NCBI RefSeq assembly: GCF_014396585.1
Contig: NZ_CP060717.1
Coordinates: 1,550,001 to 1,614,000 of the forward strand
From: Sphingomonas rhizophila
GTDB lineage: Bacteria; Pseudomonadota; Alphaproteobacteria; Sphingomonadales; Sphingomonadaceae
Direction of reading: 5' to 3'
DNA: 64,000 nt
The notes under the pieces were generated by a model that did not search any database, was not told the DNA's origin, and saw only the letters and a program-made list of their open reading frames with translations. Below, piece by piece: positions 1 to 64,000 of the stretch (within the stretch, counting starts at the first letter, position 1; each line of letters starts with the position of its first letter). The position numbers and the translations under genes are program-made.

Positions 1-368
1 CGACGTCGGGCGCCACGACAGCCGGAACCGGTTCCGGCGCTGGTGGCAGCGGTAGCGGAACGGGCGGCGGCGGCGGCGGCACCGGCGCGCAGTGGATATC
101 CGGCGGGCTTCGCGACAGCGATTACCCCCGCGCCGCGCTTGCGGAGCGCCTGGGCGGGACGGTCAGCGTGCGCTTCACGGTGCTCACGACCGGTCGGATC
201 GCCGACTGCCGCGTCACCCGGTCGAGTGGTTCCGCCCTGCTGGACGGGACGACCTGCCGCCTGCTGACCGAGCGCCTCCGCTTCCGCCCGGCGACCAATT
301 CGGCGGGACAGCCGGTCACCTCCAGCGTCGGCAGCGACTTCACTTGGGGCGTAAGGACGCGGCGCTAG
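1..368 (+). CDS. TonB C-terminal domain protein (partial, 5' end outside window)
   Basis: The visible part starts with a Gly/Ser/Thr-rich linker and continues into a domain of about 90 residues with the TonB C-terminal pattern: a Y-P-x-x-A start, a G-x-V-x-V-R-F strand, a C-x-V-x-x-S-S-G loop and a closing R-F-R-P-A segment. Such proteins normally span the inner membrane by an N-terminal helix and pass proton-motive energy to outer-membrane receptors. The membrane anchor lies upstream of the window, so a true TonB cannot be told from a TonB-like domain on another protein. The reading frame is open from base 3 and ends with TAG. Confidence 0.72.
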   Translation, partial: TSGATTAGTGSGAGGSGSGTGGGGGGTGAQWISGGLRDSDYPRAALAERLGGTVSVRFTVLTTGRIADCRVTRSSGSALLDGTTCRLLTERLRFRPATNSAGQPVTSSVGSDFTWGVRTRR

Positions 369-376
369 ACAAAGCA

Positions 377-409
377 ATCCCGCCGGCCGCAGGTCGCGGC
401 CGACGGGAT
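377..409. terminator. Hairpin between convergent genes, possible bidirectional terminator
   Basis: Arms 377-390 and 396-409 pair over 14 positions with one mismatch around a 5-base loop. It lies 9 bases after the TonB-like stop and 41 bases beyond the stop of the convergent lipoprotein gene. There is no clear T-run on either side, so intrinsic termination is only plausible. Confidence 0.4.
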
Positions 410-450
410 GAATTCGCTGCCCCTACATCGGGCAGCGGGGGAGACGGTGG

Positions 451-1020
451 TTAGCCGCGTTCGCCGGTGGCCGGTGCCGGCATCGGCTGGGTCATCGGAG
501 CGGTCGCACCCGGCGCACCCGGCTGGCCCGGATAGTAGGTGCCGTTGTAGACGTAGCCGTCGGCACGTCCGTCACGGTCGTTGTCGGCCCATACCGCGCC
601 GGCGAGACCGCCGACCGCAGCGCCGATCACCGCGCCTTCGAGGACGCCGAGACCCGGGATGACCGCACCGGCAACGGCGCCGAGGGCAGCACCGCCGGCT
701 GCGCCGGTGGCGACACGGCCAAGCGTCGGATCATAGCCCGACGGCGCACCCGAGTAGTAGGTGCCGTTCTGGACGTAGCCGTCGGCATATCCGTCATTGT
801 TGTTGTCCGACCAGACAGCGCCGGCGAGACCGCCGACCGCCGCGCCAATCGCCGCGCCTTCAATGACGCTGACGCCCGGCGCAATCGCACCGACCGCAAC
901 ACCGCCGGCCGCGCCGACAGCAGCGCCCTGCGCGACATCGCCGGCCATTTCACTGTTGGTGGCGCAAGCGCTTAGCGAGACGCTTCCTGCAAGCAGGATC
1001 GCGACAAAAGTCTTCTTCAT
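451..1020 (-). CDS. Glycine-zipper lipoprotein with an internal duplication
   Basis: The start chosen is the ATG at 1020, preceded by a GGGAG ribosome site, giving 189 residues. The N-terminus MKKTFVAILLAGSVSLSAC is a lipoprotein signal with the lipobox ending at Cys19. The rest contains two copies of a ~62-residue unit (residues ~32-93 and ~106-167). Each copy has glycine-zipper helices (GAAIGAAVGGLAGAVW and a near copy) followed by an acidic loop (DNNNDGYADG or DNDRDGRADG) and a Y-V-x-N-G-T-Y-Y tail. Glycine-zipper proteins insert into or line membranes; the acidic loops resemble Dx[DN]xDG calcium-binding loops. An envelope structural role is inferred, and no specific function is known. Confidence 0.7.
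   Translation of the reverse strand: MKKTFVAILLAGSVSLSACATNSEMAGDVAQGAAVGAAGGVAVGAIAPGVSVIEGAAIGAAVGGLAGAVWSDNNNDGYADGYVQNGTYYSGAPSGYDPTLGRVATGAAGGAALGAVAGAVIPGLGVLEGAVIGAAVGGLAGAVWADNDRDGRADGYVYNGTYYPGQPGAPGATAPMTQPMPAPATGERG
520..927 (-). repeat. Internal tandem duplication within the glycine-zipper lipoprotein
   Basis: Two coding units, about 742-927 and 520-705, encode matching blocks: glycine-zipper helix, G-A-A-V-G-G-L-A-G-A-V-W, an acidic DNxxDGxADG loop and N-G-T-Y-Y. The copies have diverged mainly at the start of the helix and in the loop residues. Confidence 0.75.
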
Positions 1021-1353
1021 GTGATGCTCCCTTTTTTCGTCCGTTCCGTAGAAGCGCGTCACCATCAGGGGGCTGACCAGCGGTCATAGGGATGCAGCTT
1101 CCGGACTCGTAACGAAAAGCAGCGAGACCTGTTCCGCTGTCGATTTTCGCGGCCATCACAGCGGCCTCGACGACGTCCAAGACGCATCATTACGGGACGA
1201 CCGCGCGGAACTCGGCGTCGGTCCAACGGACCAGCGTACGCGGCCAAATCATCGACGGGCGGAAACTCCGCGCACGGAGAAGCGCGGCCCGATCGATCCT
1301 AGCGCCGCCGACAAGTCATGGAACGGCCGGCTTGCTCAGCCGGCCGTCCGGGA
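1021..1353. other. Intergenic region upstream of the lipoprotein gene
   Basis: This 333-base stretch separates the lipoprotein start from the stop of the upstream minus-strand L,D-transpeptidase. It holds the lipoprotein ribosome site (next to 1020) and a strong hairpin at 1323-1347. I see no convincing coding frame and no promoter I would defend. Confidence 0.5.
1323..1347 (-). terminator. Perfect 10-bp hairpin after the L,D-transpeptidase gene
   Basis: Arms 1323-1332 and 1338-1347 are perfectly complementary around a TGCTC loop, starting 7 bases beyond the stop of the minus-strand L,D-transpeptidase. No T-run follows on the minus strand, so it may act as a 3' stabiliser as much as a terminator. 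Confidence 0.45.
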
Positions 1354-2697
1354 TCAGTTCGATCCGCCGTAGTTGATCGCCGCCATCGCTTGGGAGTCGC
1401 GACGGTAGATGTCTTCGTAGAACGCCACCTGGCTACCCTGCGGCATGGCCGTCAGGTAGGCGAGATAGACGGGGACCGGCGCGTCGAGATCGACCCGCTG
1501 TTCCGGCTTGGCGCCCTTGGTGTTGAGCGGGCGGCCATAAAGCCACTTCGCCAGCTTTGGTGCCGATTCAAGGCGGACGCAGCCGGCACTGTACAGGCGG
1601 CTGTCGCCGGCCATCAGGTCTTTCTGTGGCGTGTCGTGCAGGTAAACGCCCTTGGGGTTCGGGAACATGAACTTCATCTTCCCCATCGCGTTCGCGACGC
1701 CCGGGTTCTGCCGCATGCGAAGCTGCACCTTACCAGCCGCAACCTGGTTCCAGTCGACTTCGGTCGGGCTGACCTTGCTGGGATTATCGGACCAGTCGGA
1801 CAGTACGACATAGCCCTTCTTCGCCAGGTAGCTCTGGCCATCCTTCAGAACGTTCGGCGCAACGCGTTCCGCGACCAGGTCGGGCGGAAGGTTCCAGTAC
1901 GGATTGACCGCCGTGTAGCGGATGAGGGCCGCCATCTGCGGGGTCGGCATGTCGGGCTTTCCGACAACCACCTTCATCGACCCGACGACCTTGCCGTTCT
2001 CCCACATCTCCAGCTGCTGGCTGGCGATGTTGACGAGCACGTAGCGGCCGGCCGAACGACCGGGGAGAATGCGGGCGCGTTCCATGTTCGCGCGGATGAT
2101 CTGCGACTGGGCGCCTTCGCCAAACGTGCGCGCATTGATCAGCGCCTGGCGAAGCTCGCCATACACCGGGTTCATCCACGCGATGTCGCCGACATAGGCC
2201 GCGGCCGACCCGTAACGGGCGGCATCGGCAAGAACCTCGGCCGCGGCCGGGGCACGCGGCATCAGTTCGCGGTCGTTGATTTCCCAGCCGCTCGTGACCG
2301 GATTCACCGTCCGCATGGCCCGAACGTAGCGAACGAAATTCTCGCTCAGCAAACGGTCGGCGCGGAAAATCGCCTCCGGATCGCCGCTCTGTGCGCGGGT
2401 CATCGCGCGGCGAACAGCCTTGCGCTCGATCAGGTCGCTATCGACGCCGTCGAGCGACGCGGATTCGAACAGTTCGAGCAAGGCTTCCCCGCCCGAGAAG
2501 TTGCCGGTGCTCAACCAGAGCGGACGATAGGCGCGCGACTGATAGAAGGCGTCGATGTCGTTCTGGACCGCCGCGGTCACGGCATTGGGCGCCGCAGCCG
2601 CGATCGAAGGGGAAGCGCTTCCGAACGCGACTCCCGCAGCAATCATCAGCTTGACGGCGATCGCCGTCGGGCTGGATTGGATTGACGGGAAATTCAT
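1354..2697 (-). CDS. Periplasmic L,D-transpeptidase (YcbB/LdtD-like)
   Basis: The start is the ATG at 2697, preceded by AAGGAG; the frame stays open further upstream but without a ribosome site. The 447-residue product has a signal sequence ending near residue 35 (...PSIAAAA), an N-terminal helical region of the YcbB type, and a YkuD catalytic domain in its second half. The catalytic block reads YLHDTPQKDLM...SAGCVRLE, with the nucleophilic Cys and the upstream His. Enzymes of this family form 3-3 crosslinks between meso-diaminopimelate residues in peptidoglycan. A sequence matching GGAAC-N16-CGTT sits just upstream, suggesting general-stress-sigma control. Confidence 0.88.
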   Translation of the reverse strand: MNFPSIQSSPTAIAVKLMIAAGVAFGSASPSIAAAAPNAVTAAVQNDIDAFYQSRAYRPLWLSTGNFSGGEALLELFESASLDGVDSDLIERKAVRRAMTRAQSGDPEAIFRADRLLSENFVRYVRAMRTVNPVTSGWEINDRELMPRAPAAAEVLADAARYGSAAAYVGDIAWMNPVYGELRQALINARTFGEGAQSQIIRANMERARILPGRSAGRYVLVNIASQQLEMWENGKVVGSMKVVVGKPDMPTPQMAALIRYTAVNPYWNLPPDLVAERVAPNVLKDGQSYLAKKGYVVLSDWSDNPSKVSPTEVDWNQVAAGKVQLRMRQNPGVANAMGKMKFMFPNPKGVYLHDTPQKDLMAGDSRLYSAGCVRLESAPKLAKWLYGRPLNTKGAKPEQRVDLDAPVPVYLAYLTAMPQGSQVAFYEDIYRRDSQAMAAINYGGSN

Positions 2698-2728
2698 GTT
2701 CGGCTCCTTGGATGTCTTAAAAAACCGT

Positions 2729-2753
2729 AACGACGGTGATGCGCCACTGTTCC
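2729..2753 (-). promoter_or_regulatory. Candidate EcfG-type (general stress) promoter of the L,D-transpeptidase
   Basis: On the minus strand GGAAC (2753-2749) is followed after exactly 16 bases by CGTT (2732-2729). This matches the GGAAC-N16/17-CGTT consensus of alphaproteobacterial EcfG sigma factors. It ends 31 bases before the start codon, a sensible distance for a short leader. Confidence 0.6.
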
Positions 2754-2841
2754 CGAGGCTTGCTGAATGCAGGCCGAATGTGGCCCCCAACCGCCTAAGA
2801 TTGAAGGCGGATTTGGAATTTGTGCCGAGTCGGGACAAGTG

Positions 2842-2852
2842 TTGCAGTGCAA
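2842..2852. promoter_or_regulatory. Palindromic motif TTGCAGTGCAA
   Basis: A perfect 5-1-5 palindrome lies 145 bases upstream of the L,D-transpeptidase start and 72 bases upstream of the divergent arsC-like start. A near copy lies at the same distance from the SleB-type hydrolase start (54896-54906). It resembles the TGC-rich palindromes bound by PhaR-type repressors; that identity is a guess. Confidence 0.35.
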
Positions 2853-2923
2853 TATACCATTGAATTCGACGATTGAATTGCATGTAAGTCACACCCACCG
2901 CTGCCAATGAGGGAGTAACGACG

Positions 2924-3271
2924 GTGAAGGCCACTATCTTCCACAACCCGGCCTGCGGGACGTCGCGCAAGACGCTCGCTTTGCTGGAAGACGCGGGAGC
3001 GGACATCACCGTAATCCGCTATCTGGAGACGCCGCCGAGCCGCGATGAGCTGAAGCGGTTGTACCAGCGGGCCGGCATGTCCGCGCGTGACGGCCTTCGC
3101 GCCAAAGAGCCACTGGCGAGCGAACTGGGCCTAAACGACCCCGGCGCCAGCGAAGACCAGATCCTCGACGCGATGATGGCGCATCCGATCCTGATCAACC
3201 GTCCCCTGGTCGAAACGGAGAAGGGCGTGGCCCTGTGCCGTCCACAGGAAGAGGTCGCAAAACTGCTGTGA
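2924..3271 (+). CDS. arsC: ArsC/Spx-family arsenate reductase-like protein
   Basis: The start is a GTG at 2924 with GAGGGAG eight bases upstream, giving 115 residues. The N-terminus contains H-N-P-A-C-G-T-S-R, the thioredoxin-fold active site of glutaredoxin-dependent arsenate reductase with the single catalytic Cys. Further features are L-I-N-R-P-L-V and a C-R-P-x-E close. The family reduces arsenate to arsenite, but many members stand alone, as here, with no arsenic efflux or ars regulator nearby, so the physiological substrate is uncertain. The stop codon overlaps the GTG start of aat. Confidence 0.85.
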   Translation: MKATIFHNPACGTSRKTLALLEDAGADITVIRYLETPPSRDELKRLYQRAGMSARDGLRAKEPLASELGLNDPGASEDQILDAMMAHPILINRPLVETEKGVALCRPQEEVAKLL

Positions 3272-4035
3272 GCGAACCGCTCGACCCGCGTTTGCTGCTT
3301 CGCGGCTATGCGGCCGGAATCTTTCCGATGGCCGACAGCCGCGATGCTCCGGACGTGTTCTGGGTCGAGCCGCGGATGCGGGCGATCCTGCCGCTCGAAA
3401 CCTTCCATCTCTCCCGTTCCCTCGCTCGGCGGGTTCGGTCGGGCCGGTTCGAGGTCACGCGCGACCGGGCCTTTTCAAAGGTGGTGCTGGCCTGCGCTGA
3501 CCGCAACGAGACGTGGATCAACAGCGAGATCGAACGGGCGACGCTGGGCCTCCACGCCGCCGGCCATGCCCATTCGATCGAGTGCTGGCGTGACGGCGCG
3601 CTGGTCGGGGGACTGTACGGGGTCCGTCTGGGCCGCGCATTTTTCGGGGAATCGATGTTCAGCCGCGAAGCCGATGCGTCGAAGGTGGCGCTGGCCTGGC
3701 TCGTGGCGCGGCTATTGCTGGGCGGGTTCACCCTTCTCGACTGCCAGTTCATGACCGAACACCTGGCCAGCCTCGGCGCGGAAAACGTCAGCCGCGCCGA
3801 TTATGTGGGATTGCTTGGCACCGCGTTGGGGTCGGCTTCGATCGGTTCGGGGGAGTCGGCGGGCGCTGCCGGACCCGAGGGTGCCGGCGCGGCCGTTGCG
3901 GGAGCATCCGCGGCAGGAGCGTCCGGGCTCGCCGACTTCTTCGCGCTCGACGACGAACTGGAGGCACGGGGGCTGGCCGGAGCAGCCGCGCCATCGGGGA
4001 AGTTCATCGCACAGCTTTTGGGCCAAACATCGTAG
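3268..4035 (+). CDS. aat: Leucyl/phenylalanyl-tRNA-protein transferase
   Basis: Aat attaches Leu or Phe from charged tRNA to proteins with N-terminal Arg or Lys, marking them for ClpAP (N-degron pathway, cytoplasm). The start is the GTG at 3268 overlapping the arsC stop as GTGA; 255 residues. Family motifs visible are L-L-x-x-G-Y-A-A-G-I-F-P-M, F-F-G-E-S-M-F-S, S-K-V-A-L and L-D-C-Q-F-M-T-x-H-L. Between the core (ending L-L-G-T-A-L) and the closing K-F-I-A-Q-L-L-G-Q-T-S there is an unusual insert of about 35 residues made mostly of Gly, Ala and Ser. This insert lies antisense to the tail of the convergent DUF2155 gene. Confidence 0.92.
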   Translation: MSEPLDPRLLLRGYAAGIFPMADSRDAPDVFWVEPRMRAILPLETFHLSRSLARRVRSGRFEVTRDRAFSKVVLACADRNETWINSEIERATLGLHAAGHAHSIECWRDGALVGGLYGVRLGRAFFGESMFSREADASKVALAWLVARLLLGGFTLLDCQFMTEHLASLGAENVSRADYVGLLGTALGSASIGSGESAGAAGPEGAGAAVAGASAAGASGLADFFALDDELEARGLAGAAAPSGKFIAQLLGQTS

Positions 4036-4484
4036 ACCGGGTGCTCGACGACGTTGAGCGACGGCGATTCCTTGTACAGCCAGCCCGAGAAAGCGCGCGC
4101 CCACTGACCGTCCGACCGTTGCACGTCGAGTTGGACGAACGCGCCGGTCAGCCGCTCCGCTTCCCACGGCGCAGTCGTCTCGCAGGCCCGCAGACGAACG
4201 ACAGCATCCCGGATTCGAATGGCCTGGCCGGGTTTCAGCGTGATGTCTCGAACGATGCCGTTGCGCTTGTTGAGGAAGCCGAGCACCGCGACCCGCTCGG
4301 CCATCGGCGTCGTGCCCTCACCGACGCCAGCAGCAGCTTTAGGGACGTCGACCGTCACCGTGCTTTCCTGCGTATTGCGCGGCGTGTCCGCCGGACGCTT
4401 GTCGCAACCGGCCGCCAGCAGCGCGGCTGACGCCAGGAGTATCGACGGGGAAAGGATTCGCGACACGCTTATTCGGGTGTCCAC
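3801..4484 (-). CDS. DUF2155 domain lipoprotein with a long low-complexity tail
   Basis: Translation probably begins at the GTG at 4484 (16-base overlap with the upstream gene) or at the GTG at 4466 just after that gene's stop; neither has a strong ribosome site. The product has a lipoprotein-like signal (LLASAALLAAGC, Cys27), then a DUF2155 domain at residues ~63-163 (A-V-L-G-x-L-N-K-R-N-G, C-E-T-T-A-P-W-E, F-S-G-W-L, H-P-V-Y-D-V-W-x-K-S-C). The final ~64 residues are Ser/Ala/Pro-rich and are encoded entirely antisense to aat, giving a 235-base convergent overlap. The function of DUF2155 is unknown; it usually lies beside aat and NDUFA12 in sphingomonads. Confidence 0.82.
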   Translation of the reverse strand: MDTRISVSRILSPSILLASAALLAAGCDKRPADTPRNTQESTVTVDVPKAAAGVGEGTTPMAERVAVLGFLNKRNGIVRDITLKPGQAIRIRDAVVRLRACETTAPWEAERLTGAFVQLDVQRSDGQWARAFSGWLYKESPSLNVVEHPVYDVWPKSCAMNFPDGAAAPASPRASSSSSSAKKSASPDAPAADAPATAAPAPSGPAAPADSPEPIEADPNAVPSNPT

Positions 4485-4852
4485 GCCTGATAGTCGCCCG
4501 TCGCCGGGGCGCGGATACCCTTCCCGCCCATCGATCCGTCGGGGCGGTAGGCTTCGCGCGTGCCGGTCAGGTTGGGCCGCGGCGGCTGCTCGAACGAGCG
4601 CCGCGCTGGCAGTGCCGCCTCAGGCAGTTCGTCGATCGTCCCGCGCAGCCACGCGTTCCAGCCCGGCGGAACCCGGCTGCTGTCGTTCGACCCCGAATAG
4701 ATGACCCAGCGGCGCCGAGGATCGCTGCGATGCTGGAAATAAACGTTGCCGTCCTCGTCGCGGCCGACTTCCTTGCCGTTGCGGCGGGAGAAGATGGACG
4801 TGCCCCAAGAGGCACCGTTCCACCAGGTGAAGGCGTTTGCGAATAGACCCAT
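4469..4852 (-). CDS. NADH:ubiquinone oxidoreductase subunit NDUFA12-like protein
   Basis: The 127-residue product beginning M-G-L-F-A-N-A-F-T-W-W-N-G-A-S-W-G-T matches the NDUFA12/B17.2 family (also called DUF-type NADH-ubiquinone oxidoreductase 17.2 kDa). Hallmarks are G-K-E-V-G-x-D-x-x-G-N-x-Y-F, R-R-W-V-I-Y and P-P-x-W-x-x-W-L. It is an accessory subunit or assembly factor of respiratory complex I, a trait shared by alphaproteobacteria and mitochondria. The frame is open 13 codons further upstream, but the family begins at this ATG. It overlaps the DUF2155 start by 16 bases, so the two are likely co-transcribed. Confidence 0.9.
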   Translation of the reverse strand: MGLFANAFTWWNGASWGTSIFSRRNGKEVGRDEDGNVYFQHRSDPRRRWVIYSGSNDSSRVPPGWNAWLRGTIDELPEAALPARRSFEQPPRPNLTGTREAYRPDGSMGGKGIRAPATGDYQAWTPE

Positions 4853-4903
4853 GACGTCGCTGCCTTTGCCCCGACTGGCGCTCCGAGGCAAGCTGGCCTT
4901 AGC

Positions 4904-5350
4904 CTACCATTCGACCTTGTCGCCGGCCTGGATCCCGAGCTCGGCCGACCGCCCGCCTGCCAGTTCCAGTACGGCGCCGACTGGCTCTCCGGCCATCACC
5001 GGTTCCAACGACAGCGGCGCCGCATTCGCCTCGATGCGGGCGATGGTGCCGTCCGCACGGACGAAGATCATGTCGAGAGGAATCAGCGTGTTCTTCATCC
5101 AGAACGATGCCTCGACCGGAGGATCATAGGGAAAGATCATCCCCCGGTCCGGCGCAAGGCTTTCGCGGTTCATCATGCCCGTGGCCTGTTCTTCAGGTGT
5201 GCGTGCGACCTCGACGGTGAAGCGGTGGACTTTCCTGTCGGCGGTGGTGACCGTCAGCGGGACCTGCTCCAGCCCCGCCGGCGACCGGTCGAGCGTGACC
5301 GCCGCCGATCCAGACGGCTGGCAGGCGGCAAGCCCGAAGGCGGCCGCCAA
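4904..5350 (-). CDS. DUF192 lipoprotein (start uncertain)
   Basis: The DUF192 fold covers most of the protein: F-x-V-E-V-A-R-T-P-E-E-Q-A-x-G-M-M, R-G-M-I-F, S-F-W-M-K-N-T-L-I-P-L-D-M-I-F-V and G-A-V-L-E-L-x-G-G. The only nearby in-frame start is TTG at 5350, which leaves just ten residues before the lipobox Cys (L-A-A-C). A full signal peptide (R-R-N-P-R-R-L-G-F-H-F-A-L-A-A-A-F) is encoded in frame directly upstream, within the end of the cold-shock gene, but no ATG, GTG or TTG occurs there until 5566. A start lost by a sequencing error, or an unusual start, is likely. Function of DUF192 is unknown. Confidence 0.72.
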   Translation of the reverse strand: MAAAFGLAACQPSGSAAVTLDRSPAGLEQVPLTVTTADRKVHRFTVEVARTPEEQATGMMNRESLAPDRGMIFPYDPPVEASFWMKNTLIPLDMIFVRADGTIARIEANAAPLSLEPVMAGEPVGAVLELAGGRSAELGIQAGDKVEW

Positions 5351-5364
5351 CGCAAAATGAAAAC

Positions 5365-5940
5365 CTAGTCTACGCGGATTTCGACGGCGGTGAGGCCCTT
5401 CTTGCCCTCGGCGATTCGCGCTTCGATCCGCTGCCCCGGCTCCAGGTCCGGCACCTGCGCCTGGCGCACCGTTTCCATGTGCAGGAAGATATCCTCCGCC
5501 GCTTCCGACGCCCGATTCCCGTCGATGCGGTTGAGAAAGCCGTAGCCCTTGACGCGGTTGAACCATTTAACCTCCACCGGCTCGAACGGACCGGCATTCG
5601 CGGCAAGCGCCTGGCGGTCGGCCCGGATCTCGCTTCCATTGGCCGTTCGGGGCGGCAACGGCAAGGCCGTCGACAGGTCAATCTCATCGATCCGCGAGGC
5701 CTGCAGCCCGCGTTCGTGACGCGCGGCCTGACCCCGGATGGTCGCGCCTTCCGGCAAGCTGCGGCGCCCGTGCTCCTTGAGCAGCGAGAAATGGACCAGG
5801 ATATCGCCGTCAGTCGCCTCGCTGACCACGAAGCCGAAGCCCCGAGTCGCGTCGAACCATTTGACGCGCCCTTCGAACGCGAATTCCTCCGCAACCGCGG
5901 ACGCAGTCTCACCGGCACCGGCCCCCGGTTGATCCGCCAC
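5365..5940 (-). CDS. Protein with two cold-shock domains
   Basis: The start is the GTG at 5940, fixed by a perfect GGAGG (5949-5953) eight bases upstream; a GTG at 5961 is in frame but overlaps that site. The 191-residue protein has two cold-shock domains, at ~20-90 (G-R-V-K-W-F-D-A-T-R-G-F-G-F-V) and ~122-190 (V-E-V-K-W-F-N-R-V-K-G-Y-G-F-L), each with RNP1-like K-G/R-G-F/Y-G-F and RNP2-like D-I-x-x-H motifs. These bind single-stranded nucleic acid and act as RNA chaperones. Double-domain versions are typical of alphaproteobacteria. DUF192 follows on the same strand. Confidence 0.88.
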   Translation of the reverse strand: MADQPGAGAGETASAVAEEFAFEGRVKWFDATRGFGFVVSEATDGDILVHFSLLKEHGRRSLPEGATIRGQAARHERGLQASRIDEIDLSTALPLPPRTANGSEIRADRQALAANAGPFEPVEVKWFNRVKGYGFLNRIDGNRASEAAEDIFLHMETVRQAQVPDLEPGQRIEARIAEGKKGLTAVEIRVD

Positions 5941-6021
5941 GTTGATTACCTCCACACGCACAAGCGGTCTTTTACCATGAAGGCATGTGTCGTTAAACCG
6001 ACATAACGACTTTGATCGAGA

Positions 6022-6573
6022 TTATTCGTTTTCAAGCGAAACGGGATCAATGTCGCTGCCTGGCGGCAGGTCAATCAACCGCTTCACCAGCGCCATCGGA
6101 TGTCCGGCGCGAAGCATCGCGGCAATCTGCCGCTCGCGGGTCTTGGGGTCGGGCACGTCGTGTGCGAACGGGCCGATCCGGCGACGTCGGGCGAAGCGGA
6201 TCGCCGCATCGACGGCTCCCTTTTCCACTTCTCGCCTGGCCAGGTCCTGGTCCTGGCCGGCAATGCCTGCGGCGTGGAGAGCCAGATCGACGCGGCGCTC
6301 GCCATAGCCGCGGCCGAGCATCGACCGCGCCCGTGCCGAAGCGAACGCCTGGTCATCGACGTAGCCAAGCGCCCCCATCCGGTCGGCGACCGCCCGCGGG
6401 TCTGCGGGCGATGGTCCGTCCCATCCCCGTTCCCGCAATTTTCGAGACAGATAGGCGGCGAGCTTGGCCCTGCTGGTCGCGAATTTCCCGACGTAGGACA
6501 AGGCGAGTTCGTCCAGGCTGGCGGGGGTGAGTGCAGGCCGTGCTCGCCTGGGGGCGGATGATGGTGACGGCAT
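6022..6573 (-). CDS. recX: Regulatory protein RecX family
   Basis: The ATG at 6573 gives 183 residues; an in-frame GTG at 6594 is an alternative and neither has a good ribosome site. The sequence shows RecX-type helical repeats: a Y-V-x-K-F-A-T-S-R-A-K-L-x-x-Y-L-x-R-K-L-like first repeat, V-A-D-R-M-x-x-L-G-Y-V-D-D-x-A-F-A, then L-G-R-G-Y-G-x-R-R-V. RecX binds RecA filaments and limits recombinase activity. It stands alone, not next to recA, which is common in this group. It diverges from the acyl-AMP ligase gene. Confidence 0.83.
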   Translation of the reverse strand: MPSPSSAPRRARPALTPASLDELALSYVGKFATSRAKLAAYLSRKLRERGWDGPSPADPRAVADRMGALGYVDDQAFASARARSMLGRGYGERRVDLALHAAGIAGQDQDLARREVEKGAVDAAIRFARRRRIGPFAHDVPDPKTRERQIAAMLRAGHPMALVKRLIDLPPGSDIDPVSLENE

Positions 6574-6677
6574 CGCGCCATGTTTGTGCCACACTCGCGC
6601 ACCATCAGGCTAGGGCCGTTCGGGGCCTGTTGGCGCATGACCGCCGGCGACTGAGGTTCAACAACCAGGATTGACGC

Positions 6678-8441
6678 GTGCTCGACCGCAACATCATGAT
6701 CGACGGCGGACTTGCGCCCGAGGGCTGCACTCCCACCACCGACGACCTGCCGCGGCGCATCGCCGACTTCGCAACGCTCGGCGATGCATTGGACTATGCG
6801 GCGTCCGGCCGTCGCGGCATGAATTTCCACGACGGCCGTGGAACGCTGGTGCGCGCCTATCCCTATTCGGAATTGCGCGATGACGCGTTGATTAACGCGC
6901 GGCGGTTCATGACGCTGGGCCTCGCCAAGGGTGACCGGGTCGCGATCGTGGCCGAAACCGGCCCGGAATTCGCCGCCTGCTTCTTCGGCGCGGTCTACGC
7001 CGGCCTGTGGCCCGTGCCGCTGCCGTTGCCGACCAGCTTTGGCGGCCGCGACGCCTATGTCGACCAGCTTGTCGTCATGCTGACGTCCAGCGACCCGGCC
7101 CTGTTCCTGTATCCGCCAGAGCTGTCCGAATATGCGCAAGCAGCGGCGGCGAAGCGCAACGTGCCGGCGCGCAACTGGGATAGCCTGCCGGAGGTCGAAC
7201 CGTCGCTCGCGTCGCTCCCCGAGACGCGGACCGACGAGATCGGGTACCTCCAGTACAGCAGCGGATCGACCCGTTTCCCGCATGGCGTCGCGGTGACGCA
7301 TCACGCCCTTCTCGACAATCTTCGTGCACACGGCCTCGGGCTGAAGGTCGAGGACGCCGATCGCGTGGTCAGCTGGCTGCCGTGGTACCATGACATGGGG
7401 CTCGTCGGCTGCATGCTGTCGCCGATCGCCAACCAGATCAGCGTCGATTATCTGAAGACCGAGGACTTCGCCCGCCGTCCGCTGGCGTGGCTCGACATGA
7501 TCAGCCGCAACCCCGGGACGACCCTCTCCTATTCGCCGACCTTCGGCTACGACATCTGCTCGCGCCGGATGAGCAGCGTGACGAAAGCGTCCGACCGCTT
7601 CGACCTGTCGCGCTGGCGGATCGCCGGCAACGGCGCCGATATGATCCGGCCGGACGTGATGCAGGCCTTCGTCGACAGCTTCGCCGATGCGGGTTTCAAG
7701 GCGCAGGCGTTCTGCCCGAGCTACGGCCTCGCCGAGGCAACGCTGGCCGTATCGCTGATGCCGCCGGGCGAGGGCATCCGTCTCGAACTGGTCGAGGAAA
7801 GCGAGCTGTCGGGCGTCGGCACGGAGGCGCAGGAACGTCCACGCCGCTACCGGGCGATCGTCAACTGCGGCAAGGCCGTCGAAGGCATGGAGATCGAGAT
7901 CCGCGACGCCGACGGTTCGGTCCTCGACGACCGTTCGATCGGCAAGGTGTGGGTGCGCGGGCGTTCGATCATGGTCGGCTACTTCCGCGACCCGGAATCG
8001 ACCGCGGCCTGCATGGTCGACGGTTGGCTCGACACCGGCGACATGGGCTATTTGTCCGGCGGCTACATCTTCATCGTCGGCCGCGCGAAGGACATGATCA
8101 TCATCAACGGCCGCAACCACTGGCCGCAGGATATCGAGTGGGCGGTCGAGCAGCTGCCCGGCTTCAAGTCCGGCGACATCGCCGCCTTCGCCATCACCGG
8201 GCCGAGCGGAGAGGAAACGCCGGCGGTGCTCGTCCATTGCCGGGTCAGCGACCCCGACGAACGCGGCAAGCTTCGCGACGACATCAAGGAACGCGTTCGC
8301 GCCATCACCGGCATCTCGCCCGTCGTCGAACTGATCCCCCCGCGCACCCTGCCCCGCACCAGCTCGGGCAAGCTGTCGCGCACCAAGGCGCGCAACCTCT
8401 ACCTTAGTGGCGAGATTGTCCCATTCGATGTCGCCGCCTGA
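6678..8441 (+). CDS. Fatty-acyl-AMP ligase (adenylate-forming enzyme)
   Basis: The start is a GTG at 6678 with AGGA eight bases upstream (an ATG at 6696 is possible); 587 residues. Adenylation motifs are visible: Y-S-S-G-S-T-R-F-P-H-G-V (P-loop-like, with Arg where Gly is usual), W-L-P-W-Y-H-D-M-G-L-V-G, Y-G-L-A-E-A-T, W-L-D-T-G-D-M-G-Y and the C-terminal S-S-G-K-L-S-R with the catalytic Lys. The W-Y-H-D-M-G-L block is typical of fatty-acyl-AMP ligases that hand acyl groups to acyl carrier proteins. Related enzymes are linked to sphingolipid or special lipid synthesis in alphaproteobacteria, but no partner gene is adjacent here. Confidence 0.86.
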   Translation: MLDRNIMIDGGLAPEGCTPTTDDLPRRIADFATLGDALDYAASGRRGMNFHDGRGTLVRAYPYSELRDDALINARRFMTLGLAKGDRVAIVAETGPEFAACFFGAVYAGLWPVPLPLPTSFGGRDAYVDQLVVMLTSSDPALFLYPPELSEYAQAAAAKRNVPARNWDSLPEVEPSLASLPETRTDEIGYLQYSSGSTRFPHGVAVTHHALLDNLRAHGLGLKVEDADRVVSWLPWYHDMGLVGCMLSPIANQISVDYLKTEDFARRPLAWLDMISRNPGTTLSYSPTFGYDICSRRMSSVTKASDRFDLSRWRIAGNGADMIRPDVMQAFVDSFADAGFKAQAFCPSYGLAEATLAVSLMPPGEGIRLELVEESELSGVGTEAQERPRRYRAIVNCGKAVEGMEIEIRDADGSVLDDRSIGKVWVRGRSIMVGYFRDPESTAACMVDGWLDTGDMGYLSGGYIFIVGRAKDMIIINGRNHWPQDIEWAVEQLPGFKSGDIAAFAITGPSGEETPAVLVHCRVSDPDERGKLRDDIKERVRAITGISPVVELIPPRTLPRTSSGKLSRTKARNLYLSGEIVPFDVAA

Positions 8442-8488
8442 ACGCGCTTGCGCTTCATTCTTGTCGCGGGTAACCGGCGCCTCGGCCT

Positions 8489-8564
8489 AGGGGTATAGCT
8501 CAGTTGGTAGAGCATCGGTCTCCAAAACCGAGGGTCGTGGGTTCGAGTCCCCCTGCCCCTGCCA
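8489..8564 (+). tRNA. tRNA-Trp (CCA anticodon)
   Basis: A 76-base cloverleaf with encoded CCA. The acceptor arm pairs 8489-8495 with 8554-8560, the anticodon stem pairs 8515-8519 with 8527-8531, the anticodon CCA is at 8522-8524, and the T-arm carries GTTCGAG. tRNA-Trp just upstream of secE-nusG is a common bacterial arrangement. Confidence 0.97.
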
Positions 8565-8822
8565 GGCCCGATGCGCCGAGCGTAGTGTAGCCGCGCCAAG
8601 AGCCGCGACGTGGCTGGCCAGTTTCTCGCTCAGCGATGAAAACGAACGTCACTGAATATACTTTCGAGACGGGCCTCCTCAGTAATCTTGCAAAGGCCAC
8701 TCCCGCTCGCTAAGTCGCGGCCCCATGCGGACATGGAGGCAGGCGCTTCCCCTCGCCGGCCCGGCCGGAGCGGGGTAAGGGGCTGTATCCAACCGCCAGC
8801 GAACGACAGGACGGCAAGCATC

Positions 8823-9020
8823 GTGGCAAAGGTTTCCCCAGGCGAATATGTCAATCAGGTCCGCCGCGAGGCCGGCAAGGTCGTTTGGCCGACCCGCAAG
8901 GAGACCGTGACCACCGCGATCATGGTCCTGATCCTGACCCTGGCGCTCGCCGTCTTCTTCTTCGTCGTCGATTCGGGCTTCAGCGCGATCGTCAAGCAAC
9001 TGCTCGGCCTGCTCGGCTAA
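8823..9020 (+). CDS. secE: Preprotein translocase subunit SecE
   Basis: The 65-residue product starts at GTG 8823 (V-A-K-V-S-P-G-E-Y). It has the SecE signature, an amphipathic segment V-R-R-E-A-G-K-V-V-W-P-T-R-K-E followed by one transmembrane helix (T-T-A-I-M-V-L-I-L-T-L-A-L-A-V-F-F-F). SecE clamps SecY in the SecYEG channel. The single-helix form is the usual alphaproteobacterial length. The ribosome site is weak. nusG follows after 13 bases, so the pair is co-transcribed. Confidence 0.95.
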   Translation: MAKVSPGEYVNQVRREAGKVVWPTRKETVTTAIMVLILTLALAVFFFVVDSGFSAIVKQLLGLLG

Positions 9021-9033
9021 CTTCGAGGTCTTC

Positions 9034-9573
9034 ATGTCCCGCTGGTACATCATTCACGCCTATTCCGGCTTCGAGAACAAGGTTCGCGAATCGATCCTGT
9101 CCGAAGCCAAGCGCCTGCAGCTTGAAAGCCTGGTCGAGGCGGTCGAGGTTCCGACCGAGAAGGTCACCGAAATTCGCCGCGGCAAGAAGGTCACCTCGGA
9201 CCGCAAGTTCTTCCCGGGATACGTTCTCGCGAAGCTCGGCATGAACGACGACGTCTATCACCTCGTCAAGAACACGCCCAAGGTGACCGGCTTCCTCGGC
9301 CCGAACGGCAAGCCGCAGGCGATCAGCGAAGCCGAGGCCGCGCGCATCCTCAACACCAAGGAGGAAGCCGCCGCGGCCGCGCCCAAGGCGAAGGTCAAGG
9401 TCGACTACGAGATCGGCGACGCCGTCAAGGTGCTCGACGGTCCGTTCGCCAGCTTCAACGGCGTCGTCGAGGAACTCGATTTCGACCGCAGCCGGGTCAA
9501 GGTCAGCGTGTCGATCTTTGGCCGCGCGACCCCGGTCGAGCTGGAGTTCGAGCAAGTCGAACGCGTCAAGTAG
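9034..9573 (+). CDS. nusG: Transcription termination/antitermination factor NusG
   Basis: The 179-residue protein has the NGN domain (M-S-R-W-Y-I-I-H-A-Y-S-G-F-E-N-K-V at the start, F-F-P-G-Y-V-L-A mid-domain) and the C-terminal KOW domain (G-D-A-V-K-V-L-D-G-P-F-A-S-F-N-G-V-V-E-E). NusG binds the RNA polymerase clamp, suppresses pausing and links polymerase to Rho or ribosomal protein S10. A GAGGT ribosome site precedes the ATG. It follows secE closely. Confidence 0.97.
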   Translation: MSRWYIIHAYSGFENKVRESILSEAKRLQLESLVEAVEVPTEKVTEIRRGKKVTSDRKFFPGYVLAKLGMNDDVYHLVKNTPKVTGFLGPNGKPQAISEAEAARILNTKEEAAAAAPKAKVKVDYEIGDAVKVLDGPFASFNGVVEELDFDRSRVKVSVSIFGRATPVELEFEQVERVK

Positions 9574-9635
9574 GATGTGCGGGATCGTTCGGGGCCTGAC
9601 GCACGTTAGACGCCGGACAATGCTTTCGATCCCGA

Positions 9636-11663
9636 GTGAATACCCTGCCCCCGTCCGCTAAGGATCTGCCGGAGCTGGACGCCGAGGAGTATCGCGTCCT
9701 GTTCGATGCGATGGACGAAGGCTACTGCGTCATCGAATTCTTCGATGGTCCGCATGGCCCCGACAGCGACTATATCCACATTGCCGCGAACGATGCTTAT
9801 GCGGAGAACGCCGGCATCCCCGACGTCGTCGGCCAGAAGTTGCGCGAAATGGTGCCTGACGAGGCGGATGCCTGGGTCGCGCGCTACGGCGAAGTGCTCC
9901 GCACGGGCAAACCGATCCGCTTCATCCAGGAACTGGTCGCCACGGGGCGCTGGCTGGAATTGTCGGCCTTCCGCATCGAACCGCCGGAGCGCAAGCATGT
10001 CGCGGTCCTGTTCCGCGACATCACCGACCGGCGCATCGCCGAGCAGTCGCTGCGCGAACTCAATGAAACGCTGGAGCAGCGCGTCGAGAAAGCGCTGGCC
10101 GAGCGCGCGCTGCTGGCGGACATCGTCGAGGGGACGAACGCGTTCGTCCAGATTGCCGACAAGGACTTCAACTTCCTGGCCATCAACGGCGCGTCCGCCA
10201 GGGAGTTCGAGCGGATCTACGGCGTCCGTCCGGTGGTCGGCGACAATATGCTTGACCTGCTGAAGGGCCGGCCCGAGCACCGCGCCGCTGTCGAGGCCAT
10301 CTGGCGACGGGCGCTGGAGGGGGAGGAATTCGTCGAAATCCAGCAATTCGGCGACGAGACTCGCGATCGCCGATTCTACGAGATGCGGTTCAGTGCTCTC
10401 CGAAATCAGGCGGGCGAGCAGATCGGCGCCTATCAGTTCGTCTACGACGTGACCGATCGCCTCAACGAACAGGCGCGCCTCGCCGCAGCCGAGGAGGCGC
10501 TTCGGCAGGCGCAGAAGATGGAGGCGGTCGGCCAGCTGACCGGCGGACTGGCGCACGATTTCAACAACCTTCTGGCCGGGATTTCGGGCGCGTTCGACAT
10601 GATTTCCACCCGCCTGAAGCAAGGCCGGGCCGAGGATGTCGAGCGCTACCTCAGTGCCGGGTCCGGGGCTGCCCGGCGCGCCGCTGCCCTCACTCATCGG
10701 CTGCTGGCCTTCGCCCGGCGACAGACCCTGACCCCGCGACCGGTCGTGGTCAACGGGCTGCTGCCCGACCTCATGGAGCTCGTCCGTCGGACGGTGGGTC
10801 CCGCGATCGCGGTCGAAACGGTGGCCGCGAGCGGGCTTTGGCCGGCCATGGTCGACGCCAACCAGCTTGAAAATGCGCTGCTCAACCTGTGCATCAATGC
10901 CCGCGACGCGATGCCCGATGGCGGCAGGATCACGATCGAAACCGGGAACAAGTGGCTGGATGAGCGGGCCGGGGCCGAGCATGGCCTCGACCCCGGTCAA
11001 TATGTGACGATCTGCGTCAGCGACACGGGCGAAGGCATTCCCAAGGACGTCCTGCCGCGCGTGTTCGATCCCTTTTTCACGACCAAGCCGATCGGCGAAG
11101 GCACCGGCCTAGGCCTGTCCATGGTCTACGGCTTCGCGCGCCAGTCGAACGGCCACGTTCGCATCTATTCGGAGATTGGCCAGGGAACGATGGTGTGCAT
11201 CTACATGCCGCGCCACCTAGGCGATGCCGAAGCGGACGATGCCGGGTCCCATACGCTGTCGGCAACGCCGGCCGTGGCGGAAGGGGAAACCGTGTTGGTG
11301 GTCGACGACGAGCCGGTCATCCGGATGCTGGTCGTCGACGCGCTGGCCGAAATCGGGCTCACCTGCCTCGAGGCGGAAGACGGCCGCGAGGGACTTGCAA
11401 TCCTGCAGTCCGACCAGCGTATTGACCTGCTGATCACCGACGTCGGCCTGCCGGGTGGCTTGAACGGACGCCAGGTTGCCGATGCCGCGCGCAGCCTGCG
11501 CGACGGGCTGAAGGTACTTTTCATCACCGGCTATGCCGAGAACGCCGTCCTCAACCATGGCCATATCGAGCCGGGAATGGAGGTGCTGACCAAGCCATTC
11601 GCGGTTAGCGACCTGACTGCACGCGTCGACCGGCTGCTTCGGGAACGACGCGACCCGAGTTAG
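9636..11663 (+). CDS. Hybrid histidine kinase (PAS-PAS-HisKA-HATPase-REC)
   Basis: The 675-residue protein starts at GTG 9636. It has no membrane segment, so it is cytoplasmic. Domains in order: PAS at ~15-135 (ending V-L-F-R-D-I-T-D-R-R), PAS at ~158-275 (ending V-Y-D-V-T-D-R), a HisKA dimerisation helix with the phosphoacceptor His307 in G-G-L-A-H-D-F-N-N-L-L, an HATPase domain (N-A-R-D-A-M-P, D-T-G-E-G-I, G-T-G-L-G-L-S-M-V-Y-G), and a C-terminal receiver at ~552-670 (V-D-D-E-P, L-I-T-D-V-G-L-P, T-K-P-F). The layout is that of blue-light/stress-type hybrid kinases, but the first PAS lacks the LOV photoactive Cys motif. Its stop overlaps the convergent GNAT gene. Confidence 0.9.
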   Translation: MNTLPPSAKDLPELDAEEYRVLFDAMDEGYCVIEFFDGPHGPDSDYIHIAANDAYAENAGIPDVVGQKLREMVPDEADAWVARYGEVLRTGKPIRFIQELVATGRWLELSAFRIEPPERKHVAVLFRDITDRRIAEQSLRELNETLEQRVEKALAERALLADIVEGTNAFVQIADKDFNFLAINGASAREFERIYGVRPVVGDNMLDLLKGRPEHRAAVEAIWRRALEGEEFVEIQQFGDETRDRRFYEMRFSALRNQAGEQIGAYQFVYDVTDRLNEQARLAAAEEALRQAQKMEAVGQLTGGLAHDFNNLLAGISGAFDMISTRLKQGRAEDVERYLSAGSGAARRAAALTHRLLAFARRQTLTPRPVVVNGLLPDLMELVRRTVGPAIAVETVAASGLWPAMVDANQLENALLNLCINARDAMPDGGRITIETGNKWLDERAGAEHGLDPGQYVTICVSDTGEGIPKDVLPRVFDPFFTTKPIGEGTGLGLSMVYGFARQSNGHVRIYSEIGQGTMVCIYMPRHLGDAEADDAGSHTLSATPAVAEGETVLVVDDEPVIRMLVVDALAEIGLTCLEAEDGREGLAILQSDQRIDLLITDVGLPGGLNGRQVADAARSLRDGLKVLFITGYAENAVLNHGHIEPGMEVLTKPFAVSDLTARVDRLLRERRDPS

Positions 11664-12349
11664 GCTCGGCCGATCACCGTCACCTCGACGAAGCAGCGAT
11701 GGCGAAAGCCGATCCGCTCATAAATCCGGATCGCGGCGGCATTGTCGGCGTAAGTGTGGAGAAACGGCGTTTCACCGCGCGCGGCGATCACGCCCGCGAC
11801 ATAGCGAGTCATCTGCTCCGCCAGGCCGCGTCCGTGGGCGTCGGGGTGGGTACAGACGGCGCTGACCTCGCTCATGCCCGGTAGTTTCAGCCGTTCCCCG
11901 GCCATGGCGAGCAACCGGCCATCCTTGTCCTTGAACCCGAAGAATTGCGAGAGTTCGTGAGTGCGCCTCCGGAACGGCCCAGGCTCCGTCAGGGCCGCCA
12001 GTGCCAGCATGGCGGGCGCGTCGGCGTCGGTGAGGGCGACCACACCGGGCGGTGGTTTGACCGGCTCCAAGCCATCCGACACCATCTGCACGCCGCGCCC
12101 GCCATCGAGGCGGACGGTGCCGGGAGGGATCGGCGTTTCCGTGCGCTGCATAAACAGGGCCGCGTCGCGATCGCCGAGCAAGTCGCTCACCGCAGCCAGC
12201 GCCTCCCGAGAATCGTCGGCGCAGGCGATGAAAGGCGACACATCGGGCTGAAACCGGCGCGCAAGGCCGTCACCAATCGCGAAGTGCCTCTGGCGATCCT
12301 GCAAGGCGAACCAGATCGGGCGGTCGAGCGGCTCCATGCCGCCGGCCAT
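11660..12349 (-). CDS. GNAT family N-acetyltransferase
   Basis: The ATG at 12349 is preceded by GGAAG at a six-base spacing, giving 229 residues. The C-terminal half has the GNAT fold: M-S-E-V-S-A-V-C-T-H-P-D-A-H-G-R-G-L-A-E-Q-M is motif A with the acetyl-CoA pyrophosphate loop, then N-A-A-A-I-R-I-Y-E-R-I-G-F. The N-terminal half resembles the FR47-like subgroup. The acceptor is unknown. The gene is convergent with the hybrid kinase and their stop codons overlap by four bases (TTAG). Confidence 0.85.
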   Translation of the reverse strand: MAGGMEPLDRPIWFALQDRQRHFAIGDGLARRFQPDVSPFIACADDSREALAAVSDLLGDRDAALFMQRTETPIPPGTVRLDGGRGVQMVSDGLEPVKPPPGVVALTDADAPAMLALAALTEPGPFRRRTHELSQFFGFKDKDGRLLAMAGERLKLPGMSEVSAVCTHPDAHGRGLAEQMTRYVAGVIAARGETPFLHTYADNAAAIRIYERIGFRHRCFVEVTVIGRA

Positions 12350-12598
12350 AGCAATCTTCCTGCGCTGGCTCGACGATCATGGAGCAAAATCTTTCGGCTC
12401 CCGTCCATCGATTGTCGCGAAAGTTCCAATAATCCAAGTTTTATCGCGTAAAATCAGTACGTTAGAGTGTAATATTTCAGTTCGGTGAAACTGGCGTGAT
12501 TCCCACACGCTTTGGCGCTGGAGTCTGGTTCCCGACGGAGCTTCCGCCGTCGGCGCATGTTAAACGCCATCATTCCGTCATCGGAGTCGGAGGTAGCA

Positions 12599-12763
12599 AT
12601 GGCCCTGATCGAACATGCGCCGAACCCCCAGTCCAGCCGCTATGCCCGCTTAGCCGAACTTTGCCGCTCCAAGGCGGCCAGTGCGTCGAGCAAGTCGATG
12701 GCCGATGGCATGACCGAGATGGCGCTCGCCTATGAGCGTCGAAGCACCGGTGATCGCTGGTAG
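12599..12763 (+). CDS. Small conserved-looking protein of unknown function (54 aa)
   Basis: The ATG at 12599 has a perfect GGAGG five bases upstream, which supports translation. The product is mostly helical, with S-S-R-Y-A-R-L-A-E-L-C-R-S-K-A and a second helix K-S-M-A-D-G-M-T-E-M-A-L-A-Y-E-R-R. There is no signal sequence or known domain. It precedes the Nudix gene by 10 bases and is probably co-transcribed with it. Confidence 0.6.
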   Translation: MALIEHAPNPQSSRYARLAELCRSKAASASSKSMADGMTEMALAYERRSTGDRW

Positions 12764-12773
12764 GGGAAGCGGG

Positions 12774-13265
12774 ATGGCCGCCCTGTCCCCGGTCCCCCAG
12801 TTCGCCGAGCCGGCTCGCCGCTTTCCGGGGCTGCCGGTTCGAAGCGGCGCCTTGCCGTTTCGCTGGACCCCCAATGGCATGGAAGTGCTGCTCATTCGCC
12901 GCGTTCACACGGACGACTGGTCGATTCCCAAGGGCCATCTGATCGACGGGCTGAGCTTCCCCGATACGGCGCGGATCGAAGCGATGGAGGAAGCCGGCGT
13001 CATCGGCACGATCGCCGACGCTCCCATCGGCAGCTTCAGCCATCACAAGGCCAGGAAGGGCTTTTTCACCAGCGACGAGATCGTCGAGGTGGTGACCTAT
13101 CCGCTGGAAGTCAGCTCGCTCGACCGGCGCTGGCAGGAAGATGGTCTTCGCCATCGCCGCTGGTTCGGAATCGACGAAGCGTGCCGCGTCGTCCGGCCTC
13201 CATTGGCGGCCTTGCTGGCCGAGTTCGCAGGCGCGCGACTCCCGGTCGCCCTCCCTGCCAACTGA
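12774..13265 (+). CDS. Nudix hydrolase
   Basis: The ATG at 12774 follows a GGGGAAG element and gives 163 residues; an upstream ATG at 12732, inside the preceding gene, is the alternative. The Nudix box starts at G-H-L-I-D-G-L and ends I-E-A-M-E-E-A-G-V. The metal-binding E-x-x-E-E is kept, but the first Glu of the box is Leu and the conserved Arg is Ile. Such diverged members (DIPP-like) hydrolyse diadenosine or inositol polyphosphates or related compounds. The phrase W-S-I-P-K-G-H fits that subgroup. Substrate remains inferred. Confidence 0.82.
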   Translation: MAALSPVPQFAEPARRFPGLPVRSGALPFRWTPNGMEVLLIRRVHTDDWSIPKGHLIDGLSFPDTARIEAMEEAGVIGTIADAPIGSFSHHKARKGFFTSDEIVEVVTYPLEVSSLDRRWQEDGLRHRRWFGIDEACRVVRPPLAALLAEFAGARLPVALPAN

Positions 13266-13409
13266 CCCTTTCCTTTCGCAGCGGCCGCTGCTAAGGGCGC
13301 GCGCTTCCAACGCTTTGCAATGGAAACCTGCGGGAGGTGGGCTCTCGGGCTTTCACCGTCTGTACCGCTAAACTTGAACGGGCTTCACGGCCCCTACAGA
13401 GTGAGAAAA

Positions 13410-13841
13410 ATGGCCAAGAAAATTACGGGCTACATCAAGCTCCAAGTGCCTGCCGGCGCCGCCAATCCGTCCCCGCCGATCGGCCCTGCGCTGGGTCAGC
13501 GCGGCGTCAACATCATGGAATTCTGCAAGGCGTTCAACGCCGCGACGAACGATCTGGAAAAGGCGATGCCGATTCCGACCGTGATCACCGTCTACGCGGA
13601 CCGCAGCTTCTCGTTCACCACGAAGACGCCGCCGGCGTCGTTCCTGCTGAAGAAGGCCGCCAAGCTGAAGTCGGGCTCCAAGGAGCCGGGCAAGGTTTCG
13701 GCCGGAACCATCAAGCGCTCGCAGCTTGCCGAGATCGCCGAGACCAAGATGAAGGATCTCAACGCGAACACGATCGAGGCGGCGACCAAGATCATCGAAG
13801 GCAGCGCCCGCGCGATGGGCCTCCAGGTTGTGGAGGGCTAA
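13410..13841 (+). CDS. rplK: 50S ribosomal protein L11
   Basis: The 143-residue product begins [20 protein letters not shown] and contains [19 protein letters not shown], the L11 hallmark. L11 binds the GTPase-associated centre of 23S rRNA and takes part in factor binding and the stringent response. rplA follows after four bases. The gene lies about 3.8 kb after nusG, a wider spacing than usual, because of the hybrid kinase and Nudix genes. Confidence 0.97.
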
Positions 13842-13845
13842 CGAC

Positions 13846-14544
13846 ATGGCAAAGCTGACCAAGAAGCAGAAGAACCTCGACGGCAAGGTCGACTCGACCA
13901 AGCTCTACCAGATCGACGAAGCCATCGGCCTGGTGAAGAGCCTGGCCTCGTCCAAGTTCGACGAGACCCTGGAAGTCGCCATCAACCTGGGCGTCGACCC
14001 GCGCCACGCCGACCAGATGGTCCGCGGCGTCGTCAACCTGCCCAAGGGCACCGGCAAGGACGTCCGCGTCGCCGTGTTCGCCCGCGGCGACAAGGCCGAG
14101 GAAGCGACCAAGGCGGGTGCCGAAGTCGTCGGCGCCGAAGACCTGATGGAAGCCATCCAGGGCGGCCGCAGCGATTTCGACCGCGTCATCGCCACGCCCG
14201 ACATGATGGGCATCGTCGGCCGCCTCGGTAAGGTGCTGGGTCCCAAGGGCCTGATGCCGAACCCGAAGCTGGGTACCGTCACTCCGAACGTCGCGCAGGC
14301 CGTGACCGACGCCAAGTCGGGCCAGGTCGAATTCCGCGTCGAGAAGGCCGGCATCATCCACGCCGGCATCGGCAAGTGCAGCTTCCCCGAGGCCGACCTG
14401 AAGGCGAACTTCGACGCGTTCGTCGACGCCATCGTCAAGGCCAAGCCGACCGGCGCCAAGGGCAAGTACGTCCGCAAGGTGGCGCTGAGCTCGTCGATGG
14501 GCCCGGGCGTCAAGATCGACACCACCGAGGTCGCCGGCGCCTAA
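13846..14544 (+). CDS. rplA: 50S ribosomal protein L1
   Basis: The 232-residue product begins [10 protein letters not shown] and carries the L1 signature [15 protein letters not shown]1 forms the mobile stalk near the E site and typically represses translation of its own rplKA messenger. An intrinsic terminator follows immediately, so rplK-rplA form a separate unit from rplJ-rplL. Confidence 0.97.
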
Positions 14545-14572
14545 GCGCGTCGACATCGCCGAAAAAGATCGA

Positions 14573-14602
14573 GGCCGGGGTGGCAACGCCCCGGCCTTTT
14601 TC
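14573..14602 (+). terminator. Intrinsic terminator of rplK-rplA
   Basis: Perfect 8-bp GC stem (14573-14580 with 14589-14596), 8-base loop, then a run of five T. It lies 28 bases after the rplA stop. Confidence 0.88.
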
Positions 14603-14638
14603 TTGGCCTTGCGCGTTGGTGCGGGGAAGGAGCAGCCC

Positions 14639-14830
14639 ATGACCGACGATCCGAAGCGCGAACCGCACGACCCGTCAGAGGACGAACACCCTCTCGCCTC
14701 GCCCACCGAGCTGGCGGGCACGACCGAGGCCGCCATCGACGCCGAATTCGCCGCGCGCGGTCGGCAGCAAGCGCTGGAAATTGCCGAGAAGGGTGAGCCC
14801 AAGGCAAGCGAAGGCAATAACCCGGGCTAA
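14639..14830 (+). CDS. Small acidic protein of unknown function (63 aa)
   Basis: The ATG at 14639 follows AAGGAG at a good distance. The product is charged and probably disordered at first (M-T-D-D-P-K-R-E-P-H-D-P-S-E-D-E-H-P), then has a short helix (T-E-A-A-I-D-A-E-F-A-A-R-G-R-Q-Q-A-L-E). There are no membrane segments or known domain. It sits between the rplA terminator and ppk2; the spacing to ppk2 is 52 bases. Confidence 0.5.
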   Translation: MTDDPKREPHDPSEDEHPLASPTELAGTTEAAIDAEFAARGRQQALEIAEKGEPKASEGNNPG

Positions 14831-14882
14831 GCGGATTGTATTTGGCCCCGCGATTGGGCAGCCTGATCGCCGGGGGACCGCC

Positions 14883-15704
14883 GTGGAAAAGCTCAAGAAG
14901 AAGAAATACGAGGCCCTGCTCGAGCCGTTGCTTCACGAGTTGAGCGACGCCGCGCGCTGGATCGCCGAGACCGGCCAGCGGCTGGTGGTCGTTTTCGAAG
15001 GGCGCGACACCGCCGGCAAGGGTGGTTCGATCCACATGTTCGCGAACACGCTGAACCCGCGCCAGTGCCGCGTCGTCGCGCTGTCGGCCCCGAGCGACCG
15101 CGAGCGCGGCCAATGGTATTTCCAGCGCTACGCCGAGCACTTGCCCGCTACGGGCGAGATCGTCCTGTTCGACCGTAGCTGGTACAACCGCGCCGGTGTC
15201 GAGCGAGTGATGGGGTTCTGCACCGAGCGCGAGGCCAAGGATTTCCTGAAGAACGTTCCCGCGTTCGAGAAGCTGCTCGTCGACGAGGGGATTCTGCTCT
15301 ACAAATATTGGCTGTGCTGCGACCAGGAGAAGCAGGAGGAGCGGTTCGAGGATCGGCTCAACAATCCGCTGCGCCGCTGGAAGCTGTCGCCGGTCGACCT
15401 CGCCGCTCGCGAGAAATATGACGACTACACCCGCGCCCGCGAAGAGATGCTGATGGCGACGCACACCAGCTATGCGCCGTGGACGCTGGTCGACTTCAAC
15501 AATCAGGCGATCGGCCGGCTGACGCTGCTGCGCGACCTGCTCGACAAGCTGCCCGACACCAAGCTGCCGATTCCGGATGTCGAATGGCCGCCGCTCAAGA
15601 CCAAGCCGGGCCATGAAAGGTTTCAGGCGCTGCAGCCGATCGAGCATTACGATTACGACCAGGACGTCGAGGAACGCGATCGCAACGAGGATGAGGCGGA
15701 TTAG
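14883..15704 (+). CDS. ppk2: Polyphosphate kinase 2 family protein
   Basis: The GTG at 14883 follows a GGGGGA element; the family begins near V-E-K-L-K-K-K-K-Y-E. The 273-residue kinase has Walker A at ~39-48 (E-G-R-D-T-A-G-K-G-G), Walker B at ~95-103 (L-F-D-R-S-W-Y-N-R) and a lid segment L-Y-K-Y-W-L. PPK2 enzymes transfer phosphate between polyphosphate and nucleoside mono- or diphosphates; the single-domain length and R-S-W-Y-N-R-A-G-V-E fit class I (NDP to NTP), though direction cannot be read from sequence. It is followed after 24 bases by a DUF4956 membrane protein. Confidence 0.93.
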   Translation: MEKLKKKKYEALLEPLLHELSDAARWIAETGQRLVVVFEGRDTAGKGGSIHMFANTLNPRQCRVVALSAPSDRERGQWYFQRYAEHLPATGEIVLFDRSWYNRAGVERVMGFCTEREAKDFLKNVPAFEKLLVDEGILLYKYWLCCDQEKQEERFEDRLNNPLRRWKLSPVDLAAREKYDDYTRAREEMLMATHTSYAPWTLVDFNNQAIGRLTLLRDLLDKLPDTKLPIPDVEWPPLKTKPGHERFQALQPIEHYDYDQDVEERDRNEDEAD

Positions 15705-15728
15705 GCCCGCACTGGGGGGACGGAGACG

Positions 15729-16421
15729 ATGGACGCGCTCAAACTGCTGACCAAGCTCATCACCTACTACGTCGTCATCGTCGGCCTCGCCTTGCTTGCC
15801 CTGCGCGTCTTCCCGTCGATCCATGATTACATGCCGGTTGGCGGGGTGAAGGCGATCCTGACCCAGTCCGAGAAGGGCGTTCTTGCCGGCAACCAGACCC
15901 AGCCGGTCGAGGTCAAGAATATCGGCGAAAGCCTGATCTGGCTGGCGGTCGCCATCGGAGGGGCGCTGCTGACCTCCATTCCGGTCAGCTGGGTCTACAT
16001 GGGCGTGCGCAGCGGCGACGAATATGACCAGTCGCTGATCTCCACCATCCTCATCCTGCCGCTGGTGGTCACCTCCATCGTCGTCGTCGTGCAGAACTCG
16101 CTAAGCCTCGCCTTCGCGCTGGGCGGCATCGCCGGTGCGGTGCGCTTCAAGAATTCGCTGAAAAGCAGCGGCGACGCGCTGTTCATCCTGCTGTCGGTCG
16201 GGATTGGGCTGGCTTCCGGGATCGGCGCGGTCGAGCTGGCGATGGTGATGTCGGTCGCCTTCAACCTGTGCTTCGTCTTGCTGTGGTGGAGCGAATATGG
16301 CGAGCGCGAGGGGATGAAGCGATACCTTAGCGATTTCCGGCCGGATCCCAACGCGCCCGCGTCGCCACCAGCCGGCACCGCCGTCCCGCCCGCGACACCA
16401 CCATCGCCGCCAGCTGTCTGA
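15729..16421 (+). CDS. DUF4956 integral membrane protein
   Basis: The ATG at 15729 has GGACGGAG upstream; 230 residues. There are four or five hydrophobic helices: ~10-27, ~68-90, ~102-124, ~148-165 and ~170-187. The conserved cytoplasmic segment A-L-G-G-I-A-G-A-V-R-F-K-N identifies DUF4956. The C-terminus is Pro/Ala-rich. In other bacteria DUF4956 genes sit beside VTC-type polyphosphate polymerases and CotH-like proteins; here the neighbours are PPK2 (upstream) and a CotH-like gene (convergent, one base between stops). A membrane role in phosphate or polyphosphate handling is inferred from that context. Confidence 0.85.
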   Translation: MDALKLLTKLITYYVVIVGLALLALRVFPSIHDYMPVGGVKAILTQSEKGVLAGNQTQPVEVKNIGESLIWLAVAIGGALLTSIPVSWVYMGVRSGDEYDQSLISTILILPLVVTSIVVVVQNSLSLAFALGGIAGAVRFKNSLKSSGDALFILLSVGIGLASGIGAVELAMVMSVAFNLCFVLLWWSEYGEREGMKRYLSDFRPDPNAPASPPAGTAVPPATPPSPPAV

Positions 16422-16422
16422 T

Positions 16423-17460
16423 CTACACCTTGAGGCAGCGGTTGATCACCCTGGCACGCACCGACTGGTCGGTGGCGATCAGGGCGAAGAATTCCTCCAG
16501 GTAGGCCGATGCCTTCGCCGCCCGGCGGCGGTCGAGCCCGGGCACCGCGTTCAGTTCGGCCAGAAATGCGCCGCGCCTGGCACGGAAATCGCCGGCAGCT
16601 GCGAGGACGGCATCGTTATGGATGCAATAGCCACGATAGCGGCGTTCGCGGACGCTCGCCTCGGTGAAGCCTTCGGGCGGAACGGCGTAAGGCGCGTCGA
16701 CCAGCCCGCTGTAGTCGAAGTCATAGGGCATCGGGATCAGCCCCTGCCCTGCCACGGCGGGCTGGACCAAGCGACCGTTGTGGCAGCAGGGTTCGCCCGC
16801 CGGACCGGCCTGCAGCGCCCAGTCGAGGTTGCCGATCATATATTCGAACAGCACCATGCGCGCCGCCGCGGCCGGGTCGATCTGCCGGGTCGGGACACGC
16901 TGCCCTACTCGGGCCTTGCGGAGGCCGTTTCGCCGGGCCGCGGAACCGTCGTCCTCGATGAAGAAGCCGACCCGGGACGTGATCGGCTTTCCGGCGTCGT
17001 CGACATAATCGATGGTGGCCAGCCGCGCCCGGAAGCTAACCGGGGTGAGAAGGTTGTAGAGCCGGTAGGCGGCGTATTCGAGGAGCACGTGCTGCTGGAA
17101 ATCCTGGGCGTTGCGGCAGTGGGTGACCAGCTTCAGCCGGCCCTGACGAGCAAACACCGATGTTGGCGCGGGATTGGTGAAGGAAACGCGCAGCGGCGGA
17201 AACTGGCAGGTTTCCTTGCGCATGCGCGTGATGCCGCGAAGGCCCAGCGTCACCGGCAGGCTTTCCCCGGTCGATTTCACGGTCACCGTGCCGGGTACGC
17301 TGTCGCTGCGGTCGCGGTCCCCGCGCATCATTTTCTGGATGGCTCCGCGGATTTCGAGCGCCAGCGGCTGGTCGGCGGCGAACAGCGGTTCGGGTGGGGC
17401 GGCATGGACCGTTGACGAGGCGGACAACAGCGCCGCCGCAAACAGCATCTTTCCCTTCAT
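16423..17460 (-). CDS. Exported CotH-like (atypical kinase-like) protein
   Basis: The ATG at 17460 has a purine-rich site upstream; residues 1-20 form a signal peptide cut after V-H-A. The 345-residue protein resembles the CotH-like group: an early R-G-I-T-R-M-R-K block, C-Q-F-P-P-L-R-V-S-F, L-K-L-V-T-H-C, a Y-R-L-Y-N-L-L-T-P-V-S-F-R-A-R segment, R-V-G-F-F-I-E-D-D, Y-M-I-G-N-L-D-W, and the metal-site-like P-Y-D-F-D-Y-S-G-L-V-D-A-P-Y-A. CotH proteins are secreted kinases that phosphorylate surface proteins in spores; Gram-negative relatives are uncharacterised. Substrate, and whether it is catalytic, are unknown. Confidence 0.66.
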   Translation of the reverse strand: MKGKMLFAAALLSASSTVHAAPPEPLFAADQPLALEIRGAIQKMMRGDRDRSDSVPGTVTVKSTGESLPVTLGLRGITRMRKETCQFPPLRVSFTNPAPTSVFARQGRLKLVTHCRNAQDFQQHVLLEYAAYRLYNLLTPVSFRARLATIDYVDDAGKPITSRVGFFIEDDGSAARRNGLRKARVGQRVPTRQIDPAAAARMVLFEYMIGNLDWALQAGPAGEPCCHNGRLVQPAVAGQGLIPMPYDFDYSGLVDAPYAVPPEGFTEASVRERRYRGYCIHNDAVLAAAGDFRARRGAFLAELNAVPGLDRRRAAKASAYLEEFFALIATDQSVRARVINRCLKV

Positions 17461-17480
17461 TGCCTGCCCCTTTCGTCGCC

Positions 17481-18533
17481 CTATGGGCGTGAGACGCTGT
17501 GCGCCGTCGCCTTTCCTCCGATGATCTCGAGGTAGCCGGGCTTGCCGCCGTAGGCGCGTGAGGCGCCGCTATCGACACGGCCGAGCCGGCCGGCTTCCTG
17601 CACCGTCACGCCGGACAGGATCGGCGTATGGCCGATCACGATCCGCCTCGCCTTGCGCAGGCTCAGCAGGCGGTCGAGCTGCACCGACACGCTCGGCAGC
17701 GGCGGCGCGCCCCTGACGGGCGTTTCCGGCGGCAGGCCGGCCAGCCCGCGGTACCACAGCGGCCCCGTGGCGCTGTTGATGATGGCCTCTCGGCCAGTGT
17801 CGCGAGCGGCCAGTGCCTGGGCGACCTGACGGTTGATGTCGTTATCGCTGACCGGTGCGTAGGCGGGGCTGATCCCGCCATGGACGAAGATGGTATCGCC
17901 GATCTGCACGACCGCCTTGTGCTCCATCAGCCATTTGCCCAATTCCCCGGTCGGAGCCCACGCGGTCTGGTGCTCGATCATCCCGAGCGGCGTTGCGGCG
18001 TACCACCGCTCGCGAATGGCGGTGTCCGACAGGGTGACGTCGGTCTTCCGGTAGTCGGCGATTATGGCCTTGCGCTGCGCATCCCACAGCCGGTCGCGCC
18101 GCCGTTCCGAATTGGCGTCGGCGAACGCCGCATATTCCCCCGGCGTGACGTAACGCAGGTCGCCGGTCATCATCATCGCCTCGTGGTTTCCAACCAGGAC
18201 GATGACCTCGCCGCCGGCTTTCCTGGCCTCTCGCTCCAATTGCTGGAGATGGCGAATGATGCGAAGCGAGTCGGGGCCCCGGTCGACGATGTCGCCGGTC
18301 TGGACCAACGTCGCCTTCCCGCCGGCCCAATGCCCCCTGGAGTCGATCAGCCGCGCGCCTCGGGCGATCGCCTGCCACGCGTCGAAGTCGCCATGAAGGT
18401 CGCCGACCGCGACGATGCGCTCCGGGACGACCGGCGACGCCGTTGCCGATGCCGCCGGCAGCAAGAGAAGCAGGATGGCGAGCCAGCGGCCAACGCACCG
18501 GGTCAACGGACCGACCATGAAAAGCCTTTCCAT
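17481..18533 (-). CDS. Exported calcineurin-type metallophosphoesterase
   Basis: The start is taken as ATG 18533 (350 aa), with ATG 18518 as an alternative. A signal peptide with helix W-L-A-I-L-L-L-L-L-P-A-A-S-A precedes the catalytic domain. The metal motifs are G-D-L-H-G-D (D-x-H), G-D-I-V-D-R-G, G-N-H-E and, near the end, G-H-T. This pattern matches periplasmic Shewanella-like/Ser-Thr phosphatases. It lies 20 bases downstream... that is, transcription passes from this gene into the CotH-like gene on the same strand, making a possible exported kinase-like/phosphatase pair. The 5' end carries a perfect inverted repeat over the first start codon. Confidence 0.84.
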   Translation of the reverse strand: MERLFMVGPLTRCVGRWLAILLLLLPAASATASPVVPERIVAVGDLHGDFDAWQAIARGARLIDSRGHWAGGKATLVQTGDIVDRGPDSLRIIRHLQQLEREARKAGGEVIVLVGNHEAMMMTGDLRYVTPGEYAAFADANSERRRDRLWDAQRKAIIADYRKTDVTLSDTAIRERWYAATPLGMIEHQTAWAPTGELGKWLMEHKAVVQIGDTIFVHGGISPAYAPVSDNDINRQVAQALAARDTGREAIINSATGPLWYRGLAGLPPETPVRGAPPLPSVSVQLDRLLSLRKARRIVIGHTPILSGVTVQEAGRLGRVDSGASRAYGGKPGYLEIIGGKATAHSVSRP

Positions 18534-18550
18534 GCAGGACCCCTGCATGG
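18530..18550 (-). promoter_or_regulatory. Inverted repeat over the metallophosphoesterase start codon
   Basis: A perfect 9-bp inverted repeat (18530-18538 with 18542-18550, 3-base loop) covers the ATG at 18533. In the messenger the start codon would be in the stem and the purine-rich ribosome site next to the loop. It could be a translational control hairpin or a protein operator. Confidence 0.4.
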
Positions 18551-18640
18551 GGCGCGCGGCACGCCGGCTTGTCAAGCGGCGCCCACCCTTTCGCGTCGCG
18601 CTGGCAGACCTTACCTCAGGTCCTGAAAGCGGGAGGACTC

Positions 18641-20272
18641 ATGGAAAAGATCGCTGACGACCTGAAGGTGATGCCTCGAACGCCGCTTCACGCCGAGCAT
18701 GTCGAGGCGTTGCGCAAGGCCGGCCATGAGCGACTGTTCGAAGCCGGCGAGACGGTGTCGCGGATCGGGGATCCGATGGACCAGTTCATCTATGTCGAGG
18801 AAGGCGAGATCGAGCTGGTCGATCCGTTCACCAACGAGCGTTACGTCGAGAGCACGATCGGGCCGACCCAGTTCGTCGGCGAAATCTCTTTCCTCAACGG
18901 CGGCGCCTACAGCCTTGCCCTCCGTGCCGCGAAGCCGACGCGGGTGATCGAAACGTCGCGCAAGGCGGTGCTCGACCTGATGTCGAAGACCCCGGAGATG
19001 AGCGACATCATCCTGTCAGTGTTCGCCGCGCGCCGTCGCGCGCAGTTCGAAGACGGGGACAGTTCGCTGGTGCTGATCGGCGCCGAACGCGATCCCGCCG
19101 TCCAGGCCGTTGCCGCCTTCGCCACCCGCAACCTCATCCCGCACGCGAGCCACGAGCTCGGCAGCCCGGAGGCCGCCGAAGCCGCGCTCAGCTGCGGCGT
19201 TGACGGATCAGGCCCGAAAGTCATTTTCGGCAAGGACCGGGTGATTGACGACCCTACCCCGCGCAAGGTCGCGCAACTGCTCGGCCTCGACCTTGCCATC
19301 GAGTGCGGAGAAATGGTCGATCTGCTGATCGTCGGGGGCGGGCCGGCCGGGGTGGCGGCGGCCGTTTACGCCGGCGCCGAAGGCATCGAAGCACTCGTGA
19401 TCGAGGACGTGTCGATCGGCGGCCAGGCCGGGACGTCGAGCCGGATCGAAAATTACATGGGTTTCCCGACCGGAATCTCCGGCGCCGACCTGGTCTGGCG
19501 CGGCCAGGTGCAGGCGATGAAGTTCGGCACCCGCTTCGCCATGCCGCGCCGGGTTACCGGCCTTGCGACCGCGCTGGACGGACAGTCGCTGTGCGCCGAA
19601 CGCGATCATGGCGAGCAGATGATCTGTGCCCGGGCGGTGCTGGTCGCCACCGGGGTCCAGTACCGTCGCCTGCCCCTCCCCGGCTGCAGGAATTCGAGGG
19701 CCGCGGGGTCTATTACGCCGCGACCGAGATGGAAGGACGCTTCTGCGCCGGAACCGAAGCGGTCATCGTCGGCGGAGGCAATTCGGCGGGCCAGGCGGCG
19801 ATGTTCCTGTCGCGTCACGCGCGCCATGTGCACGTGCTGGTGCGCGGCCGTTCGCTGGCGGCGTCGATGTCCGACTATTTGCGGAGCCGGCTGGACGCCG
19901 ACGAGCGCATCACGGTCCACTACGGCTGCCAGATCGCGGAGCTTCACGGCGACGAGGATCTCAACGCGATCACCATCGACACGTGCGGCGAGGCGAGGCG
20001 GATCGACACCAACGCGCTGTTTATCATGGCCGGGGCCGCGCCCAACACCGGCTGGTTGTCCGAACTGGTCGAGCTGGACGACAAGGGCTTCGTGAAGACC
20101 GGCGAGGCCGTCGGCGCCTCCTCCCCTACGCCACGTCCCACGACCGCATCTTCGCGGTCGGCGACGTTCGGGCCGGATCGGTCAAACGCGTCGCCTCGTC
20201 GGTCGGCGAGGGCTCCGTGGTCGTGTCGGCGATCTGGTCGGTTCTCGACACGCCGCCCCGGACGAGGGCTAA
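18641..20272 (+). CDS. cNMP-binding domain/thioredoxin-reductase-like protein (three apparent frameshifts)
   Basis: The ATG at 18641 follows GGGAGG. Residues ~15-130 form a cyclic-nucleotide-binding domain ([25 protein letters not shown]). A thioredoxin-reductase-like flavoprotein follows, with FAD motif [24 protein letters not shown] motif [11 protein letters not shown] and final [13 protein letters not shown]. The usual CxxC site is replaced (Y-Y-A-A-T-E-M-E), so disulfide reduction by the standard route is unlikely. One missing base in C runs near 19678, 20123 and 20256 breaks the frame; restoring them gives one protein ending at TAA 20272. Assembly error is the likely cause. Confidence 0.8.
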
Positions 20273-20549
20273 ATATCTTGACACAGGGGCGATTCTGGTT
20301 AGTGGGCCGCCTGTCGTTCGCGGGGTTCTCCCCACGGACACTCGTCCGAGACAGTCGCCGAGGGTTTCCCTCTTAATCTGCGGCCTAGACGGGGAACTGA
20401 ATCATTCGGGGCCTTCATCGGCCCTGTCGTGCGGAGCTACGGCTCTGCCACCGATCCATCCCCACGGACAAATATGCTTCGTCGCCAACCGGCGGCGAGG
20501 TCGTTTGAACCTCGGCCAAAGTACCACTTTGGCCGAAAAGGAGTATGGC

Positions 20550-21056
20550 ATGGATCGTTCGCAAAAAGCCGATCTGGTTGCCGAGCTGAAGAACGTCTTC
20601 ACCGAGACCAGCGTGGTGGTGATCACCCGCAATCTCGGCCTGTCGGTCGCGCAATCGACCGACCTGCGCCTGAAGATGCGCGATGCCGGTGCCCAGTTCA
20701 AAGTTGCGAAGAACCGGCTTGCCAAGATCGCGCTCGAGGGCACGAAGTACGGACCGATCGGCGAAATGCTGACTGGCCCGACCGCTTTGGCCACCTCGGT
20801 CGACCCCGTGGCCGCCGCCAAGGTGGCCGTGGAGTTCGCCAAGACCAACGATCGTCTGGAGATCGTCGGTGGCGCGATGGGCGACACGCTGCTCGACATC
20901 GATGGGATCAAGGCTCTGGCCCAGCTCCCGTCGCTCGACGAGCTTCGTGGCACCCTCATTGGCCTCATCCAGGCGCCGGCGACCAAGATCGCCCGGATTG
21001 CCAAGGAGCCGGGTGGCCAGCTGGCGCGCGTTCTCGCCGCCAAGGCCGCAGCTTAA
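20550..21056 (+). CDS. rplJ: 50S ribosomal protein L10
   Basis: The ATG at 20550 follows AAGGAG; 168 residues beginning [11 protein letters not shown]10 anchors the L7/L12 stalk; the segment [11 protein letters not shown] and the C-terminal helix binding L7/L12 are clear. The frame is open far upstream because it coincides with the disrupted flavoprotein frame, but the ribosome site and family length fix the start. The 277 bases upstream form a leader, as expected for L10 autoregulation, though I could not assign the fold. Confidence 0.96.
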
Positions 21057-21107
21057 GTTTTTCATCAACGCACGACATTCGGGCCCTTGCCCCACTAGGA
21101 GAATAAA

Positions 21108-21482
21108 ATGGCTGACCTGAACAAGATCGTCGACGACCTGTCGGCTCTGACCGTCCTCGAAGCTGCCGAGCTCGCCAAGCTGCTCGAAGAAAAGTGGGGC
21201 GTTTCGGCCGCCGCTGCCGTCGCCGTTGCCGGCCCGGCCGCCGGTGCCGCTGCTCCGGCCGCGGAAGAGAAGACCGAGTTCGACGTGATCCTCACCGGCG
21301 ACGGTGGCAAGAAGATCAACGTCATCAAGGAAGTCCGCGCCATCACCGGCCTGGGTCTTGGCGAAGCCAAGGCGCTGGTCGAAGCGGCTCCGAAGGCCCT
21401 CAAGGAAGGCGTCAACAAGGACGAAGCCGAAAAGATCAAGAAGCAGATCGAGGAAGCCGGCGGCACCGTCGAGCTCAAGTAA
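21108..21482 (+). CDS. rplL: 50S ribosomal protein L7/L12
   Basis: The 124-residue product has the N-terminal dimerisation helices ([14 protein letters not shown]), an Ala-rich hinge and the factor-binding C-domain ([30 protein letters not shown]). It recruits translation GTPases. AGGAG precedes the ATG and a strong terminator follows. Confidence 0.98.
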
Positions 21483-21518
21483 CCTTCTTCGGGCCACTCG
21501 CCCGGACGATCAACGCGA

Positions 21519-21547
21519 AGGGCGGCCCTCACCGGGCCGCCCTTTTA
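21519..21547 (+). terminator. Intrinsic terminator of rplJ-rplL
   Basis: Perfect 11-bp stem (21519-21529 with 21535-21545), 5-base loop and a TTTT tail, 36 bases after the rplL stop. It separates rplJL from rpoBC. Confidence 0.88.
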
Positions 21548-21603
21548 GTTTGGCCGGAAGGCTCCGGCTTTCAAAATTTCGTTGCGATTGGGGACGGATT
21601 GGA

Positions 21604-21655
21604 ACTCTCACCCAGTTTCCGCTTTGATTATGCAGATAAAATCATTGGTGAGAGT
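21604..21655 (+). promoter_or_regulatory. Leader inverted repeat before the second L,D-transpeptidase
   Basis: The 9-base arms 21604-21612 and 21647-21655 are perfect reverse complements (ACTCTCACC/GGTGAGAGT) around an AT-richer 34-base middle. The right arm overlaps the purine-rich ribosome-binding stretch eight bases before the ATG, so pairing would hide it. Confidence 0.4.
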
Positions 21656-21662
21656 GAGTGAA

Positions 21663-22214
21663 ATGACGTCGCTAGCGAAGCTGCTGGCGGTTACGGGGGC
21701 GTTTGCCCTGGCGGTAACCGCTGCCCCTGCCGGAGCAACCATCGAGACGCCGGAAGCCAAGGCGCAGGCCGCCGAGGCGGCGGACATCGCCCGCGGCGAC
21801 GTGATGGATCACCTGGGAGATGCGATGCTCCGTCCCGGCCAGTATCGCTGGGTGTCCGACGCTCGCCCGGGCGAACCGGTGCGCGTGGTCGTCAGCCTCA
21901 GCGACCAGATGGCCTATGTCTACGGCGGCGATCGCCTGCTCGGCTATTCGACCATTTCCAGCGGCAAGGCAGGGAAAGACACGCCGACCGGCATCTTCCC
22001 GATCCTCGAGAAAAAGACGATGCACCGCAGCCGCAAATACGACAATGCGCCGATGCCGTTCATGCAGCGGCTCGACAACTACGGGATCGCGATGCATGCC
22101 GGCGCCAACCCGGGATATCCGGCAAGTCATGGATGCATTCGCCTGCCCGCCAAGTTCGCCGCCAAGCTTTACGGCGTCACCAGGGTGGGATCGACGGTGA
22201 TGATCGGGGCCTGA
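21663..22214 (+). CDS. Periplasmic L,D-transpeptidase (YkuD/ErfK-type)
   Basis: The ATG at 21663 gives 183 residues with a signal peptide ending near A-P-A-G-A-T. The catalytic domain has V-V-S-L-S-D-Q-M-A-Y-V-Y, T-P-T-G-I-F-P-I, M-H-A-G-A and the active site S-H-G-C-I-R-L-P with nucleophilic Cys. The minimal YkuD domain suggests peptidoglycan 3-3 crosslinking or attachment of envelope proteins. Together with the larger enzyme at 1.4 kb this is the second L,D-transpeptidase in the window. Confidence 0.9.
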   Translation: MTSLAKLLAVTGAFALAVTAAPAGATIETPEAKAQAAEAADIARGDVMDHLGDAMLRPGQYRWVSDARPGEPVRVVVSLSDQMAYVYGGDRLLGYSTISSGKAGKDTPTGIFPILEKKTMHRSRKYDNAPMPFMQRLDNYGIAMHAGANPGYPASHGCIRLPAKFAAKLYGVTRVGSTVMIGA

Positions 22215-22242
22215 TGCGTTTCGGCGCAGTGCGGTGCCGAAA

Positions 22243-22267
22243 TGAACCGATCCGCCGGAAAGACGTT
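22243..22267 (+). promoter_or_regulatory. Candidate EcfG-like promoter before the HWE kinase
   Basis: TGAAC followed after 16 bases by CGTT, one base off the GGAAC-N16-CGTT consensus, ending 44 bases before the start. A second GAAC-N18-CGTT (22275-22300) has poorer spacing. Confidence 0.35.
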
Positions 22268-22311
22268 GACCGCTGAACCGATGCGACCCATGCGGTCGTT
22301 GGAGGTTATGT

Positions 22312-23835
22312 TTGTCAGCGGTCACTAGTGAGACGGAGCTTCCCGTCACCATCCATCACACACCGGAACAACGGGCGGCATTCGACATATTGTTGAATGA
22401 TCCGCGCTTGCGCAGGATCACGGACTTCGCGGCAGAGCTTTGCGAGGCGCCGATTGCGCTCGTCAGCCTGGTGGAAGATAGCCGCCAACGCTTCCTTGCC
22501 CGCACCGGCCTGGAAGCGACGGAAACCCCGCGCGAACAATCCTTCTGCGCGCACGCGATGACCGGCGCGAATATCATGGTCGTTCCCGACGCCACGGCGG
22601 ACGATCGGTTTCGCGATAACCCCCTGGTCACGGGCGAGCCGGGCATCCGGTTCTATGCCGGCGCGCCGCTGGTGTCAGCGGACGGCCAGCCACTGGGCGC
22701 CCTGTGCATCATCGATACCAAGCCGCGGCCCGGCCTGACGCCGCTGCAGCACGAGGGCCTGCTGACCCTGGCGGAGTCGGTCATGACCCTGGTCGAGAAG
22801 AAGCGCGCTCGCGTCGCGCTGGAGGCCGAGGCTCGTCAGGTGCGCGACGAGCGCGATGACCGCGAGCAGCGTTTCACCATCCTTGCGGACACGATGCCGC
22901 AGATGATCTGGTCGACGCTGCCCGACGGCTATCATGATTATTACAATGCGCGGTGGTACGAATTCACCGGGATGCCCGAGGGGTCGACCGACGGCGAAGC
23001 GTGGAACGGCATGTTCCACCCCGACGACCAGGAGCGCGCGTGGGCCCGGTGGCGGCACAGCCTGGAAACGGGCGAGCCCTACGAGATCGAATATCGATTG
23101 CGGTCGGCGGACGGGAATTATCGCTGGGTGCTGGGACGCGCCCTGCCGATGCGCGATAGTGATGGGCAGATCACGCGCTGGTTCGGGACCTGCACGGACA
23201 TCCACGACCAGAAAACGGCGATGGAGCAGCGCGAGCTGATCTCGCACGAGCTCAGCCACCGCATCAAAAATATCTTCGCGGTGATCAACGGGCTGATCGG
23301 CCTGTCGAGCCGAGAGGATCCGGAGATCAGGCCGGTCGCGGACAAGCTTCGCGAACGCGTCATGTCATTGGGCAAGGCGCATGATTTCGTCCGGCCGCAT
23401 AGCGACGCGTCGCGCCCAACCAAGCGGCAATCGAGCCTGCAGGGGATGCTCGAGGAGCTGCTTTCCGCCTATCAGTCCGAAGACGGCACGCGTGTCAGCA
23501 TCACCGGCGACGATATCGACATCGACGACCGCTCCGCTACGCCCTTTGCCCTGCTGTTTCACGAGCTGGCCACCAACGCCGCGAAATATGGAGCGCTGTC
23601 GGTCCCGGACGGCCGCGTCGCAATCGACATGGAAAAAGGGACCGATCGCGTCTGCATCCGCTGGCACGAGCAAGGCGGCCCAAGGGTGTCGGAGGAACGG
23701 AAGACAGGGTTCGGAAGCCGTCTCATTGAAATGAGCGCCGAGCGGCAGTTGGGCGGCAAGGCCGAACGCCACTGGAACGAAGACGGCCTGCGGGTCGAAA
23801 TTGATCTTCCCGCAAGCTCGATGATCAGGCTCTAG
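22312..23835 (+). CDS. GAF-PAS HWE-family sensor histidine kinase
   Basis: Translation probably starts at TTG 22312, because GGAGG sits at 22301-22305 and the ATG at 22308 is in another frame that ends at once. The 507-residue protein has a GAF domain (~25-170, S-F-C-A-H-A-M), a PAS domain (~185-300, W-x-F-H-P-D-D, G-R-A-L-P-M-R-D) and an HWE kinase core with the phospho-His in E-L-S-H-R-I-K-N-I-F-A-V and the N box F-H-E-L-A-T-N-A-A-K-Y-G-A. No membrane segments. In alphaproteobacteria such kinases often feed the PhyR-NepR-EcfG stress pathway. It converges on a receiver gene; the stop codons share CTAG. Confidence 0.88.
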   Translation: MSAVTSETELPVTIHHTPEQRAAFDILLNDPRLRRITDFAAELCEAPIALVSLVEDSRQRFLARTGLEATETPREQSFCAHAMTGANIMVVPDATADDRFRDNPLVTGEPGIRFYAGAPLVSADGQPLGALCIIDTKPRPGLTPLQHEGLLTLAESVMTLVEKKRARVALEAEARQVRDERDDREQRFTILADTMPQMIWSTLPDGYHDYYNARWYEFTGMPEGSTDGEAWNGMFHPDDQERAWARWRHSLETGEPYEIEYRLRSADGNYRWVLGRALPMRDSDGQITRWFGTCTDIHDQKTAMEQRELISHELSHRIKNIFAVINGLIGLSSREDPEIRPVADKLRERVMSLGKAHDFVRPHSDASRPTKRQSSLQGMLEELLSAYQSEDGTRVSITGDDIDIDDRSATPFALLFHELATNAAKYGALSVPDGRVAIDMEKGTDRVCIRWHEQGGPRVSEERKTGFGSRLIEMSAERQLGGKAERHWNEDGLRVEIDLPASSMIRL

Positions 23836-24230
23836 GCGCTGCCGCCGCGCAGCAGGGTGATCTCGGCGTGGCCCGAGGCGTTGGCGTCGTTCGCCGCCAG
23901 GTCGGCCGCGGCGCGGATGGCTTCGGCGCTGAAGGGTTTGCGGATGTAGCCGATGGCGGTCGGCGCGATCGGTTCGATCTGCGCCGGGTTGGCCGTGACG
24001 TAGAACACCTTGGTACCGAAGTTCGCCAGTTCGTTCGCGACAATCGGGCCGGTCTGCCCGTCGCGAAGGTTGATGTCGACGAACGCGATATCGGGCGTGA
24101 CAGGACTGGACAGGGCAGTCTGACGGTCCGCGGCAATCGCGGTCACCGTATAGCCAGCGTCGGCGAGGATCCGTTCGATGTCCATCGCCACGAAGATTTC
24201 GTCTTCGACTATGAGAACCGTTTTCGACAC
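23832..24230 (-). CDS. Single-domain response regulator (PhyR-receiver-like)
   Basis: The GTG at 24230 has GGAG upstream; 132 residues. The receiver fold is complete: V-E-D-E acidic pocket, phospho-Asp in F-V-D-I-N-L, the switch F-Y-V-T-A-N-P and K-P-F. The motif around V-T-A-N-P-A-Q resembles the receiver domain of PhyR-like proteins. There is no output domain, so it acts by protein contact or as a phosphate sink. The convergent HWE kinase is the obvious partner. A GGAAC-N16-CGGTT sequence upstream suggests stress-sigma control. Confidence 0.86.
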   Translation of the reverse strand: MSKTVLIVEDEIFVAMDIERILADAGYTVTAIAADRQTALSSPVTPDIAFVDINLRDGQTGPIVANELANFGTKVFYVTANPAQIEPIAPTAIGYIRKPFSAEAIRAAADLAANDANASGHAEITLLRGGSA

Positions 24231-24558
24231 AATCGCTCCACTACCAATGTCGGATAACCGACATGGAATTTCGTTTGTTCCGTCCAAAAAAGGCCCGTCC
24301 GGCTGGTCAGTCCAACGCCGGGCAGAAAAGTGCAAACGCCCTCTTTCCTTTTTGGTTGCATGGCCTATATGGGTCCTATCCAACAAATATCGGCTCCGCC
24401 GCACCATTTCGTGCGTCCCGGGGCCTTTCCTGTCCTCACCGGGACACGGGCCGATCCCGCGCAACGGCCTGAACGTATGGTGAGGTGGACACGGGGAACG
24501 CGCCGACTTCTATCTGAGGGCCGCGGCGGTGCCGTGCGTCCGGAGCGCAGGAAAACAC
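24231..24558. other. Intergenic region between the receiver gene and rpoB
   Basis: This 328-base stretch holds the promoter-like elements of the minus-strand receiver gene (24247-24281) and, on the plus strand, the leader of rpoB. Because the rplL terminator and two genes lie upstream, rpoB needs its own promoter here; I cannot place it confidently. No coding frame is convincing. Confidence 0.45.
24256..24281 (-). promoter_or_regulatory. Candidate EcfG-type promoter of the receiver gene, with overlapping inverted repeat
   Basis: On the minus strand GGAAC (24281-24277) is followed by CGGTT (24260-24256) after 16 bases. A perfect 7-bp inverted repeat, ATGTCGG-ATAA-CCGACAT (24247-24264), covers the -10 side and could be an operator. 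Confidence 0.45.
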
Positions 24559-33056
<8,498 letters not shown>

Positions 33057-33078
33057 TCGTCGCGGTAAATGCTAAGCG

Positions 33079-33115
33079 AAAAGGCCGTCGCTCTTCCCAG
33101 AGCGGCGGCCTTTTT
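33079..33115 (+). terminator. Intrinsic terminator of rpoBC
   Basis: A 12-bp stem with one G-T pair (33083-33094 with 33099-33110), tetraloop TCCC, A-run before and TTTTT after; 22 bases beyond the rpoC stop. Confidence 0.92.
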
Positions 33116-33225
33116 CATGATGTAACGCCTACAATTCCCGTCGCGGGGCGATACACCCCAGTGCCGTCGGGTTGACATTGGCCCCCAGAAGCGCGCTGCT
33201 TTACGCGATGGGAGAGCCAATTCGA

Positions 33226-34131
33226 ATGTCAGAGCTTGCGAAAGAATTCGACCGGCTGCACGCGGCATTAGTCGCAGAGTTGGCGCCACACGAAGTCGAA
33301 TTGGTCAACCAAGCCAAAAGCCGGTTGCCGACAAATGGCCGAACCTATGGTTTTGAGGATGTTGGCAAGGAGGCGAAAGCGGCGCTCAAGGCTGTGGCCG
33401 CTTTACCTTCCGAGCAGGCGAGGACCGCATCTCGCGCGACGATCGCGGGCCTGGCCGCCAGCAACGCGGATCGGCTGCGGCAGGGACTAACGGCCAGGGT
33501 CGGTGAACGAAGCGAAGTGGCTCTCCGTCACCTTTTGGATTTCCTCTCAAGCGATCTCGACGCGAGTTACCGTTATCCGGACGATCATTTCCTCAAGGAT
33601 TACCGCTTCGTCACGGGAATGACTGTGCCATGCGGCGCCCAGGTCGTCGATTTGGCGGAGCGACCAGGATTGAAGACCGTCGTTTCGATAGCTGGAAAAT
33701 CTCCACGACTTGCATGGCACGCGATTTCACGGCCCTGGTTTCGGCCTCACACCGAAGATCGCTATTTAGACGAGTTCAATGAAAAGGGCTGGGACCGGTG
33801 CTATGCCGAGGTGGGAGACCTGCTGACGGCCTTGCCAGAAGTCGCTGGCTTCATCGCAACGAGCTGGTTTTACGACCCGGCGTTGGCCGAGGTGTCGCCG
33901 CGTTTGGATTATCTGCGGCGCGTTCCCGTTGAAGGCGGTGCCCTGATGGTTCGCCACGGGACGACACCTTTCGACATCAAGTCATCGACCGCGACATCCC
34001 CCACCCGCCGCGCGCTTTATGAGCAGGGCAAATATGTGCCAACCTGCTGGTCGATCGTCTGGCCGAGACGGGAGATGCTGGCTTGGTGTGAGCGCAGTCC
34101 AGCCGCCGGAGCTTCTACGCCAAGCGCTTGA
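33226..34131 (+). CDS. Protein of unrecognised family (301 aa)
   Basis: The ATG at 33226 follows GGGAG at a long spacing; ATG 33208 is an alternative. There is no signal peptide and no membrane segment. An N-terminal helical half (~1-110) is followed by an aromatic-rich half containing Y-P-D-D-H-F-L-K-D-Y, R-P-W-F-R-P-H-T-E-D, G-W-D-R-C-Y-A-E-V-G, F-I-A-T-S-W-F-Y-D-P and R-H-G-T-T-P-F-D-I-K. These blocks look conserved-protein-like, but I do not recognise the family. It is convergent, overlapping 17 bases, with a polysaccharide deacetylase. A role in glycan or surface biology is only a guess from neighbours. Confidence 0.6.
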   Translation: MSELAKEFDRLHAALVAELAPHEVELVNQAKSRLPTNGRTYGFEDVGKEAKAALKAVAALPSEQARTASRATIAGLAASNADRLRQGLTARVGERSEVALRHLLDFLSSDLDASYRYPDDHFLKDYRFVTGMTVPCGAQVVDLAERPGLKTVVSIAGKSPRLAWHAISRPWFRPHTEDRYLDEFNEKGWDRCYAEVGDLLTALPEVAGFIATSWFYDPALAEVSPRLDYLRRVPVEGGALMVRHGTTPFDIKSSTATSPTRRALYEQGKYVPTCWSIVWPRREMLAWCERSPAAGASTPSA

Positions 34132-34774
34132 GGCGCGGCATGACTGCCTGGCGCAGTCGTTTGGCCGGCGAGGCCTTCCCTGCGATCAGCTCAACCACAT
34201 CAGCAATATCATGCCAACGCATGACCGGCTCGCGTCGGACGAAGCGGTCAACAGGCCTGGAGCGGCCGCGATCAGAGGTATGGATCCGCCTGAAGGGGGA
34301 CCGCTCGAGATAGGTCCAAACGCGTCGATCGTAGTGGCCGTAGGGAATGGCGACCGCTTCGACCGGTCGTCCGCAAAGCTCTCCGAGTTCTTCGGCGGCG
34401 CGGTCAATCTCGCTGTTCAACGTCGCGTCATCCGCCTTGCGCCAGTCGATATGGTTGCGGCCGTGCAAGCCGACTTCCATCCCAAGATCCAAGAGTTCGC
34501 CAACCTCGGCTTCCGTCAAGTAACCCGGTGCCCCCAACCGCCCGACGAGGACAAAAAAGCTGCCGTCGACCCCCTGCGCACGCATTCGTCGCGCTGCTTC
34601 GAGATCGGACTGATTACCATCATCGAAGGTGAAATTGACCTCATCGGGAGGGAGCTTTGCGCAATAATCGACAATAGCGTCAAATTGGTCCCAGTTGATC
34701 CAATAGTTTTCTTCTCCCGGCTCCATCGGATGTCCTGGAATGCCGATCCCGTGAAACATCAGGGTCGATTGCAT
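34115..34774 (-). CDS. Polysaccharide deacetylase family protein
   Basis: The ATG at 34774 begins the recognisable domain (M-Q-S-T-L-M-F-H-G-I-G); the frame is open upstream but that part is not protein-like. The 219-residue product shows the NodB motifs: F-T-F-D-D-G (catalytic base and metal Asp), G-L-H-G-R-N-H (metal His pair) and I-P-Y-G-H-Y-D-R. Such enzymes remove N- or O-acetyl groups from carbohydrates. There is no signal peptide, so the substrate would be cytoplasmic or the true start lies elsewhere. The divergent neighbour is a Gfo/Idh/MocA dehydrogenase. Confidence 0.84.
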   Translation of the reverse strand: MQSTLMFHGIGIPGHPMEPGEENYWINWDQFDAIVDYCAKLPPDEVNFTFDDGNQSDLEAARRMRAQGVDGSFFVLVGRLGAPGYLTEAEVGELLDLGMEVGLHGRNHIDWRKADDATLNSEIDRAAEELGELCGRPVEAVAIPYGHYDRRVWTYLERSPFRRIHTSDRGRSRPVDRFVRREPVMRWHDIADVVELIAGKASPAKRLRQAVMPRLKRLA

Positions 34775-34927
34775 CGAAGTTCGGCCACTGCAGATCGTCC
34801 TGATGTAAACCGGGATAGCGGCCAAGACGGTGCCGTTCGGACGCACGATTGACAAGGAATCTTTGCGCTCATACCCACCCGAAGAAGCGGCGAACGGGTC
34901 TGACTGGCCAACTGAAGTCTTGGTAGA

Positions 34928-35990
34928 ATGGCGGGACAATTGCCGGCACCCTTGAGAACTGCAATCGTCGGGTGCGGAGCAATCGCGCACGAACATGTGC
35001 GGTTCATTTCAGCCTCCCCCGCGCGAAGTTCGTTGCAGCGGTTGACCGTTCGGCATCGACTGCCGCTCTTTTCTGCGATCGGTACCGGGCATCATCTAGC
35101 TTTACCGATACTGCCGAAATGCTGACCAAGGCCAAGCCCGATGTGGTTCACGTATTAACGCCCCCCGGCACACACGAAGAGCTCATCCGGCTGGCGATGG
35201 CCGCGGGGAGTCATGTCATCTGTGAAAAGCCCATGACGGCAAACGCCGCCGACAGTGCGGCGCTGCTAGAAGAGGCTGCCGGACGAAAGTTGGTGCTTGT
35301 CGAGAGCGCCAATACGATGTGGAATGAGAATGTTCTCGCGCTTCACCCGCTGATCGACGCTGGAACACTCGGCAGGGTTCGCGAAGTGGACATCGAGCTT
35401 TCGCTGGACCTGGCCAACGGGCCGTTTGGCGATCTCAACCTTGGCGATAGCGGGGTCAAGCTTCCCGGAGGCGCCGTCCATGATTTCCTTCCCCACATGT
35501 GCGGCGCCTGGCTATTCTTGGCCGGACAAGAAGAGGCTAACGGGCTGAAAGGAACGCTTCGCAACGCGAGCGGAAACCGGCGGGTAGGTTACGATCTTCT
35601 GGACTGCATCATTACCGACGGCCCGGTGCGTGGCCGACTCAAGCTTTCGCCCGACATCAATCCGCCGGCTTTCGCGATCACGGTGCGGGGCAGTCTCGCC
35701 ACCGCTGAAACGGAACTGTTCAACCCCTTCCTGCGCGTGACGGGCGGGCAAAACGTCGGCAAGCGGGCTCCGTTTGAGTTGATATCGTCCGGTATAGGAA
35801 TGACCCGCGCTGGTCTTCGTGGATTTCGCGACAAGGTGTTCCAGCACACACCGTATCACGGTCTCGTTCGAATGCTGGACGACGTTTACGCCGCGCTGCA
35901 GAACGAATCCTCTCTCCCGAGTTGCTCTCGGCTTCCGCGATGTTGGCGAGGGCACGAATGGTCGATCAGGTTGTTGCGCTTCGAAATTGA
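34928..35990 (+). CDS. Gfo/Idh/MocA family oxidoreductase (two apparent frameshifts)
   Basis: The ATG at 34928 starts M-A-G-Q-L-P-A-P-L-R-T-A-I-V-G-C-G-A-I-A-H-E-H, the NAD(P)-binding Rossmann motif. The frame then shifts at the C run 35016-35020 and continues with V-H-V-L-T-P-P-G-T-H and the family signature H-V-I-C-E-K-P-M-T. A second shift near 35909 restores S-P-E-L-L-S-A-S-A-M-L and a stop at 35988-35990. Each needs one missing C. The family oxidises sugars or sugar nucleotides, matching the neighbouring deacetylase. Likely intact in the organism, with errors in the assembly. Confidence 0.78.
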
Positions 35991-36032
35991 TCGCCCGTGA
36001 AAGTCAAAAACAGCTAATCCTTGGGAACCACG

Positions 36033-36299
36033 TCAGGCCGCTCGCAGGTTTTTGCGGCCGACGGCGAAAAGGATGATGGCGAATGCGGTCAGCCTGAACA
36101 GGTAGATATAGCTTCGGTCCTCGTCCGGGATGTTGGCGAGGATCTGGACGGCCTGCCCCGTGCCCAGAAGCGCGAAGGCGATCGCGAAGGCGATGAACAG
36201 ATCGTCGTGCGACCGCCACCAGAAGCTGAAAAAGAAGAGCGCGCAAATGAAGAAGCCGAATACGCTGCTGCCCGACAGGAAAATGTAGAGCGTGCTCAT
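36033..36299 (-). CDS. DUF5985 small membrane protein, copy 2
   Basis: The 88-residue product begins M-S-T-L-Y-I-F-L-S-G-S-S and has three hydrophobic helices: V-F-G-F-F-I-C-A-L-F-F-F, F-I-A-F-A-I-A-F-A-L-L-G and L-F-R-L-T-A-F-A-I-I-L-F-A-V. The pattern matches DUF5985, of unknown function. Its start overlaps the stop of the preceding DUF5985 gene as ATGA, so the two are translationally coupled. Confidence 0.72.
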   Translation of the reverse strand: MSTLYIFLSGSSVFGFFICALFFFSFWWRSHDDLFIAFAIAFALLGTGQAVQILANIPDEDRSYIYLFRLTAFAIILFAVGRKNLRAA

Positions 36300-36577
36300 T
36301 TCGCAGTCCTCCCCGTGTCCCAGATCACGCCCCAGATAAGCGATGCCGAGGCCGCCAGGGCCAGCGAGGCTCGCAAGGTGCGCAGGTCGCCGTCCGGCCA
36401 AATCAGCAGGTCGATGACGAGGACAAGATTGTTGGCGGCCAGAAAAGTGAAGCAAATGCTGCTCCACAAGAGAAGCGACATGCCGTGGCGGCAATAGCTT
36501 CGGGCCAGCAGAAGGGCGCACGCCGTACTGGTCAACAGGCAGAGGACGTAGACCACGCCGGGGAATGCCTCAGTCAT
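36296..36577 (-). CDS. DUF5985 small membrane protein, copy 1
   Basis: The ATG at 36577 gives 93 residues with three membrane helices (Y-V-L-C-L-L-T-S-T-A-C-A-L-L-L, L-L-L-W-S-S-I-C-F-T-F-L-A, S-L-A-L-A-A-S-A-S-L-I-W-G-V-I) and the polar turn N-N-L-V-L-V-I-D. It resembles DUF5985 and probably pairs with the downstream copy. It overlaps the upstream regulator gene by eight bases, so all three form one operon. Confidence 0.7.
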   Translation of the reverse strand: MTEAFPGVVYVLCLLTSTACALLLARSYCRHGMSLLLWSSICFTFLAANNLVLVIDLLIWPDGDLRTLRASLALAASASLIWGVIWDTGRTAK

Positions 36578-36946
36578 CGTCGGCCTTTCGGAGTTTGAAC
36601 GCGTCGGCAAAGGCGGCCAGGCTGTTCGAGTGCGCGCCGATGATCGCGCGGCGCACGGCGTTGGGCTTGCGCTGGTAAAGCTCTTCCGCCCGGTCAACGC
36701 TCGCGCCGACGGCCCGGCTGGACGGCATGTAGACGGCCGTGTCGAGGTCGTTGGAAACCAGCCCGGCAGCGGTCAACGATTCCAGCGCACGTCCGACGAC
36801 ATGCTCGCTCGCACGCAGCCGCTCGATGAGATTGGCGTGGCTGCAAGCTCCGCCGGCTCGCTTCAGGGTCAACAGAAGTTCCAGCGCCCAAATGGAGGGA
36901 AGCTGGCGACGATGAACCCTAGCGTGTCGTCATCTGGATCGGTCAA
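36570..36946 (-). CDS. Small winged-helix-type regulator (one apparent frameshift)
   Basis: Restoring one base in the G run at 36897-36899 joins a start at TTG 36946 (M-T-D-P-D-D-D-T-L-G-F-I-V-A-S-F) to P-S-I-W-A-L-E-L-L-L-T-L-K-R-A-G-G. The product, about 125 residues, continues with L-I-E-R-L-R-A-S-E-H-V-V-G-R-A-L-E-S-L-T-A-A-G-L-V, a helix-turn-helix and wing as in MarR/ArsR-like proteins. Without the repair the frame starts at TTG 36872 and lacks the first helix. Its target is presumably the two DUF5985 genes that follow. Confidence 0.62.
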
Positions 36947-37037
36947 CGAAACGGATACCCGGGAAACCGAAGCAACATCCCGGCACCATGGCCTGCCGCG
37001 CTTGAAATTGCCAATGCCGGATGGCGAAGAGAGTGAG

Positions 37038-37072
37038 AAAAAAAAGCCCCGCGGCTTTCACCGGCGGGGCTT
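37038..37072 (-). terminator. Intrinsic terminator of the entericidin genes
   Basis: Read on the minus strand, an ~11-bp GC-rich stem with one bulge (37061-37072 with 37044-37054) is followed by an eight-base T-run (the A-run 37038-37045). It lies 41 bases after the last entericidin stop. Confidence 0.82.
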
Positions 37073-37112
37073 CTTGTCGATCACTGCACTCTTGGCGGAA
37101 GGCAGTCCGGGA

Positions 37113-37256
37113 TTACTTGCAGTAGCCGGTATTGATCGTGTTTTCCGCGCAATTGGCGGCCGAATTCACGTCAGCGGCAGCGCCACGAACGGTGTTGCAA
37201 GCCGCGAGTGCGAGAGCGCTGCAGACGAGCAGCGCCGCCGTCACTTTGGAAACCAT
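37113..37256 (-). CDS. Entericidin A/B-family lipoprotein, copy 2
   Basis: The ATG at 37256 follows AAGGAG; 47 residues. It has a lipoprotein signal with lipobox A-L-A-A-C and a mature part N-T-V-R-G-A-A-A-D-V-N-S-A-A-N that is shared almost exactly with the next copy, plus an extra tail C-A-E-N-T-I-N-T-G-Y-C-K with two Cys. Entericidins are small membrane lipoproteins linked to stress and stationary phase in enterobacteria; in alphaproteobacteria the role is less clear. Confidence 0.82.
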   Translation of the reverse strand: MVSKVTAALLVCSALALAACNTVRGAAADVNSAANCAENTINTGYCK

Positions 37257-37297
37257 GGTCGAACTCCTTTGTATAGGCGTAACGACCATGGCCAGTC

Positions 37298-37423
37298 TTA
37301 CGTGGCGTTGTCTACCGCGTTCGCAGCCGAATTGACGTCCGCAGCCGCACCGCGAACGGTGTTGCAAGCCGCGATTGCCAGGCTGCTGCCGATCAGCACC
37401 AGGGTCATTACTTTGCGAACCAT
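37298..37423 (-). CDS. Entericidin A/B-family lipoprotein, copy 1
   Basis: The ATG at 37423 follows AGGAGA; 41 residues. Signal M-V-R-K-V-M-T-L-V-L-I-G-S-S-L-A-I-A-A-C, then N-T-V-R-G-A-A-A-D-V-N-S-A-A-N. It is 41 bases upstream of copy 2 and probably shares its transcript. The two genes are similar enough at the DNA level to have arisen by tandem duplication. A GCAAC-N16-CGTT sequence lies upstream. Confidence 0.82.
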   Translation of the reverse strand: MVRKVMTLVLIGSSLAIAACNTVRGAAADVNSAANAVDNAT

Positions 37424-37452
37424 GGGATGTTCTCCTGTCTCTGCGCTGAACG

Positions 37453-37477
37453 AACGAAGGCGAAACGTTTGGGTTGC
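37453..37477 (-). promoter_or_regulatory. Candidate EcfG-like promoter of the entericidin genes
   Basis: On the minus strand GCAAC (37477-37473) is followed by CGTT (37456-37453) after 16 bases, one mismatch from the GGAAC-N16-CGTT consensus; it ends 29 bases before the start codon. Confidence 0.4.
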
Positions 37478-37539
37478 GTGTAAAATGCGGAAAAGAAGCA
37501 GCGCTTGAAAGTTGAGGGGCTTCGGTGTATTAGTGTCGT

Positions 37540-38724
37540 ATGACACTGACGCATCTTGCTGCCGCCATCGGACTGATATCGGTTCCCGCCCTCGCCACCG
37601 CGAGCGACCCCGGTTTCGACCGGTCGGCCTGGAAGGCTGACTTTGAGCGCGTAAAGGTTGGCCTCGCCCAAGGCTATGCCAACCTCGACTGGCAGGTCGA
37701 CCGGCGCACGTTCAACCTCGCTCGCGCCGACGCCCAGATCGGCGCCATGCTGGACAAGGCACAGAGTGATGTCGAAGCGGCGCTGGTCTTTGCCAAGTTG
37801 ATCGACGCGTTTGACGACCCGCACCTGCAGCTTCAGGTCGGACCGCCGCCATCGAGTGCCGGCCTGCTGCCCCGTCAGAGCAATGCCGATGGGCCGACGG
37901 AGGCACGCCCCAAGTGCGGTGAGGCGCATTACGCTGACGGAAAGGCGGCAACGCGCCTGCCCTACGTCAAGGCAGCCGGCTGGAAACCGTTGTCTGATGG
38001 CCCATTCGTGGCCGGCCAGATTGGCGACATCGGCATCGTCCGCATCCCCGCCTTCGGCGAAGACCGCTATCTGAGTGCCTGCAAGATCGTTGCGAAGCCC
38101 GGCATGGATTCGCGTGCATTGCAGCTGGCGACACGGGCGGAACTCAATCGTCAGCTGACGACACTGATCGGCACGCTGCGGCAGCGCGGCGTTCGCAAGC
38201 TGGTCGTCGATGTCAGCGGCAATGGCGGCGGCAGCGAATGGAGCAGCGAAGTCGCGGCGATGTTCGCCAGCGGCACCCTCAAGCGGCAGGCACCACGCCG
38301 CGTCGGTCCAGCGTGCGATCGGTCCGCCGTCTGGAAAGGCGAACGCCCCTGCCCCATCTATGCCGGCTCGGCCGAGACCGAGACGATGGCCGGAACCGGC
38401 ACCTGGACGGGGCCGCTGGCGATCCTGACCGACCGCCGGTCGGCCTCTGCCACGGAGGAATTCGTCACCTGGCTGAAGGATAACGGGCGCGCGATGATCG
38501 CCGGCGAGCGGACTTTTGGTGCCGGTTGCGGCTACATCGACGGCGGAAGCGCCATCGCGCTCAAGGCGGCCAACCTTCACATCATGATGCCGAACTGCAG
38601 CCGCTACACCGGCGCCGGGATCAACGAGATCGAAGGCATCGCCCCCGACATCACCGTCGACTGGAGCACGGTCACGCCAGATGAGATGCCGGGCCTGCTG
38701 GCCGGCCTGTTCGACCGCCGCTAG
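37540..38724 (+). CDS. Exported S41-family peptidase
   Basis: The 394-residue protein has a short signal ([21 protein letters not shown]) and a tail-specific-protease fold: [11 protein letters not shown], then the nucleophile region [12 protein letters not shown], and G-E-R-T-F-G-A-G. The catalytic Ser is in R-S-A-S-A-T. There is no obvious PDZ domain. It probably cuts periplasmic substrates from their C-terminus or peptides; target unknown. It converges on thyA and the two stop codons share CTAG. Confidence 0.83.
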
Positions 38725-39514
38725 ACCGCGACCGGTGCGGCGATGTGCGGGTGGGGATCGTAGGCCTCGAACGCAAAGTCTTCGGGCTCGTACGTGTCGA
38801 TGTCCTGTCCGCGATCCTTGATCACCAACTTCGGCAAGGCGCGCGGTGCCCGTGAGAGTTGTTCGCGCGCCTGGTCGAGATGATTCGAGTACAGGTGAAC
38901 ATCGCCGCCGGTCCATACGAACGTGCCAGGCTGCAGGTCGCAGGCACGGGCAAGCATGTGGGTAAGCAACGCATAGCTGGCGATGTTGAATGGCACGCCG
39001 AGGAAGAAGTCGGCGCTGCGCTGGTAGAGCTGCAGGTTGAGCCGGCCGGCAGCGACCTGGGTCTGGAACAGGCAGTGACAGGGGCCAGCGCCATCCGGTC
39101 GATCTCACCGGGATTCCACGCAGTAACGATCTGGCGCCGCGACGAGGGATCGCGCTTGATGAGCGCAATCAGCTCGCGAATCTGGTCGATGTGCCGACCG
39201 TCCGCCGCCTCCCAGTCGCGCCATTGCTTGCCATAGACAGGGCCGAGATCGCCGTTGTCGTCCGCCCACTCGTTCCAGATACTGACCTTGCGGTCCTGCA
39301 ACCAGCGGACGTTGGTGTCGCCACGCAAGAACCACAGCAGTTCGACGATGATTGATCGCAAATGGAGCTTCTTCGTCGTCAGCAGCGGAAAGCCTCGCGA
39401 CAGGTCGAACCGCATCTGCGCACCGAACAGCGACAGGGTCCCGGTGCCGGTTCGGTCGCTCTGCGGAACGCCCTCGTCGAGGATCCGCTGCATGACGTCG
39501 AGATAGGTGCGCAT
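38721..39514 (-). CDS. thyA: Thymidylate synthase (one apparent frameshift)
   Basis: The ATG at 39514 starts [15 protein letters not shown]. ThyA signatures are [28 protein letters not shown] and Y-G-K-Q-W-R. Just before the catalytic Cys (P-C-H in the family) the frame breaks at the G4 run 39081-39084; one more G restores A-L-A-P-C-H-C-L-F-Q and the C-terminal half ([23 protein letters not shown]). It makes dTMP from dUMP with methylene-tetrahydrofolate. No alternative thyX is visible, so an assembly error is far more likely than a real loss. Confidence 0.9.
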
Positions 39515-39628
39515 GGCCTCACCCTACCCGCTCGTGCTCCCTCGTCCAGCGCAAGTTGCTGCGTCTTCGCTCGATTTTGGACCAAGTTGCCTTGGCCTGT
39601 TCGGGCCGGGCCCCCTAGCTAGGCGAGC

Positions 39629-40036
39629 ATGCGGATCCAGCGTGCCGAATCACCTGCCCGTCTCAACGGCCATGAAGCGGCCCGCCGCTTCTTCGCGCAG
39701 TGCCTTTCCGAGCCCGGCGCATCGACGCAGGAGCGTTTGTGGGTCGCGCACCTCGATCAGGAGGCGCGCTGCATGCAGCTGTCGAGCCATGACGGTGGCG
39801 TTGGCGAGGTCGAGATGCCGGTCCGCGACATCATCCGCGATGCTGCTCGCCTTGGAAGCGCCGGAGTCGTCCTGGCGCATAACCACCCCAGCGGCGATGC
39901 GCGGCCGAGCGAGGCCGACTGCCGCGCAACGCGTCGACTGGCGCTCGCGGCCGAGGCGATCGACCTGATGGTCGTCGATCATCTGATCTTTGGCGACAGC
40001 GATTGCACCAGCCTCCGGCGAATGGGGCTGCTGTAG
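39629..40036 (+). CDS. RadC-like JAB-domain protein
   Basis: The 135-residue protein contains only the JAB metalloprotein domain of the RadC family, with the metal motif H-N-H-P-S-G-D followed by the Asp in S-E-A-D-C, and H-L-I-F-G. The N-terminal helix-hairpin-helix of full RadC is absent. RadC was once tied to DNA repair, but its real role is unclear. It diverges from thyA. Confidence 0.84.
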   Translation: MRIQRAESPARLNGHEAARRFFAQCLSEPGASTQERLWVAHLDQEARCMQLSSHDGGVGEVEMPVRDIIRDAARLGSAGVVLAHNHPSGDARPSEADCRATRRLALAAEAIDLMVVDHLIFGDSDCTSLRRMGLL

Positions 40037-40039
40037 ACC

Positions 40040-40777
40040 TTACGCCGCGGGCCGAGGCGGCCCTGGAAGTTCCTGCTTGTGCGGCGCGGGGCACGCCTTG
40101 ATCTGCGAAGGTTCGGGGCGTGGCCGGGCGGCCCTGAAGCTCATCAGATACGCTTCCCCGCCGGTCAGATCGACCTTCCGTACGGGGTCAAGCCCGATCG
40201 CGGCCATCTCGCACGTCAGTTGCGCTGGCGGCATGCCGTGACGGCGGGCCGGCCGGTCGGCGTCGACCACGACCACCTCACCATCCTGCTTGAGGCCTTC
40301 CCGCAGGTTCCACAGGAACGCGTAGGGGTTCGTGACCTCGTGGTACATGTGAACCAGGAAGATACGGTCGAACGAATTCCCGGGCAATTTGGGGTCGTCG
40401 GCGGTTCCGAGGCGCACCGACACATTATCAAGTCCCTCGCGTTGCACGCGCTGGGCCAGTCGGTCGCGCACATCTTCCAGGATGTCCTGAGCCAGGACGC
40501 GTCCGCGGGGCCCGACCACGGGCGAGAGGCGCACGGTGTAGTAACCCTCGCCAGCGCCGATGTCGGCCACTGACATGCCCGCGCGCACGCCCGACAGGCG
40601 CATGACTTCCTCGGCCTCGCCCAGCCGGTCGCGGGCGTCTTCGGTGGAAAACTGGTCTGACACGATCGGCGCGACGTCGCGCTCGGCGTCGGGGAATTGG
40701 TTCGACGCCGGCTCCGCCCGGCAACCGGCGAGAGAGATGGCGGCAAGGCATAGCGCCGGGAACACCTTACCCTGCAC
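40040..40777 (-). CDS. Predicted lipoprotein with a class I methyltransferase domain
   Basis: The GTG at 40777 gives a lipoprotein signal, V-Q-G-K-V-F-P-A-L-C-L-A-A-I-S-L-A-G-C; an ATG at 40864 is also open but adds a non-signal-like extension. The domain has S-adenosylmethionine motif V-A-D-I-G-A-G-E-G-Y-Y-T-V-R-L, R-V-L-A-Q-D-I and F-D-R-I-F-L-V-H-M-Y-H-E-V. The fold needs SAM, which is cytoplasmic, so an exported location is puzzling unless the protein is anchored before export or reads a different ligand. It ends three bases after the JAB gene. Confidence 0.75.
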   Translation of the reverse strand: MQGKVFPALCLAAISLAGCRAEPASNQFPDAERDVAPIVSDQFSTEDARDRLGEAEEVMRLSGVRAGMSVADIGAGEGYYTVRLSPVVGPRGRVLAQDILEDVRDRLAQRVQREGLDNVSVRLGTADDPKLPGNSFDRIFLVHMYHEVTNPYAFLWNLREGLKQDGEVVVVDADRPARRHGMPPAQLTCEMAAIGLDPVRKVDLTGGEAYLMSFRAARPRPEPSQIKACPAPHKQELPGPPRPAA

Positions 40778-40898
40778 GACGCGGGGCGCGGGAGTGAATG
40801 CCGCGCCGTCAGTCCTTGCGATGCAAGGCTGGCCGCGCTTCGCCGTCTCTCCCGCAAGGCTCACGCGCTACGCTCCGTTCGCCATGGCGCTCGGCGGC

Positions 40899-42026
40899 TC
40901 AGTCGACATCCTCGACCTCGACCTTTTCGCCGGTCACGCGCTGGGACAGGGCGGCGGCCATGAACCGGTCGAGGTCGCCGTCGAGGACATCAGACGGCGC
41001 GGTCGAGGTAACGCCGGTGCGCAAATCCTTGACCAGCTGATAGGGCTGCAGAACGTAGCTGCGGATCTGGTGCCCCCAGCCGATGTCGGTCTTGGCCGCG
41101 GCACTGGCGTTGGCCTCGGCCTCGCGCTTCTGGAGCTCCACTTCATACAGTCGGGCCTTCAGCTGCTTCATCGCCTCGGCGCGGTTTTTATGCTGCGAGC
41201 GCTGATTCTGGCACTGGACGACGATGTTGGTCGGGATGTGGGTGATGCGAACCGCGCTGTCGGTGGTGTTGACGTGCTGTCCGCCCGCGCCGGACGCACG
41301 ATAAGTGTCGATGCGAAGCTCGCTCTCGTTGATCTCGATGTCGATGTCGTCGTCGACTTCGGGATAGACCCAGACCGACGCGAAGCTGGTGTGGCGCCGC
41401 GCCGAACTGTCGTAGGGCGAAATGCGCACCAGCCGGTGGACGCCGCTTTCGGTCTTGAGGTTGCCGTAGGCGTTCTCGCCCTTCACCAGCAGAGTTGCCG
41501 ACTTGATCCCGGCCTGCTCGCCCGCGTGATGGTCGATCAGCTCGACCTTCATGCCGTGCCGTTCCGCCCACCGCGAATACATCCGCTGAAGCATCCCCGC
41601 CCAGTCATTGGATTCGGTTCCGCCAGCGCCCGAATTGACCTCGACGTAGCTATTGTTGGCGTCCGCCTCGCCCGCCAGCAGCGCGGCGACCTTGTCCCGC
41701 TCCGCCCGCTCGGCGAGGTCGGCGAGCGAGGCCACGCCGTCATCGACCAATCCCTCGTCGCCCTCGGCCTCGGCCATCTCGATCAGCTCGACCGTGTCGG
41801 TCAGTTCGGTCTCGATCTTGCGAGTCGCGGCGATCGCCTCTTCCAGGCGGCGCCGTTCACGCATGACTTCCTGCGCGCCCTTGGGATCGTCCCACAGCGT
41901 CGGGTCCTCGACCCGCGCGTTCAGCTCCTCGAGCCGGCGGAGCGCGCGGTCCCAATCGAGGAAGCGGCGCAGCAGCGCGGTCGCGGCATTGATCTGGTCG
42001 ATATGGGCTTGCGCTTCGGCGCGCAT
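40899..42026 (-). CDS. prfB: Peptide chain release factor 2
   Basis: The ATG at 42026 has AGGA upstream and the 375-residue protein is continuous, with no internal TGA frameshift signal like that of E. coli. Features are the helical N-terminus, G-G-T-E-S-N-D-W-A, the stop-recognition region [15 protein letters not shown], and the catalytic [15 protein letters not shown]. The tripeptide is S-P-Y here instead of the classic S-P-F. RF2 ends translation at UGA and UAA. The mrcA gene ends 38 bases upstream on the same strand. Confidence 0.97.
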
Positions 42027-42064
42027 GACAAAAGTCCTGTTCGAAAGGCGGTTCGGCCAACCGC

Positions 42065-44632
42065 CTAGTAAATGCCGCCCTGCCTTTGCAAGAACTCGCC
42101 GCTGTCGGTCGGCGCCTTGGGTTTGGCCGGTGTGGCGGGACGGCGTGCGACAGTGCGGGCGGCCGGGCGGCCATTGGTGTCGGTCGCGGCATCGCCGCCG
42201 GCCAGTTCGACGCTCCGGCGGAAGCTCCGGCGCGGCTCGGTTTCGGGCTGAAAGGCCTCCCAGATCACCGACGACTTGGGGTCTTCCGTGACCGGGAAGG
42301 TGCCGAATACGCGCTTGCCGGTGACCCGGTCGATCCGCACCATGCGAATTCCGGGCGGGGCGACGAATGGCGTTTTCGGAAGGTCCTTGAAGGCTGCTTG
42401 GGCGAATTGCTTGAAGATGGGCGCCGCGATCCGCCCGCCCTGGGCGTAACCGCCCATCGAGCGCGGCTGGTCGTAGCCGAGGTAGACACCGCCGACGATG
42501 TCAGGAGTGCCACCAACGAACCAGACATTGGTCGGGCCGGTGGTGGTGCCGGTCTTGCCGAACATCGGCCGGTCGAGCTCGCGAAGGGTCGTCGCAGTGC
42601 CGCGCTCGACGACGCCTTCGAGGATGTGAACCATCTGGTAAGCGGCCTGCGGGTCGAGCACCTGGCGGTTGCGGTTCGGCGGCCGCGGCATCGACCGCCC
42701 GTCCCAATCGGCGGCGTTGCAGCCTTCCATCACCCGGCAACGGTTGTCGCTGCGGTAGATGACCTTGCCGTTGCGGTCCTGGACATAGTCGACCAGCGTC
42801 GGCTTCACCTGCCGGCCCTGATTGGCGAGGATGGCATAGGCGTTGACGAGCTTCAGCACCGTCGTCTCACCCGCACCGAGCGAGATCGACAGATAGGGAT
42901 CATATTTGCCGAGGCCGAGCTTTTCGGCGGTCGCGACGATCTTGTCCATGCCGGTCTGCGACGCGGCGCGAACCGTCATCAGGTTGCGCGATTGTTCGAC
43001 GCCCCAGCGCATCGTCTTCGGCCCGGCATAGCCGCCGTCGAAGTTGCGGAAGCATTTGTTGCCGAGGCCCGCCCCCTGCCACACGCAGAACGGCGCATCG
43101 ACGAGGATGCTGGCGGGCGTCAGCCCATTCTCGAGCGCCGTTTCATAGACGATCGGCTTGAACGCCGAACCGGGCTGGCGGAGCGCCTGGGTCGCGCGGT
43201 TGTAGGACGAACCGATGACATCGAAGCCGCCCTGCATCGCCAGCACTCGGCCGGTGCGCACTTCCTCAACCACGAAACCGCCGCCGATCTCGGGAATGGA
43301 GCGCAGCGCATAGCTGTTTGTGCCGAGCTGTTTGACGATGATGATCATGCCCGGCTTGAGATGCCCGAAGGCTGCGCCTCCGACCCCGCGCTTGGGCTGG
43401 ACCGCCGCCGACGCCGGAAGGACCCCGGTCGATCCGTCGGCGAACCCGATTTCGGCCTGCCCGCCACCCTTTGAGAGGACCACCGCCTTCTTCCAGTCCG
43501 GAAAGCCGGTGCCCACCGCGGCTCGCGACAATTGAGCGCGCCAGTCCTGCGACATGTCGACCGACAGGCCGAGATCGCGCCAGCCGCGGCCGCCGTCGAA
43601 TTGGGCCAGGCCTTCGCGGAGCGCTTCGGCGGCAGCGTCCTGGTACCTCGGCATCATTGACGTGCGCACCCACAGGCCGCCGGCATAGACGCTGTTGGGG
43701 CCATCCTCCGCCTTTTCGCCGAAGCGGGCGAGCAGGCTGCGGCGAACGTCTTCGAGGAAATAGCCGCCCTGTTCGCGAAACTTGGCGTTCGACCCGTAGC
43801 GGATGGTGCCGAGGGGAAGCGATGTCGCCGCCTGCGCTTCGGCCGGCGTAATGTAGCTGTTGCGCGCCATTTCGTTGAGGACATAGTTGCGGCGGATGAG
43901 CGCCTTCCTGGTGGCGCGGACGGGATCATAATTGCTCGGCGCCTTGGGCAGCACTGCCAGATAGGCCGCTTCCGGAAGCGTCAGGTCGGCAACATCCTTG
44001 TCGAAATAGGCGCGGCTCGCCGCCTGGACGCCATAGGCGTTGCGGCCGAGGAAGATGGAATTGAGATAGAGTTCGAGGATCTGCTGTTTCGACAGGGTCG
44101 ATTCCAGCCGGAAGGCGAGGATCGCCTCGCGAATCTTGCGAGTGACGGCGTAGCTGTTGTCCTGCAGCAGGTACTTCGCGACCTGCTGCGTAATGGTCGA
44201 ACCGCCGCGCGCGCGGCCGCCGGTCACCGACTTGGTCGTGTAATCGAACACCGCGCCGACCAGGCCCGGATAATCGATGCCGCCGTGGCGGAAGAAGGTC
44301 TTGTCCTCCGCCGAGATGAAGGCGTTGACGACCAGCGGCGGATATTCGTCATAGGCCAGTTCCACCCGGCGCTCGCGGGCGTAGGTGCCGATCGGGTTCC
44401 CATCATAGCCCCGCACGTTCGACGGCAGCGGAGGCTGGTAGGAGAGCAGCGATTCGGACGTCGGCAGGCCGCTGGCGAAGTAAAGCCAGACCGCGACGAA
44501 GAAGGCGAAGCCGCCCGCGAAAAGATAGCTAAACCGCCGGATCCAGGGGCGCGCGAAGAAGGGATCGATGCGTGCATGAACCCGCTCGTTGAATGCGACG
44601 AGATTGGGAAAGGGCAAGGACAGGGAAGCCAT
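42065..44632 (-). CDS. mrcA: Penicillin-binding protein 1A
   Basis: The 855-residue bifunctional enzyme has one N-terminal membrane helix ([19 protein letters not shown]), a glycosyltransferase domain ([31 protein letters not shown]) and a transpeptidase domain with S-A-F-K (nucleophilic Ser), S-R-N and K-T-G-T-T. It polymerises and crosslinks peptidoglycan. The C-terminus is basic and Pro/Ala-rich. The amidase gene lies 60 bases upstream on the same strand, a typical pairing. Confidence 0.96.
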
Positions 44633-44692
44633 GGTCGCGCCCTCGTTAGCCGCTTGAAGCGGCAGGCGAAAGACGCTGAACGAGAGTGGGGT

Positions 44693-45591
44693 TCATCGCG
44701 ATTGCCGCGACGCGGCGTGCGCCTCGATCGCCTGGGCCAGCGCCCTGACGAGAGCCGCTCGCCCTTCGGCGGTGACCAGCATCGCCTCGTCATCGACGTT
44801 GCTGATGTACCCCCCTCCAGAAGGATCGCCGGCGTTTCGGCACGGCGAAGCACGTGGAAATCGGCGAACTGGTGCGGGCGCGGGCGGAGCTGCACCGGAC
44901 CCGCGGCGCGGCGCACGAGCCGCGCGGCGAATGCCGCCGAATCCTCCATTTGGTCGCGGAGTGCGAGGTCGGACAAGAGCGCCCTCACCGATCCGTCGGT
45001 CTCGCTGCTGAGCGCACCATCGACCCTGTTCTGGGCCGCGGCGAAACGCGCCGCTTCCGCGCTGGAGGCGACATCCGACAACGAATAGACGGTGACCCCG
45101 CGGGCCAGCGGATTGGGCGCGCTGTCGACGTGCATCGAGATGAAGATCGCCGCACCCAGCCGCCGGGCGATCGCCGCGCGTTGTTCCAGGGTCAGGTATC
45201 GATCGTCGTTGCGGGTCAGGGCTACGCGCACGCGGCCGCGCTCCACCAGCAAGTCGCGGACCTCACGCGCGAGCGTCAGCGTCAGGTCCTTTTCCTTCAC
45301 CGTGCCCGAAACACCGGTCGCTCCAGGGTCCCGGCCGCCGTGACCGGGGTCGAGCAGAACGATGGGTCTTCCCGGAACGCGCGCTTCGGACACCTGGATG
45401 TCGCCGACGGCCTGGGGAAGCTCGACGGTCAGCCCGCCCTTTCGCGCTTCACCGACCAGCGCGCTGTCAATCGTCGCGTCCGCTGGCGCCCGGCTCCGGA
45501 AACCGATGAACATGCCGACGCCGAGCACCGCGACGGCGCCGAAGATCGCCGCCATGCGCGTCCTACCGCTCAAACCCGCAAAGCCGATCAT
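44693..45591 (-). CDS. N-acetylmuramoyl-L-alanine amidase (one apparent frameshift)
   Basis: The ATG at 45591 gives a membrane-anchored or exported protein (G-R-T-R-M-A-A-I-F-G-A-V-A-V-L-G-V-G-M). The amidase_3 domain shows L-L-D-P-G-H-G-G-R-D-P-G (Zn His), the E-K-D-L-T-L region, I-S-M-H-V-D-S-A-P (Zn His) and L-L-E-G-G. Directly after this, one missing base in the six-C run 44810-44815 breaks the frame; adding it gives Y-I-S-N-V-D-D-E-A and a stop at 44693-44695. The enzyme cuts the amide bond between MurNAc and the stem peptide, usually at division. Likely co-transcribed with mrcA. Confidence 0.87.
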
Positions 45592-45941
45592 CCTTCGCTT
45601 ATCACGGCCCCGGGGGCTCCGCGTCAAATGGTTGCGGCCCGCAACTGTCAGTGCTAGTCCGCAATCGTCCATGCCGGGCCATTCCGGTTGGGCGATGCCG
45701 CGATCCGCTCGGAACCGCGGCCTTCAAGGTTGACGCTGCATGACGCTACAGGACGCATTTCGCACTCGGCTTTCCAAGCCGCGTGGCGCGTCCGTTGCCG
45801 GTACGCCGGCACTGGCCACTGCAGCAGAGGCATTTCCAGCTTTAACCGCTTGCCCGACCGGCGATCGTTCGCCCGGACAAGCCATTAGTATTGCGCGCCG
45901 CCGGCCCCGAGCGGCCGGCCTGCGCGCCCGGAGAAATTCGT
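45592..45941. other. Long leader region of rne
   Basis: This 350-base gap lies between the divergent amidase and rne starts. No coding frame is convincing. It ends in a strong hairpin (45893-45927) just before the rne ribosome site. RNase E messengers in other bacteria have long structured leaders used for autoregulation, which this would fit. Confidence 0.5.
45893..45927 (+). promoter_or_regulatory. Hairpin immediately before the rne ribosome site
   Basis: GCGCGC (45893-45898) pairs with 45922-45927 and GCCGGCC (45900-45906) with 45913-45919 across a small internal loop, with a 6-base loop at the tip. The ribosome site GGAG begins three bases later at 45930. There is no T-run, so a control or processing element is more likely than a terminator. 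Confidence 0.45.
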
Positions 45942-48533
45942 ATGTCCATGCGCATGCTGATCGACGCGCGCCACCCGGAGGAAACCCGGGTCGCCGTCGC
46001 CAAGGGAAATCGGATCGAGGAATTTGATTTCGAGTCCGAAGAGCACAAGCAGCTCAAGGGGAATATCTATCTAGCCAAGGTCACCCGCGTCGAACCGTCG
46101 CTTCAGGCGGCGTTCGTCGATTACGGCGGCAATCGCCATGGCTTCCTCGCGTTCAGCGAAATCCACCCCGACTATTACCAGATTCCGAAGGCAGACCGCG
46201 ACGCATTGCTGCGCGAAGAGGCCGAGCATGCCGCCGAGGAAGAGCGGCTTCGCAACGAGCAATATGCCTCGGACGACGACGTCGACGAGGATGCCGACGC
46301 GGATTCCGAAGCCGACGAGGCCGAGGGCGAATCGAGCGACGACGAGGCGCATGAAGTCGGCACTGGGTCGGCCCGCTCGCCGGTCGACGAAAGCGCCGCC
46401 GACGAGCTTCGCCAGAAGCGCCAGAACCTTCGCCGCCGCTACAAGATTCAGGACGTCATCCAGCGCCGCCAGGTGTTGTTGGTCCAGGTCGTCAAGGAAG
46501 AGCGCGGCAACAAGGGCGCCGCGCTGACAACCTACCTCAGCCTCGCCGGCCGTTACTGCGTCCTGATGCCCAACACTTCGCACGGCGGCGGGATCAGCCG
46601 CAAGATTTCCAACGGCTCCGACCGCAAGCGGCTGAAGTCGATCATGTCGGATCTGAACCTGCCGTCGACGATGGGCCTCATCGTCCGCACGGCCGGGCTG
46701 TCGCGGACCAAGGTCGAGATCAAGCGCGATTTCGACTATCTCGCGCGGCTGTGGGACGAAGTGCGCGAGCGCACCCTCGCCTCCTCCGCGCCGGCGCTGA
46801 TCTATCGCGACAGCGACCTCATCAAGCGCGCCATCCGCGACCTTTACCACCGCGAAATCGACGAGGTCGTTGTCGAAGGCGAGGATGGCTACAAGGCGGC
46901 GCGCGGCTTCATGAAGCTGTTGATGCCCAGCCACGTGCGCCGGGTCAGCGCCTATTCCGACCCGACGCCGATCTTCCAGCGCTATGGCGTCGAGGACCAG
47001 CTGTCGGCGATGTATCAGCCGGTGGTCCAGTTGAAGAGCGGCGGATACCTGGTCATCAACCCGACCGAGGCGCTGGTCAGCATCGACATCAACTCGGGCC
47101 GCTCAACGCGCGAGCACAATATTGAACAGACGGCCTACGCCACCAACCTCGAGGCCGCGGCCGAGATCGCGCGCCAGCTCCGCCTGCGCGACATGGCGGG
47201 CCTGGTCGTCATCGACTTCATCGACATGGAACAGTCGTCCCATGTGCGGAAGGTCGAGAAGGCGATGAAGGAAGCGCTGAAAAACGATCGCGCCCGCATC
47301 CAGGTCGGTCGCATCTCCAGCTTCGGCCTGATGGAAATGAGCCGCCAGCGGCTTCGCACCGGCGTGCTCGAAGCGTCCACGAAGGCCTGCCCGCATTGCG
47401 AGGGCACCGGCCTGATGCGCACCGCCTCGTCGGCCGGCCTGAGCGCACTGCGCATCATCGAGGACGAGGCCGCGCGCGGCCGCGGCGATCGAATCCTGCT
47501 CCGCGCAGGGCGCGAGGCGGCGATCTATGTGCTGAACAAAAAGCGCGCCGAACTGGCCGAGATCGAGGATCGCTATGGCGTGACGGTCGAGATCGCCATC
47601 GACGAGGCGTTCGAGGGCGCCCGCATGAGCGTCGAGAGCAGCGGGCCGCGTCCCGACCCGCGCCGCCGCCCCGTCCCCGCGCCGATCGTCGAGGAAGACG
47701 AGGACGATCTGCCGATCGAGGACGAGGTGGACGAAGAGGAAGAGGAAGAAACGGAAGAGCGCTCCGAGCGTGGCCGTGGCGACCGCGATGGCGATGGCGA
47801 AGAGCGCGGCGGACGCCGTGGGCGCCGCCGCCGCCGCCGTGGCGGACGTGGCCGCAACCGCCGCGACGAGGAAACCGGCGACCGCGAGGATGGCGAGGCT
47901 CTGTCCGACGAGGAACCCGTTGGCGAGGAAGCCGATACCGATGCGGCGGAACAGGCCGACAGCGAGAATGGCGAACGCAGCCGCTCGCGCCGGGGACGTC
48001 GCGGTGGACGCGGCCGTCGCGGTCGCGGTGGCGATCGGCCCGAGACGGAAGCTGCCGTCGCCGACGACGCGGTGGATGCAGAGGAAGCTGCGGTCGCCGA
48101 GGTAGCGGCTCCCGAAGCCGAATCGCCGGGCGAGGAAGCACCGGCCGACGACAAGCCCAAGGCTCGCCGCCGTCCGCGTGCTCGCAAGACCGCCGAGGCG
48201 ACGCCGGCGGAGGCCGTCCAGGCGCCAACCGCGGAAGCTCCGGCCGCCGAAGCCATGGCTGAGGAAACCCCGGCCAAGCCCAAGCGTAGCCGCGCCAAGA
48301 AGGCGGCTGTGCCGGCCGAGACGGCCGCCGAGACGGTTGCCGAAGAGCCTGCGCCCGCACCGGCCAAGAAGACCCGCAGCCGCAAGGCCGCAGCCGCGAC
48401 GGCGACCGCCGAACCGGCCCCGGAGCCTGCCGCACCAGCCGCGGAGCCTGCCGCGGAAAACGTATCGGCCGAAAACGAGAACGAGGACGGTTCCCCGCGT
48501 CGCGGCGGTTGGTGGCAGCGGACGTTCGGGTAA
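45942..48533 (+). CDS. rne: Ribonuclease E
   Basis: The ATG at 45942 follows GGAG; 863 residues. The N-terminal catalytic half has the S1 domain (L-A-K-V-T-R-V-E-P-S-L-Q-A-A-F-V-D-Y-G), interrupted by an acidic insert of about 70 residues, the 5'-sensor region (M-G-L-I-V-R-T-A-G), the active-site Asp block V-S-I-D-I-N-S-G-R and the zinc link C-P-H-C-E-G-T-G. The C-terminal ~300 residues are acidic tracts, Arg/Gly-rich patches (R-G-G-R-R-G-R-R-R-R) and Ala/Pro-rich stretches, ending in G-G-W-W-Q-R. It processes and degrades RNA and scaffolds the degradosome. Confidence 0.96.
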   Translation: MSMRMLIDARHPEETRVAVAKGNRIEEFDFESEEHKQLKGNIYLAKVTRVEPSLQAAFVDYGGNRHGFLAFSEIHPDYYQIPKADRDALLREEAEHAAEEERLRNEQYASDDDVDEDADADSEADEAEGESSDDEAHEVGTGSARSPVDESAADELRQKRQNLRRRYKIQDVIQRRQVLLVQVVKEERGNKGAALTTYLSLAGRYCVLMPNTSHGGGISRKISNGSDRKRLKSIMSDLNLPSTMGLIVRTAGLSRTKVEIKRDFDYLARLWDEVRERTLASSAPALIYRDSDLIKRAIRDLYHREIDEVVVEGEDGYKAARGFMKLLMPSHVRRVSAYSDPTPIFQRYGVEDQLSAMYQPVVQLKSGGYLVINPTEALVSIDINSGRSTREHNIEQTAYATNLEAAAEIARQLRLRDMAGLVVIDFIDMEQSSHVRKVEKAMKEALKNDRARIQVGRISSFGLMEMSRQRLRTGVLEASTKACPHCEGTGLMRTASSAGLSALRIIEDEAARGRGDRILLRAGREAAIYVLNKKRAELAEIEDRYGVTVEIAIDEAFEGARMSVESSGPRPDPRRRPVPAPIVEEDEDDLPIEDEVDEEEEEETEERSERGRGDRDGDGEERGGRRGRRRRRRGGRGRNRRDEETGDREDGEALSDEEPVGEEADTDAAEQADSENGERSRSRRGRRGGRGRRGRGGDRPETEAAVADDAVDAEEAAVAEVAAPEAESPGEEAPADDKPKARRRPRARKTAEATPAEAVQAPTAEAPAAEAMAEETPAKPKRSRAKKAAVPAETAAETVAEEPAPAPAKKTRSRKAAAATATAEPAPEPAAPAAEPAAENVSAENENEDGSPRRGGWWQRTFG

Positions 48534-48541
48534 TGACGGGA

Positions 48542-48573
48542 CGCCCGGCTGGTTCGCGGCCGGGCGGCCTTTC
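48542..48573 (+). terminator. Possible terminator after rne
   Basis: Perfect 8-bp stem CGCCCGGC/GCCGGGCG (48542-48549 with 48559-48566) with only a short TTT downstream. Weak as an intrinsic terminator, and the following protease gene starts 37 bases later. Confidence 0.4.
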
Positions 48574-48609
48574 ATCCAGGGTTCACGGGGCTCGCTTAAG
48601 AGCGACACG

Positions 48610-49983
48610 ATGATGCGCTTCGTCCAACGCGCCGCCCGGGCGACGATGCTGCTGTCGCTGATGCTGTTCGCGGCCGCCCAGCCCGCCGCGGCCCAGCAAA
48701 TCCTGCGCGACAGCGAAACCGAACTGTTCCTTCGGGATATTTCAAAGCCGTTGATCGAGGGTGCCGGGCTCAATCCGCGCCACGTCCAGATCGTGATGAT
48801 CCAGGACGACGAGATCAACGCCTTCGTTGCCCAGGGACAGGTGGTCTACATCCATTCCGGCCTGATCGAGGCGGCAGATAACGCCAACCAGTTGGAAGGC
48901 GTCATCGCCCACGAACTTGGCCACGTCGCCGGCGGCCATGCCATCCGCATGAACGACGGCGTCAAGGCCGCGACGGGGATATCCGTCCTGTCGATCCTGC
49001 TCGGCGTCGCGGCGGCGGTGGCCGGCGCCGGTGAAGCGGCGCTTGGCGTGATCGCGGCGGGCCAACAGGCGGCGATGGGCAACTTCCTGTCCTTCACCCG
49101 GGCCCAGGAAGCCAGCGCCGACGAGGCCGGATCGAAATATCTTTCCGCCGCGGGCTACAGCGGCAAGGGCAGCATCGAATTCTTCAAGAAGCTGCAGAAC
49201 CAGGAATTCCGCCTCGCGATACCGCAGGACAATAGCTACGGGCGCACCCACCCGCTGTCGGGCGAACGGATCGCCGCGCTGGAGCAGAATTACCGCAAGG
49301 ATCCGGCCTGGAACCGGCCGACCGATCCCGCGATCGAGATGCGCTTCAAGCGGATCAAGGCCAAGCTGCTGGGCTACCTCGACCCGCGCAAGGCGACGAT
49401 GGCCTATCCCGAAAGCGACCAGAGCATCCCGGCGCATTACGCCAGGGCCTACGCCTATCACCGGGGTGCCTATCCGGAAAAAGCGGCACAGGAAGTGAAG
49501 GCGCTGATCGCCGCCATTCCCCACGACCCCTTCTTCCTGGAGCTTCAGGGCCAGACCCTGCTGGAAGGCGGCGACCCGAAGGCGGCGATCGCGCCGCTGC
49601 GGGAAGCCGTTGCGCGCGCCCCGGACCAGCCGATGATTGCCGTGATGCTGGGCCACGCGCTGGTCGCGTCGGATGACCCCAAGAATATCGCGGAAGCCAA
49701 GCAGGTCGTGAAGAGCGCGGTCAACCGAGACAACGACAACCCGTTTGCCTGGTACGTGCTGGGCGTCGCCTACGACCGCGAAGGCGACGCGCCGCGCGCG
49801 GCGCTGGCGTCGGCCGAGCGCAATAATCTTCAGGGCAACAACAAGCTGGCGTTGGCGTCCGCGCGGTCGGCGATGGCCGGCCTGAAGCCGGGTACCCCCG
49901 ATTACCTTCGGGCGCAGGACATCGCCATGGTCTCCGACTATGAGCTCAACAAGAACAAGAAGAAAAAGAAGAAGGCCGAGTGA
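48610..49983 (+). CDS. Periplasmic M48 metalloprotease with TPR-like C-terminus (BepA-like)
   Basis: Two ATGs (48610, 48613) start the signal peptide (L-L-S-L-M-L-F-A-A-A-Q-P-A-A-A). The M48 domain has zinc site I-A-H-E-L-G-H-V-A-G-G-H and the third ligand region S-A-D-E-A-G. The C-terminal half has TPR-like helical repeats (A-Y-A-Y-H-R-G-A-Y-P-E-K-A, L-R-E-A-V-A-R-A-P-D-Q-P). BepA-type proteases assist assembly and quality control of outer-membrane proteins. The protein ends in a Lys-rich tail. The next gene starts by GTGA overlap. Confidence 0.88.
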   Translation: MMRFVQRAARATMLLSLMLFAAAQPAAAQQILRDSETELFLRDISKPLIEGAGLNPRHVQIVMIQDDEINAFVAQGQVVYIHSGLIEAADNANQLEGVIAHELGHVAGGHAIRMNDGVKAATGISVLSILLGVAAAVAGAGEAALGVIAAGQQAAMGNFLSFTRAQEASADEAGSKYLSAAGYSGKGSIEFFKKLQNQEFRLAIPQDNSYGRTHPLSGERIAALEQNYRKDPAWNRPTDPAIEMRFKRIKAKLLGYLDPRKATMAYPESDQSIPAHYARAYAYHRGAYPEKAAQEVKALIAAIPHDPFFLELQGQTLLEGGDPKAAIAPLREAVARAPDQPMIAVMLGHALVASDDPKNIAEAKQVVKSAVNRDNDNPFAWYVLGVAYDREGDAPRAALASAERNNLQGNNKLALASARSAMAGLKPGTPDYLRAQDIAMVSDYELNKNKKKKKKAE

Positions 49984-50693
49984 GCGAGACCGGAGGAAAA
50001 GGGTGGACCGCCGCGATTGTCGGCGGTGCGATTGGCGCGGTCATCGGGTCGGCAGTGACGCTGGCGCTGGCGCCCAAGCTGTTGGGGGAGCGGATGGTGC
50101 GTGAGGCGCTGGTCGCCCATCCCGACATCCTCGTGCAGTCCAACGACGCGCTTCGTGACCAGCAATATGCGCCGATGCTCGCCGCCAGCCGCGCGCAGTT
50201 CGAAACCCCCTTTCATTCGTCATGGAAGGGCGCGGCCAAGCCGGACGTCGTCCTGACCTATTTCTACGATTACGCCTGCGGATATTGCCGCAAGTCGAAT
50301 CCTGACCTCGAGCGGCTTGTGGCCGAGGACAAGGGCCTGCGCATCGTCTATCGTGAATTGCCGATCCTGGGCCCGGACAGCATCGCCGCGTCGCGCGTCG
50401 CGCTGGCGGCATCGAAGGCGGGCAAGTTCGCGGCGTTCCACGACGCGCTCTACGAAGCGGGACGGCCGACGCCGCAAACCATCGCCCAGGCGGCTGCGGC
50501 AGCGGGCGTGGCCGCGACCCCGACCGACGCGCCGGACCAGGAAGCGGAACTGAAGGCGAACTTCGCAACCGCGAGCCAGTTGGGGGCAACCGGCACGCCG
50601 TTATTCATCGTCGGCGACCGGGTGATGAATTCCGCCGTCGGTTACGATGCACTGAAGGAAGCCATCGCCGTCGCGCGCAAGACGCGCAGCTAG
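49980..50693 (+). CDS. DsbA-family thiol-disulfide protein
   Basis: The GTG at 49980 overlaps the protease stop; 237 residues. An N-terminal membrane segment (A-A-I-V-G-G-A-I-G-A-V-I-G-S-A-V-T-L-A) leads to a thioredoxin-fold domain with active site Y-A-C-G-Y-C-R-K and cis-Pro loop G-A-T-G-T-P-L-F-I-V-G. It resembles Com1/ScsC-like DsbA relatives that oxidise or isomerise periplasmic disulfides. Coupling to an outer-membrane quality-control protease suggests a shared role in envelope protein folding. Confidence 0.88.
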   Translation: MSETGGKGWTAAIVGGAIGAVIGSAVTLALAPKLLGERMVREALVAHPDILVQSNDALRDQQYAPMLAASRAQFETPFHSSWKGAAKPDVVLTYFYDYACGYCRKSNPDLERLVAEDKGLRIVYRELPILGPDSIAASRVALAASKAGKFAAFHDALYEAGRPTPQTIAQAAAAAGVAATPTDAPDQEAELKANFATASQLGATGTPLFIVGDRVMNSAVGYDALKEAIAVARKTRS

Positions 50694-50697
50694 GCGA

Positions 50698-51381
50698 TCA
50701 GCGGTCGCGCCGCTCCATGCGGGCAAGGCGGCGGCCGGTGGTGAGGGTCTGGTAGACGAACAGGCCGATCAGCAGCAGTCCGGCCAGACCGACCGCGATA
50801 TCGAACCCATTCACGGCCGACGTGTGGCGCGCCTTGTCACCGCCGAACATCATGATCAGCGTCAAGCCGATCAGGACGAAGCGAAGCTCGGTCGGTCCGA
50901 ACGCGACGTAGGACAGACGCACTTCGCTGAGGACCCGGGCCGATAGGAAGACGTGGATGGACATCAGCAGGTATCCGACCAGTCCCAACAGGGCGACGTC
51001 GCTGCGCACGTAGGGGCTGATCGCCATGCCGCCAAGGATCAGCAGAGTGGCGATGCCATCGCAGCTATGGTCGATGAAATAGCCGTAGGACGGCCGCTCG
51101 ATCTTGCGCCATCGCGCCAGGCTGCCGTCGAGGGAGTCGCCGAACCACTGCACGACGTATCCGACAATCGCGAGCCACAGCCACGCGTCGGCGGCCAGGC
51201 TGGCGGCATAGCCGGCGAAGATCACCACGGCACCGATCACACCGATGATCGTCAAGTGATCGGGCATGACCCACGCGGGCATCCGCGCGCACAACCAGTT
51301 CAACAGGCGCCGTTCCGACACCGCGAGAATGTTCTGCTGGATTCGATCGATCGGGCGAGCTTGGGGACGCGGCGTGGCCAT
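50698..51381 (-). CDS. CDP-alcohol phosphatidyltransferase family membrane protein
   Basis: The 227-residue protein has several membrane helices and the family motif D-G-S-L-A-R-W-R-x6-Y-G-Y-F-I-D-H-S-C-D (DG-x2-AR-x8-G-x3-D-x3-D). Such enzymes join a CDP-activated lipid or alcohol to a second alcohol, as in phosphatidylglycerophosphate or phosphatidylinositol synthesis. No specific substrate can be inferred from sequence. It is convergent with the DsbA gene, four bases apart. Confidence 0.85.
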   Translation of the reverse strand: MATPRPQARPIDRIQQNILAVSERRLLNWLCARMPAWVMPDHLTIIGVIGAVVIFAGYAASLAADAWLWLAIVGYVVQWFGDSLDGSLARWRKIERPSYGYFIDHSCDGIATLLILGGMAISPYVRSDVALLGLVGYLLMSIHVFLSARVLSEVRLSYVAFGPTELRFVLIGLTLIMMFGGDKARHTSAVNGFDIAVGLAGLLLIGLFVYQTLTTGRRLARMERRDR

Positions 51382-51405
51382 GGCCCGCGCCCTATCACAA
51401 AACTG

Positions 51406-52122
51406 TCACGGATGAAGCATGCAGAACGGCGATTGTCCCGCCTTTAAGGCTTCACGGCGCAGCCTGCCCTTGAACCCCTGCGCAATCACATACCATTCGG
51501 ACGAATCCTTGCGGCTGGCCGGCGGCTTGGCGTGTTTCACGGTGGTGAAATGTCGCTTGAGTTCAGCGACAAGGTTGTTGTCCGCGCCCCCGGCAAGGAC
51601 CTTGGCGACGTAAGCGCCGCCCGGGCGGAGGATTTCGGTCGCGAACAACATCCCTGCCTCGACCAGCGCCATCGTTCGCAAATGGTCGGTCTGGGGATGG
51701 CCGACGGTATTGGCGGCCATGTCCGACATGACAAGGTCGGCCGCGTCCGCGCCCAGCGCCTCGCGCAATGCGTCCGGGGCGGCATCGTCCATGAAATCCA
51801 TCTGCAGGATGGCGACTCCGTCGATCGGGTCGGTCGGCAACAGGTCGATCCCGGCGATTTTTGCGGCCGGCGACCGGCGCCGAACGACCTGGCTCCAGCC
51901 ACCCGGGGCGATGCCGAGGTCGACCACCGCCTTGACGCCCTTGAGCAGGCCAAATTTCTGGTCGAGTTCGGTCAGCTTATAGGCGGCTCGGCTGCGGTAA
52001 CCCTCGGCCTTGGCCTTCTTGACGTACGGATCGTTGAGTTGCCGCTCGAGCCAACGGGTCGAGCTGACCTTTCGGCCTTTGGCGGTCTTGACCCGCTGGC
52101 GGGGCCCGCTGCCGCCGCTCAT
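51406..52122 (-). CDS. rlmE: 23S rRNA (uridine-2'-O-)-methyltransferase RlmE
   Basis: The ATG at 52122 overlaps the ppx stop as ATGA; 238 residues. FtsJ/RlmE features are K-A-K-A-E-G-Y-R-S-R-A-A-Y-K-L-T-E-L-D-Q-K, the SAM site V-D-L-G-I-A-P-G-G-W-S-Q-V and the catalytic region V-M-S-D-M-A-A-N-T-V-G, then K-V-L-A-G-G. It methylates U2552 in the A loop of 23S rRNA, late in 50S assembly. Coupled to ppx on one transcript. Confidence 0.94.
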   Translation of the reverse strand: MSGGSGPRQRVKTAKGRKVSSTRWLERQLNDPYVKKAKAEGYRSRAAYKLTELDQKFGLLKGVKAVVDLGIAPGGWSQVVRRRSPAAKIAGIDLLPTDPIDGVAILQMDFMDDAAPDALREALGADAADLVMSDMAANTVGHPQTDHLRTMALVEAGMLFATEILRPGGAYVAKVLAGGADNNLVAELKRHFTTVKHAKPPASRKDSSEWYVIAQGFKGRLRREALKAGQSPFCMLHP

Positions 52123-53168
52123 AGCGGGTGGCCGTCGCGGGCCATCAAGGAACGGAGGATGCCCTCGCGGATTCCGCGATCGGCGATGCCCAGTTGCTCG
52201 GCGGGCCAGATGTCGAGGATCGCTTCGAGGATCGCGCAGCCGGCAACGACCATGTCGGCCCGCTCCGCACCGATGCAAGGCAGCGCCGAACGTCCGGCGA
52301 AATCCATTTCGGCGATGTTGGTCGAAATGCGCCGCATCGAGCTGACCGGCACCTGCAGCCCGTCGACCGCGCGCCGATCATAGGACTGCAGCTTCAGGTG
52401 AACGCTGGCGAGCGTCGTGACCGTGCCGCTGGTGCCGAGCAGCGCGACATCGCTCTTGTCCTTGGGCAGAAGCTCGACGAAGCGCGAAAAGCTGCTGCGC
52501 GCGCGGGCCCGCATCCGGGCATAGGCGGCAACACGCTCGGGCCCCTCGATCGCCGCCCTGCCCTCGCTCTCGGTCAGCGAGACCACCCCCCACGGCGCGC
52601 TCCACCAGGCACGGATGCGCGGGGTTTCGTCGCGATGATCGACCAGAACCAGTTCGGTCGATCCGCCACCGATGTCGAAGATCAGCGCCGGTCCTTCGCC
52701 CGGTTCGAGCAGCTTGTGGCATCCAAGGACGGCGAGCCGCGCCTCTTCCTCCGGCGCGATGATCTCCAGCGCGACGCCGGTTTCGCGGCGCACACGCTCG
52801 GCGAAGTCGCGGCCATTGACGGCACGGCGACACGCCTCGGTCGCGACCGAACGCGACAGGCTGACGTTGCGGCGGCGAAGCTTTTCCGCGCATACGGACA
52901 GGGCGCCGATCGCGCGGTCCATCGCGTCCTTGCTGAGCCGTCCGGTTGTGCTGAGTCCCTCGCCCAGCCGAACGATCCGCGAAAAGGCGTCGACCACGGT
53001 GAAGCCGCTATCGGTCGGCCGGGCAATCAGCAGCCGGCAGTTATTCGTGCCAAGGTCGAGCGCGCCGTAGGTGTGGCGAAGCGAGCGCTTCGCGGGCGAA
53101 AGCCCCGAGGCGGCTGCCGGACCGCGCGAATGGCGCGGGGTCGGCGGGGTGACGGCCTGCTGCGCCAT
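52119..53168 (-). CDS. ppx: Ppx/GppA family phosphatase (exopolyphosphatase-like)
   Basis: The start is taken as ATG 53168; an in-frame GTG at 53180 is an alternative. The 349-residue protein has the ASKHA fold: Y-G-A-L-D-L-G-T-N-N-C-R-L-L-I-A, V-A-T-E-A-C-R-R-A, I-I-A-P-E-E-E-A-R-L and F-D-I-G-G-G-S-T-E-L. It hydrolyses polyphosphate or pppGpp; the short form without a C-terminal HD domain is common in alphaproteobacteria. With PPK2 elsewhere in the window, both a maker or user and a remover of polyphosphate are present. Confidence 0.9.
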   Translation of the reverse strand: MAQQAVTPPTPRHSRGPAAASGLSPAKRSLRHTYGALDLGTNNCRLLIARPTDSGFTVVDAFSRIVRLGEGLSTTGRLSKDAMDRAIGALSVCAEKLRRRNVSLSRSVATEACRRAVNGRDFAERVRRETGVALEIIAPEEEARLAVLGCHKLLEPGEGPALIFDIGGGSTELVLVDHRDETPRIRAWWSAPWGVVSLTESEGRAAIEGPERVAAYARMRARARSSFSRFVELLPKDKSDVALLGTSGTVTTLASVHLKLQSYDRRAVDGLQVPVSSMRRISTNIAEMDFAGRSALPCIGAERADMVVAGCAILEAILDIWPAEQLGIADRGIREGILRSLMARDGHPL

Positions 53169-53329
53169 CGTCGAACACACCCGTTTCTATCCTTCGCCGC
53201 GGGCCATACCCGCGACTGACTTGGGTGCACCTTAGCCAGATTGCCTCATCCGGCGCAACCGACGTCAACGACCGGCCGGGCGGCGTTGACTTGAAGGCCG
53301 CGCCTTTCTAAGTGCCCCCGCGGCAGCAA

Positions 53330-53403
53330 TGCCCGATCGTCTAATGGTAAGACTACGGACTCTGACTCCGTCAATCGTGGTTCGAATCCACGTCGGGCAT
53401 CCA
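53330..53403 (+). tRNA. tRNA-Gln (CTG anticodon)
   Basis: A 74-base cloverleaf with encoded CCA. The acceptor pairs 53330-53336 with 53393-53399, the anticodon stem pairs 53355-53359 with 53367-53371, the anticodon CTG is at 53362-53364 and the T-loop has GTTCGAATC. It reads CAG codons. Confidence 0.95.
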
Positions 53404-53494
53404 CTCCCCTGAGCGCCGAGAGCCGAGCCGTCCGGCTTTAGCGGGATCGATTTGATGGAGAACCGCTGAAGGGCGGCCGGCCATCAAACAGGAT

Positions 53495-53998
53495 CTAATG
53501 CTGCGTGCCGGCGATCCAGTGTTCCAGCCGCGTCTTCAGTGACTTCTTCGACGGAATGAAGCCGGGCTGCACCTCCTCGGGCTCGACCGGCTGGTCGTAC
53601 AGGGTCAGGTTGACCGGCATCTTGGGACGAAGCGTCTCTCGCCCGCGCATCATGTCCTCGGCCGCGGCGAGGCTGCGGTGGACGTCCTCGGCCGTGAACG
53701 GCTTCATGAGGCAGCCGAGCGCGAGGTCCGGCATCGGGAAATTGGGCGCGCGACCGGTGATGAAGAAGCAGGGGATATTGAAATCCTGCATCCGCACCGC
53801 AACCGAAAAGCCCGTCGTTCCGCGCGCCAGTTGGAGGTCGACGAGGGCCAGGTCGGGCGTGTCGCGTTCGGCGGCGGCGATGGCGCCCTCCAGATCGTCG
53901 GTCATCGCGACAACCCGATAGCGGGGATTGTCTTCGACCAGATATTTCAGGGTCGTCGCGAGTTGGCTGTCGTCCTCGACGATCAGGATCTTCAGCAT
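53495..53998 (-). CDS. Response regulator receiver protein
   Basis: The ATG at 53998 has GAGGG upstream; 167 residues. A receiver domain (~1-120) shows V-E-D-D, phospho-Asp in L-V-D-L-Q-L, the F-F-I-T-G-R switch and M-K-P-F. The remaining ~45 residues are not a known DNA-binding domain (P-K-M-P-V-N-L-T-L-Y-D-Q-P then a basic end). A kinase partner is not adjacent. Such stand-alone receivers often act in phosphorelays. Confidence 0.84.
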   Translation of the reverse strand: MLKILIVEDDSQLATTLKYLVEDNPRYRVVAMTDDLEGAIAAAERDTPDLALVDLQLARGTTGFSVAVRMQDFNIPCFFITGRAPNFPMPDLALGCLMKPFTAEDVHRSLAAAEDMMRGRETLRPKMPVNLTLYDQPVEPEEVQPGFIPSKKSLKTRLEHWIAGTQH

Positions 53999-54126
53999 GA
54001 AAACGCCCTCCCCAGCGAAATTTCGTCGCCAAACGAGAGACATGTCTGCGCCAACATGGATCGGACGCGAATCCCCCGGCGCCATGGTTAACGCCAGTCG
54101 GAGACTATCGAGCGACTAGTGGCCGC

Positions 54127-54753
54127 TTACGCACGGTAGAAGATATGCGCACCGATCTTGTCGACGCGGCTGAGGCGCTTTCCCCACGACGGCGCGACGT
54201 AATCCGCGTGGTACCACAGCACATCGGCCGGCAGCGCCTGCGCCAGATTGTTGGCGGCGATGCGGGCGATGGCCCGGGCCCGGCTCCACGCCTCGCCGTC
54301 GGTGTCGACCCGCGGGAACCGGCCATTGCGGACGAAGCTGAACTGCGCCTTCTGCTTGACCACGCCGCACCAGCTGGACGGATAACGGCCCGATCGGGCG
54401 CGGTTGATGACGACGTTGGCAACGGCGAGCTGGCCCTGAAGCGGTTCGCCCATGCTTTCGAAATAGACCGCGGTGGCGAGACACTTTGCCTGCTCGTCGA
54501 GGGCGGCGTCGACGCTGTTCAGCGCGACCAGGGAATCGAGGGGAAGTGGCTGTGGCGACACCGTGACGGCGGCCGGAGCCGGGGTCGCCGGAGCCGGCGG
54601 AACGATCGCCGCGGCGGTGGTGCGGACCACGGCCTGGACCGCCGTCAGCGGCACCTTGACCTGCTGGGCCAGCGCATCGCCGGCACCGCCAAAGGTCATT
54701 ACAAACGCGGAAACACAGGCCGTTGCGCGGCCAAAACCGTGAAGAAGTTTCAA
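54127..54753 (-). CDS. SleB-type cell wall hydrolase
   Basis: Translation most likely starts at TTG 54753, which gives a proper signal peptide (M-K-L-L-H-G-F-G-R-A-T-A-C-V-S-A-F-V ending A-L-A-Q); no ATG is available nearby. After a Pro/Ala-rich linker the hydrolase_2 domain follows: C-L-A-T-A-V-Y-F-E-S-M-G-E-P with the catalytic Glu, A-V-A-N-V-V-I-N-R, Q-F-S-F and W-Y-H-A-D. The family cleaves peptidoglycan glycan strands. A palindromic motif shared with the L,D-transpeptidase lies 143 bases upstream. Confidence 0.87.
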   Translation of the reverse strand: MKLLHGFGRATACVSAFVMTFGGAGDALAQQVKVPLTAVQAVVRTTAAAIVPPAPATPAPAAVTVSPQPLPLDSLVALNSVDAALDEQAKCLATAVYFESMGEPLQGQLAVANVVINRARSGRYPSSWCGVVKQKAQFSFVRNGRFPRVDTDGEAWSRARAIARIAANNLAQALPADVLWYHADYVAPSWGKRLSRVDKIGAHIFYRA

Positions 54754-55055
54754 TGATCAAACAGTCATCTGCGGCCGGCTTCGCGGTCGCGCTACTTGAT
54801 CGGGAACGTCATTCCCGTGGCGCTTGGCTTGGCTCGTCCGTCTGGCAATGGGATCCGGCGCTGAACTGCGACCTCGGACCCTCCCGCTCGAAATGTTGCA
54901 GTGCACATAAAACGGATCAGGAAAGGCGCAACCAATCGAGCGGTGAACGGAGCCGCCCATGGGATGAATGCCGGGAACCTGCGCAAAAAGTGCTGATTTG
55001 CGCTGCTGGTCGCGTTCGCTCTATCGGCGAAAGCCTGGGACCAGGAGATTCGCGA
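54754..55055. other. Intergenic region between the SleB hydrolase and the EVE protein
   Basis: This 302-base gap holds the upstream region of the minus-strand hydrolase, including the motif at 54896-54906, and the leader of the EVE gene with AGGAG at 55043-55047. I see no coding frame worth calling. Confidence 0.45.
54896..54906. promoter_or_regulatory. Near-palindromic motif TTGCAGTGCAC
   Basis: Matches the perfect palindrome at 2842-2852 in ten of eleven positions and shares further flanking bases (TGCACTGCAACA on the minus strand). It sits 143 bases upstream of the SleB hydrolase start, against 145 for the other site. Confidence 0.35.
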
Positions 55056-55457
55056 GTGGCTTATTGGCTGATGAAATCCGAACCGACCAAATATGGCTGG
55101 GACGACCTGGTCCGCGACGGCAGCACCTTTTGGGACGGTGTCCGCAACAATGCCGCCCGCCTGCATTTGCGGGCGATGAAGCCGGGCGACGAGGCGTTCT
55201 TCTACCATTCGATGGAGGACAAGGCGGTGGTCGGCATCATGCGCATCGCCGGGCCGCAGGAGCCTGACGGGGACGATGGCCAGTGGGTCAAGCTGCTGGT
55301 GGAGCCGCTACGCTTCCTCCTCCGCCCGGTCACGCTGGCGCAGATCAAGGCCGAACCGGCGTTGAAGGACATGGAACTGATCCGGCAATCGCGCCTGTCC
55401 GTCGCCCCGGTCCGAGCGGAGGAATGGACGAAGATCCTGGCAATGAGCGAGGCCTGA
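55056..55457 (+). CDS. EVE-domain protein
   Basis: The GTG at 55056 has GGAG eight bases upstream and begins the domain exactly (V-A-Y-W-L-M-K-S-E-P). The 133-residue protein has the EVE/PUA-like pattern: W-D-G-V-R-N-N-A-A-R, M-K-P-G-D-E-A-F-F-Y-H-S, I-R-Q-S-R-L-S-V-A-P-V. EVE domains bind modified nucleotides such as methylated cytosine or RNA bases. The stand-alone form is widespread in proteobacteria. Confidence 0.92.
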   Translation: MAYWLMKSEPTKYGWDDLVRDGSTFWDGVRNNAARLHLRAMKPGDEAFFYHSMEDKAVVGIMRIAGPQEPDGDDGQWVKLLVEPLRFLLRPVTLAQIKAEPALKDMELIRQSRLSVAPVRAEEWTKILAMSEA

Positions 55458-55502
55458 GGCCGCGTTAGGCCTTTGGTAAACCTCGAGGGGCAGACTGGGG
55501 GG

Positions 55503-55900
55503 ATGATGGGTTCCTGTTCCTCGCCGCAGCGTCGGTTGTGCCCTCAACGGCCGCCCCGACGCATGCTTGGGTGCTCCACGACGAAAGCGAGGAAAGCCGC
55601 TTCTACGTCGACGCCGGTCGGTGGGACCGGAGCGGCGACACGCTGAAGATCTGGCTCCGGACCGAGCCCAAGTCCGACCAGTCCGCGTATCGCGAACTCG
55701 TCACCCTGGAAGAAATCCGGTGCTCGTCACTCCAGTCGAGGACGCTCGAGGGCCACTTCCGCCTGGCCAACGGCCAGACGCGCGGCGGGCGCGCCGACCA
55801 GCCGTTCGCCGACGCCCAGCCGGGTAGCGCGTGGCAGGCGATCGCCGAGGACGCCTGCGCCATGACCGCATCCGCGGGACGGATGGCCCGCGCGAACTAG
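55503..55900 (+). CDS. Small exported protein of unknown function (one apparent frameshift)
   Basis: Adding one G to the G3 run at 55508-55510 joins ATG 55503 to a clean signal peptide ([18 protein letters not shown]) and a mature domain of about 110 residues ([31 protein letters not shown]). A poly-G ribosome site precedes the ATG. Without the repair only a GTG start at 55538 remains, lacking the signal. The mature part resembles small periplasmic beta-rich proteins around a conserved Cys pair; function unknown. Its stop overlaps the convergent typA stop as CTAG. Confidence 0.6.
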
Positions 55901-57728
55901 GCCGCTTCGGATTTCCGCGACTGGCGCTTGCGCTCGTGCGGGTCGAGGTAGCGCTTGCGGATCCGGATCGCCTTCGGTGTCACTTCGACCAGCTCGTCGT
56001 CCTGGATGTAGGCAATCGCCTGTTCCAGCGTCATGCGCTTCGGCGGGGTCAGGCGGATGCCCTCGTCCTTGCCGCTGGCGCGGAAGTTGGTGAGCTGCTT
56101 CGACTTCAGCGGATTGACCTCGAGGTCCTGCGTCTTGGCGTTCTCGCCGATGACCATGCCTTCGTAGAGCATCTCCCCGGGCGAGACGAAGAGCACGCCG
56201 CGCTCCTCCAGCATGTTCAGCGAGTAGGCGACCGCGGCGCCCGTTTCCATCGAGATCAGCACACCATTTTGGCGGCCGCTGATCGGGCCCTTGTAGGGAC
56301 CATACTTCTCGAACAACCGGTTCATGATCCCGGTGCCGCGGGTGTCCGACAGGAATTCGCCGTGATAGCCGATGAGGCCGCGCGATGGCGCGGAAAAGGT
56401 GATGCGGGTCTTGCCGCCGCCCGACGGGCGCATGTCGGTCATCTCCGCCTTGCGCATCGCCATCTTCTCGACGACCGTTCCGGAAAATTCGTCGTCGACG
56501 TCGATCACGACCGTTTCATAGGGCTCCTCGCGGCCCGAAGGACCGTCCTGGAACAGCACGCGCGGGCGGCTGATGCCAAGCTCGAAGCCCTCGCGCCGCA
56601 AAGTCTCGATGACGACGCCCAGCTGAAGCTCGCCGCGCCCGGCGACCTCGAACGCTTCCCCGCCCGGCGTTTCGGAAACACGGATGGCGACGTTGCCCTC
56701 GGCCTCGCGCTCCAGCCGCTCGCGGATGACGCGGCTTTGTACCTTGTCGCCGTCCTTGCCGGCGAACGGGCTGTCGTTGACCGCGAAGGTCATGCTGAGC
56801 GTCGGCGGATCGATCTCGCGCGCATGGAGCGGCTCGGCGATGGCGGGCGTGCCGATCGTGTTCGACACCGTGGCTTTCATCAGGCCGGCGATGGCGACGA
56901 TGTCGCCCGCCTTGGCCTGGTCGACCGGAACCCGTTCCAGCCCGCGGAAGGCGAAGACCTTGGTGGCGCGGCCGTCCTCGACGACCTTTCCGTTCACGTC
57001 CATCGCGCGGATCGGCATATTGACGTCCAGAGTGCCGCTTTCGATCCGGCCGGTCAGGATGCGCCCGAGGAACGGATCGCGGTCGAGAAGCGTGGCGAGC
57101 ATCTTGAACTCGCCCTCGGTATCGAGCTGCGGCGCCGGGACATGTTCGACGATCTTCTGGAACAACGGCGTCAGGTCGCCTTCGCGCACGTCGTCTGTCA
57201 GCCCGGCATAGCCGGCGCGACCCGAGGCGTAGAGCGTCGGGAAATCGAGCTGCTCGTCGTTGGCCTCGAGATTGAGGAACAGTTCGAAGACCTCGTCCAG
57301 CACTTCGGGCGGACGCGCGTCGGGACGGTCGATCTTGTTGACGACGACGATCGGCTTGAGGCCCAGGCTGAGCGCCTTGCCGGTGACGAACTTAGTCTGG
57401 GGCATCGGGCCTTCGGCGCTGTCGACGAGCAGGATGACGCCGTCGACCATCGACAGGATACGCTCCACTTCGGCGCCGAAGTCGGCGTGGCCGGGGTGTC
57501 GACGATGTTGATCCGCGTCGTCTCGCCGGATGCATCGGTCCATTCGACCGAGGTGCACTTCGCGAGAATCGTGATCCCGCGTTCCTTTTCGAGGTCGTTC
57601 GAGTCCATCGCGCGTTCTTCGACGCGCTGGTTCTCGCGGAAGGTGCCGGACTGGCGGAAAAGCTGGTCGACAAGCGTGGTCTTGCCATGATCGACGTGGG
57701 CGATGATCGCCACGTTACGCAGGTTCAT
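55897..57728 (-). CDS. typA: Translational GTPase TypA/BipA (one apparent frameshift)
   Basis: The ATG at 57728 starts [19 protein letters not shown] (G1). Next come switch I (R-G-I-T-I) and I-N-I-V-D-T-P, where one missing base in the G4 run 57493-57496 breaks the frame; adding it gives the standard D-T-P-G-H-A-D-F-G (G3), then N-K-I-D (G4). Beyond are the beta-barrel and EF-G-like domains and the TypA-specific C-terminal domain ([17 protein letters not shown]). TypA binds ribosomes under stress and cold and aids 50S assembly. Assembly error is likely. Confidence 0.93.
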
Positions 57729-58024
57729 TGATTTTTCCCGGGATAGAGTTGGCGACCCCTACCCGAATTGATGCGATGCAACAAGCGGGCCGCCGTCGGG
57801 CCGACCTGCCCGCCGCTTGGTCGAACAGTCAAAGCCGGTGGAGCGAAATCTGTTGCAACTTTAACACAGGTCTGAGAAGATTCCGGCTGTGGAACCAAAG
57901 CATAGGAACCACTTGTGGGGGCCGATGTTGGGGCGGCGGAAGCAGGGCTGCGAGAGATCTCGTTGCCTCTTCGATTGCACCAGGTTGGTGCCTTAATTTT
58001 CAACTCCCATAAAGGGGACACTCA

Positions 58025-58854
58025 ATGCGTAAACTTCTCCTAGCGGCAGTCGCTGCGTCGGCGATCGCCACCCCGGCGATGGCCCGCGATGGCTCGCCGT
58101 ACGTCGGCATCGAAGCCGGCGCTCTGTTCGCTCGCGACCTCGACTTCGACCTCGTCTATGACGATGGCGAAGTGATCTACGACGGCGTCTTCGGCATCGA
58201 TCACAAGACCGGTACCGACATCGACCTGATCGGTGGTTACGACTTCGGCATGTTCCGCCTCGAGCTGGAACTGGGCCGCAAGCGCGCCTCGCACGACGAA
58301 TACACCTTCAGCGACGCCGACGTTGACGGCGCCGTTGCAGGCGACGGTCGCACCCGCGTCTTCTCGATCATGGGTAACGCGCTTGCGGACTTCGGTGCTG
58401 ACGACGGTCTCGGCTTCTACGTCGGTGGTGGTATCGGTACCGCCAAGACCAAGCTGACCTTCAACGACACCGATGTCGGCCAGCTCTCCGTCAAGGACTC
58501 GAGCCTGGCGTGGCAGCTTCTTGCCGGCGTCCGCTATGCGGTCAGCCCGAACGTCGATGTTGGCCTGAAGTATCGTTACTTCCGCACGAAGTTCGACGAT
58601 AATCCCGGCGAAGGCTTCGACGACATCTCGGGCAAGTTCCGCTCGCACTCGCTGCTGGCGAGCCTGATCTTCAACTTCGGCGCCCCCGCCGAAGTGATCG
58701 CGCCGCCGCCGCCGCCGGAACCGGCCCCGGTTGTCGAGGCTCCGGCCCCGGCCCCGCGACCCAGACCTGCCCGGACGGCACGGTCATCACCATGGACGCG
58801 GTGTGCCCGGCTCCGCCGCCGCCGCCGGCTCCGGCGGGTGAACGCGGCCTGTAA
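58025..58854 (+). CDS. Outer-membrane beta-barrel protein with Pro-rich tail (one apparent frameshift)
   Basis: The ATG at 58025 begins a signal peptide (M-R-K-L-L-L-A-A-V-A-A-S-A-I-A-T-P-A-M-A). The mature part has alternating beta strands of the OmpA/OmpW-like eight-strand kind (Y-V-G-I-E-A-G-A-L-F, D-L-I-G-G-Y-D-F-G, F-Y-V-G-G-G-I-G, V-G-L-K-Y-R-Y-F). The tail is Pro/Ala-rich and, after restoring one C in the run 58752-58755, reads T-Q-T-C-P-D-G-T-V-I-T-M-D-A-V-C-P and ends G-E-R-G-L. The paired Cys block is a known sphingomonad feature of such proteins, but no OmpA peptidoglycan domain follows. Confidence 0.82.
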
Positions 58855-58883
58855 GTCAGGCCTCGCTCACGCGAACAAGGTTC

Positions 58884-58919
58884 GGCCCCGGAAGAGCGAT
58901 CTTCCGGGCCGTTTCTTTT
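58884..58919 (+). terminator. Intrinsic terminator after the outer-membrane protein gene
   Basis: An ~11-bp stem (58884-58895 with 58900-58910), GCGA loop and T-rich tail (TTTCTTTT). It lies 30 bases after the repaired stop, supporting the repaired end over the unrepaired one at 58921. Confidence 0.8.
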
Positions 58920-58931
58920 GACGAAGACTGA

Positions 58932-59345
58932 TTAGCGGGGAAGCCGTTCCAGAATTTCGATGCCGCGTTCAAGCGCACGCAACTCGCTGGTGGCGAGCTT
59001 GGTCAGCCGGGCCTCCAGATTGCGGTCGCCGGCCGGCGGCTCGTCCAATGCCCCACGCCCGGCATCGGTCAGGCGAAGCGCCAATCGCCGGCGATTGTCG
59101 GGGTCGGGCGTCCGCTCGACCAGACCGGCCCGCACGAGCACATCGATCGCCCGGCTGACCGCTGGCGCGCCGCGGCTTACCTGCCCCGCGACCTGGTTGA
59201 GTGTCGCAGGTTCCAGGTCGGCGACCGCCTGGAGCAGTGCGCGCTGCTGGCCCTTGGCACGGGCCGCACCCACTTCGCCGCCCAATTGTTCGACCAGACG
59301 CGCGAAGCGCGACGCGAGCGTGCTGGCGGATGCATTTCCCCACAT
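58932..59345 (-). CDS. MarR-family transcriptional regulator
   Basis: The ATG at 59345 is chosen (137 aa); a TTG at 59396 in frame adds a stretch that overlaps the operator. The winged helix shows A-T-L-N-Q-V-A-G-Q-V-S-R-G-A-P-A-V-S-R-A-I-D (recognition helix) and wing R-T-P-D-P-D-N-R-R-R-L-A-L. MarR proteins repress divergent genes and let go when bound by a ligand. A 14-bp perfect palindrome (59375-59388) lies between it and the divergent MFS gene. Confidence 0.87.
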   Translation of the reverse strand: MWGNASASTLASRFARLVEQLGGEVGAARAKGQQRALLQAVADLEPATLNQVAGQVSRGAPAVSRAIDVLVRAGLVERTPDPDNRRRLALRLTDAGRGALDEPPAGDRNLEARLTKLATSELRALERGIEILERLPR

Positions 59346-59374
59346 GTGATTGAGCCTATCAAACTTTCCGCTGT

Positions 59375-59388
59375 TGGCAATATTGCCA
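59375..59388. promoter_or_regulatory. Palindromic operator TGGCAATATTGCCA between marR and MFS
   Basis: A perfect 14-bp palindrome 30 bases before the MarR start and 55 bases before the MFS start. A TTGACA box begins two bases later (59390-59395), so bound protein would block a promoter for the MFS gene. Length and position are typical of MarR-family operators. Confidence 0.6.
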
Positions 59389-59442
59389 GTTGACAACGGT
59401 TTGCCACTTGCACGCGGACCAGTGCCTGCGCAGGGTCCCGTG

Positions 59443-60602
59443 ATGCGCGCCCGCCTGCCTCGCTCCGTATGGATTCTCGGTTTCGTCAGCTTGCTGATGG
59501 ACCTGTCGAGCGAAATTTATCACGCGCTGCTTCCAGCGTTTCTGACCGTGACCCTCGGCCTTCCCGTGGCGGCGATGGGCGCCCTCGACGGTGTGGCGGA
59601 GGCGACCGCCAACATGGCCAAGCTGGCATCGGGCCACCTCAGTGACCGAGGCCGCCGCCGCAAGCCCTGGATCCTGCTGGGCTATGGCATGGCGGCGCTG
59701 TCGAAGCCGCTATTTCCACTCGCCACCTCGGCGCTTCCGGTGTTCGGCGCGCGGTTCATCGATCGGATCGGCAAGGGAATCCGCGGCGCCCCGCGCGACG
59801 CGATGATCGCCGACGATACGCCGCCGGAGTTGCGCGGAGCCGCCTTCGGCCTTCGCCAATCGCTAGACACGGTCGGCGCATTCCTGGCGCCGCTGGCGGC
59901 GGTCGGGCTGATGATTGCCTTTGCCGGGGACATTCGGGCCGTGTTTTGGGTCGCCGTGATCCCGGCGTTCCTGTCGTTCCTGTTCCTGCTGGCGATGCTC
60001 CGCGAAAGCGAAGGCATGAGCAGCATCGCGCCCAAGGCGGCGTGGAACGGGTTTCGCGACCTCGGCATCGATGTCCGCCGCCTGCTGCTGGTCGGCTTCC
60101 TGTTCGGAATGGCGCGCTTTTCGGAAGGGTTCCTGATCCTCAAGGCAATCGATGCCGGCCTTGCCGTGCATTGGTCGCCGCTGGTCTTGGCCCTATTCAA
60201 CCTGTCCTACCTTTTGCTCGCCTATCCGGCCGGAGCGCTGAGCGACCGCGTTGACCCCAAGTCCCTGCTGCTGGCCGGGATCGCGGTGCTTGTCGCCGCC
60301 AATTTATGGCTGGCCCAGGCGACGAACCTGTGGGCAATCGGCGGGGCGTGCTGCTGTGGGGCGCGCACATGGCGCTGACCCAGGGCGTGGTCAGCCGGAT
60401 GGTTGCCGATGCCGCCCCTGCCGAGCAGCGTGCAACGAGTTTCGGCGCCTTCTTTTTCGTGTCGGGCATCGCCGCCCTCTTCGCCAGCGTTGGCGCGGGA
60501 CTGCTGTGGGACCGGGGCGGCCCCGCGCTGGCGTTCACGTCGGCCGCGGGCGTTGCCGCCCTGGCCGGGGCGATGCTGACGTTGGTTCCGTCCCGGCGCT
60601 AG
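59443..60602 (+). CDS. MFS transporter (one apparent frameshift)
   Basis: The ATG at 59443 follows a GTG at 59440; the protein has about twelve helices. The early part shows L-M-D-L-S-S-E-I-Y-H-A-L-L-P-A-F-L-T-V and the MFS motif A-S-G-H-L-S-D-R-G-R-R-R-K. In the C-terminal third the frame breaks at the G4 run 60343-60346; one more G gives A-I-G-G-G-V-L-L-W-G-A-H-M-A-L-T-Q-G and the last helices. It probably exports a small molecule under MarR control. Stop codons of it and the convergent cytochrome gene share CTAG. Confidence 0.85.
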
Positions 60603-61183
60603 GCGTCGCGACGGCCGCGGAAGGGCCACATGCGGCCGGCGACCGGGCCGCGATCGATGAACTGGTTATAGAACGCGGCGGCGACATGCAGCGCGACCAG
60701 GGCCAGGGTGACCAGCACCAACGTCTCGTGAACGTCGCCGAACTCGTTATCCTCGCTGATCCCAGGTATCGCCGGAAACTTAAGGCCCAGCTGCAGCGCC
60801 ACCCAACCATCTTCGGCGCGTCCGGAGACGGCCGCAAGACCAGTCAGGGGGAGCGCGACGAGCAGCACGTAGAAAAGCCGATGGCTCCAGACCGCGACGA
60901 AGCGCTTCCACGTCGGGTAATCGGACGGGAAAGGCGGCGGTGGGTTCATCAGCCGTACCGCCAGACGGGCCAGCGCCAGCAGGAGGATAAGAACGCCCCA
61001 CGTCTTGTGCCAGCCGAATACGAAGGCGCGCTCTTCAGATCCGCGCGGCAAATCGTGGAAGACGAAGCCGATATAGACCTGCATCAGCACCAGGATCGCC
61101 GTGATCCAGTGGATCCACATGACGATCTTCCGATAGCGGACCGGCCGGTCACCGGTGCTCTCCTCGACCATATAATCGCTCAC
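60599..61183 (-). CDS. Cytochrome b561 family protein
   Basis: The GTG at 61183 has AAGGAAG upstream; 194 residues. Four membrane helices carry the di-heme His ligands: W-I-H-W-I-T-A-I-L-V-L-M, F-G-W-H-K-T-W-G-V-L, W-S-H-R-L-F-Y-V-L-L and V-H-E-T-L-V-L-V-T-L-A-L-V-A-L-H-V. CybB-type proteins pass electrons from quinol to acceptors such as superoxide. Its start lies inside the end of the upstream sensor gene (35-base overlap), so expression is linked. Confidence 0.9.
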   Translation of the reverse strand: MSDYMVEESTGDRPVRYRKIVMWIHWITAILVLMQVYIGFVFHDLPRGSEERAFVFGWHKTWGVLILLLALARLAVRLMNPPPPFPSDYPTWKRFVAVWSHRLFYVLLVALPLTGLAAVSGRAEDGWVALQLGLKFPAIPGISEDNEFGDVHETLVLVTLALVALHVAAAFYNQFIDRGPVAGRMWPFRGRRDA

Positions 61184-62105
61184 GGGGCACTTCCTTCCTT
61201 GCTGGAGAGGCGCCCGACAAGGGCGGTTCGGTTTCGATGGCGACCGACAGACAGGGCCCGAAGCCCAGTTCGCTTCCAGCCGACCCGAGCGGAACGACGC
61301 GCAAGCTTGTGCCGGGGAACCCGCGGAGCCGCAATGTTGCCGGAACACGGCAAGGTGCATCGCCAAGCATGTATCCGATCAGCTGGAGCCAGCGGTGATG
61401 ATCGAGAGGATGACGAAGGCCGAGCAGCGCGCCGCGCAGGCGGAACGGGCCGTTTTTTTCGAGGAATGCTTCGGCCGACGGACTCATGGCGCACAGCCAG
61501 CGATGTCGATTGACGAGCAGCACCGGTTGCGACACCGCGCTCCATTCGCCAAGTGCGATCCGGCTGCCCTCGCCCGCCATCGCGTCCTCGGCGCGGACGG
61601 CCTGATGCATCAGGTGGGCCAGCCGGGTGAAGCGAGAGATCGTCAGATCGGTGCATGGCCCGTCCCGCCGGCCGCGCATCAACGCGACGCCGACGAAGCT
61701 GTCCCCTTCGCGATCGAACAGCGTCTGGCAGCCAAAGGGCATGTCGATATCGCGCGTGGCGTCATCGTAATAGTTGGTCGAATGGAGGCGGCGATATGTC
61801 TGGTAGTGCGCCTCATGCTGGACTTCGAGCGGCCCGGCGACCGAACCGATGCGCCAGTTCGGCCGGCCCCACAATTCGGCGTCGCCAAAGGTCTTCTGCA
61901 CCTCATGATCGGTGTAGCCGGTAAAGAGATTGAGGGTCGGCAGCCGTGAGCCGATGCACAGAAAATTGGACCCACGGCTGTGCGTTGCGCTGGCCAGCAT
62001 CGACAGGGCGCGGGTCCAGCCGCCGACTTCGAACGGCGCATTGAGCAGCGCCGCCTCGGTCTGGCGCAGGAACTCAGCGTCGTTCGAAGCCCGGTATGCG
62101 GTCAT
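61149..62105 (-). CDS. Sensor-domain protein resembling LuxR-type regulators without a DNA-binding domain
   Basis: The ATG at 62105 overlaps the stop of the upstream gene as ATGA; 318 residues. Blocks such as [39 protein letters not shown] and L-L-V-N-R-H-R-W-L resemble the N-terminal sensing half of sphingomonad LuxR-like regulators. The helix-turn-helix that normally follows is missing; the protein ends after [10 protein letters not shown] with an Arg-rich tail inside the cytochrome gene. A single missing base near 61250 would end it instead at 61180. It may sense without binding DNA. Function is inferred. Confidence 0.55.
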
Positions 62106-64000
62106 TTGCCGCTGAATTTGCCTCCCTCGGCCGCCTTGTCCAGCAACAATTGGCTGAACGAGAAATCCTCACCCATGCGCGCTTCCTGCGACTTGAGCCC
62201 GTCGACGATCTTCTGAAGCCCCTCGGTGTCCGCCCAGAACATGGGGCCGCCGCGATAGACCGGCCAGCCGTAGCCGTAGACCCACACCACATCGATGTCC
62301 GACGCGCGCTGGGCCATTCCTTCTTCCAGGATCTTCGCGCCCTCGTTGACCATCGTGTAGAGCGTGCGCTGGATGATTTCCTCGTCGCTGATTTCCCGCC
62401 GCGTCACCCCCTGCTTGGCGGCGAAGTCGTCGATGATCTCCTGGACGCGCGGCGACGGCGACGGCTTCCGCTTGTCGTCATAATCGTAGAAGCCGGCCTG
62501 CTTCTTTTGGCCCCAGCGCCCTTCGGCGGCGAGCGCGTCGCGAATGTTCTCGATCCGCGTCGGGTCGCGGTGCCAGCCGATGTCGACCCCGGCGAGGTCG
62601 GCCATCTGGAACGGCCCCATGGGCATTCCGAATTCGACATGGACGCGGTCGACCTGTTCCGGGGTCGTACCTTCCAGCAGCAGCTTGGTCGCCTCGACCT
62701 GGCGCGGCATCAGCATTCGGTTGCCGATAAAGCCGTGGCAGACGCCGGCAACGACCGCGACCTTTTTGATCCGCTTGGCAAGCTGCATCGCGGTCACCAG
62801 CACGTCGGGCGCGGTCTTTGCGCCGCGCACGACCTCCAGCAGCTTCATGATATTGGCGGGCGAGAAGAAGTGGAGGCCGACGACATCCTGCGGCCGCTTC
62901 GTCACCGCCGCGATCTCGTCGATGTTAAGGTAGCTGGTGTTGCTGGCGAGGATCGCGCCCGGCTTTGCGATGGCATCGAGGCGCGCAAAAATGTCCTTCT
63001 TCACCTCCATCTGCTCGAACACCGCTTCGATGATCAGGTCGCAGTCGGCGAGCGCGTTGAAATCGAGCGTGGGGTTCAGCGCACCCATTGCCGCCTCGAC
63101 CTGTTCGCCGGTCATTCGGCCCTTGGCGGCGGTTGCTTCGTAATTCTTGCGCATGATCCCGGTGCCGCGGTCGAGCGCTTCCTGCGCCATCTCGACGATC
63201 GTCACCGGGATTCCGGCCGACAGGAAGTTCATCGAAATGCCACCGCCCATCGTGCCGGCGCCGATCACGCCGACCCTCCTGATATCGCGCGGCCTCGTGT
63301 CCTCGGGAATTCCGTCGATTTTCGACGCCTTGCGCTCGGCGAAGAAGAAATATTGCTGGGCGCGGCTTTGCACGCCGGTCATCAGGCCCATGAACAGGTT
63401 GCGTTCGTCGATGACGCCTTCCGCATAGGGCTTGGCGACCGCCGCCTCGATTGCCTTGATGTTCGCCTCCGGCGCCTCGAAGCCGCGAAACTTGCGGGCG
63501 TTGGCCTTGCGGAAGTCGGCGAACACCGACGGGTCGATGTTGCTGACCTTTTCTTGCCGTTCCGACGATTTTGGCAGCGGACGAATGTCCTTCACCTCCT
63601 CGGCATAGGCGACTGCATGCTGGACCAGGTCGCCCTCGACGATCCGGTCGACGAGGCCAAGATCGTGCGCCTCCTTCGCGCCGACCATGCCGCCGCCGGT
63701 GACCATCTCCAGCGCCTTGGGAACGCCAGCGACGCGCGGCAGGCGTTGCGTCCCGCCCGCGCCCGGCAGCAGGCCAAGCTTAACTTCGGGGACGCCCAGC
63801 TTGGCGCTGGGGACGGCGACGCGATAATGGCAGCCGAGCGCCACCTCCAAGCCACCGCCAAGCGCGGTGCCATGGATCGCGGCCACGACCGGCTTCGAGC
63901 AATTCTCGATCGTATCGACCACCGACGGGAGCCACGGCATCACCGGCGGTTTTCCGAATTCGGTGATGTCGGCGCCGGCGAAGAAAGTCTGGCCTTCACA
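62102..64000 (-). CDS. Fused enoyl-CoA hydratase/3-hydroxyacyl-CoA dehydrogenase (FadB/FadJ-like; 5' end outside window)
   Basis: About 633 residues are visible. The N-terminal part is crotonase: [23 protein letters not shown] (oxyanion hole) and [15 protein letters not shown]. Next come the NAD-binding [12 protein letters not shown] and L-A-S-N-T-S, and the dehydrogenase His region G-L-H-F-F-S-P-A-N. The C-terminal domain is followed by a stop coupled to the sensor gene. The enzyme does the middle two steps of fatty-acid beta-oxidation. A thiolase partner is not seen inside the window. Confidence 0.95.

Follow-up and report, generated by a model that had tools for sequence, protein, structure and literature searches.

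The window, a 64,000-nucleotide stretch of the Sphingomonas rhizophila genome, contains a compact block of four genes flanked by ribosomal protein genes (Table 1). A polyphosphate kinase 2 (PPK2) gene and a DUF4956 gene on the plus strand are followed on the minus strand by genes for a protein with a predicted CotH fold and for a PPP phosphatase, giving an architecture of two short convergent pairs. Within the pairs, 24 bases separate PPK2 from DUF4956 and 20 bases separate the CotH-like gene from that of the phosphatase. Between the pairs, a single base lies between the DUF4956 stop codon (16419-16421) and the complementary CotH-like stop codon (16423-16425). This arrangement had been described in an earlier note on the same DNA, and its coordinates and strands are confirmed here. 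The same note took the minus-strand products to be an exported kinase-like protein and an exported phosphatase; the pair is real, and both proteins are apparently exported, as judged by eye from their N-termini. As for an anti-phage role, PADLOC returned no match for any of the four block proteins.

Table 1. Genes of the four-gene block and its ribosomal-protein surroundings (positions in the window).
Feature	Position	Strand	Protein	Basis of assignment
PPK2, class I type polyphosphate kinase 2	14883..15704	+	GTG start, 273 aa	PF03976, TIGR03707, PDB 3czq/6dzg
DUF4956 membrane protein	15729..16421	+	ATG start, 230 aa	PF16316, profile-profile comparison, helical model
CotH-fold kinase-like protein (predicted)	16423..17460	-	345 aa, apparent signal peptide	Predicted fold, motifs
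Shewanella-like PPP phosphatase (by sequence)	17481..18533	-	350 aa, apparent signal peptide	PF00149, family profile, motifs
Context: rplK + rplA, upstream of the block	13410..14544	+		Translations, tblastn orthologues
Context: rplJ + rplL, downstream of the block	20550..21482	+		Translations, tblastn

The PPK2 is readily recognized, with E-values of 1.9e-90 against PF03976 and 3e-76 against PDB entries 3czq and 6dzg. It scores 331.2 bits on NCBIfam TIGR03707, over the cut-off of 301.8 bits, and by this measure probably belongs to class I PPK2, from which it is set apart by its linkage to DUF4956 and the minus-strand pair.

The phosphatase matches PF00149 (E 1.8e-11), and its family profile retrieves 1v73, 2z72 and 2zbm as the top PDB matches (E 4e-43 to 2e-42). 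The closest solved relatives by sequence are thus those of Shewanella phosphatase I, which are protein phosphatases. Shewanella-like phosphatases are defined in the accessible part of PMC535813 by the motifs GDXHG, GDXXDRG, GNH(E/D) and (I/L/V)D(S/T)G. In an alignment of 13 of 21 family members, which leaves out ORF L050 (no usable start), GDLHG, GD..DRG, GNHE and HGG are found in all 13, and (I/L/V)D(S/T)G in 12 when G or A is allowed in the last place; the window protein carries the bacterial VDSG form. Motifs and sequence match point to a Shewanella-like PPP phosphatase akin to 1v73 and 2z72, the difference being the linkage of the block gene to a CotH-fold gene and DUF4956.

No function has, to our knowledge, been assigned to DUF4956. 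On PF16316 the window protein reaches 27.6 bits, under the Pfam cut-off of 30.6; of the relatives, 16 genomes have a match, and 13 of these exceed the cut-off. In two further searches of the relatives, weak G021 matches and, in one of the two, a second G034 match (E 6e-5 to 6e-4) were dismissed as noise; counting them would bring the tally of each search to 17/61. In a profile-profile comparison, the window family matches five DUF4956 proteins from loci with VTC-type polyphosphate polymerases and CotH at 98.4%. A loop of the form VRF(R/K)x(S/T)LKS(S/T) is conserved in all 25 aligned sequences (of 26, L045 being left out and L051 kept, yet apparently frame-broken in the middle), and R91, F92, R93 and K97 are invariant in a five-row alignment. 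An RFRxx(I/L)K-type loop thus appears to be common to both kinds of DUF4956. It is predicted to face the cytoplasm, although this topology is soft because the loop charges are mixed. The predicted structure is helical (pLDDT 77.5); fold searches with it gave nothing at E<=0.001 and no Z >=8, and the sequence profile found zero matches among PDB sequences.

The third protein has no Pfam match, PF08757 included. This CotH model detects 2 of 24 family members at E<=1 (best E 0.0017) and has no match in any of 61 genomes. Profile searches with the family failed to connect it with the CotH proteins encoded at VTC loci and gave only four PDB matches, all to TIR-domain proteins at E 1.2 to 1.4. A phmmer search of the PDB with a single canonical CotH domain had no match, and a four-row profile does find the Bacillus cereus CotH kinase 5jd9. 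The relationship emerges from the predicted structure (pLDDT 86.6), which matches 5jd9 with a Foldseek E-value of 2.8e-10 and, in VIA-align, a Z of 19.3 (rmsd 3.3, 270 aligned residues, 12% identity), compared with 13.0 for the next-best family. The model thus has the CotH fold. Residues R75, D213, N228, D247 and D249 are invariant in all 24 family sequences (ORFs L038 and L045, with no usable start, are not among them) and appear to correspond to the RG, NFD, HN and DYD motifs of 5jd9, a matching done by eye from the sequence letters rather than by residue-level structure alignment. The putative catalytic Asp, Asn and DxD are thereby found in CotH order. The structural check suggested in the earlier note thus came out in favor of a CotH-like protein with its catalytic motifs kept. 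In the spore-coat kinase, according to the available text of PMC7821199, the D228Q change renders CotH catalytically inactive. The block protein resembles that kinase (5jd9/5jda) in predicted fold and motif order and differs from it in the apparent signal peptide, in invariant cysteines, in an inserted stretch, marked by an invariant CCHN motif, that separates the catalytic Asp from the DxD, and in its low identity and lack of a PF08757 match.

Linkage was surveyed in 61 genomes sampled from the genus, which includes cultured species; Sphingomonas cremea, S. edaphi and S. alba are cultured relatives that carry the block. DUF4956 is present in 30 of the 61 genomes; the CotH-like gene is found in the same 30, and the remaining 31 have neither. 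The two genes are direct neighbors in 27 of the 31 copies of the pair and have one propeller gene between them in the other four, and in all 31 they lie no more than 0.9 kb apart. One genome (G001) holds two copies, together with two rpoB matches, and may therefore be a mixed assembly. On an RpoB tree made by a quick method from 49 genomes of the sample (in the remaining 12, RpoB gave no match or a partial one, or was split), at least six joint gains or losses are forced, and parsimony gives 11. The linkage of DUF4956 and the CotH-like gene, for which the earlier note had proposed a survey of relatives, is beyond chance. A phosphatase gene is present in 26 copies and missing from five.

The co-occurrence of DUF4956 with VTC and CotH, mentioned in the earlier note, is borne out in a phylum sample: among copies of DUF4956 outside the window's family, 8/8 have a VTC polyphosphate polymerase in the cluster and 5/8 have CotH. 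An example described in the accessible portion of PMC7112168 is found among the accessory genes of Gram-positive Pel clusters. In another bacterium, the text available for PMC11677781 lists, at one locus, a CotH kinase family protein alongside proteins with a polyphosphate polymerase domain; DUF4956 is not mentioned in that text. A literature search, with most subscription papers outside its scope, found nothing joining PPK2 with CotH, nothing joining the VTC domain, bacterial CotH and polyphosphate, and nothing joining CotH or a secreted kinase with polyphosphate as a phosphate donor.

The block looks like a variant of this already known gene set: both bring together, in a single cluster, genes for a soluble polyphosphate enzyme, a CotH-fold protein and a DUF4956 membrane protein. 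It differs in that its CotH-fold protein is compact (345 aa versus 864-1023 aa) and missed by Pfam, that a Shewanella-like phosphatase is added and that the genes form two convergent pairs. Nor does it have a VTC gene, none being found in 61 relatives, 37 of them from the genus and the window's own genome included; instead, PPK2 adjoins the pair in 22 of 30 determinable copies. The 31st copy (G461) cannot be judged, since its contig ends inside DUF4956.

We consider it about an even call that the block is one functional unit, in which an exported kinase/phosphatase cycle works with DUF4956 as its partner and PPK2 takes the place of VTC. The CotH-fold protein would phosphorylate a periplasmic or cell-surface target, from which the phosphatase would take the phosphate off again. 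DUF4956 would be the inner-membrane partner of both, and its positive RF(R/K)xxLK loop, presumably on the cytoplasmic side, would come into contact with the nucleotide or phosphate polymer on which a soluble polyphosphate enzyme acts, an enzyme of VTC type outside the family and PPK2 here. PPK2, or polyphosphate from PPK1, would supply this step. Cytoplasmic polyphosphate could thereby be tied to the phosphorylation of envelope targets, as the earlier note suggested.

That PPK2 stands in for VTC, as the earlier note proposed, fits the absence of VTC and the frequent adjacency of PPK2; it is something we infer, because eight of the 30 copies stand without PPK2. The module enzyme is not the sole polyphosphate enzyme either, since PPK1 was found in 55/61 relatives. 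Alternatively, PPK2 might be a mere neighbor with no shared role, leaving a unit of DUF4956 and the CotH-fold protein that in most cases also takes in the phosphatase. We regard this as possible, if somewhat doubtful. The pair also occurs without adjoining PPK2 in a genome of the same family (G310) and at two distant MAG loci (L047 and L049). In a PPK2 tree that took 20 of 45 non-module rows, the module PPK2s fall into a single group (support 95/98) close to the ordinary PPK2 kept elsewhere by module-less genomes of the genus. Against a mere neighbor stand the 22 linked copies, which are found in at least four different upstream neighborhoods, and the clustering of DUF4956 outside the family with a polyphosphate enzyme gene as well.

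A second alternative concerns the CotH-fold protein, which may not be a protein kinase at all but a pseudokinase, a modifier of glycans, lipids or small molecules, or a transferase of some other group. The distance from CotH and the CCHN insertion would agree with this, as would the lipid kinases in the same list of structural matches and the CotH genes that, according to the part of PMC7112168 available, also lie in Pel polysaccharide clusters. The invariant Asp and DxD motifs, and a PPP phosphatase gene adjoining the CotH-like gene in the 26 copies that have one, speak for a protein kinase instead, and we hold the alternative to be tentative and on balance unlikely.

Less probable still is phosphate scavenging, in which the phosphatase and a propeller protein would free phosphate outside the cell, DUF4956 would aid its uptake and PPK2 would store it. 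An SdiA-regulated/Phytase-like propeller gene does lie between DUF4956 and the CotH-like gene in five PPK2-less loci, and the VTC-DUF4956 loci outside the family include PHO4 phosphate transporters (2/8) and a Phytase-like gene (1/8). However, scavenging leaves unexplained the CotH-fold protein, always paired with DUF4956 here, and the solved structures nearest to the phosphatase are those of protein phosphatases. That the genes are chance neighbors held by the ribosomal-protein locus is scarcely credible and can be rejected: 9 of the 22 PPK2-linked copies do lie between rplA and rplJ, but the other 13 lie elsewhere with the block kept, and DUF4956 and the CotH-like gene appear and vanish together.

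Within the reading of the block as one functional unit, a bolder version would make DUF4956 the conduit by which polyphosphate, or phosphoryl groups derived from it, cross the inner membrane and reach the exported CotH-fold kinase. We think this rather improbable. If it were true, phosphorylation in an ATP-free compartment would draw its phosphate from polyphosphate, and either VTC or PPK2 could serve as the cytoplasmic partner of one and the same device.

Exported CotH-fold kinases require a phosphate donor outside the cytoplasm. Here, a small four-gene block comes with its own phosphatase and with a complete match in presence and absence of its two core genes across 61 genomes, and it makes both the donor of a CotH kinase and the role of DUF4956 testable. 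In the bacteria that carry it, the block may serve to phosphorylate a target beyond the cell membrane.

The block in the window is a conserved unit that combines a protein of CotH fold and a PPP phosphatase with a membrane protein (DUF4956) whose relatives are linked to polyphosphate enzymes. Rechecking of the coordinates placed its four genes where the earlier note had put them, including the single base between the convergent stop codons of DUF4956 and the CotH-like gene (see table). The CotH-like and phosphatase genes, both on the minus strand, are 20 bases apart, and the block is flanked by rplK-rplA on one side and rplJ-rplL on the other. Between rplA and ppk2 there is a short ORF (14639-14830), 63 codons long and beginning with ATG. 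Downstream (18569-20376), a cNMP-binding/thioredoxin-reductase-like gene appears divided among reading frames, through either sequencing indels or breakage of the gene.

Genes of the block in the window, and the propeller gene (SdiA-regulated/Phytase-like type) in other loci
Feature	Position	Strand	Start codon
PPK2	window 14883-15704	+	GTG
DUF4956	window 15729-16421	+	ATG
CotH-like	window 16423-17460	-	
Phosphatase	window 17481-18533	-	
Propeller gene	L047:3807-4625		
Propeller gene	L064:8809-9702		
Propeller gene	L066:9099-9911		
Propeller gene	L067:8368-9180		
Propeller gene	L177 about 9426-10232		

The linkage of these genes is solid. In a first sample of 61 genomes (the genome itself, 36 others of the genus and 24 of the order), strong matches to DUF4956 and to the CotH-like protein were found in an identical set of 16, all of the genus. 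A second sample of 61 genus genomes, which included the 37 from the first, bore out the conserved linkage for which a neighbourhood survey had been proposed: both genes occur in the same 30 genomes, with 31 copies each. They are direct neighbors in 27 copies, and in the remaining four (G018, G035, G470 and one of two in G001) the propeller gene intervenes. The presence pattern of the pair requires 11 changes on an RpoB tree covering 49 of the 61 genomes, at least six of them forced by well-supported branches, and the pair has thus been gained or lost jointly. Of 23 loci measured, 14 have the two genes overlapping by at least four bases, which makes an overlap of the transcripts at their 3′ ends probable.

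A search for the CotH-like family in a phylum sample of 398 genomes recovered just two: the genome itself and G310, a member of the same taxonomic family but of a different genus, in which the pair and phosphatase have no PPK2 beside them. Distant MAG loci from Marinicaulis (L047) and Lysobacterales (L049) also carry the trio without PPK2. The G001 assembly holds two divergent copies of the pair (L067 and L068), each near an rplJ-rplL; since it gives two rpoB matches, it may be mixed. In G459 (L173, 9482-10436), the CotH-like gene is in three pieces, either a decaying copy or the product of assembly errors, with no adjacent PPK2 or phosphatase detected.

The CotH-like protein of the window has no Pfam match, PF08757 matches just two of 24 orthologues at E ≤ 1, and classical CotH was found in none of the 61 relatives. 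Its CotH fold, predicted by an AlphaFold2 model (pLDDT 86.6), is nevertheless solid. Foldseek gave Bacillus cereus CotH kinase as the top match (5jd9, E 2.8e-10; 5jda, E 1.5e-10), and VIA-align superimposed 270 residues on CotH kinase with a Z of 19.3 and an rmsd of 3.3 Å; the next-best family was CtkA (Z 13.0). The catalytic motifs are kept as well, which bears on the question that the earlier note had put to structure prediction. Across 24 aligned sequences, R75, D213, N228, D247 and D249 never vary and G76 hardly does; compared by eye, their order is that of RG, NFD, HN and DYD in 5jd9. D213 is most likely the equivalent of the site altered in the B. subtilis CotH mutant D228Q, which is reported as inactive (PMC7821199). 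Six cysteines (C85, C115, C225, C226, C279 and C342) are also invariant, as would suit an exported protein, and both minus-strand proteins carry putative signal peptides, judged by eye.

The metallophosphoesterase is, by its sequence, a Shewanella-like PPP phosphatase: the profile of its family matches 1v73, 2z72 and 2zbm with E values of 4e-43 to 2e-42, and the PPP motifs occur in 13 of 13 sequences. It accompanies 26 of the 31 copies of the pair, being absent beside G018, G019, G459, G478 and one of the G001 copies.

The window DUF4956 protein scores slightly under the Pfam cut-off. The label holds because PF16316 matches were found in 16 genomes, 13 of which exceed the cut-off, and because profile comparison with five DUF4956 proteins of VTC/CotH loci gave 98.4% over 122 columns, which include the conserved RFR..K loop. 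The model has long helices at residues 3-27, 65-93, 101-120, 123-143, 147-164 and 168-190. If the N-terminus is placed inside, the R/K-rich loop at 139-145 would be cytoplasmic; since loop charges are mixed, this topology is a working version only.

The PPK2 identity of the first gene is certain from sequence comparison. PPK2 adjoins the pair in 22 of the 30 genus copies that allow judgement, the exceptions being G001 (twice), G018, G019, G035, G470, G459 and G478. In a 39-row tree, these PPK2s form a single group (support 95/98) whose neighbors are other PPK2s from the genus; PPK2 therefore probably joined the pair once. Flanks were grouped for the 22 PPK2-linked loci and a further MAG locus, L051. 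Upstream, these 23 loci comprise three groups with a common flank plus three that stand alone, among them G456, whose flank is short; downstream there are five sets, the largest with 16 loci. Within the genus sample, the PPK2-linked block has at least four upstream surroundings, and the rplA-rplJ interval holds nine of the 22 loci. PPK1 is present in 55 of 61 relatives; that of the genome itself lies outside the window as two fragments in different frames (G000 C1:1107992-1108524).

DUF4956 was found in eight of the 398 phylum genomes, including the genome itself. Outside the family of the window, there are eight copies in six genomes, and the co-occurrence with VTC-type polyphosphate polymerases and CotH that the earlier note named was recovered there: all eight cluster with a VTC-domain gene, which directly adjoins four and is separated from the other four by a CotH gene, and five clusters include a PF08757 CotH gene (864-1023 aa). 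A PHO4 phosphate transporter is present in two of the eight clusters, one of which also has a Phytase-like gene. That cluster, a VTC-DUF4956 locus of another bacterium (L094:5018-9012), suggests a wider phosphate role of DUF4956. The five propeller genes, four from the genus sample and that of L047, separate DUF4956 from the CotH-like gene in loci without PPK2. They encode an apparently exported protein of about 270 aa, of beta-propeller type; both members scanned exceeded the SdiA-regulated cut-off, and one also matched Phytase-like below cut-off.

VTC was found in none of the 61 relatives. Its functional replacement by PPK2 is a plausible hypothesis. An association of polyphosphate polymerase, DUF4956 and CotH has been published for Gram-positive Pel clusters (PMC7112168), and the block looks like a variant of that gene set. 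The polyphosphate part of the original idea draws its only support from gene neighborhoods. The most likely mechanism is that the block would reversibly phosphorylate an envelope target, with DUF4956 possibly coupling this envelope phosphorylation to cytoplasmic phosphate metabolism.
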